Below are positions 1-32,773 of a DNA stretch of 32,773 bases, piece by piece. Position numbers and translations under genes: made by a program. How positions within the stretch are numbered: the first letter of the stretch is position 1; every line of letters begins with the position of its first letter. The DNA is taken from the NCBI GenBank assembly GCA_900313905.1, contig OMTG01000006.1, positions 1 through 32,773 of the forward strand. Reading direction: 5' to 3'. The stretch comes from an uncultured Actinomycetes bacterium. GTDB taxonomy: Bacteria > Actinomycetota > Coriobacteriia > Coriobacteriales > Atopobiaceae. The notes under the pieces are model-generated. The model was given only the letters and a program-made list of their open reading frames with translations, had not been told where the DNA came from and did no database searches.

Positions 1-26
1 ATCACGTTATCAGAATGTTAGGTTGC

Positions 27-39
27 CGCAATCGTTGCG
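27..39. repeat. Short inverted repeat upstream of PAP2 gene
   Basis: A perfect 5-bp dyad, CGCAA-TCG-TTGCG, lies about 55 nt before the PAP2 start codon. It could be part of an operator or a weak hairpin in the 5' leader. I see no convincing -35/-10 pair in bases 1-56, so the promoter may lie outside the window. Short dyads like this arise easily by chance. Confidence 0.25.
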
Positions 40-56
40 TGAGCGCCGGCCTTCAC

Positions 57-102
57 TATGGACCATGAACCGAAACGAACAAGGAGGCTCTCATGGTCCA
101 TA
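57..102 (+). promoter_or_regulatory. Inverted repeat enclosing RBS and covering start codon of PAP2 gene
   Basis: Bases 57-68 (TATGGACCATGA) and 91-102 (TCATGGTCCATA) are perfect 12-bp reverse complements separated by 22 nt. The right arm contains the ATG start codon at 93-95, and the loop contains the AAGGAGG Shine-Dalgarno at 81-87. In the mRNA this would form a stem-loop with the start codon paired and the ribosome site single-stranded. Candidate roles are translational control (thermometer- or protein-gated), a DNA operator dyad, or both. The repeat is directly visible; its function is inference. Confidence 0.6.
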
Positions 103-755
103 TCCACTCTCTCATCCGCCGCATCGCTCCGCATCTGGTCCCGACAGCGCTGGCCCTCATCTTCGCAGCCTGCGCCTGGGAGGTCTCTGAGGGGCATCCT
201 CTCGCTATCGACCGCCTGGCTGCATCCCTGGCATCTGCCATCCCTGCCGCCCTCGCGGTGCCGCTTGGGCAGGCGCTCTCCAATCTCCCCTTTGTCGCCG
301 CACCAATCATCCTGCTGGTGCTGCTCCTGCAGAGGAGGCGCCGTGAAGCTGCCCTGGTCACGGGCGCGACTGTCTCAGCGCTTGCCTCTGCAGAGATCCT
401 GAAGCTCGTCTTCCTGCGTCCGCGTCCTGAGATGATGCTCGTCGCTGCCACAGATGCCAGCTTCCCCTCTGGCCATACGACCACGGCCTTCGCACTGGCC
501 ACCATCTGCGCGCTCATCTGGATGCAGCAGCATGCCGGCCGCAGGCGCCTTGTTCCTGCCCTCCTTGTCGCTTCTGCCGTGCTTGTAGGCATGGGCCGCA
601 TCATCCTGGGCGTACACTTTGCATCGGATGTCATTGCCGGAGCAGCGCTCGGCACCCTCGTCTCGTGGATCTGCTGGCAGCTCTTCGCAGGAGTGGGCGC
701 ACAGGCCGCAGCACCAATCCGCACCCGCCAGAAAGGACATGCATGGAGCGCCTGA
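93..755 (+). CDS. PAP2-family membrane phosphatase
   Basis: A 220-residue integral membrane lipid phosphatase of the PAP2 superfamily (phosphatidate or undecaprenyl-pyrophosphate phosphatase type), expected to act at the outer face of the cytoplasmic membrane. All three catalytic motifs are present: K104-X6-R111-P112, P125-S-G-H128, and R169-X5-H175-X3-D179, where H128, H175 and D179 would form the phosphatase site. Hydrophobic segments lie near residues 14-30, 48-80, 88-104, 130-145, 152-170 and 180-200. The ATG at 93 has an AAGGAGG Shine-Dalgarno 5 nt upstream and lies inside an inverted repeat. The gene overlaps the downstream HAMP-DedA chimera by 13 nt, so the two are probably translationally coupled. 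Pairing with a DedA-type protein suggests bactoprenyl-phosphate recycling: PAP2 makes the C55 monophosphate and DedA proteins flip it inward. Substrate cannot be fixed from sequence alone. Confidence 0.9.
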   Translation: MVHIHSLIRRIAPHLVPTALALIFAACAWEVSEGHPLAIDRLAASLASAIPAALAVPLGQALSNLPFVAAPIILLVLLLQRRRREAALVTGATVSALASAEILKLVFLRPRPEMMLVAATDASFPSGHTTTAFALATICALIWMQQHAGRRRLVPALLVASAVLVGMGRIILGVHFASDVIAGAALGTLVSWICWQLFAGVGAQAAAPIRTRQKGHAWSA

Positions 756-2068
756 CAACCATACGGCAGCGCCTGCGGCTCTCGAATATCCTGACGCTGC
801 TCGTCCCGCTTGCCACCTGCATCGTCGTCGCACTCATCTGCGTGGCCGTCTTCCTCATCCAGGTGAGGGGTGGCCTCGATCTCGAGATCTCGGATGCCGA
901 GGACATGACGACAATGGGCAGGGTCGTCTCCGAGACAGCAGGCCATATCCTGAATGAGACTGAAGGGGACCATACCGCAGCTCTGGACGATCTCGCCCAG
1001 AGCGTTGCCGGCTCTGGAGGGATGCTCCAGATCCTCGATGGAACAGGGAACATCTTCTACAGCTCCGGCACGCCGGTGCAGCGCGACTCGCTCCTCGCGA
1101 GCGCGCGTGCGCTCGATGACACGGATGGTGTGCTTGTCTCGGCCGCTGGGACGAGCCTCTACCTCCACAAGGAGGGCAGCTACCATATCGCGCTCTTTGC
1201 GAACTACGCAGAGGTCAGAGGCCACGCTATCAAGCGTGCCCTCCTGATCTCCGGCCTTGTCGTCCTGGCAGCAGCCATCGTCTCGCTGCTTCTGATGGAC
1301 CGTCTTGGCCGCCATCTCGTCTACGACCGGATCGAGAGCGGCCTTGCAGAGCTCGGCGACGGCGTAAGCCGCATCGCAGACGGCGACCTCCGCTTCCGCA
1401 TAGCCCATGCAGAGCAGGACGAGTTCGCACCGATCTGCGATGACTTCAACGAGATGGCAGGACGGCTCGAGGAGGCCGACGAGCGCGAGCTGGCAGAGGA
1501 GCGCCGCCGCCTTGAGCTCATCCTTCCGCTTGCCGGCTTCTTCTCCCGTGCTGGCGCCCTCTGGCTGCCGCTGGCCATCGTCTCTGCGACCATCGGCTCG
1601 CTTGCCGGGGCCTATGTGCTCTATGCGGTGGGGACCATCCTGAATGAGGGGCGTCTCGAGCGCGTGCTTGCCTCCAAGCCTGCCCACTTGCTCGGCTTCG
1701 AAAAGTCCGACGTGAAGGCAGCCTTTGGCTGGTTCGATACCAAGGGCCAGAAGACCGTCCTCATCTGCCGCTGCATCCCCGTCGTGCGGAGCCTGATCTC
1801 GATTCCGGCCGGCATGTCCCATATGAAGCTCGGCAGGTTTATGGCAATGACATTCGCAGGATCGCTCGCCTGGAACACCGTGCTCGTCTGCCTTGGCTTC
1901 TGGGTAGGAAGCGCCTGGGAAGGCGTTGCGGCAGGGGCTGCCTCCGTGATCTATATCGCGAGCTACGTCGTGATTGCAGCAGCAGGGGTGGCAGCGCTCG
2001 TCTGGTTCTGCAAGCGCATCCTTCCCCTCATCAAGTCGCAGGGCCAGACGCCCAGCCACGCTGCCTAG
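743..2068 (+). CDS. Chimera: sensor-kinase N-terminal half (TM-sensor-TM-HAMP) fused to truncated DedA/VTT transporter
   Basis: A 441-residue protein from ATG 743 (GAAAGGAC upstream), overlapping PAP2 by 13 nt. Residues 1-257 look like a two-component kinase input half: TM near 18-40, a roughly 125-residue extracytoplasmic domain, TM near 165-187, then a HAMP domain (about 188-245) and a charged helix. A kinase would next show its phospho-acceptor histidine box. Instead residues 258-430 match a DedA (SNARE-associated, VTT) protein. They begin at the conserved ELILPLAGF motif, followed by the CRCIPVVR...IPAGM region with its conserved arginines and the AWN...GFWVG segment. The kinase catalytic core and the first DedA helix (about 40-50 residues) are missing. 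The junction falls on E258-L259-I260, a tripeptide commonly found both before a kinase H-box and in DedA. Known DedA members such as UptA flip undecaprenyl phosphate. It could be a real in-frame deletion fusion or an assembly collapse; activity is unknown. Confidence 0.75.
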   Translation: MERLTTIRQRLRLSNILTLLVPLATCIVVALICVAVFLIQVRGGLDLEISDAEDMTTMGRVVSETAGHILNETEGDHTAALDDLAQSVAGSGGMLQILDGTGNIFYSSGTPVQRDSLLASARALDDTDGVLVSAAGTSLYLHKEGSYHIALFANYAEVRGHAIKRALLISGLVVLAAAIVSLLLMDRLGRHLVYDRIESGLAELGDGVSRIADGDLRFRIAHAEQDEFAPICDDFNEMAGRLEEADERELAEERRRLELILPLAGFFSRAGALWLPLAIVSATIGSLAGAYVLYAVGTILNEGRLERVLASKPAHLLGFEKSDVKAAFGWFDTKGQKTVLICRCIPVVRSLISIPAGMSHMKLGRFMAMTFAGSLAWNTVLVCLGFWVGSAWEGVAAGAASVIYIASYVVIAAAGVAALVWFCKRILPLIKSQGQTPSHAA

Positions 2069-2111
2069 GCAAGCAGGAAGTGTGGCTCGAAGCCGGCTTC
2101 CAAAGCACCAC

Positions 2112-2151
2112 AGATGGCGCAGACGCTGTTCCTCCGGCGCCTGCGCCATCT
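2112..2151. terminator. Hairpin between convergent genes
   Basis: Bases 2112-2122 (AGATGGCGCAG) and 2141-2151 (CTGCGCCATCT) form a perfect 11-bp stem with an 18-nt loop in the 108-nt space between the convergent chimera gene and the quinone reductase gene. There is no clear T run on either side, so intrinsic termination is uncertain. The position suits a shared bidirectional terminator. A 12-bp palindrome GAAGCCGGCTTC also lies at 2089-2100. Confidence 0.45.
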
Positions 2152-2176
2152 CCCTTGCAAGGCCAGATGCATCCCA

Positions 2177-2776
2177 TCAGCAGCCAGCCATGTCCTCCTC
2201 GACCTGGCTCAGCCATGCTGCGCGTTCATCTGCTGTCGTCAGATCCATGCTGCCGAGATTGTGCCAGTAGCCTTTGCCACAGCCCAGCTGCCAGAAGGTC
2301 GCATCGAGGAGCGTCTTCTGTATGCCGTCCCCAAGGCGCTCCTGCATGTATGAGGTGGCATTGGAAGAGGTCGTATAGGCATCCACGCGCTCGATATGCT
2401 GGAGCGTCCCCTGAAGTCCATGCCCCGTCGCCTCCCAGGAGAAGCCCGGCAGCATCACCTTGTCGAGCCAGCCACGGAGCATCGCCGGCACATCGTTCCA
2501 CCAGATGGGGAAGATGAGGAGAAGGCGATGGCAGCAGGAGAGCTGGTCCTGGTACTTCGCCACGAGTGGATCCAGCACCTTGCCCCTGCTGTAGCCTGCC
2601 AGCTCCTCTCTCCTCATCGCAGGCTCGAACCCATCTGCGTAGAGATCGATCAGCTCGTGGCTTCTGTCTGCACGGTCGAGCCCGCGCTCTGCCGCCTCGA
2701 GCACGGCATGCGTGAAGCTCCCCTCCCAGGGATGGCAATAGACGATCAATGTGTCGAAGCTTCCCGTCTTCTCCAT
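2177..2776 (-). CDS. Flavodoxin-fold NAD(P)H:quinone oxidoreductase (Flavodoxin_2 family)
   Basis: A 199-residue cytoplasmic flavoprotein of the NQO/KefF/MdaB type, predicted to transfer two electrons from NAD(P)H to quinones or similar acceptors using FMN or FAD. The first strand carries the family's TLIVYCHPWEGSFT phosphate-binding segment (about residues 9-22). The central LIFPIWWNDVPAMLRGWLDKV segment (about 87-107) is the flavin- and quinone-site signature, and length fits the family. The ATG at 2776 has an AAGGGAG Shine-Dalgarno 6 nt upstream. It lies 88 nt downstream of the repaired AEC permease stop and may be the last gene of the LysR-dehydrogenase-permease unit. The physiological substrate is unknown. 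Confidence 0.85.
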   Translation of the reverse strand: MEKTGSFDTLIVYCHPWEGSFTHAVLEAAERGLDRADRSHELIDLYADGFEPAMRREELAGYSRGKVLDPLVAKYQDQLSCCHRLLLIFPIWWNDVPAMLRGWLDKVMLPGFSWEATGHGLQGTLQHIERVDAYTTSSNATSYMQERLGDGIQKTLLDATFWQLGCGKGYWHNLGSMDLTTADERAAWLSQVEEDMAGC

Positions 2777-2864
2777 TGAAGGCTCCCTTCATCCGCTCAA
2801 AGACAGCATCCATTGTCTGCGCACCCTATCCAAGGCGCAAGAGGAACGGGAGGGATGCGGGACA

Positions 2865-3772
2865 TCACAGCAGTGCCGTGAGGACCGGAAGCGTGACAAG
2901 CGAGAGCAGGGTCGATGCAAGGATGAGCCCTGCCCATAGCGTCCATCCTGCCCATACTGCTCCGGCAGGATGGCTGTGGTGGACCCTGCCGGCATCGCAG
3001 ACATGAGGACCGCAACGCCTCTGACCGTGGCATCGGAAACCCAAGGCATAAGGACCAGCCAGACCAGGAGCGGGAAGATCACGAGTCGCAGTGCACAGAA
3101 CCAGGCGGTGTCCTTCGTGAACACCTCGTCGACAGCAGCCCCTGAGAGGATCGAGCCGATCGCGAGCATCGAGAGCGGCGTCGTGCACTTCGAGAGCGAA
3201 TCGATAGAGGCGGTCACAGGCGCCGGAAGCGGCACGGGAAAGAGCATATAGAGGACGCCTATGAAGCAGGCGATGATGCAGGGATGGGTGAGGACCTTGC
3301 GTATGGTCTCCTTCCGGTCCACATCGCAGAAGAGCGCCAGTCCTGCCGACCACATCGTGAAGCGGATGGGGATCTGGAAGACCGAAGTGTAAGTGACGCC
3401 GATATTCGAGTAGATGGCCTCGGCCACCGGAAGCCCGACGAAGCTCGAATTCGAGACAATCATCCCGTAGCTGGCGACACGGGAATGCTCCTTGGGCATA
3501 TGCCTGAAGAAGAGCTTCGACCCTTCGATGGCGGCAAGCTGGATCGCGAAGGAGAGCACGAAGGCCAAGATGCAATTCTCCAGGAAGGCGGCATCGGGCG
3601 TGCCGGCATTGATGAACCCATGGAGGATATTGGCAGGGAGCACGAGCATGATCAGGTCCGATGAGAGGGACTTCTCGCCTGCCGGCGTGATGATGCCGAG
3701 GCGGGAGCAGACAAAGCCTGCAGCCATCAGGATGAACATCTCGAGCTGCAGCACGACCATGGTGGCAAGCAT
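2865..3772 (-). pseudogene. AEC-family permease, frameshifted near its 3' end
   Basis: An auxin-efflux-carrier (AEC) family secondary transporter, probably for an organic acid, with repeated hydrophobic segments. The in-frame reading from ATG 3772 is normal through the conserved MPAGSTTAIL segment and then turns into Arg/Ser/Cys-rich nonsense ending at 2789. Reading frame +1 from about base 2935 restores LILASTLLSLVTLPVLTALL and a stop at 2865. That C-terminus aligns with the second AEC permease in this window. Adding one G to the minus-strand GGG at 2933-2935 (giving Tyr-Gly-Ala-Gly-Leu) repairs a 302-residue protein, matching the 304 residues of the paralogue. The start overlaps the upstream dehydrogenase stop by one base (TGATG). 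Either a real frameshift or a homopolymer sequencing error; if real, the last TM helix is lost. Confidence 0.8.
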
Positions 3773-4688
3773 CAGGCAACCGCCTTCTCAGAGATGCCGC
3801 AGGCGGAAAGCACATGCTTCACGGTCTCCATGCCGACACGGTGCTTCGCCTCACGGGTGGATCCTCCGACATGCGGCGTGCAGATGAAGTTCGGAAGCTG
3901 AAGCAGCGGCGATTCCTGCGGAAGCGGCTCGATGGTGGTCACATCGAGTGCTGCTGCGGCGATCCGGCGCATCGAGAGCGCATCGAAGAGCGACTGCTCG
4001 TCCACGACGCCGCCCGGGCGGTATCGACGAGGATGAGGCTGCGCTTGGCCTCGTTGAGCTCACGTGTGCCAATCATGCCCTTGGTCTGGGGCGTGAGCGG
4101 CACGCAGACCTGCACGATATCGGACTTCCGCATGATCTCGTGGATATCCTTCGCATGCAGCACTCCTGCACGCCTCGCCTCCTCGTCCGTCAGATGACGG
4201 GACCAGGCAAGGCAGGTGCAGCCGAAGGCTCCTTTCATCATCTGCGCAATGCGGCGTGCGATATGCCCGAAGCCGACGAAGCCGACCGTCTTCCCATAAA
4301 GCTCGCAGCCCATCAGCTCATGCGGCGAGAAATGGTCGTAGCGCCCTTCCTCGAGGCCCTCCCTTGCTTCAGGGATATGGCGCGCTGCGGCAAGCGTCAG
4401 GGCAAGCGCCATCTCGGCCACGCTCTCCGTGCTGCCACAGGGGACATTGACGACCGGGACGCCTGCCTCCTTCGCAGCTGCGCAGTCGATCATGTCAGTG
4501 CCGGCACCGTGCATCGCGATGATCTTCAGGCGCGTGGCACGGGCAATGATGTCACGGGTGACATGGACACGGCGGACGATGATGGCATCAAGCAGCTCGG
4601 GATGGTCGAAGGTATCGACGACCGTGGCATGCTCCTCCAGGAGCGCGAGCGCTTCGGGATCGATCTCTTCTGACAGGTAGACGTTCAT
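3772..4688 (-). pseudogene. D-2-hydroxyacid dehydrogenase (NAD-dependent), frameshifted
   Basis: A member of the D-isomer 2-hydroxyacid dehydrogenase family (phosphoglycerate/glyoxylate reductase-like), which interconverts 2-oxo and D-2-hydroxy acids with NAD(P)H. From ATG 4688 (GGAAGGAAG upstream) it reads through the Rossmann loop GFVGFGHIARR to the catalytic-Arg segment LVDTAR and then goes out of frame. The other frame supplies VVDEQSLF...ALDVTTIEPLP (catalytic Glu) and FICTPHVGGST (catalytic His), ending at 3772. One extra G in the minus-strand GGG at 4013-4015 would restore TARGGVVDEQ and a 305-residue enzyme. The break separates the Arg from the Glu and His, so neither fragment should be active. 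It is the same type of lesion as in the adjacent permease. The exact substrate is not identifiable. Confidence 0.85.
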
Positions 4689-4747
4689 GGGCTTCCTTCC
4701 TCTGGACCGTCTTTCATCATCCTCGGAAGAGACCATGATGTCTAATA

Positions 4748-4761
4748 CCTATTGATATAGG
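4748..4761. promoter_or_regulatory. Candidate LysR-type operator in AT-rich gap
   Basis: CCTAT-TGAT-ATAGG is a perfect 5-bp dyad in an AT-rich patch (4743-4766) of an otherwise GC-rich region. It lies in the 86-nt gap between the LysR gene and the dehydrogenase gene. The size and AT content are typical of LysR-type T-N11-A sites. It would place the LysR protein at the promoter of the dehydrogenase-permease unit. Binding is inference. Confidence 0.4.
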
Positions 4762-4774
4762 GTTATGATGCCTT

Positions 4775-5656
4775 TCAGGCACCACTATCCAGCTGCCGGT
4801 GTGCTACCTCAATGAAGAGCGATGCTGCAGGCTCCCAGGAGAGGTTCTGCTTCCAGGCAAGCCGCCCTCTCGTCTCATGCCGGGGAGCAAGCGGGACGAA
4901 CCGTGCCCGGTCCCCTGCCATCGTCTCTGCGATGCTGGGGCAGATGGCGCATCCCACGCCGCCGAGCACCATCCATATGGCGGCAGAGAGGGCATTGTAG
5001 CTCATGGGCTCGAGCGCGAGCTCCCCTTCCTTGAACCAGGAGAGGATCTCATGCGAGAGCGCGCCACGGGTGGGCAGGAGCAGCCGCTCTTCTGCAAGAT
5101 CGGCAGGCACAAGCTCTTTTCGCTCCCCAAGCGGGCTCCCTTCAGGCACAAGCACACCCCAGAGGTCGGGCTTGGGCAGAGGCAGGGTATCGAAGCGAGC
5201 CAGATCTATCGGCTCGCGCAGGATCCCGAAGTCGACCGTCCCCTCATCGAGCCGTGCAACCACCTCGTCCGCATTGCCGGTGAATATCTCGATATGCACC
5301 TCGGGTGCCTCCCTGAGGAAGGCACCGACAAGCTTCGGCATCACATCGGCGCTGTAGGCCTCGACCGAGCCGATCGTGAGGCTGCCGCCAATGCTGGCAC
5401 CTTTCGAGGAGTAGTCGCTCTCGAGCCGGTCAGCGAGCGATACGAGGTCCTGTGCCCTCCGGGCAAAGCTCCTGCCTTCCGGCGTCAGGCTCACGCCCCG
5501 CTTGCCGCGCACCAGGAGCTGGCAGCCAAGCTCCCGCTCGAGTGCGCCCAGCTGCCGACTGAGCGATGGCTGCGTCATATGCAGCCGCTCTGCTGCCCGC
5601 GTGAGGTTTCCTGCATCGGCGACCGCAAGGAAATAACGCAGCACCCTGAGCTCCAT
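4775..5656 (-). CDS. LysR-family transcriptional regulator
   Basis: A complete 293-residue LysR-type regulator. Residues 1-60 form the winged helix-turn-helix, with the classic RYFLAVADAGNLTRAAERLHMTQPSLSRQL pattern split over the recognition helices. Residues about 88-290 form the periplasmic-binding-protein-like effector domain (GGSLTIGSVEAYSADVMPKLV onwards). It should bind DNA as a tetramer and respond to a small metabolite. The ATG at 5656 has only a weak AAAGGG ribosome site, suggesting low expression. It lies upstream and in the same direction as the hydroxyacid dehydrogenase and AEC permease genes, so an organic-acid inducer is plausible; the effector is unknown. Confidence 0.9.
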   Translation of the reverse strand: MELRVLRYFLAVADAGNLTRAAERLHMTQPSLSRQLGALERELGCQLLVRGKRGVSLTPEGRSFARRAQDLVSLADRLESDYSSKGASIGGSLTIGSVEAYSADVMPKLVGAFLREAPEVHIEIFTGNADEVVARLDEGTVDFGILREPIDLARFDTLPLPKPDLWGVLVPEGSPLGERKELVPADLAEERLLLPTRGALSHEILSWFKEGELALEPMSYNALSAAIWMVLGGVGCAICPSIAETMAGDRARFVPLAPRHETRGRLAWKQNLSWEPAASLFIEVAHRQLDSGA

Positions 5657-5674
5657 GCATCGACCCTTTCTGTT

Positions 5675-5709
5675 CTGGCATCAGGCACCTGGCTGGCATT
5701 GCCTGGCAT
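5675..5709. repeat. Three CTGGCAT direct repeats in LysR leader
   Basis: CTGGCAT occurs exactly at 5675-5681, 5693-5699 and 5703-5709 (ATGCCAG on the transcribed minus strand), within 55 nt upstream of the LysR start. Spacings are 18 and 10 nt. Three copies in 35 nt is more than expected by chance and could be a regulator-binding cluster, but no factor can be named. Confidence 0.35.
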
Positions 5710-5771
5710 GCCCTGAATTCTCCATCCTATGGTAGCGTGAACCAGCCTTAGATCACGAAGTGTCAGGCTCT

Positions 5772-6686
5772 TTACAGCCAGACGATCTGGGCCAGCCCCA
5801 CCATCACCGGTATCGTGACGATGCTTGCAAGCACCGACACCACGATCGTCTCGGTCGCATGGGCATAGTCGTTCCCATAGAGCTGGGAATAGACCGCCAC
5901 CATGGAGGCGACCGGGCATGCCTGCGCAATGAGGAGAGCCATCTTCACCGCGAAGAATTCCTGGGGAAGGATGCTGAGGCAGGCAAGGATGGAAAGCGGC
6001 ACGGCGATGAGCCGCACTGCCGCCACCTTGTAGGCACCATTCCTTCCCAGAAGCGCATGGAGGTCGGTCTCGGCCAGATAGACGCCGACGCTGAACATCG
6101 CAAGCGGCGTGTTCACGGCCGCCACGAAATCGAGTGCATCCTGGAGCACATCAGGCAGGGCAGCCGCCGTGAAATAGAGCACGAGACCGATCAGCGCCGC
6201 AATCAGGAAGGGAGCCGTGAGGATGCTCCGGAGATTGGGCTTCGTCCGCTCCCCTTTAAGGATCCCCACCCCGTAGGTCCACTGGCCGATGTTCATGGCA
6301 GCGATGAAGCCAGTCATATAGAAGACCGCATCCTGCCCGAGCACGGACGTGACGAGCGGGATGCCGAAGAAGCTCGGATTCGAGAAGGTGCCCGCAAAGC
6401 ATTCGACCGGATCGTCCTTCAGGAAGATGCGCGCCACGATGCCGCCGACAAAGACGATCGCGATGCCGGCAAGAGCTGATACCAGGAGCGCTTCGGTGTT
6501 CTCCGCAGTCCGCTCGACCTGGAAGCCCTTGATGATGACAGCAGGGAGGGAGAGGTAGATGAGGATATTGCCGATTGTGCGGTTGCCTTCGAGCGTTATC
6601 TTGCCGAAGCGGAACATGAGATAGCCGATGCCGGCCAGGATGAACATCACGAGGACCTGGGCTGCCACTATCAAGGACATCTGCAT
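5772..6686 (-). CDS. AEC-family transporter (intact paralogue)
   Basis: A 304-residue auxin-efflux-carrier family permease with about ten hydrophobic helices in two halves. It starts LIVAAQVLVMFILAGIGYLMFRFGKIT and contains the conserved TFSNPSFFGIPLVTSVLG segment (about residues 100-118), typical of the substrate-binding crossover, and a second half ending VTIPVMVGLAQIVWL. Family members move organic acids such as malate. ATG 6686 is chosen because GGAGG lies 8 nt upstream; ATG 6680 is too far from it, and a further upstream start at 6791 gives a non-hydrophobic, unlikely leader. It lies between the glycerol-3-phosphate module and the LysR gene. It is a distant paralogue of the frameshifted permease and shows the C-terminus that copy should have. 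Confidence 0.9.
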   Translation of the reverse strand: MQMSLIVAAQVLVMFILAGIGYLMFRFGKITLEGNRTIGNILIYLSLPAVIIKGFQVERTAENTEALLVSALAGIAIVFVGGIVARIFLKDDPVECFAGTFSNPSFFGIPLVTSVLGQDAVFYMTGFIAAMNIGQWTYGVGILKGERTKPNLRSILTAPFLIAALIGLVLYFTAAALPDVLQDALDFVAAVNTPLAMFSVGVYLAETDLHALLGRNGAYKVAAVRLIAVPLSILACLSILPQEFFAVKMALLIAQACPVASMVAVYSQLYGNDYAHATETIVVSVLASIVTIPVMVGLAQIVWL

Positions 6687-6846
6687 GGAACAAGCCTCCA
6701 GAGAAGATCTTGCGCAGGAGCTTTCAGATTCCTGCGGACAAGCTCTTCCATGGTAATGGTTCGCAGAACTTTTGGGCTGTTCGAGGCCCATTCTTCCCAG
6801 CGTGCCGCAACCATGGCTGCGAATGCACCTTCGCCAGATATGCTGA

Positions 6847-6878
6847 AGGCGGCAGGAAGCCCAAGCCTCCTGCCGCCT
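6847..6878 (-). terminator. Hairpin after the glycerol-3-phosphate module
   Basis: AGGCGGCAGGA (6847-6857) pairs perfectly with TCCTGCCGCCT (6868-6878) around a 10-nt loop, 33 nt past the DUF1667 stop. The stem is strong, but no T run follows, so it may be a terminator, an RNA processing site or a 3' stabiliser. The whole 224-nt gap 6687-6910 holds nothing else I can support; a small minus ORF there is not convincing. Confidence 0.5.
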
Positions 6879-6910
6879 CTCATCTCGGCAATCTGCCCAG
6901 AAGCGCTGCC

Positions 6911-7270
6911 TCAGGCGTTGCGCGTGGCGACCATATCGACACCGGTGCCAGCGATATCATGCACGACCACATCCCCGATATGGACGGGAGCTGCTGCCTT
7001 TGCATCGGCGAGCGCCTTCATTACGGCAAAGATCTTCTCCTTCGGCACAGGAGAGGCGGTCTTCACCGAGATCATCTGCTCTGTGGCAGAGCCCGTGACC
7101 GGAACCGATGAGGTGACGATGCGGGTCGGATGCGTGAGCTCGGAGCGGGCATACCTATCGCCCCGGATGCAGGTGTTGCCCGTGACCGAGACGATCTTGC
7201 CACCCTCGAGCGTGGCTGTCACCTGGCAGCCGAGCGGGCAGTTGATGCAGGTGAGCGTCTTTGTCTCCAT
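6911..7270 (-). CDS. DUF1667 iron-sulfur-type protein
   Basis: A 119-residue small protein of the DUF1667 family. Its N-terminus has the cysteine pattern C-X2-C-X3-C (CINCPLGC) followed about 26 residues later by a fourth Cys in the NTCIRG segment, like the [4Fe-4S] site at the front of molybdopterin oxidoreductases. The family regularly accompanies a GlpA-like dehydrogenase and an FAD/NAD oxidoreductase and is thought to be an electron-transfer subunit. ATG 7270 follows GAGGAGG with 6 nt spacing. It starts just past the upstream stop (1-nt gap), so it is translationally coupled. No membrane segment is visible. Confidence 0.85.
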   Translation of the reverse strand: METKTLTCINCPLGCQVTATLEGGKIVSVTGNTCIRGDRYARSELTHPTRIVTSSVPVTGSATEQMISVKTASPVPKEKIFAVMKALADAKAAAPVHIGDVVVHDIAGTGVDMVATRNA

Positions 7271-7271
7271 C

Positions 7272-8534
7272 TCATGCCTCCTCGAGCGCGACCACGATCT
7301 TGCTGGCATCTGGATAGTTCATGAGGTCAGCCTTCTTGAGGATGACCTGCTCCATCTCGCCAGGGGCGACGACCGGACGCTTCTTGTGGGCTATGCGCAC
7401 ATCGTCCACATAGACCGACTCGAAGACGTTCTTCCTGATGCCACCAACACGGAAGCGGACCGTGAGCTTCTCATCCATGGATGCCACATCGACCGTGGCA
7501 GGGACCGTATAGCGGACGCCGCCTGCTGCCTCGATGGGGATGCCTGCCGGCTCGCTCGCAGGCTTTCCGGCCTGGATATAGGCTGCGGCATGCCTTCCGG
7601 CAGAGGCCGCCTCCTCAGAGACATAGTCCACGAGATCGTGCACATGCAATACATTGCCACAGGCGAAGATGCCGGGCACCTCGGTCTCGAGGCTCTCGTT
7701 CACGATGGGACCACGGGTCACTGGAGAGAGAGCCACCCCTGCCTTCTGCGAGAGCTCGTTCTCCGGTATGAGGCCGCAGGAGAGAAGCAGCGTATCGCAG
7801 CTGTAGTGCTCCTCGGTGCCGGGGATGGGCTTGCCTTTCCCATCGACTGCTGCGACCGTGACGCCTTCGACACGGTCCTTCCCCTGGATATCGATGACGG
7901 TATGGCTGAGCCTCAGCGGAATGCCGAAGTCATCGAGGCACTGCACGATGTTGCGCTTGAGGCCGCCCGAATACGGCATGAGCTCGAGGACGACCTGGAC
8001 ATGCGCCCCTTCGAGCGTAAGCCTGCGGGCCATGATGAGGCCGATGTCGCCCGAACCCAGGATCACGACTTCGCGTCCCGGCATGACGCCCTCAATATTG
8101 ACGAGATGCTGAGCGCATCCTGCCGTATAGATGCCAGCAGGGCGGGTGCCTGGGATATTGAGGGCGCCCCTCGGACGCTCACGGCACCCCATCGCCAGGA
8201 CGATGGCATCAGCTTCCACCTGGACGAGCCCTGTCGTGGGCGAGACGAAGGTCACGACCTTCTCGGGGCTGATATCGATGACGGTCGCCTCGCAGAGGCA
8301 CTCGATCTGGCGCTCATGGACCTGATCGATATAGCGCTGGGCGTATTCAGGCCCTGTCAGCTCCTCATTGAAGGTATGGAGGCCGAAGCCGTTGTGGATG
8401 CACTGGTTGAGGATGCCGCCGAGCTTGGGCTCGCGTTCGAGCACAAGGATGTCGCGCTCCCCTGCATCATAGGCGCTTTCTGCGGCAGCAAGCCCTGCTG
8501 GGCCGCCGCCGACGATCACGAGAGAGCGATGCAT
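7272..8534 (-). CDS. FAD/NAD(P)-dependent oxidoreductase (Pyr_redox_2 family)
   Basis: A 420-residue flavoprotein. The N-terminus carries the FAD Rossmann motif VIVGGGPAGLAAAESA. A second nucleotide-binding motif, VVILGSGDIGLIMARRL (about residues 155-171), would hold NAD(P)H, and FACGNVLHVHDLVD (about 286-299) is the second FAD contact. It lies between a GlpA-like dehydrogenase and a DUF1667 protein, the usual companion arrangement in anaerobes. Inference: it passes electrons from glycerol-3-phosphate oxidation to NAD or to a downstream acceptor. The ATG overlaps the upstream stop by one base (TGATG). Function is assigned at family level only. Confidence 0.88.
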   Translation of the reverse strand: MHRSLVIVGGGPAGLAAAESAYDAGERDILVLEREPKLGGILNQCIHNGFGLHTFNEELTGPEYAQRYIDQVHERQIECLCEATVIDISPEKVVTFVSPTTGLVQVEADAIVLAMGCRERPRGALNIPGTRPAGIYTAGCAQHLVNIEGVMPGREVVILGSGDIGLIMARRLTLEGAHVQVVLELMPYSGGLKRNIVQCLDDFGIPLRLSHTVIDIQGKDRVEGVTVAAVDGKGKPIPGTEEHYSCDTLLLSCGLIPENELSQKAGVALSPVTRGPIVNESLETEVPGIFACGNVLHVHDLVDYVSEEAASAGRHAAAYIQAGKPASEPAGIPIEAAGGVRYTVPATVDVASMDEKLTVRFRVGGIRKNVFESVYVDDVRIAHKKRPVVAPGEMEQVILKKADLMNYPDASKIVVALEEA

Positions 8535-10009
8535 CAGAGATCATCTCCCTTGCGCCAGGAGTCCTTGTCGTAGCCTTCCACGAACTCGGAGCCTGGCCCT
8601 TTCTTCGAGATGTCTTCCAGCGTGAGGTCCGGCACCTCGTGTGCGAGGATGTCCATCACCTTCGGAGTGCAGAAGCCTCCCTGGCAGCGTCCCATGCCAC
8701 ACCTCACCCGCCGCTTCAGAGCATCGAGCGAGCGAGCGCCGAGCGGACGGTGGATGGCATCGAGGATCTCCCCTTCGCTGACCTCCTCGCAGCGGCAGAT
8801 GATCCTCCCATAGGCTGGATTGGATGCAATGAGGGCAGCGCGTTCCTCGAAAGGCAGCTCTGCTGCATGCACGATGCCCTGCCGCGTCGTTCTGAAGCTC
8901 CCCTCCTCCTTATGGTCGAGATGGAGGATCTCCGCAACGATATCGCTCACAGCCACGCCGAGCGCTGGCGCAGAGGTGAGGCCCGGCGATTCGATGCCGG
9001 CACAGTCGACAAATCCAGGTGCATCGGAGAGCTCGCCGATAGCGAACTCATGCTCGGGCCTATGGGCGCGGTTGCCGGCAAAGGAGGTGATCACCTCACG
9101 GAGCGGGATGTCCTTCACGGTCTTGGCAGCGCCGGTGCGCACCGCATCGAGGCCGGATGCAGTCGTCGCCACGTCGTCCGCATCGTCCACATCGATTGCC
9201 GTGGGGCCCAGGATCAGGTTCCCGTGGCAGGTAGGCGTCACGAGGATGCCCTTGCCCATCTTCGAGGGCAGGCAGAAGATCGTGTGGTGCACATGGGTGC
9301 CGCATCTCTTGTCGAGCAGGAGATACTCTCCCCTCCTCGGGATGATGGCCATCTTTTCGGCGCTCACCATGTTGTGGATCTCGCCTGCATGGGTGCCTGC
9401 CGCATTCACGACTGCACGCGCATGGAAGGTTCCCTGGCTTGTGGCGATCTCCCAGATGCCATCTGAGGTGCGGCTGATGCCGGTGACCTCCGTGTCCAGA
9501 TGGAACTCCGCCCCATTCTCGGCGGCATTCTCAGCCTGGGCGATCGTGAGGAGGAAGGGATCCACGATGCCTGCCGTCGGTGCCCAGAGGGCGCCCACTG
9601 CCTCGTCGGAGATGTTCGGCTCCATCGCGCAGAGCCTATCGCGGCCAATGACCTCGAGGCCCTTCACGCCATTGGCCTCGCCGCGAGCCTTGAGGTCGTC
9701 GAGCTTCGGCATGTCCTCTGCGTCGGTGCAGACCACGAGCGACCCGATGCGCTGGAAAGGCACATCGAGGTCTCGGCAGACCTGCTCCATCATCTCGTTG
9801 CCGAGCACGTTGTACTTTGCCATCAGCGTACCCGGCATCGCATCGTAGCCGGCATGGACAATGGCGGAATTGGCCTTGGAGGTCCCTGAGCAGACATCGT
9901 CTCCACGCTCCAGGACCAGAAGCGAGCATGACCACTGCGACAGATTGCGGGCTATTGCGGTCCCCACGACGCCTGCACCGATCACGCAGACATCAAAGCA
10001 GTCCCTCAT
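8534..10009 (-). CDS. GlpA-like glycerol-3-phosphate dehydrogenase with C-terminal [2Fe-2S] domain
   Basis: A 491-residue FAD-dependent dehydrogenase of the DAO family. It opens with CVIGAGVVGTAIARNLS and contains the SGTSKANSAIVHAGYDA segment (about residues 41-57) typical of GlpA/GlpO and L-2-hydroxyglutarate-oxidase relatives. Residues about 405-460 form a BFD-like [2Fe-2S] domain with ligands in CRCEE and CGMGRCQGGFC. Probable reaction: oxidation of sn-glycerol-3-phosphate to dihydroxyacetone phosphate, with electrons passed to the next two gene products. L-2-hydroxyglutarate is an alternative substrate. Start ATG 10009 has AGGAGG 9 nt upstream. It heads a three-gene coupled unit. No glycerol kinase, facilitator or GlpC membrane anchor is in the window. 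Confidence 0.85.
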   Translation of the reverse strand: MRDCFDVCVIGAGVVGTAIARNLSQWSCSLLVLERGDDVCSGTSKANSAIVHAGYDAMPGTLMAKYNVLGNEMMEQVCRDLDVPFQRIGSLVVCTDAEDMPKLDDLKARGEANGVKGLEVIGRDRLCAMEPNISDEAVGALWAPTAGIVDPFLLTIAQAENAAENGAEFHLDTEVTGISRTSDGIWEIATSQGTFHARAVVNAAGTHAGEIHNMVSAEKMAIIPRRGEYLLLDKRCGTHVHHTIFCLPSKMGKGILVTPTCHGNLILGPTAIDVDDADDVATTASGLDAVRTGAAKTVKDIPLREVITSFAGNRAHRPEHEFAIGELSDAPGFVDCAGIESPGLTSAPALGVAVSDIVAEILHLDHKEEGSFRTTRQGIVHAAELPFEERAALIASNPAYGRIICRCEEVSEGEILDAIHRPLGARSLDALKRRVRCGMGRCQGGFCTPKVMDILAHEVPDLTLEDISKKGPGSEFVEGYDKDSWRKGDDL

Positions 10010-10028
10010 GATGCGCAGCCTCCTCTCC

Positions 10029-10055
10029 TATGGGCAATGCAGCACCCTGCCCATA
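10029..10055 (-). promoter_or_regulatory. Dyad in leader of the glycerol-3-phosphate module
   Basis: TATGGGCA (10029-10036) and TGCCCATA (10048-10055) are perfect reverse complements with an 11-nt spacer. After one mismatch the pairing continues outward with CTCTC (10023-10027) and GAGAG (10057-10061). The outer arm overlaps the AGGAGG ribosome site of the dehydrogenase gene (CCTCCT at 10019-10024 on the plus strand). This could be an operator or an RNA hairpin that masks the ribosome site. I could not find a convincing -35/-10 in the 90-nt gap. Confidence 0.5.
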
Positions 10056-10099
10056 AGAGAGTCTACGCAGCAAGCATGGGATTCTTTCCGCCAATCCGC

Positions 10100-11974
10100 C
10101 TAGGCGGTCTGATTTTTCGGCAGTGCAGCCCACTGGCTGCGGTAGAGGTTGGCATAGAAGCCACCTTGCTCGAGGAGCTCCTCGTGCGTGCCGCGCTCGA
10201 TGATGTGGCCATCCTTCATAACAAGGATGCAGTCGGCGTTGCGGACCGTGGAAAGGCGGTGCGCCACGACAAGCGAGGTCCTGCCTTCCATCATGCGGTC
10301 GAAGGCATCCTGCACCTGGAGCTCGGTTCGGGTATCGATCGAGCTCGTCGCCTCATCGAGGAGCAGGATCGCAGGGTCCGTCAGCATGACGCGGGCGATG
10401 CAGAGGAGCTGCCGCTGGCCTTGCGAGATGCTGCCGCCATCCTCGCCGATCACCGTGTCATAGCCTTTCGGCAGCTGCTGGATGAAGGTGTCTGCATGCG
10501 CACGGCGTGCCGCCTCCTGGACCTCCTCGAGGGTCGCATCCGGCTTGCCGTAGGCGATGTTGTCGCGGATGGTGCCCGCGAAGAGCCAGGTGTCCTGCAG
10601 GACCATGCCGAAGGCAGAACGGAGGCTGCTGCGCGTGATGGAGCGGGTCTCATGCCCATCGAGCGAAATAGTTCCCTGATCCACATCGTAGAAGCGCAGA
10701 AGCAGGTTGATGAGGGTGGTCTTTCCGCAGCCCGTGGGGCCGACCAATGCAAGGCGTGCGCCCGGCTTGGCCGAGAGCGTAATGTCCTGGAGGAGCTTCG
10801 CGTCCTTGCGGTAGGAGAACCAGACATGGTCCAGGGCAAGGGCACCTTCCGGATGCTCGAGCTCGATTGCATCGGCAGGATCTGCCTCTTCTGCCTCGGC
10901 ATCGAGGAGGGCGAAGATGCGCCGTGCCGATGCAAAGGCGGTCTGCACCTGGGTCACGATGCCAGAGATCTCGTTGAAAGGCTTCATGTACTGGTTCGCG
11001 TAGGAGAGGAAGCTCTGCACTTCGCCCACCGTCAAGGCAGAGGGCCACCCGGTGATCACGCCGGTGATGCCGACGATCGCGACGGCGGCATAGATGATGT
11101 TGTTCACGAGGCGGGTCGAGGGGTTCGAGAGCGAGCTCACGAACTGGGCCTTGACGCCGGCGCCATAGAGCTCGCCATTGAGCTCTTCGAAGCCTGCGAT
11201 GTTCTCCTTCTCATGGCCGAAGGCGGAGACGAGCTTCTGGTTCGAGATCATCTCCTCTGCATAGCCCGAGAGCGATCCCTGAAGCGCCTGCTGGGAGGAG
11301 AAGCTCTTGGCGGAGCCCCGGGCGATCAAGGTCGCCACGAGGATCGAGAGGGGCGTCAGCACGACGACGACCGCCGCGACCGGCACCGAGAGCGAGAACA
11401 TGAAGATGAGCGTGCCCGCAATCATAACGACACCGTTGAAGAGCTGCGTGAAGCCCTGCACGAGGCCATCGCCCACTGCATCTATATCGTTGATGACACG
11501 GGAGAGGAGGTCGCCGTGGGAATGGGAATCCATGAAGGAGAGGGGCACCTGGTCGAACTTGCCGTAGGCATCGATGCGCATGTCGCGGACCGTGTCATAG
11601 GCAAGCCGGTTCGTCCCATAGCCCGAAGCCCAGTTCGCCACTGAAGCGATAACGATGGCGAAGGCAAGGCGGACCAGGATGGGCGCAAGTGCCCCGAAGT
11701 CCACTGCCCCTGCTGCCACCATCGTGTCGATGGCACGGCCTATGAGGATGGGCACGAGGAGCTGAGAGATGACCGAGACGATCGAGCAGATGAAGGAGAC
11801 GATGGCCAGCAGGCGATGCGGCCGCACATAGTGCATGATGCGGGCCAGCACCTCCTTTGTCGGCATATCCGGGCTGTCGAACTTCGGATCGTAGTAGCTG
11901 CCACCCGGCTGGTTCGTCGCTGCATTGTTGAGGATGGCCTTGGCGGAGACGCCGCCACTGTAAGGATTAGGCAT
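10100..11974 (-). CDS. Heterodimeric ABC exporter, consensus-site subunit
   Basis: A 624-residue ABC half-exporter with six TM helices (about residues 55-345) and a C-terminal ATPase. Walker A is GPTGCGKT (412-419), Walker B ends LLLDE (D540, E541) and the switch His is H572, so its own catalytic residues are complete. Its signature is degenerate, ISQGQ (517-520), instead of LSGGQ. The upstream partner shows the reciprocal pattern. Such pairs (BmrCD, LmrCD, TM287/288 type) pump drugs or lipids outward. ATG 11974 has AAGGAGG upstream and overlaps the partner's stop by 8 nt; the upstream in-frame start at 11995 lacks a ribosome site. The substrate is unknown. Confidence 0.93.
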   Translation of the reverse strand: MPNPYSGGVSAKAILNNAATNQPGGSYYDPKFDSPDMPTKEVLARIMHYVRPHRLLAIVSFICSIVSVISQLLVPILIGRAIDTMVAAGAVDFGALAPILVRLAFAIVIASVANWASGYGTNRLAYDTVRDMRIDAYGKFDQVPLSFMDSHSHGDLLSRVINDIDAVGDGLVQGFTQLFNGVVMIAGTLIFMFSLSVPVAAVVVVLTPLSILVATLIARGSAKSFSSQQALQGSLSGYAEEMISNQKLVSAFGHEKENIAGFEELNGELYGAGVKAQFVSSLSNPSTRLVNNIIYAAVAIVGITGVITGWPSALTVGEVQSFLSYANQYMKPFNEISGIVTQVQTAFASARRIFALLDAEAEEADPADAIELEHPEGALALDHVWFSYRKDAKLLQDITLSAKPGARLALVGPTGCGKTTLINLLLRFYDVDQGTISLDGHETRSITRSSLRSAFGMVLQDTWLFAGTIRDNIAYGKPDATLEEVQEAARRAHADTFIQQLPKGYDTVIGEDGGSISQGQRQLLCIARVMLTDPAILLLDEATSSIDTRTELQVQDAFDRMMEGRTSLVVAHRLSTVRNADCILVMKDGHIIERGTHEELLEQGGFYANLYRSQWAALPKNQTA

Positions 11975-13706
11975 GTGCTTCCTCCTTGTCGGCAAGCTGG
12001 GACTGGCAGATCTCGCGGTAGAGCTCGCAGCTCTCCTGGAGCTCCTTGTGGGTGCCGAGGCCTATCGGCCGTCCATGATGGAGGACGAGGATCTTGTCCG
12101 CCCCCATGACAGCAGAGACGCGCTGCGAGACGATCACGCAGGTCGGCTTCTGGGGAAGCTGGCGCAGGGCAAGGCGGAGCTTCGCATCGGTCGCGAAGTC
12201 GAGGGCCGATGCCGCATCGTCGAGGACGACCATCTGGGGAGCCCCCACAAGGGCACGTGCGATCGTCAGGCGCTGGCGCTGGCCGCCGGAGAAGTTCTTG
12301 CCGCCGGCCTCGACGATCGCATCGAGCCCCTCCTGCTTCGCGAGAACGAAGTCTGCCGCCTGGGCACTCTCAAGCGCATCCATGAGCTCCCCGTCGGTCG
12401 CATCCGCTTTCCGCCACGAGAGGTTCTGCCGGATCGTGCCGCTCACGAGCTGTGCGGTCTGGGGCACCGTCGCCACTGCCTGATGGAGCTCAGCGAGCTT
12501 CCAGGAGCGCACATCGCGCCCATAGAGCGAGATGGTCCCCTTGCTGGGGTCGTAGAGACGGGAGATGAGGTTCACGAAGGTCGACTTGCCCGAACCGGTG
12601 CCGCCGATTATGCCCAAGGTCTCGCCCTGGCCAAGCGCGAGCGTCACATCGGAAAGCGCATCGGCCCCTCCACCATAGGAGAAGGAGACATGGTCGAAGG
12701 CAAGGGCAGGCACCTCCTTTGGCACCGCCGCGATGTCCACCGCCGCGGCGTCAGGAGCCTCCTGGACAGCAGGCTCGCACTCCATGACCTCACGGATGCG
12801 GCGTCCCGAGGCGATGGCGCGGTTGAAGAGGATCACGAGGTTCGCGACGTAGGCAATCGAGAGCAGCACCTGGGTCGCGTAGTTCACGAAGGCCAGGATC
12901 TGGCCCTGCTGGAGCGTCCCTGCCTGGATCTTGAAGGAGCCCGCCCAGAGTATCGCGACGATGCCTAGGTTCATCACAAGATAGGAGCCGGGGTTCAGAA
13001 GCGACGAGAGCTTCCCTACCTCGATGGCGGTCGCCGCCTGGTCGAAGGCGGCATCCTTGAAGCGCGCCTCCTCCGACTTCTCGCGGCGGAAGGCACGAAT
13101 CACGCGGACGCCTGAGAGCGCCTCGCGGGTCACGAGCGAGATATGGTCGAGCTTCTGCTGCATGAGGGAGAAGAAGGGAATCGACTTCCTCATCACGAGA
13201 TAGAAGATGAGGACGACGACAGGGGTGCAGACGAGGAAGATGAGGCCGAGCTCAAGATCGATTGAGAGGGCGCAGACGATGGCGCCGATAGCGAGGATCG
13301 GCCACCTCAGCAGCTGCCGGATGATCATCGCGACCGCGAGCTGGACCTGGTTCACATCGTTCGTGATGCGGGTCACCAAGGACGGCGTGCCGAACTGGTC
13401 CACCTCGGCGGCACCGAAGGTGTTGATCTTGCGGAAGAGGGCATCCCTCAGATCGGTGCCGACGCCCTGCGATACCACGGCTGCCATCCGCTGTGTCACG
13501 AGCGTCGAGCAGTAGCCGGTGCCGGCGAACGCGACCAGCAGGAGGCCATGCTGCAGGATATAGGCGCTGTCGTGGTTCGCGACGCCCAAATCGATCATGC
13601 CTGCGATGATGAGCGGGGTCATGAGCTCGAAGATCGCCTCGACGACCTTGAACAGCATGCCCACAAGTGCCTTGACGCGATACTTCTTCCAGAGCTCTGT
13701 TTCCAT
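11967..13706 (-). CDS. Heterodimeric ABC exporter, degenerate-site subunit
   Basis: A 579-residue ABC half-exporter, six TM helices (about 12-295) plus ATPase. Walker A is GGTGSGKS (about 368-375) and the signature is canonical, FSGGQ (472-476). The catalytic Glu after Walker B is replaced by Asp (LDD, 495-497), and the switch His is Gln (S527-Q528-R529). In the heterodimer this SGGQ completes the partner's intact ATP site, while its own Walker A with the partner's ISQGQ makes the non-hydrolysing site. ATG 13706 with AGGGAG upstream is chosen because the protein then starts at the first TM region. It lies 19 nt after the Uup-type gene. It probably acts in multidrug or lipid export. Confidence 0.93.
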   Translation of the reverse strand: METELWKKYRVKALVGMLFKVVEAIFELMTPLIIAGMIDLGVANHDSAYILQHGLLLVAFAGTGYCSTLVTQRMAAVVSQGVGTDLRDALFRKINTFGAAEVDQFGTPSLVTRITNDVNQVQLAVAMIIRQLLRWPILAIGAIVCALSIDLELGLIFLVCTPVVVLIFYLVMRKSIPFFSLMQQKLDHISLVTREALSGVRVIRAFRREKSEEARFKDAAFDQAATAIEVGKLSSLLNPGSYLVMNLGIVAILWAGSFKIQAGTLQQGQILAFVNYATQVLLSIAYVANLVILFNRAIASGRRIREVMECEPAVQEAPDAAAVDIAAVPKEVPALAFDHVSFSYGGGADALSDVTLALGQGETLGIIGGTGSGKSTFVNLISRLYDPSKGTISLYGRDVRSWKLAELHQAVATVPQTAQLVSGTIRQNLSWRKADATDGELMDALESAQAADFVLAKQEGLDAIVEAGGKNFSGGQRQRLTIARALVGAPQMVVLDDAASALDFATDAKLRLALRQLPQKPTCVIVSQRVSAVMGADKILVLHHGRPIGLGTHKELQESCELYREICQSQLADKEEAHA

Positions 13707-13725
13707 GCACGCTCCCTGTGCTTGC

Positions 13726-15546
<1,821 letters not shown>

Positions 15547-15600
15547 AACGCTCGTTCCTCTTCTTATAGGGTCAGGGCCAAAGGCCCCCAATGCATCGTT

Positions 15601-16797
15601 TCAGAGCAGGGTCTGGATCTTGTCGAGGATGCGGGAGGCCACCTCGGACTTCGGGAGGACCGGCATCTCCTCGATGTCTGCATCCGTGACGAAGCTCACC
15701 CGGTCGGTGTCGGACCCGAAGGTCGAATCCTGCCGCGACACATCATTCGCGACGATCATCGTCGCCTGCTTCGTCTGGAGCTTCCGCTTCGCGTAATCCA
15801 AGACATCGTTTGTCTCGGCAGCAAAGCCGATGACAGGACGCGTGCCCTTGCTTGCCCCGAGGGCAGCCAGGATGTCCTTCGTCTCGACGAGCTCGACTCT
15901 ATCCAGATGCTCATGGCTCTTCTTGAGCTTGTGGTCGGCATGCTCCTTCGGCGTGTAGTCGGCCACCGCTGCTGCGCAGATGGCGCAATCGGACTCCTGC
16001 CAGGCGGAAAGCGCCGCTTCATACATGTCCTGGGCGCTCACGACCGGCACGACCTTCACCCCGTAAGGTGCCTTCAGGCTGACGGGGCCCGTGACAAGGG
16101 TCACCTCGGCGCCGCGGCGTGCTGCTTCACGGGCCAGGGCATAGCCCATCTTGCCCGAAGAGGCATTCGCGATGTAGCGGACCGGATCGATCGCCTCGTG
16201 GGTGGGTCCTGCCGTGATGAGGAGACGCTTCCCCTTGAGGGCATCGTTCGCATAGAGCACCGAAAGCGCCGCCTCTGCGATCTGGTCGACAGGAGGCAGC
16301 TTCCCTTCGCCGATATCGCCACAGGCAAGATAGCCCGAGGCAGGGGTCAGTACCTGGATGCCACGTCTCGTCAGTGTCTGCACATTCTCCTGCGTCGCCG
16401 GATTCTGCCACATGTGCACGTTCATGGCAGGGGCCACCATCACGGGAGAGACCGCAGCAAGCACGGTGGAGCTCAGCGCATCGTCTGCGATGCCGTGGGC
16501 GATCTTCGCGAGCACGTTGGCCGTGCAGGGCACGATGAGCTGGAGGTCAGCCCACTCGGCAGAGTCGATATGGGGGATGGCCGTCGGCTCGAAGGAGAAG
16601 AGCGAGTCCAGCACCGGATAGCGGGTGAGCGCCTCGAAGGTCGCCTTCGCGACGAAGTGCTCCCCTCCTTCCGTCATGCATACCCTGACCTCGCAGCCAG
16701 CCTTCTGGAGCAGGCGCACGACCTCGCAGGCCTTGTAGGCAGCGATGCAGCCGGTGACGCCCACGAGCACCCGCGGCGCGCGGCCTTCTGTCTCCAT
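15601..16797 (-). CDS. coaBC: Bifunctional phosphopantothenoylcysteine synthetase/decarboxylase
   Basis: A 398-residue coenzyme A biosynthesis enzyme. The N-terminal CoaC half (about 1-185) decarboxylates 4'-phosphopantothenoylcysteine using FMN. It shows the catalytic His in AIPHID (H76), the PAMN substrate motif (123-126) and the active-site Cys in GYLACGDIGEGKL (C159). The CoaB half (about 190-398) ligates cysteine to phosphopantothenate with CTP, with ITAGPTHEAIDPVRYIAN and ASSGKMG (N211) and the AAAVADYTP segment. The ATG at 16797 overlaps the upstream stop by one base (TGATG). Length and order of domains are normal. Confidence 0.96.
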   Translation of the reverse strand: METEGRAPRVLVGVTGCIAAYKACEVVRLLQKAGCEVRVCMTEGGEHFVAKATFEALTRYPVLDSLFSFEPTAIPHIDSAEWADLQLIVPCTANVLAKIAHGIADDALSSTVLAAVSPVMVAPAMNVHMWQNPATQENVQTLTRRGIQVLTPASGYLACGDIGEGKLPPVDQIAEAALSVLYANDALKGKRLLITAGPTHEAIDPVRYIANASSGKMGYALAREAARRGAEVTLVTGPVSLKAPYGVKVVPVVSAQDMYEAALSAWQESDCAICAAAVADYTPKEHADHKLKKSHEHLDRVELVETKDILAALGASKGTRPVIGFAAETNDVLDYAKRKLQTKQATMIVANDVSRQDSTFGSDTDRVSFVTDADIEEMPVLPKSEVASRILDKIQTLL

Positions 16798-17525
16798 CAC
16801 TCGTCCTCCGGCTCTGAAACGCCGGTCACGAGGATCCTGTGGCAGTAGGGGCACTCGCAGATCTGGCCCTTGCGGGCGATGTCGCCGAAGTCAGACGGCT
16901 GCAGGGCAACACGGCAGATCGACGGCTTGTTCCCATGCAGGGTCTCGACGGCCAAGCCGCCGAAGCGCTTCTGCGCCTTGCGGTAGGTCTCCTGCATGGT
17001 CGGGCTGATGTAGCGCGAGATGCGCTCCCGCTCCTCTTTCAGCTGCGCTGCCTCCTGGCGGATGCCCGCTGTCACGTCCTCGTAGGCCTTCTTCTGGTTC
17101 TCGGTCTCCTCATCGAGGCGCAGCTTCAGCTTCTGGGCATTGGCCTCCGCATCGAGCATCTTCCGGAGGTTCTGCTTCAGCCCCTCATGGGCGAACTCAT
17201 ACTTCTCGCGGCGCTTCGCGAGCATCGTGAGCTCATCCTCGATGTCCTGGAGCTCCCGGGCGGTGAGGCCGTCCTGCTGCATCTCTTCGCGGACCTCCTC
17301 TTCCCGCTCAGCGATCTTGACAGTCATGTCCTCGTTGTCCCTGAGCTCGAGCTCGGCATCCTTGCGCTGCCCCACGATCTTTGTCATGTCCTGGGCAAGC
17401 TTCTTCTGCGCCTTGGCAATGGTCTGAATCTTCTGGAGCTGCGGGAGCTTCTTCACCTCTGCCTGGAAACGCATGAGGGAAAGGTCGATCTCCTGCACGC
17501 GTACCAGTGCCTCTGCTTCGTTCAT
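16797..17525 (-). CDS. Coiled-coil protein with C-terminal zinc-ribbon-like domain
   Basis: A 242-residue protein. Residues about 5-180 are a long charged coiled coil (many E/K/R heptads), and the end resembles the C4-type zinc ribbon of the family often annotated as nucleic-acid-binding (zf-RING_7). The first zinc knuckle is unusual: it has a single Cys in SICRVAL where the family normally has CxxC. The second reads CECPYCHRIL, with three cysteines. Four Cys remain in total, so metal binding is possible but with altered geometry. ATG 17525 is preferred since AAGGAAAGG precedes it and it follows the desulfurase stop; ATG 17552 would overlap that gene by 11 nt. Role unknown; relatives sit near ribosome and DNA-maintenance genes. 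Confidence 0.85.
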   Translation of the reverse strand: MNEAEALVRVQEIDLSLMRFQAEVKKLPQLQKIQTIAKAQKKLAQDMTKIVGQRKDAELELRDNEDMTVKIAEREEEVREEMQQDGLTARELQDIEDELTMLAKRREKYEFAHEGLKQNLRKMLDAEANAQKLKLRLDEETENQKKAYEDVTAGIRQEAAQLKEERERISRYISPTMQETYRKAQKRFGGLAVETLHGNKPSICRVALQPSDFGDIARKGQICECPYCHRILVTGVSEPEDE

Positions 17526-17541
17526 GGTTGTCGCCTTTCCT

Positions 17542-18717
17542 TCATTTTCCATGCCGGCCTGCTGTGGCCACAAGGTCCAGCAATGCATCGGCAAAGCGGT
17601 CGAGATCTGTCTGCTCCACCCGTTCATCGAACGAGATCCTGAGTGCGCCCAAGGCGTCGTTTCTGCCAATCCCCATGGCAGAGAGGACATGGCTCGGGTC
17701 GAGCGATCCCGAAGAGCAGGCAGAGCCTGCCGATACCTCGAATCCTGCCTGGTCGAGCTTCAGGATGAGCGTCTCCGAGTCGATGGCGGGCACGTAGATG
17801 CTGACCATCCCCGGGAGCCTTCCGTCGTCGATCTTCGCAGTCGTGGTCGGGAAGATGCCCGTCCCCTCTGCGCATATGCGGCTGAAGAGCCGGTTTGCCT
17901 TCGCGGCGCAGGCAGCCCGCCGCTCGCTGAGGTTCCCGCAGCAGGCATCTGCCGCGGCAGCAAAGGCAAGGGCACCTCGCACATCCTGGGTGCCGGGACG
18001 CTTGCCCTGCTCCTGGCCCCCACCGAAGGCCTGGGGCCGGAAGGGGCACCTCATGCGCAGCGCCAAAGCTCCGATCCCGACAGGACCTCCGATCTTGTGT
18101 GCGGCGATCGAGACTCCGTCCACCTCGCCGATCTCGAGCGGAATCCGCCCGAATGCCTGCACGGCATCGGTGTGCATGAGGGCGCCTGCCTGGTGCGCGA
18201 TCTTCGCGATCTCGGCCACGGGCTGGATCACGCCGGTCTCGTTGTTCGCCGACATGACCGAGACCAGGGCGCACTCACGCGTGATCGCCTTGGCGACCGC
18301 TTCAGGCTCGATCCTGCCATCGCGTCCTGGACGGACCAAAGTGACATCGAATCCGCGGTCGCGCAGCGCCGGCACCACATCGAGCTCCGAGTCATGCTCG
18401 ATGGCGGAGATGACGACCTGCGTGCGGCGGCGGTCACGGGCGCGCACCCCTTCCGCCATCCCATAGAGGGCGAGATTGTTCGACTCGGTGCCGCCTGAGG
18501 TGAAGATGACCTCTGCCGGGCGGAATCCTCCACCGAGGCAGCGTGCCAGATCGCGGCGGGCGCCTTCGAGAGCAGCTGCGGCCTCGCGTCCCAAGGTATG
18601 GAGCGAGTTCGGATTGGCTCCGGCATAGGGAGCCTCGGCATAGGCAGCCTCAGCCGCCTCGGCCTCGTCGCACATCGGCGCCGAGGCAGCATAATCAAGA
18701 TAGAGATAGCTCTTCAT
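17542..18717 (-). CDS. Cysteine desulfurase (NifS/IscS class)
   Basis: A 391-residue PLP enzyme that removes sulfur from cysteine to give alanine and a protein persulfide for Fe-S clusters or tRNA thiolation. It has YLDYAASAP at the start, SGGTESNN (about 74-81), the PLP-stacking His in AIEHDSE (H108), the Schiff-base Lys in AAHKIGGPVG (K208) and the catalytic Cys in SAGSACSSGS (C334). The class-I-type short loop suggests an IscS/NifS-like enzyme. ATG 18717 fits family N-termini; a GTG at 18732 overlapping the rpe stop as GTGA is the alternative. No scaffold gene (IscU/SufU) is adjacent. A tRNA-modification partner gene (mnmA) is not in the window. Confidence 0.93.
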   Translation of the reverse strand: MKSYLYLDYAASAPMCDEAEAAEAAYAEAPYAGANPNSLHTLGREAAAALEGARRDLARCLGGGFRPAEVIFTSGGTESNNLALYGMAEGVRARDRRRTQVVISAIEHDSELDVVPALRDRGFDVTLVRPGRDGRIEPEAVAKAITRECALVSVMSANNETGVIQPVAEIAKIAHQAGALMHTDAVQAFGRIPLEIGEVDGVSIAAHKIGGPVGIGALALRMRCPFRPQAFGGGQEQGKRPGTQDVRGALAFAAAADACCGNLSERRAACAAKANRLFSRICAEGTGIFPTTTAKIDDGRLPGMVSIYVPAIDSETLILKLDQAGFEVSAGSACSSGSLDPSHVLSAMGIGRNDALGALRISFDERVEQTDLDRFADALLDLVATAGRHGK

Positions 18718-18728
18718 GGGAGATACGC

Positions 18729-19406
18729 TCACGCCCGCTTTCCGAGGCCCGCCTGGGCTGCCTGGACAAGCTCAGCCATGGCCGCCCTGCGGTCTGAGGC
18801 CTTGAAGACAGCGCTTCCCGCTACGAGGAGCGTGGCTCCTGCACCCGCCACAGCGCCTGCCGTCTCGCGGTTGATGCCGCCGTCGACCTCGATCACAGGA
18901 TGCGCCCCATGGGCCTCGCAGAGCCTCTTCACGGCACGGATCTTCTCTGTGGTCTGCGGGATGAACTTCTGTCCGCCAAAGCCTGGGTTCACGGACATCA
19001 CAAGGACCATATCCACAATATCGAGCAGGGAATCGAGGGCATAGACCGAGGTGCCCGGATTGATAGCGATGCCAGCGAGCCTGCCCGCCTCGTGGATCTG
19101 GCCGGCGATGCGGTTTGCGTGCTTCGCTGCCTCGATGTGGAATGACACCATGTCTGCGCCAGCATCGAGATAGGAGCCGATGGCCTCATCCGGATTCTCG
19201 ATCATCAGATGGACGTCGACCGGGATGTCCGTTGTCTTCTTGAGTGCCTTGAGGACCGGATGCCCATAGGAGAGCTGGGGCACGAAGCTCCCGTCCATCA
19301 CATCGAAATGGATATAGCGTGCACCTTCAATGGTCTTCACCTCATGGCCCAGATCCATCAGGTCAGCCGAAAGGATCGAAGGTGCAATCCCGATCTCGTC
19401 GAGCAT
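18729..19406 (-). CDS. rpe: Ribulose-phosphate 3-epimerase
   Basis: A 225-residue TIM-barrel enzyme that interconverts ribulose-5-phosphate and xylulose-5-phosphate in the pentose phosphate pathway. The signature elements are complete: IAPSILSADL at the N-terminus, HFDVMDGSFVPQLSYG, DVHLMIENP, MSVNPGFGGQKFIP and EVDGGIN, with metal-binding His/Asp residues in place. ATG 19406 follows AGGAGCGGT. It lies 17 nt after gpsA and is probably cotranscribed. Length is normal. Confidence 0.96.
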   Translation of the reverse strand: MLDEIGIAPSILSADLMDLGHEVKTIEGARYIHFDVMDGSFVPQLSYGHPVLKALKKTTDIPVDVHLMIENPDEAIGSYLDAGADMVSFHIEAAKHANRIAGQIHEAGRLAGIAINPGTSVYALDSLLDIVDMVLVMSVNPGFGGQKFIPQTTEKIRAVKRLCEAHGAHPVIEVDGGINRETAGAVAGAGATLLVAGSAVFKASDRRAAMAELVQAAQAGLGKRA

Positions 19407-19423
19407 ACCGCTCCTATTCTCTT

Positions 19424-20428
19424 TTATTCCATGCCATAGAACTCCACACGCGGGCTGCGCCCGAGCAGCGTGGATATGGCCTCCTCGACAGGTGTTCCTT
19501 CATATAGGATAGCGTGAACAGCGCTTGTGATGGGGGCTTCGATACCCTTTTCACATGCAAGCTCCCAGACCGAGCGTGCCGCACGGGCGCCTTCGACGAC
19601 CATATGGGTCTTCTCCTCATAGGCTGCAAGGCTCATGCCATGGACGAAGGCTTCGCCGAAGCTCCGGTTGCGGGAGTGGCGGGAGGTGCAGGTCGCGACA
19701 AGGTCGCCCATGCCCGCAAGCCCCATGCACGTCATCGCGTCTCCGCCCAGGGAGGCGACGATGCGGCTGATCTCTGCCAGCCCTCTTGTCATGAGCACAG
19801 CCAGGGTGTTGTCGCCGCAGTCAAGCCCCACGGCGCAGCCGCAAGCGATAGCGATAACGTTCTTCACGGCGCCGCAGACCTCGACCCCCACCATATCGTC
19901 CGTGATATAGGCGCGGAAGGAGGGGTTCAGCACGAGCTTCTGGAAATAGGTCGCGACCTCAGGCGTCGTGGAGGCGATGACGGCAGCGGATACCTTGCCG
20001 AGGCAGATCTCCTCGGCGTGGTTAGGGCCGGAGAGGCAGGCGATGCGCTCGGGATGCCCCAGCGCATCGGCCACGACTTCCGTCATGAGCCGTCCGGTCT
20101 CAGCCTCCATGCCCTTCGTGAGCACGAGGATCGGAAGATCGTCCGGCACCACGTCCGCCATCTGCTTAGCCACATCCGCAAGATGGGAGGAGGGCACGAC
20201 GATGAGGGCAGATTCTGCCCCCTCGAGCGCCTCGGCAAGCGAGCTTGTGGCCGAGACATTCTGGGGCAGCTTGTAATCCACGAGATAGCGGGGATTGCGA
20301 TGAGCCTCATTGATGCCCTGGCAGACGGCCTCGGAATGGGCCCAGGCCACGACCCGGTCCGTATGCGGGGCGACAAGGCCCGCTGCAGCGGTGCCCCAGG
20401 AGCCCATGCCGATGACCGCGACGCTCAT
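19424..20428 (-). CDS. gpsA: NAD(P)H glycerol-3-phosphate dehydrogenase
   Basis: A 334-residue soluble enzyme that reduces dihydroxyacetone phosphate to sn-glycerol-3-phosphate, the backbone for phospholipids. It shows the Rossmann loop VIGMGSWGTA (5-14), LTKGMEAETG with the catalytic-region Lys (K105), the SGPNHAEEI segment, GAVKNVIAIACGCAVG and the GLAGMGDLVATCTS and SRNRSFG elements of the C-terminal helical domain. It overlaps plsY by 4 nt (ATGA), directly linking glycerol-3-phosphate supply to the acyltransferase. It runs opposite in reaction sense to the GlpA-like dehydrogenase at 8.5-10 kb. Confidence 0.96.
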   Translation of the reverse strand: MSVAVIGMGSWGTAAAGLVAPHTDRVVAWAHSEAVCQGINEAHRNPRYLVDYKLPQNVSATSSLAEALEGAESALIVVPSSHLADVAKQMADVVPDDLPILVLTKGMEAETGRLMTEVVADALGHPERIACLSGPNHAEEICLGKVSAAVIASTTPEVATYFQKLVLNPSFRAYITDDMVGVEVCGAVKNVIAIACGCAVGLDCGDNTLAVLMTRGLAEISRIVASLGGDAMTCMGLAGMGDLVATCTSRHSRNRSFGEAFVHGMSLAAYEEKTHMVVEGARAARSVWELACEKGIEAPITSAVHAILYEGTPVEEAISTLLGRSPRVEFYGME

Positions 20429-21096
20429 CGACCACCCTTTTCCTCATGATGGAAGGAGAACTTGCGCTCCTCCCCGTGGACAAGCTTCTTGATGTTTCCC
20501 CGGTGCGCCCATACGACGATCACGGCAATCGCGACGAGCGGATAGATGGTCCCCGGCGCATAGCCGAAGACGATGCCCCAGATTGGAAGCGAGACCGCCG
20601 CCAAGGTCGAGCCCAAAGAGACATAGCGGGTCGGCACGGCAGCGACAACGAAGACGAGGAGCAGCCCCAAGGCGACAAGCGGGATGTAGCCCAGAGCCGC
20701 GCCGAAGCCGACTGCGATGCCCTTCCCTCCATGGAAGTGGAGATAGGGCGAGAACACGTGGCCGCAGATGGCCGCGAGGAACACGACCGATGCCATCCAG
20801 CCATAGGCCCCGAAGGGGCCTACCTGCGCCATATCGCCACCGAAGAGGACCGCGGCGAAGATGCGGGACCAGATGAAGGTCGAAAGGAAGCCCTTCAGCG
20901 CATCGCAGAGGAGCGTGAGCCCGCCTGCCTTGGCGCCGACCGAACGCGCGACGTTCGTCGTGCCGATGTTGCCGGAGCCGACCTTGCGCACGTCGATATG
21001 GCCTTCCTTCGAGGCGATGAGGAGGCCGAAGGGGATGCCGCAGACGAAATAGGTCACTGCGACTGCAAGAAGGCACAGAAGGAAGATGGGATTCAT
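20425..21096 (-). CDS. plsY: Acyl-phosphate:glycerol-3-phosphate acyltransferase
   Basis: A 223-residue membrane enzyme that transfers a fatty acyl group from acyl-phosphate to glycerol-3-phosphate, making lysophosphatidate. All three PlsY motifs are visible: SGNIGTTNVAR (about 42-52), HFHGGKGIAVGFG (about 120-132) and the late HRGNI (about 199-203). About five hydrophobic helices surround them. The start overlaps the der stop by one base (TGATG) and the stop overlaps gpsA by 4 nt. PlsX, which makes the acyl-phosphate, is not in the window. Confidence 0.95.
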   Translation of the reverse strand: MNPIFLLCLLAVAVTYFVCGIPFGLLIASKEGHIDVRKVGSGNIGTTNVARSVGAKAGGLTLLCDALKGFLSTFIWSRIFAAVLFGGDMAQVGPFGAYGWMASVVFLAAICGHVFSPYLHFHGGKGIAVGFGAALGYIPLVALGLLLVFVVAAVPTRYVSLGSTLAAVSLPIWGIVFGYAPGTIYPLVAIAVIVVWAHRGNIKKLVHGEERKFSFHHEEKGGR

Positions 21097-22427
21097 CAGT
21101 TCTGCGTGTCCTTTCTCCTGAAATGCAGGCGAATCGGCGTGCCCTCGAGCTCGAAGGCCTCGCGGAAACGGTTCTCGATGAAGCGGCGATAGTTGTCATT
21201 CACGAGCTCGGGGCTGTTGCAGAAGAGCGTGAAGACAGGCGGCCGGAAGCCGGTCTGGGTGACATAGTTGACCTTGAGGCGCTGGTTCTTGTGCACGACC
21301 GTGTAGCCGCTCTCGCGCAGGCCCTCCATCACCTTGTTGAGCTTCGCAGTCGGGATATGGATGCAGCGTGCCTCCTCGATGCGCTCGGCCAGGTCGAGGA
21401 CCTTGTCGACAGAGCGTCCGGTCTTGGCAGAGATCCTCAGATACGGTGCCCACGGCATGAAGGAGAGCCTGCGCTGGATCGTGCGCAGCGCCTCCTCGCG
21501 GTCATAGCTCTCGTCCATGAGGTCCCACTTGTTGAGGAGGACCGCCACGGCGCATCCGCGGTCGACGGCCATCTGGGCGACCTTCTGGTCCTGTTCCGTC
21601 ACGCCCTCGGTCGCATCTACGACAAGCATGGCGACATCGGCGCGGTCGATCGCCTGGAGGCCGCGTACCATCGAGTAGTACTCGACGTCCTCATGCACGG
21701 CCGTCTTCTTCCTCATGCCGGCCGTGTCGATGAGGCGGTAGCGCCTGCCATCGCGCTCGATCACCGTGTCGATCGCATCGCGGGTCGTGCCCGCCACATC
21801 CGAGACGATGGAGCGCTTGCTGCCGATGAGGGCATTGGCAAGCGAGGACTTGCCGACATTCGGGCGGCCGATGAAGGCGATCTTGAGCGTCCCGTCGTCC
21901 GCGTCGATATGCTCGCCCTCCTCCTCAGGCGGCAGGGCAGCGACCACCTCGTCGAGGAGATCGCCCGTGCCGATGCCATGGCCCGCAGAGATGGGGCGCG
22001 GCTCCCCGACGCCGAGCGAGTAGAACTCCCAGAGGTCCGGCTCATGGGCCGGATCGTCGCATTTGTTGCAGACGAGGAAGACCGGCTTCTGCGTCTTGCG
22101 CAGGACCCTGGCCACCTCCTCGTCCTCGTCGGTCACGCCGCAGGTGGCATCGACCACGAAGATGATCGCGTCGGCCTCTTCGCAGGCCGTGAGCGCCTGC
22201 TCGCGGATGCCTGGCGCGAAGACATCCTTCGACTTGATGGATTCGATGCCTCCGGTATCGACCAGGATGAAATCCCGGCCATTCCAGTCGGCCTCATGAT
22301 ATGAGCGGTCCCTCGTCACGCCTCTCGATTCGTGGACGATTGCGTCCCGCTTGACAGCCAAGCGGTTGACGAGAGTGGATTTGCCCACGTTCGGGCGCCC
22401 CACGACGGCGACAGTCGGCTTTCCCAT
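21096..22427 (-). CDS. der: Ribosome biogenesis GTPase Der (EngA)
   Basis: A 443-residue GTPase with two tandem G domains followed by a KH-like domain, needed for 50S subunit maturation. Each G domain starts with GRPNVGKS (near residues 9 and 181). Others include DTGGIES and DTAGMRKK as G3 boxes, and NKCD and NKWD as G4 boxes. The C-terminal KH part is LKVNYVTQTGFRPPVFTLFCN. ATG 22427 is preferred over ATG 22445 because AAGGAG lies 8 nt before it and the resulting N-terminus, MGKPTVAVVG, fits the family. It is followed directly by plsY. Confidence 0.96.
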   Translation of the reverse strand: MGKPTVAVVGRPNVGKSTLVNRLAVKRDAIVHESRGVTRDRSYHEADWNGRDFILVDTGGIESIKSKDVFAPGIREQALTACEEADAIIFVVDATCGVTDEDEEVARVLRKTQKPVFLVCNKCDDPAHEPDLWEFYSLGVGEPRPISAGHGIGTGDLLDEVVAALPPEEEGEHIDADDGTLKIAFIGRPNVGKSSLANALIGSKRSIVSDVAGTTRDAIDTVIERDGRRYRLIDTAGMRKKTAVHEDVEYYSMVRGLQAIDRADVAMLVVDATEGVTEQDQKVAQMAVDRGCAVAVLLNKWDLMDESYDREEALRTIQRRLSFMPWAPYLRISAKTGRSVDKVLDLAERIEEARCIHIPTAKLNKVMEGLRESGYTVVHKNQRLKVNYVTQTGFRPPVFTLFCNSPELVNDNYRRFIENRFREAFELEGTPIRLHFRRKDTQN

Positions 22428-22467
22428 AGTGCTGACTCCTTGCATGCACTGCTTCCAGTGCGGATAG

Positions 22468-23331
22468 CTAGCTTTCCTCCCGCGCCATGAAGGACTCGAT
22501 CTTCTGGCGCACGGCTTCGATCTGGCTCTGCGGCGTGGAGGCCCCCGCCGTTATGCCGATACGCTGGACGTTCTGAAACCATACCTCATTAAGTTCCCCA
22601 ACGTCCTCGATATGATACGTCCGCGCACAATGAGCAGAGCATATCTCCGCAAGATGGGTGGTATTGGCCGAGTTGCGCCCTCCGATCACGACCATCACAT
22701 CGGCTGAGGAGGCAAGCGTGGCCGCTGCCTTCTGCCGGTTCTCGGTCGCCTCGCAGATCGTGTTGTAGACCCTGAGCTCCTCCGTGCGGCAGGCGAGGGC
22801 AGAGACGACCTCCCGGAGCTTTGCCTGGGTCTGGGTCGTCTGGACGACGAGGCCGGCCCGCTTCGTGAGGAGGCCCTCAGCATAGGCGCTCTCCACATCG
22901 TCTGCGCTGTTCACGACGAGGGCGCCCGGCGCGTGCCCGAGCGTCCCTTCGACCTCGGCGTGCCCCCGCTCCCCGAGCACAAGCACCGTATAGCCCTCGC
23001 GGTGGAGCTTCTCGGCAAGCGCGTGCACCTTCATCACATAGGGGCAGGTCGCATCCACGATGTGGACGCCTGCCGCCTTGGCCTCCTCGTAGGCCTCAGG
23101 CACGACGCCGTGGGCGCGGATGATGAGGGTGGAGCCGGCAGGGCCCTTCGGCGTCGTGGCGACGCCGACGCCCTTGCGCTCGAGGTCGGCCACGACCTGG
23201 GGGTTGTGGATGAGGGGCCCGAGCGTCGAGACGGGGCCTTCCGCCTCGCGTGCCGCCTTCTCGGCGAGCTCGAGGGCACGGGCGACGCCGAAGCACATGC
23301 CCGCTTCCTCGGCGATCTCGATCTTTGCCAT
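22468..23331 (-). CDS. ispH: 4-hydroxy-3-methylbut-2-enyl diphosphate reductase
   Basis: A 287-residue [4Fe-4S] enzyme, the last step of the MEP pathway, making IPP and DMAPP for isoprenoids such as the bactoprenyl carrier. The three cluster cysteines are C13 (GMCFGV), C96 (DATCPYV) and C193 (NTICEATENRQ). The substrate His residues are H42, H74 and H124, and the catalytic Glu is E126 (GHAEVEGT). ATG 23331 lies one base after the cmk-plsC stop. A 40-nt gap separates it from der. Confidence 0.95.
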   Translation of the reverse strand: MAKIEIAEEAGMCFGVARALELAEKAAREAEGPVSTLGPLIHNPQVVADLERKGVGVATTPKGPAGSTLIIRAHGVVPEAYEEAKAAGVHIVDATCPYVMKVHALAEKLHREGYTVLVLGERGHAEVEGTLGHAPGALVVNSADDVESAYAEGLLTKRAGLVVQTTQTQAKLREVVSALACRTEELRVYNTICEATENRQKAAATLASSADVMVVIGGRNSANTTHLAEICSAHCARTYHIEDVGELNEVWFQNVQRIGITAGASTPQSQIEAVRQKIESFMAREES

Positions 23332-23332
23332 C

Positions 23333-24856
23333 CTACATCTTCCCCGGGTGCTCGCGCCTGAGCTCATCCCTCAGGGCATAGACGCGCTCCATCGAGACCT
23401 TCTCCATCGCGGCGATCTGCTCCTTGCGCTTCCTCACGCCGAGCTCGTCGAAGCTGATGGGGTCGCCGACCTTCATATAGACCCGGCTCGGACGCGGGAA
23501 ATGCTTGCCCTTGGGGGTGATGTCACGGGCGCCGACGATAGCGACCGGCACGACGTCTGTCTTTGCCATCTGGGCGATGAGGGCAAATCCCCCATGGACC
23601 TGGACAGGCTGGTCGTCGCTCTTGATGCGGGTGCCTTCCGGGAAGATGAGGACCCAGTCCCCCGCCTGCAGGGCCCGCTGCGCGCGCCGTACCGCCTTGA
23701 TGTCAGCGGTGCCGCGCACGATGGGAATGCAGCCGAAGCGGGAGAAGGCCCAGGAGACGAAGCCGTTCTTGTCGAACTCGCTCTTGGAGATCGGGCGGGT
23801 GCGGAGATGCCTATGGTAGAGGGCGATGGCGATCACAACCGGGTCTAGCATCGAGACGTGGTTCATTACAATGACACGGCCACGGCCATCATCCTTCTGG
23901 CCCTCGAAGAACTTGTCCATGTCCTCGATCTTCCAGGGGAAGACGATCTTCGTATAGAGCCAAGCTCCCGTCATAGCGATAGCCAGGAAGGCACGGCTCG
24001 GCCAGGGGAACTTGCGCATCGGATGCTCGTAGTACTCCTCGACAGGAGCATGCGCAAACGCGCGCATCTCCTCTTGCGCCTTGGCCTCCTTCTTCTGGGG
24101 AGCAGGCTTCGTCTCCTTCTTGGGAGCCTGAGGTGCCGCTTCCTTCTTCTCGGGAGCAGGGGCTGCTGCCTTCCGGGCGTCCTCGATGAGATGCTCGATC
24201 TGGCCCACGACCTCGTCCACCGAGAGGGCCGAGGAATCGATCGTCACGGCACCAGGCGCCGGCTCGAGCTTGAAGGAGGCGCGCGATGAGTCCGCCTTGT
24301 CGCGGCGTGCCATATCGGTGAGGATTGCCTGCTCGTCTTTCGCTGCGACCTGGACATCCTCGCCCTTGGCCGTGTCGCCGCCCGCACGCTCCACAGCGCG
24401 CCTGTGGGCACGTGCCTCCGGAGAGGCAACGAGGAAGACCTTCACCTCGGCATCCGGGAAGACGACAGAGCCGATGTCGCGGCCTTCTGCCACCACATCG
24501 CCCTTCGCTCCGAAGGCCTGCTGGCGCACCACCATGTCCTGGCGGATCTCTGGGATGCCGGAGACGACCGAGACGTCCTTGTCGACCTCAGGTGTGCGGA
24601 TCGCATCCGAGACATCCTTGCCGTCGAGGAAGACCTGCGTCTTCTCCCCGAAGGGGCCGAATGCGATGTCTGCTGCCTTCGAGCAGGCAGCGAGCGCCTC
24701 CGCATCGGAGAAGTCGATGCCCTGCCTCCGGCACCTCAGCGCACAGGCACGATACATCGCGCCGGTATCCAGATAGGTAAAGCCGCATTTGCGTGCAAGC
24801 GCCTTGGCCACCGTCGATTTGCCCGATCCAGCCGGCCCATCGATTGCGATCTTCAC
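23333..24856 (-). CDS. Fusion of cytidylate kinase and 1-acylglycerol-3-phosphate acyltransferase
   Basis: A 507-residue two-domain protein. Residues 1-228 are a complete CMP/dCMP kinase (Cmk): P-loop GPAGSGKST (7-15), YLDTGAMYR, GRDIGSVVFPDAEVK (125-139) and the RRDKADSSR lid/CMP segment. Residues 229-264 form a low-complexity Ala/Pro/Lys/Glu linker. Residues 265-507 are a PlsC-type acyltransferase with the catalytic NHVSMLD (H333, D338), the acceptor region around 356-360 and FPEGTR (405-410), plus a hydrophobic segment near 290-308. The kinase recycles CMP from lipid and RNA turnover; the PlsC half acylates lysophosphatidate to phosphatidate. With gpsA, plsY and CDP-DAG chemistry this is a coherent phospholipid set. 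It overlaps the upstream phosphatase gene by 4 nt (ATGA). Confidence 0.93.
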   Translation of the reverse strand: MKIAIDGPAGSGKSTVAKALARKCGFTYLDTGAMYRACALRCRRQGIDFSDAEALAACSKAADIAFGPFGEKTQVFLDGKDVSDAIRTPEVDKDVSVVSGIPEIRQDMVVRQQAFGAKGDVVAEGRDIGSVVFPDAEVKVFLVASPEARAHRRAVERAGGDTAKGEDVQVAAKDEQAILTDMARRDKADSSRASFKLEPAPGAVTIDSSALSVDEVVGQIEHLIEDARKAAAPAPEKKEAAPQAPKKETKPAPQKKEAKAQEEMRAFAHAPVEEYYEHPMRKFPWPSRAFLAIAMTGAWLYTKIVFPWKIEDMDKFFEGQKDDGRGRVIVMNHVSMLDPVVIAIALYHRHLRTRPISKSEFDKNGFVSWAFSRFGCIPIVRGTADIKAVRRAQRALQAGDWVLIFPEGTRIKSDDQPVQVHGGFALIAQMAKTDVVPVAIVGARDITPKGKHFPRPSRVYMKVGDPISFDELGVRKRKEQIAAMEKVSMERVYALRDELRREHPGKM

Positions 24857-25524
24857 TTGGCGTCACCATCCCAGTTGTCTAGGTCCTTCACCACATCATC
24901 CTCGACACGGCGGATGACCTCTTCAGGGGTGAGGCCAAGAGCTGCCAGGAAGTATCTCTTCCCATCGTAGGAAAGAACGAAGGAGCTGACATTGGAAATC
25001 TGGATACGCCAGAATTTATCGGCTGGCGTATGGTAGACCGCACGCAGGATGCTGCGCGAGATGCCGCCATGGGTCACGAGCGCCGTGCGGCCGCGCACCT
25101 GCTTGAGGTCCTCGAGAAGCGAGGTGACGCGGGCAAGCGCCTCCTCGTAGGACTCGCCACCCGGAGCCACTATCGAGTGCCCCTCCTCGTCGAGCGCCCA
25201 GGGGAAGGACCAGCCACGCTCCTTCGCCTCCTGGGCAGAGAGGCCCTCGGCTGCGCCGAAGTCCATCTCGATGATGCGGGGCTCGACCTCGGCCTCGATG
25301 CCAAGGCGCTCCGCCGCTGCAAAGGCAAGCTTCGTGCAGCGCTTCAAGGGAGAGCAGAGGATGCGGTCCGGCTTCCAGGTCACAAGCGCCTCGATGGCGC
25401 GGCGTGCCTGCTCCTCGCCCTTGGGGCTCAGATCCACATTGCGCCTCCCTGAAAGGGTTTGGTCGAGATTCGCGGTCGTCTGCGGATGGCGCATCACAAG
25501 GATGCGCTCGATTTCCTGTGCCAT
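24853..25524 (-). CDS. Histidine phosphatase (phosphoglycerate-mutase-like)
   Basis: A 223-residue member of the histidine phosphatase (PGM-like, CobC/GpmB) family. It has the phospho-acceptor MRHPQT (R12, H13), the ILCSPLKRC segment (about 56-64), the acid EMDFGAAEG region (about 87-95) and the second catalytic His in LVTHGGISR (about 149-157). It could dephosphorylate a small phosphometabolite; the substrate is not readable from sequence. The stop overlaps the next gene by 4 nt, and it starts immediately after the pseudouridine synthase stop (TAG-ATG). Confidence 0.9.
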   Translation of the reverse strand: MAQEIERILVMRHPQTTANLDQTLSGRRNVDLSPKGEEQARRAIEALVTWKPDRILCSPLKRCTKLAFAAAERLGIEAEVEPRIIEMDFGAAEGLSAQEAKERGWSFPWALDEEGHSIVAPGGESYEEALARVTSLLEDLKQVRGRTALVTHGGISRSILRAVYHTPADKFWRIQISNVSSFVLSYDGKRYFLAALGLTPEEVIRRVEDDVVKDLDNWDGDAK

Positions 25525-26322
25525 CTACTGCCTCTTCCTGTCTTCTATGATGCGCTCGAGGGAAGCTGCTTCAGCCTCTGTGAGCAGCCGCCACGAGCCG
25601 TATTCGACATCCTTGAGGGCAAGCGGGCCGAACACGTCCCGGTGGAGGAATACCACCTCATGCCCGACTGCCTTGAGCATCCGCTTGACCTGATGCTTCC
25701 TGCCTTCGTGGATCGTGAGGCCGACGACGGTCTGCCCCACGCGTATGCCTTCCGGCGTCACCGCATCCCAGGCGACGCTGCCGCGCTTCGGGAAATCCAC
25801 TTCAGCTGGCTGCGCCTTTCCATCATCGAGCATCACGCCCTCCTCCAGGACCTTGCGGTTCTCAGACGTGATCCTGCCTTCGACGAGTGCGACATAGTGC
25901 TTCGAGACATGCTTCGACGGATGGAGGAGCTGCTGGGCCGCATCGCCGTTCGTCGTGAAGAGGAGGATGCCGGTCGTGTCCTTGTCGAGGCGCCCGACCG
26001 GGAAGATTCCGGGATAGATGTCACGCGGCACAAGCTCGGCCACGCAGGGACGGCCTTGGGGGTCATCCATCGTCGTGAGGTAGCCACGGGGCTTGTAGAG
26101 CATGATATAGACGGGATGCTCGGCGATCTCGACCCGCCTGCCATCGACGCAGACGATATCGTGCGCAGGATCGACCCTGCTGCCGAGCTCCGTCACGACG
26201 ACGCCGTTCACGGTGACCCGGCCTGCCGTCATGAGGTCCTCCGACCCCCTCCTGCTCGCGACACCCGCGCGGGCCAGGAACTTCTGGAGGCGCAGAGGAT
26301 ACGGGAACCGCTCATCGGCCAT
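25525..26322 (-). CDS. rluB: 23S rRNA pseudouridine synthase (RluB/RsuA family)
   Basis: A 265-residue pseudouridine synthase that isomerises uridines in rRNA. The N-terminal S4 domain (LRLQKFLARAGVASRR, about 11-26) binds RNA. The catalytic domain holds GRLDKDTTGILLFTTNGD (catalytic Asp in LDKDTTG, about residue 110) and the closing HEGRKHQVKRMLKAVGH (about 203-219). ATG 26322 has AGGAGGGG 8 nt upstream and overlaps scpB by 11 nt. The scpA-scpB-rluB order is widely conserved in Gram-positive bacteria. RluB-versus-RsuA target is inferred from context. Confidence 0.93.
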   Translation of the reverse strand: MADERFPYPLRLQKFLARAGVASRRGSEDLMTAGRVTVNGVVVTELGSRVDPAHDIVCVDGRRVEIAEHPVYIMLYKPRGYLTTMDDPQGRPCVAELVPRDIYPGIFPVGRLDKDTTGILLFTTNGDAAQQLLHPSKHVSKHYVALVEGRITSENRKVLEEGVMLDDGKAQPAEVDFPKRGSVAWDAVTPEGIRVGQTVVGLTIHEGRKHQVKRMLKAVGHEVVFLHRDVFGPLALKDVEYGSWRLLTEAEAASLERIIEDRKRQ

Positions 26323-26998
26323 CAGGCGTCCCCTCCTCGTCGGGAAGCTCTGCCCCATCAAGCAGGTCCCGCTCGTCGTCCATGTCCTCGGCCGTCTCCT
26401 CGAGGGTCGATGCTATCGAGGAGCCCGAGAGGCGCTCGCGGATGAACTGCTTCGATTCCTCATCCGGCGCGAAGTCCTCGAGGGGTGGCAGGTCCTTCAG
26501 GGACCTGAGCCCGAACTGCTCGAGGAAGGCCCGTGTCGTCCCATAGACGATCGCATTGCCCTGCTCAGGAGTACGTCCCAGTTCACGGACGAGTCCCTTC
26601 TCGATCAGGGAATTGATGACGCCCTCGGAATTCACGCCGCGGATGCCTTTCACGCCTTCGCGGGTCACAGGCTGATGGTAGGCGATCACGGCCAGGGTCT
26701 CGAGCGCTGCCTGGGAGAGCTTGCGCGTATCCCAGGAGAGCACATAGCTCTCGACGAGATCGTGGTAGGCAGGATGCGTGAAGAGCCGCCAGCCGCCTGC
26801 CACCTCGCGGAGCTGGAATCCCCGGTTCGCATCGGCATATTCCGCAGAGAGGCTGGAAAGCGCCTCCTCGGCTTCGCCCGGCTGGATGTCCAGGATTTTC
26901 GCGATCTGCACGGCAGAGACCGGATCTGACGACACGAGCAGGAGCGCCTCGATTGCGCCCTTCACCGAACTGTCCGGCAGCTTCTCCAGATTGCCCAC
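26312..26998 (-). CDS. scpB: Segregation and condensation protein B
   Basis: A 228-residue ScpB (kleisin-associated KITE) subunit of the SMC condensin complex. The two winged-helix domains are recognisable by VKGAIEALLLVSSDPVSAVQIAKIL (about 12-36), ETLAVIAYHQPVTREGVKGIRGVNS (about 100-124) and the GRTPEQGNAIVYGTTRAFLEQFGL tail (about 139-162). The C-terminal 60 residues are acidic and disordered-looking. The start is GTG at 26998, directly after the scpA stop, with AGGAGGT 8 nt upstream. It works with ScpA and Smc in chromosome folding. Confidence 0.94.
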   Translation of the reverse strand: MGNLEKLPDSSVKGAIEALLLVSSDPVSAVQIAKILDIQPGEAEEALSSLSAEYADANRGFQLREVAGGWRLFTHPAYHDLVESYVLSWDTRKLSQAALETLAVIAYHQPVTREGVKGIRGVNSEGVINSLIEKGLVRELGRTPEQGNAIVYGTTRAFLEQFGLRSLKDLPPLEDFAPDEESKQFIRERLSGSSIASTLEETAEDMDDERDLLDGAELPDEEGTPDGR

Positions 26999-27805
26999 TT
27001 ACGAGACCTCCTCGAACTCATCCATATCCTCAGCCGGATCGTACGCCGGCGCCCCCGGGACACGCTCAATCCCGATCGGCCCGAAGTTCTCTTCCTGCTC
27101 AACCTCGATCATGCCCCGGTGGTAGAGCGTGAGGACCGCAAGGAAGGCCGCCACGACCTTCTCCGGGTCCTTCGACCCTTCGATGAGCTCATCGAAGGTG
27201 CACTGTCCCCGGGAGCGCGTGAAGCGGTCCACGCTCGCCATCACGAGGGCAAGGGAGATCCGCTTCGGTGCGATATGCTCGGCCTCGAGCAGGAAATGCT
27301 CATGCCTTGAGTCGAGGTCGGCGCAGATCACCGCAAGGCTCGAGATCGTGATGCCCTTCGTATAGTCCGGCATGAGGCCCAGAAACTCCGGATCGGGGCC
27401 TGCGGTCCTGGGCACCATGTGGCCTTCCGCCTCGTAGCGGGCGCCAAGCGCCGCTGCGGCATTGCGGAACTGCTTGTAGGCAATGAGGCGCTCGATCAGG
27501 ACCTCGCGGGCCTGCGCAGGGTCGAGGTCTGAAAGCTCTGCATCCTCGAGGTCCTCATCAGGCACCCGGATCGGCTCCTCCGGGACAAGCGATGCCGCCT
27601 TGATATCGAGAAGGGTCGATGCCACGAGCACGAAGTCGCTTGCGACCTCGAGGTCGAGGTCGCCCATACGCTCCACCTCGTCGATATACTGCTCTGCCAC
27701 CTCGGAGATCGAGATGGCACCGATCGAGACCTTCTTCTTCGTGACGAGCTGCAGCAAAAGGTCGAAGGGGCCGGAATAGCCCTGTGTCTGGACGCGGAAC
27801 GACAC
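26999..27805 (-). CDS. scpA: Segregation and condensation protein A
   Basis: A 268-residue kleisin that bridges Smc heads. The opening FSGPFDLLLQLVTKKKVSIGAISISEVAEQYID pattern (about 11-43, here YSGPFDLLLQL) is diagnostic, as is the ASDFVLVASTLLDIKAASLVP segment (about 55-75). The C-terminal winged helix is at about 210-240 (VVAAFLAVLTLYHRGMI). The start is a GTG at 27805, one base past the M50 protease stop. It is adjacent to scpB as usual. Confidence 0.94.
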   Translation of the reverse strand: MSFRVQTQGYSGPFDLLLQLVTKKKVSIGAISISEVAEQYIDEVERMGDLDLEVASDFVLVASTLLDIKAASLVPEEPIRVPDEDLEDAELSDLDPAQAREVLIERLIAYKQFRNAAAALGARYEAEGHMVPRTAGPDPEFLGLMPDYTKGITISSLAVICADLDSRHEHFLLEAEHIAPKRISLALVMASVDRFTRSRGQCTFDELIEGSKDPEKVVAAFLAVLTLYHRGMIEVEQEENFGPIGIERVPGAPAYDPAEDMDEFEEVS

Positions 27806-27806
27806 C

Positions 27807-28475
27807 TCACGCCCCCAGAAGCAGGCTGTAGAGGTTGCCTGCGGTCACATCGAGATAGATGCCCAGAGGATCCACATGGAGCAGCATCGGCACCAGGTAG
27901 AGGACGATGATGAGGATGGGCATGGAGTAGCGCTGGATCTCGTAGTACTTCATGCGCGCGTTCCCATGGAGGAAGGGCATGATGATCTTGGAGCCGTCAA
28001 GTGGCGGCAAGGGGATCAGGTTGAAGAAGCATAGCATCAGGTTCACGTAGACGTAGCTCGAGAGGATGTAGAGCACCCAGTACCCGGGCCCATAGAGCTC
28101 GATCGGCACGATCTGATAGAGGATGTTGAAGAGCGCGGCTCCAATGACCGCCTGCAGGATGTTCGAGCAGGGGCCAGCGAGCGCCACGAGCACCTCGTCG
28201 CGGTCCGGATGGCGGAGGTTGTTCGGGTTGTAGGGCACCGGCTTCGCATAGGCGAAGACCGGGCCGTTCAGAAGGACCATGATGAGAGGAAGGATGATCG
28301 AGCCGAAGGGATCGATATGGGCCTTCGGATTCAGCGATAGGCGGCCTGCGTTCTTGGCAGTGGGATCGCCGAGCTTGCAGGCGACCCAGCCATGCGCCAC
28401 CTCATGGACGATGGCAGAGAACATCAGGAGCGCGACAGAGAGTGCCGCGGTGAGTATGGTGATGAGCTGGTACAT
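27807..28475 (-). CDS. Site-2 protease-like M50 metallopeptidase
   Basis: A 222-residue integral membrane zinc protease. The zinc site HEVAH is at H24-E25-H28, and the second metal motif NLIPLPPLDG is at about 152-161. Five or so hydrophobic segments agree with the short YwhC-type M50B group. ATG 28475 has AAGGAGG 9 nt upstream. The long in-frame extension upstream to 28832 overlaps two other genes and is not coding. These proteases cut membrane proteins such as anti-sigma factors, but this subgroup is usually encoded next to scpA and its substrates are poorly known. Confidence 0.92.
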   Translation of the reverse strand: MYQLITILTAALSVALLMFSAIVHEVAHGWVACKLGDPTAKNAGRLSLNPKAHIDPFGSIILPLIMVLLNGPVFAYAKPVPYNPNNLRHPDRDEVLVALAGPCSNILQAVIGAALFNILYQIVPIELYGPGYWVLYILSSYVYVNLMLCFFNLIPLPPLDGSKIIMPFLHGNARMKYYEIQRYSMPILIIVLYLVPMLLHVDPLGIYLDVTAGNLYSLLLGA

Positions 28476-28504
28476 CGTGTGCACCCTCCTTGGTATGCAG
28501 GAAG

Positions 28505-28786
28505 CTAGATGCGCTTCCAGAAATGGCGTACAAGCGTGGCGATGCCGGCAAAGACGACGGCCGTGATCAGGAAATCGCCCCTCAGGCTCCCGCCGGTCGG
28601 CAGGGCCACCACATAGGTTCCCCGCCAGGCGCTGGGCACGAAGGCCGAGACCGCATTCGTGAACTGCACGAGCGCGAGCCTGCTGCTTCCCGCATAGAGG
28701 GCGCAGGCGAGAGCCAGGACGGCCCAGATGCAGGCAAGAATGGAAGCTGCTATCCACACGATATGGAGGACCTGCCTTTTCGTCAT
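28505..28786 (-). CDS. Small membrane protein of unknown function
   Basis: A 93-residue protein with two hydrophobic helices (about residues 7-30 and 72-86) and a loop rich in small residues between them. I do not recognise the family. ATG 28786 overlaps the ABC-F stop by 4 nt (ATGA) and has GAGGAGG about 10 nt upstream, so it is likely a real coupled gene. It lies 29 nt before the M50 protease gene, so a link to that protease or to ribosome function is only a guess. Confidence 0.75.
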
Positions 28787-30777
28787 TCCCCCATGGCCTC
28801 CTCGATCTTCGTCGAGAGCTCGAGCCATTCATCCTCGAGGGCCGGAATCTTCTTGCTGAGCGCCGTGTATTCCTTCATCGCCTGGTCGAACTTGGCCGAG
28901 TCGCTGTAGAGCTCCTCCGATGCCATGAGCTTCATGAGCTCGTCGTAGCGCTTGCGGGCAGGCTCGAGGGCGCTCTCGATCTCCTTGAGGCGGGTGCGCT
29001 CCTTCTTGAGGGCGCGGTTCAAGGCATTGCGTGCCTCAGCCTCGGCACGGCGCTGCTCCTTCGTCTTCACGTTCCGGCCGCTTGCCTCAGGCTGGGCAGC
29101 CGGTGCTGCCTCCTTCGGCGCGGGGCCTGCGGCAGCCCCGCCCTGCTCCTCGGCAGCACGCGCCTCGAGCTCGGCCTTCTTCCAGAGGTAGTACTCGTAG
29201 TCGCCATCGTACATCGTGACCTTGTGGTCACGCACATCGATGACCTTGTTCGCGACAGCGCGCACGAGGTGCTCGTCGTGGGAGATCAGGACGATCGTGC
29301 CCGGGAAGTTCACGAGGGCATCCTCGAGGACGTCGACCGAGTCGATATCGAGATGGTTGGTCGGCTCGTCGAGCAGGATCAGGGGATCGGGCTTCACGAG
29401 CATCTTCGCCAAGGCGAGGCGTGCCCGCTCGCCGCCGGAGAGCACCGAGACATGCTTGTCCACATCGTCGCCGTGGAAGAGGAAGGCACCCAAGAGCTTG
29501 CGCTCCTGAGCGGTCGTCCAGCCCGGAGCGACCTCGTCGATCTCCTGCAAGGCCGTATGCGCCTCGTTCAGCTCCTCGAGCTGGTGCTGGGCATAGTAGG
29601 ACTCCGTGACATTCTGGCCGAGTTCGACCGTGCCGGCGTCCGGCGTGAGCTTCCCGTTCATGAGCTTCATGAGGGTGGACTTGCCGGCACCGTTCGGGCC
29701 GACGAGCGCCACATGGTCGCCGCGGTAGAGGCTCACATTCACATGATCGTAGACATGGTTGTCGCCGAAGGACTTCGCCACATCCTCGAGCTTGATCACG
29801 AGATCTCCCGTGCGCGGTGGCTCGGGGAAGCTGAAGTGGACCTGCTTCGTCCCTTCCGGGAGCATGACAAGCTCGCTCTTGATCTGCTCGATGCGCTTCA
29901 TGCGCTCCTGCGCCTGGGCAGCCTTCGTGGGCTTGTAGCGGAACTTGTCGACGAAGACCTGCATGTGGGCGATCTCGCGCTCCTGCGCCGCACGCTTGGC
30001 GCGCATCTGCTCGAGGTTGTCCTCGCGCTGCTTGAGATAGCTTGCGTAGTTGCCGGTGTATGTCGTGATCCTGCGGTTCTCGACTGCAGCCACATGGGAC
30101 ACGCAGGCGTCCATGAAGGCGCGGTCATGCGAGACGAGCAGCACCGCCCCATCGTAGCTGGCAAGGAAGTGCTCGAGCCACTGGACGCTCTCGAGATCGA
30201 GGTGGTTGGTCGGCTCGTCGAGGAGCAGGAGGTCGGGGTGCTTCAGGAGGAGCTTCGAGAGGGCGATGCGCATCTGCCAGCCGCCCGAGAAGTCGGCCGC
30301 AGGCTTGTCGAAGTCCTCGACCGGGAATCCGAGTCCTGCCAGGATCTGCCTGGCCCTCGCCTCCAGCTCATAGCCGCCCAGATGCTCGAAGCGCTCCTGG
30401 GCATGGGCATACTCCTCGAGCATGCGGTCGAGCTCGGGACCCTGCTTCGCATCGGAGATGGCGCGCTCCAGCTCGTGGACGCGCTTCTCCCACTTCTTCA
30501 CCTCGGTGGCAGAATCCACGACCTCCTGCAGCGCCGTCTTCTCGCCGGAGATCTTCGTCTCCTGCTCGAGGTAGCCGACCGTCGTGTCCTTCGCATAGGA
30601 TACGGTCCCCTCATCGGGCGTCTCCTGCCCCATGAGGATCTTCAGGAAGGTCGTCTTGCCCGCACCGTTCGGGCCGACGAGCGCCCAGCGCTCCCCCGCA
30701 TTCAGCTGCAAGGTAGCGGCCGCGTAGAGAACGCGGCCGCCGAATGACTTTGTTATCTTGTCCGCAAGTACTATCAA
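28783..30777 (-). CDS. ABC-F family ATPase
   Basis: A 664-residue soluble protein with two ATPase domains. The first has GPNGAGKTT (about 35-43) and [15 protein letters not shown] with [12 protein letters not shown]. The second has GPNGAGKST and [15 protein letters not shown] with [12 protein letters not shown] PtIM-type linker lies between, and a long charged C-terminal coiled coil follows. The FSGGW signature is like YdiF/YheS-type factors rather than Uup. ABC-F proteins regulate translation at the ribosomal E site; some protect from antibiotics. The start is TTG at 30777 (minus-strand TTGATAGTAC), with AGGAG 9 nt upstream. It follows the VOC gene by 12 nt. The subfamily assignment is tentative. 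Confidence 0.9.
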
Positions 30778-30789
30778 AAGGAAGAGCTC

Positions 30790-31170
30790 CTACTTCTGGA
30801 TGGTCAGGTGGATGGCAAAGCCAGCGATCTCCTGCTTGAAATAGACGAGGAAGGTGGAGCCATCCGGATTCTTCACGCGGGAATCCTCATTGATCTCGAA
30901 GCCACGCTCGGAGAACCATTTCTCTGCTGCCTCGATGTCATCCACATGGAAGCCGATGTGGCCCTTCGTGCCACGGCCGCGGCCCGGACGCATGACCTCG
31001 ATCAGGTTGGATGCGAAGACCGATGCAGGAGAGATCACATTGCGCGCAAGCCCCATGAGCTTGGAGAACTCTCCGACAATCTCTTCAGCCTCCTCATCTG
31101 AGGATGCATTGATTCCGACATGGGCGACATACATGCCAAACAGTTCTTTGGGATCTTCACTCTCCGCCAT
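30790..31170 (-). CDS. VOC/glyoxalase-fold protein
   Basis: A 126-residue vicinal-oxygen-chelate fold protein. It has the start AHVGINASSDEEAEEIVGEFSKLMGL, the middle GHIGFHVDDIEAAEKWFSERGF and the end IAGFAIHLTIQK, giving the His and Glu positions expected of a single VOC domain set. The reaction is unknown; members include glyoxalases, epimerases and resistance binding proteins. ATG 31170 follows AAGGGGAG closely; a TTG at 31185 is possible. It is the first gene of the long minus-strand run. Confidence 0.8.
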   Translation of the reverse strand: MAESEDPKELFGMYVAHVGINASSDEEAEEIVGEFSKLMGLARNVISPASVFASNLIEVMRPGRGRGTKGHIGFHVDDIEAAEKWFSERGFEINEDSRVKNPDGSTFLVYFKQEIAGFAIHLTIQK

Positions 31171-31204
31171 GGGCTCCCCTTTCAAAAGGATTCCTGTTCC
31201 CTAG

Positions 31205-31210
31205 AGTATA
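31205..31210 (-). promoter_or_regulatory. Candidate -10 box for the 20-gene run
   Basis: The minus-strand hexamer TATACT lies about 35 nt upstream of the VOC start, next to the palindrome GGGTACCC (31211-31218). I see no good -35 at 17 nt. It is the only promoter-like element before the long gene run, so it is offered with low confidence. Confidence 0.35.
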
Positions 31211-31271
31211 GGGTACCCCTCGCCCGCTGTGCCGACACGGCGCACGAACTCGCAGCATAAGCATGAAGAGC

Positions 31272-31296
31272 ACAAACGAGGCGGCCTCAGGCCTCG
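31272..31296 (-). terminator. Weak hairpin at the phosphatase stop
   Basis: CGAGGC (31277-31282) pairs with GCCTCG (31291-31296) around an 8-nt loop, followed on the minus strand by TTTGTG. It overlaps the phosphatase stop codon. Short stem and short T tract make termination uncertain. Confidence 0.3.
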
Positions 31297-32108
31297 AGAT
31301 CCTGCCTGCCCAGCAGGTGCTCTTTCACCTTGCGGCGGCACTCAGGCATGATGCCACAGGAATCGAGATAGGCATCAGCCGACCCATAGACCTCGATCAG
31401 CCGGTCATAGACGATCGATATCGCCTCGATGCGCACATAGAGCTCAGGGCGGACCTCATAGCGCCGTGGCATCCTCCCAGACAGCACGAGCCGGTCCACC
31501 TCCTGCTTGCCACCGAAGGAATAGCAGTAATCGGCAATGATGTGGGGACGGTCGACACCGCAGAGCGAGAGGATCAGCATCGACGTCACACCCGTGCGGT
31601 CCATGCCGGCGGCGCAGTGGAAGAGCACGCATTCATCATCCTGCGCTTCGGCAAAGAACTCGAAGATCCGCTTCATGCCTTTCTTGTTTGCAAGGATCGT
31701 GAAATAGCTCTCGGTGAGGTAGTTGTCGACGCCCTTCTTCGGCATGAGGTCTTTGGCAGAGAGGTCGTAATCGAAGAGGGGCACATTGAGCCACGTGACA
31801 CCTGGCATCTTCGCCATTGGCCCATCGCCCGAGCGCACCTCGAAAGCGCCCCTGAGGTCGCAGATGCGGTCCACCCCATAGGATCTCAAGAGCGCCACAT
31901 CCTTCCCCTTCATCGTGTCGAGGGCGCCGCAGCGGAGAAACCGATGTGCAAGCGTCGTGCCAAAAGGCGTCTCGTAACCGCTGAGCTCGCGGAGATTGTA
32001 GATCGACGTCTTGCCGGAAAGCTCGAAGGCTTCGCCTTGCCCGTACGGCTCATCCTTTTCCGCAGTCATCTGGCTGGCCCTGCCTCTGCGCTTCAAGAAC
32101 CCGAACAT
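31287..32108 (-). CDS. Tyrosine-protein phosphatase (Y_phosphatase3/dual-specificity type)
   Basis: A 273-residue protein phosphatase. The P-loop HCAAGMDRTG (H164, C165, R171) matches HCX5R, and DLRGAFEV (about 84-91) fits the general-acid/substrate loop region of the bacterial family related to IphP/LipA phosphatases. Possible substrates are phosphotyrosine proteins or phosphoinositides; these are unknown. ATG 32108 follows GAGGAG with about 4 nt spacing. It is a monocistron or first gene before the VOC operon. No signal peptide is visible. Confidence 0.88.
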   Translation of the reverse strand: MFGFLKRRGRASQMTAEKDEPYGQGEAFELSGKTSIYNLRELSGYETPFGTTLAHRFLRCGALDTMKGKDVALLRSYGVDRICDLRGAFEVRSGDGPMAKMPGVTWLNVPLFDYDLSAKDLMPKKGVDNYLTESYFTILANKKGMKRIFEFFAEAQDDECVLFHCAAGMDRTGVTSMLILSLCGVDRPHIIADYCYSFGGKQEVDRLVLSGRMPRRYEVRPELYVRIEAISIVYDRLIEVYGSADAYLDSCGIMPECRRKVKEHLLGRQDLEA

Positions 32109-32160
32109 CTGGCTCCTCGCCTTCCCGCGTCCCTATGAAGAGGGCTCCTCGTCCTGTCCC

Positions 32161-32166
32161 ATCATA
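32161..32166 (-). promoter_or_regulatory. Possible -10 box for the phosphatase gene
   Basis: The minus-strand hexamer TATGAT lies 53 nt before the phosphatase ATG. No good -35 element is found at the proper distance. The 249-nt stretch 32109-32357 otherwise holds the tandem repeats and the tRNA-Met terminator; no small gene is convincing there. Confidence 0.25.
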
Positions 32167-32265
32167 GCCCATGTCCCAAGCAAGGCTGCAGTGCCCCTGT
32201 GCCCGCTTGGAGCCTTCAGCCAGAAATGCAGCCCCCGTTCCAGCTCAAGATCGCTCCTGTCCGAT

Positions 32266-32300
32266 CCTGCAGCCATCTTGCAACCATGCTTGCGACCATT
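32266..32300. repeat. Three imperfect 12-bp tandem repeats
   Basis: CCTGCAGCCAT (32266-32276), CTTGCAACCATG (32277-32288) and CTTGCGACCATT (32289-32300) are consecutive variants of CTTGC-R-R-CCAT. They lie about 160-190 nt upstream of the phosphatase start and just beyond the tRNA-Met terminator. They could be binding sites for a repressor or a degenerate repeat. Confidence 0.4.
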
Positions 32301-32310
32301 TCGGTCACAC

Positions 32311-32347
32311 AAGAAAGCAGGCCAGAGCTTTCTCTGCCCTGACCTGC
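32311..32347 (-). terminator. Terminator after tRNA-Met
   Basis: GCAGGCCAG (32317-32325) and CTGACCTGC (32339-32347) pair with one G-U wobble, and the minus strand then reads TTTCTT. It begins about 10 nt past the tRNA-Met 3' end, as expected of a tRNA terminator. Confidence 0.7.
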
Positions 32348-32357
32348 TGCAATCCTA

Positions 32358-32433
32358 TGGTGGGCCCGGCAGGATTCGAACCTGCAACCCAGGGATTATG
32401 AGTCCCCTGCGCTAACCGTTGCGCCACGAGCCC
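32358..32433 (-). tRNA. tRNA-Met (anticodon CAT)
   Basis: A 76-nt cloverleaf with encoded CCA (32358-32360). The acceptor arm is GGGCTCG paired with CGGGCCC, with one G-U pair; the T loop contains GGTTCGAATCC. The anticodon CAT is at 32398-32400 in a CTCATAA loop, typical of the elongator methionine tRNA. A lysidine-modified Ile-CAT tRNA or initiator is less likely, as C1 is paired and the loop matches elongator Met. Confidence 0.93.
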
Positions 32434-32441
32434 TTATAAAG

Positions 32442-32469
32442 AAAAAAGGCGACGGCCGGAGCCGCCGCC
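32442..32469 (-). terminator. Strong intrinsic terminator after tRNA-Val
   Basis: GGCGACGGC (32448-32456) and GCCGCCGCC (32461-32469) form a 9-bp stem with one G-U wobble and a 4-nt loop. On the minus strand six T follow (AAAAAA at 32442-32447). This is a textbook intrinsic terminator, and its T tract ends only 8 nt before the 5' end of tRNA-Met. Confidence 0.9.
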
Positions 32470-32479
32470 TGAAAATTCC

Positions 32480-32554
32480 TGGTGGGCGATGCTGGATTCG
32501 AACCAGCGACCCCTTCCGTGTGAAGGAAGTGCTCTACCCCTGAGCCAATCGCCC
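32480..32554 (-). tRNA. tRNA-Val (anticodon CAC)
   Basis: A 75-nt cloverleaf with encoded CCA (32480-32482). The acceptor GGGCGAT pairs with ATCGCCC, the T arm has GGTTCGAATCC, and the anticodon stem CTTCC/GGAAG carries loop TTCACAC, giving CAC, which reads the GTG valine codon. Confidence 0.94.
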
Positions 32555-32565
32555 GTGCGGGAGAG

Positions 32566-32595
32566 ATATTAGCAGACTCGACCCCTTCCTGTCTA
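32566..32595 (-). promoter_or_regulatory. Promoter of tRNA-Val
   Basis: On the minus strand TAGACA (32595-32590, 5 of 6 to TTGACA) is separated by 18 nt from TAATAT (32571-32566, 5 of 6 to TATAAT). The -10 ends 11 nt before the mature tRNA-Val 5' end, the spacing expected for a short leader. Confidence 0.7.
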
Positions 32596-32651
32596 CGCAG
32601 AAACAGAAAGAAATTCCGAATGGCCATCTGGGCCACCCTGCCACCCTCTCC

Positions 32652-32685
32652 GGAAAGCAAACAGGCCAGATGCTATCTGGCCTGT
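32652..32685 (-). terminator. Terminator after tRNA-Ala
   Basis: ACAGGCCAGAT (32661-32671) and ATCTGGCCTGT (32675-32685) form a perfect 11-bp stem with a 3-nt loop. The minus strand continues TTGCTTTCC. It begins 10 nt past the tRNA-Ala 3' end. Confidence 0.8.
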
Positions 32686-32695
32686 GATGATTCCA

Positions 32696-32771
32696 TGGTG
32701 GAGAATAGGGGATTCGAACCCCTGACCTCATGACTGCCAGTCATGCGCTCTCCCAACTGAGCTAATTCCCC
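32696..32771 (-). tRNA. tRNA-Ala (anticodon GGC)
   Basis: A 76-nt cloverleaf with encoded CCA (32696-32698). The acceptor GGGGAAT pairs with ATTCTCC, including the G3-U70 wobble that identifies alanine tRNAs. The anticodon stem CATGA/TCATG carries loop CTGGCAG, giving GGC, which reads GCC. Two bases of flank remain before the window edge. Confidence 0.95.
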
Positions 32772-32773
32772 GT

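Follow-up and report, generated by a model that had tools for sequence, protein, structure and literature searches.

The window, that is, the whole stretch of 32,773 nucleotides that was analysed, carries close to its left end an open frame on the forward strand (743–2068, 441 aa), with an ATG start at 743 and free of stop codons throughout. The 3′ end of a PAP2-family phosphatase gene overlaps the start of this frame by 13 nt. The features of the region are as follows:

93–755, forward strand: PAP2-family phosphatase gene, candidate undecaprenyl-pyrophosphate or lipid phosphatase (PF01569, E 4.5e-21)
743–1522, forward strand: front of a sensor histidine kinase, comprising TM1, an extracytoplasmic sensor, TM2 and HAMP (1343–1474), and stopping just short of the H-box
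1514–1522, forward strand: putative deletion junction (Glu-Leu-Ile), a stretch common to the kinase and dedA parents
1514–2068, forward strand: DedA/VTT core without its N-terminus (VTT, PF09335, at 1538–1897)
2789–3787, reverse strand: membrane transport protein (PF03547) with its last part out of frame; the match stops before the C-terminus, and the expected C-terminal sequence lies in another frame
3772–4748, reverse strand: D-isomer 2-hydroxyacid dehydrogenase gene, disrupted by a frameshift of one base (PF02826, profile positions 1–130, then 129–178 in the next frame)
6911–10027, reverse strand: DUF1667-like protein, FAD oxidoreductase and GlpA-like dehydrogenase

The protein encoded at 743–2068 runs in the order TM-sensor-TM-HAMP and then passes into a DedA/VTT core, the switch occurring at GAGCTCATC (1514–1522, Glu-Leu-Ile). 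Pfam assigned HAMP (PF00672) to residues 201–244 (E 7.7e-7), a position after TM2 as in sensor kinases, and VTT/DedA (PF09335) to residues 266–385 (E 4e-16), with a score of 60–64 bits that exceeds the curated cut-off of 33.9. No kinase domain, whether the H-box phospho-acceptor or the HATPase, was detected in the fusion by Pfam, and the switch to DedA precedes the H-box. A previous sequence-only reading had delimited the frame and placed the switch at this same tripeptide, which Pfam and the alignments to a related genome, G021, confirm. It had also described the kinase catalytic domains and the N-terminal DedA helix as missing; this holds as well, given the absence of a Pfam kinase domain and the presence of the lost helix in intact homologs.

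The two halves match separate genes in the 60 related genomes searched: residues 1–263 correspond to a kinase frame of 506–545 aa, and residues 258–436 to a separate DedA frame. The matches lie approximately 1.6–1.7 kb apart in G021 and G001. An intact, collinear arrangement of histidine kinase (HK), response regulator (RR) and dedA, all in the same orientation, was found in eight genomes (G001, G021, G046 and G139–G143, the last five belonging to a genus other than that of the window). In another genome, G084, the genes are divided between two contigs, one ending with the kinase and regulator and the other starting with DedA, the break being between RR and DedA. The operon loci, each comprising HK, RR and a COG0586-type DedA, are L033 (5177–8233), L034 (4691–7573, reverse strand), L035, L105–L109 and L103/L104. 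At the protein level, residues 1–263 of the fusion are 63–69% identical to the intact kinases of G021, G001 and G084, and residues 1–257 are 46–69% identical to the operon kinases of G001, G021, G084 and G046, while the DedA half shares 70–74% identity with the intact DedA proteins of G021, G084 and G001. A variant locus was observed in G013 (L041), where a PAP2 gene takes the place of dedA behind a related pair of kinase and regulator. The kinase match of G143 (L109) carries one in-frame TAG and is possibly another damaged copy of this kinase.

The search of relatives for separate kinase and dedA genes at this very locus, suggested in the sequence-only reading, thus succeeded, including in G001, which belongs to the same genus as the window. 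One half of what that reading had named as a refutation, separate genes in close relatives, is hence observed. In G001, a PAP2 homologue lies directly upstream of the intact kinase, and DUF1667-like, FAD oxidoreductase and GlpA-like genes lie directly past dedA, with 69–82% identity to their counterparts in the window and in the same order. Five extra genes, unmatched in the G001 locus, separate dedA from this cluster in the window. Since neighbours on both sides are common to the window and G001, the locus is orthologous, and the window represents the derived form.

The kinase alignment to G021 spans 748–1522 of the window (70% DNA identity), the separate dedA alignment spans 1514–2043 (75% DNA identity), and the two share exactly nine bases, 1514–1522. 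At this position, the kinase parent reads GAG CTT ATC, GAG CTC GTC or GAG CTC AGA in the nearest relatives, and the dedA parent reads GAG CTC ATC. In G021, G084 and G001, the kinase end accordingly reads GAGCT(C/T)... and the dedA end GAGCTCATC; the window keeps one copy. The direct repeat would have been 5–9 bp long, a length that derives from the kinase codons of the relatives rather than from the window's own pre-deletion sequence. The chance of such microhomology at a random breakpoint is about 5e-5 for at least 9 bp and about 0.006 for at least 5 bp. By DNA alignment, the removed segment amounts to 1,722 bp relative to G021 and 1,560 bp relative to G001, both multiples of 3, and contains the H-box and ATPase half of the kinase, a complete response regulator and the head of dedA. 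An in-frame deletion between the R-E-L-I that precedes the kinase H-box and the S-E-L-I-L-P-L of dedA had been proposed in the sequence-only reading. The intact relatives support that proposal well, but the intervening response regulator had been missed.

The genes lost from the locus have no orthologues elsewhere in the window's own assembly, where the best match to the response regulator reaches 41% identity and that to the kinase tail 33%. The regulators of G001 and G021 are 65% identical to each other, which indicates that these weaker matches are paralogues and that the orthologues are absent. The 33% match, a kinase on contig C69, was discarded as the missing tail, as it belongs to another kinase, truncated where its contig ends.

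We examined whether the junction could stem from the assembly. The first 55 bases of the window's contig are identical to the final 55 of contig C127, and overlaps of exactly 55 bases were also found for two more pairs of contig ends, making three pairs among the 20 sampled contigs to which this check was confined. The overlap with C127, at 1–55, marks a point shortly before the PAP2 gene at which the graph branches. End overlaps of 55 bp point to a de Bruijn assembly with k=55, which could not collapse a repeat of 9 bp; an artefact is, therefore, unlikely, and so is the assembly collapse that the sequence-only reading had held open as its alternative. The junction could still be a library chimera, or wrong ends joined by the assembler, in an organism that has the intact operon. 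In favour of such an origin, the distance from the junction to a contig end is 1.5 kb, and a stray 1.6 kb piece could have been lost to a length filter, the sampled contigs being at least 2,770 bases long. Indeed, the assembly is a 181-contig draft in which the smallest of 20 other contigs sampled has 2,770 bases, as if length-filtered, so that the missing 1.6 kb alternative piece is not decisive by itself. However, the 55-bp overlaps imply that k-mers of at least 55 crossing the junction were present in the reads and, with both forms abundant, the contig should break at the junction, whereas it is unbroken. It also speaks against an artefact that read pairs from short inserts would not bridge a distance of 1.6 kb. 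We consequently regard an artefactual junction as improbable. Somewhat less improbable, albeit still unlikely, is that the deletion is real but polymorphic, the fused form being the majority in the sampled community; this sub-case overlaps with the reading of the fusion as an operon remnant. It would suit a draft that resembles a metagenome bin (sampled contigs all >2.7 kb) and whose contig end at position 1 points to a nearby graph branch, but no second allele was seen in the assembly.

The fusion appears to be confined to this genome. No protein spanning the junction was found in 140 genomes of the family or in 398 genomes of the class, and every DedA match in the latter starts at residue 257/258 or later. 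Neither the junction nor relatives were found in viral contigs, and, judged by title or abstract, none of the papers from a full-text literature search deals with a HAMP-DedA protein. Relative-rate counts revealed a clear, consistent excess of changes in neither half of the fusion, so that the fused gene does not yet show decay. Accelerated change was discarded as a sign of decay, given that the chi-square of 4–4.5 for the sensor half flipped direction with the outgroup. The lack of a rate excess would fit a deletion that is young compared with the divergence from the nearest genomes and would equally fit a product that is still constrained.

The neighbouring genes bear on the state of the locus. 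With the transport protein and the dehydrogenase gene both disrupted, the chromosome region around the fusion seems to be decaying, although draft indel errors may instead account for these frameshifts. At 5772–6956 on the reverse strand lies a second permease-like gene, which seems to be complete.

We then considered what the DedA half retains. DedA proteins of COG0586 need acidic residues on both sides of the first re-entrant loop (E39 and D51) and arginines on the second (R130 and R136) (PMC6849406, PMC7818093, PMC10127716). E39 is essential in YqjA/YghB (PMC7818093, PMC6849406), and a contact between E32 and R118 of UptA contributes to C55-P binding (PMC11474028). Both acidic residues belong to the motif E-N-x-F-P-P-I-P-S-E, which shows no variation among the nine intact operon DedAs or the DedAs of Clostridia and Bacilli in the alignment. 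The deletion cuts between the two: E258, equivalent to D51, is kept, and the glutamate equivalent to E39/E32 is lost. The arginines of the second re-entrant loop are kept as R343 (1769–1771) and R349 (1787–1789), within R-C-I-P-V-V-R. The complete inverted repeat, in which an amphipathic helix, a re-entrant loop and a TM helix occur twice, is not present in the fusion, where neither amphipathic helix 1 nor the N-terminal half of re-entrant loop 1 remains. Two structure models of low to moderate confidence (mean pLDDT 65.6 and 62.5), which served for helix layout and not for fold searches, are in line with this. The intact homologue is modelled with helices at 2–12 and 14–26, a break at the loop tip and a helix from 33, of which the fusion retains only the last, and the confidence of the fusion model is lowest at the junction, with residues 259–270 below 50. 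No solved relatives were found in the PDB by sequence. On these grounds, the flippase function of the fusion is likely lost. The genome encodes one other VTT protein, on contig C6, which is intact (217 aa), has all four key residues (E, D, R and R) and shows the E...D and R...R spacing of YqjA/YghB. No member of DUF368, the other family of C55-P flippases, was found in the window's genome.

These observations also allow us to assess the possibility that the fusion is a functional new protein, in which the sensor and HAMP gate a DedA flippase directly and replace the two-component pathway. The frame is uninterrupted, in frame across the junction, provided with a normal start and adjacent to a PAP2 gene; both halves change at normal rates, and the arginines of the second re-entrant loop are retained. 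With its normal start, the open frame may yield some product. Nevertheless, re-entrant loop 1 is cut at its tip, with loss of helices 2–12 and 14–26 and of the essential glutamate, in the part of the model where confidence is lowest; furthermore, the arrangement occurs in a single genome and the neighbouring genes are frameshifted. We thus consider a functional new protein very improbable. The HAMP-gated bactoprenyl-phosphate transporter envisaged in the sequence-only reading finds no support either, as the first half of loop 1, the essential glutamate and the regulator have all been lost and the arrangement was found in no other genome. We give a marginally smaller chance still to the specific proposal that the fusion is expressed and its sensor-HAMP module directly controls a minimal DedA core; were it true, bactoprenyl-phosphate recycling would respond to a membrane signal with no phosphorelay in between.

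In our assessment, the fusion is most likely an inactive operon remnant, left by one in-frame deletion of approximately 1.6–1.7 kb. In the ancestor, one operon would have carried the genes for a sensor kinase, a response regulator and DedA. A single deletion, with its ends in short direct repeats of the kinase (just before the H-box) and of dedA, would have taken the catalytic half of the kinase, the whole response regulator and the head of dedA, leaving the frame open by chance. The resulting chimeric membrane protein would probably have neither kinase nor flippase activity, considering that half of the first re-entrant loop and the essential glutamate are missing. With a complete DedA elsewhere in the genome, such a remnant might be tolerated. 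An automatic pipeline would annotate a 'HAMP-DedA' protein at what is, on this reading, a deletion scar, and the finding matters chiefly as a correction. The best lead for further work is the intact HK-RR-DedA operon of the relatives. The co-occurrence of these three genes across several genera, with PAP2 added in the window's genus, suggests dedicated signalling for the recycling of the lipid carrier.

Bacteria are known to lose segments flanked by short direct repeats independently of RecA (PMC5426353). As in those deletions, the segment between the repeats is lost and one copy is left, at 1514–1522, although the repeat of the window is deduced from relatives and the process itself is unobserved. 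Compared with the HK of the HK-RR-DedA operon (G001, G021, G084 and G046), the fusion shares the TM-sensor-TM-HAMP portion but lacks the H-box, the dimerisation/phospho-acceptor domain and the ATPase domain, and its partner response regulator is deleted. With the undecaprenyl-phosphate flippases of the DedA family COG0586 (UptA of B. subtilis, YqjA/YghB of E. coli), it has in common the VTT domain, both loop-2 arginines and an acidic residue at the C-terminal side of loop 1 (E258, equivalent to D51). In contrast to them, it has a kinase sensor-HAMP portion in place of the first amphipathic helix and the N-terminal half of loop 1, and the residue equivalent to E39/E32 is missing. Fusions of DedA with PAP2, rhodanese and pyridine nucleotide-disulfide oxidoreductase are listed in a survey of about 6,000 genomes (PMC10127716). 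They resemble the frame of the window in joining a DedA domain to another domain but are existing types, whereas the HAMP-DedA fusion is in one genome only and truncates the DedA core.
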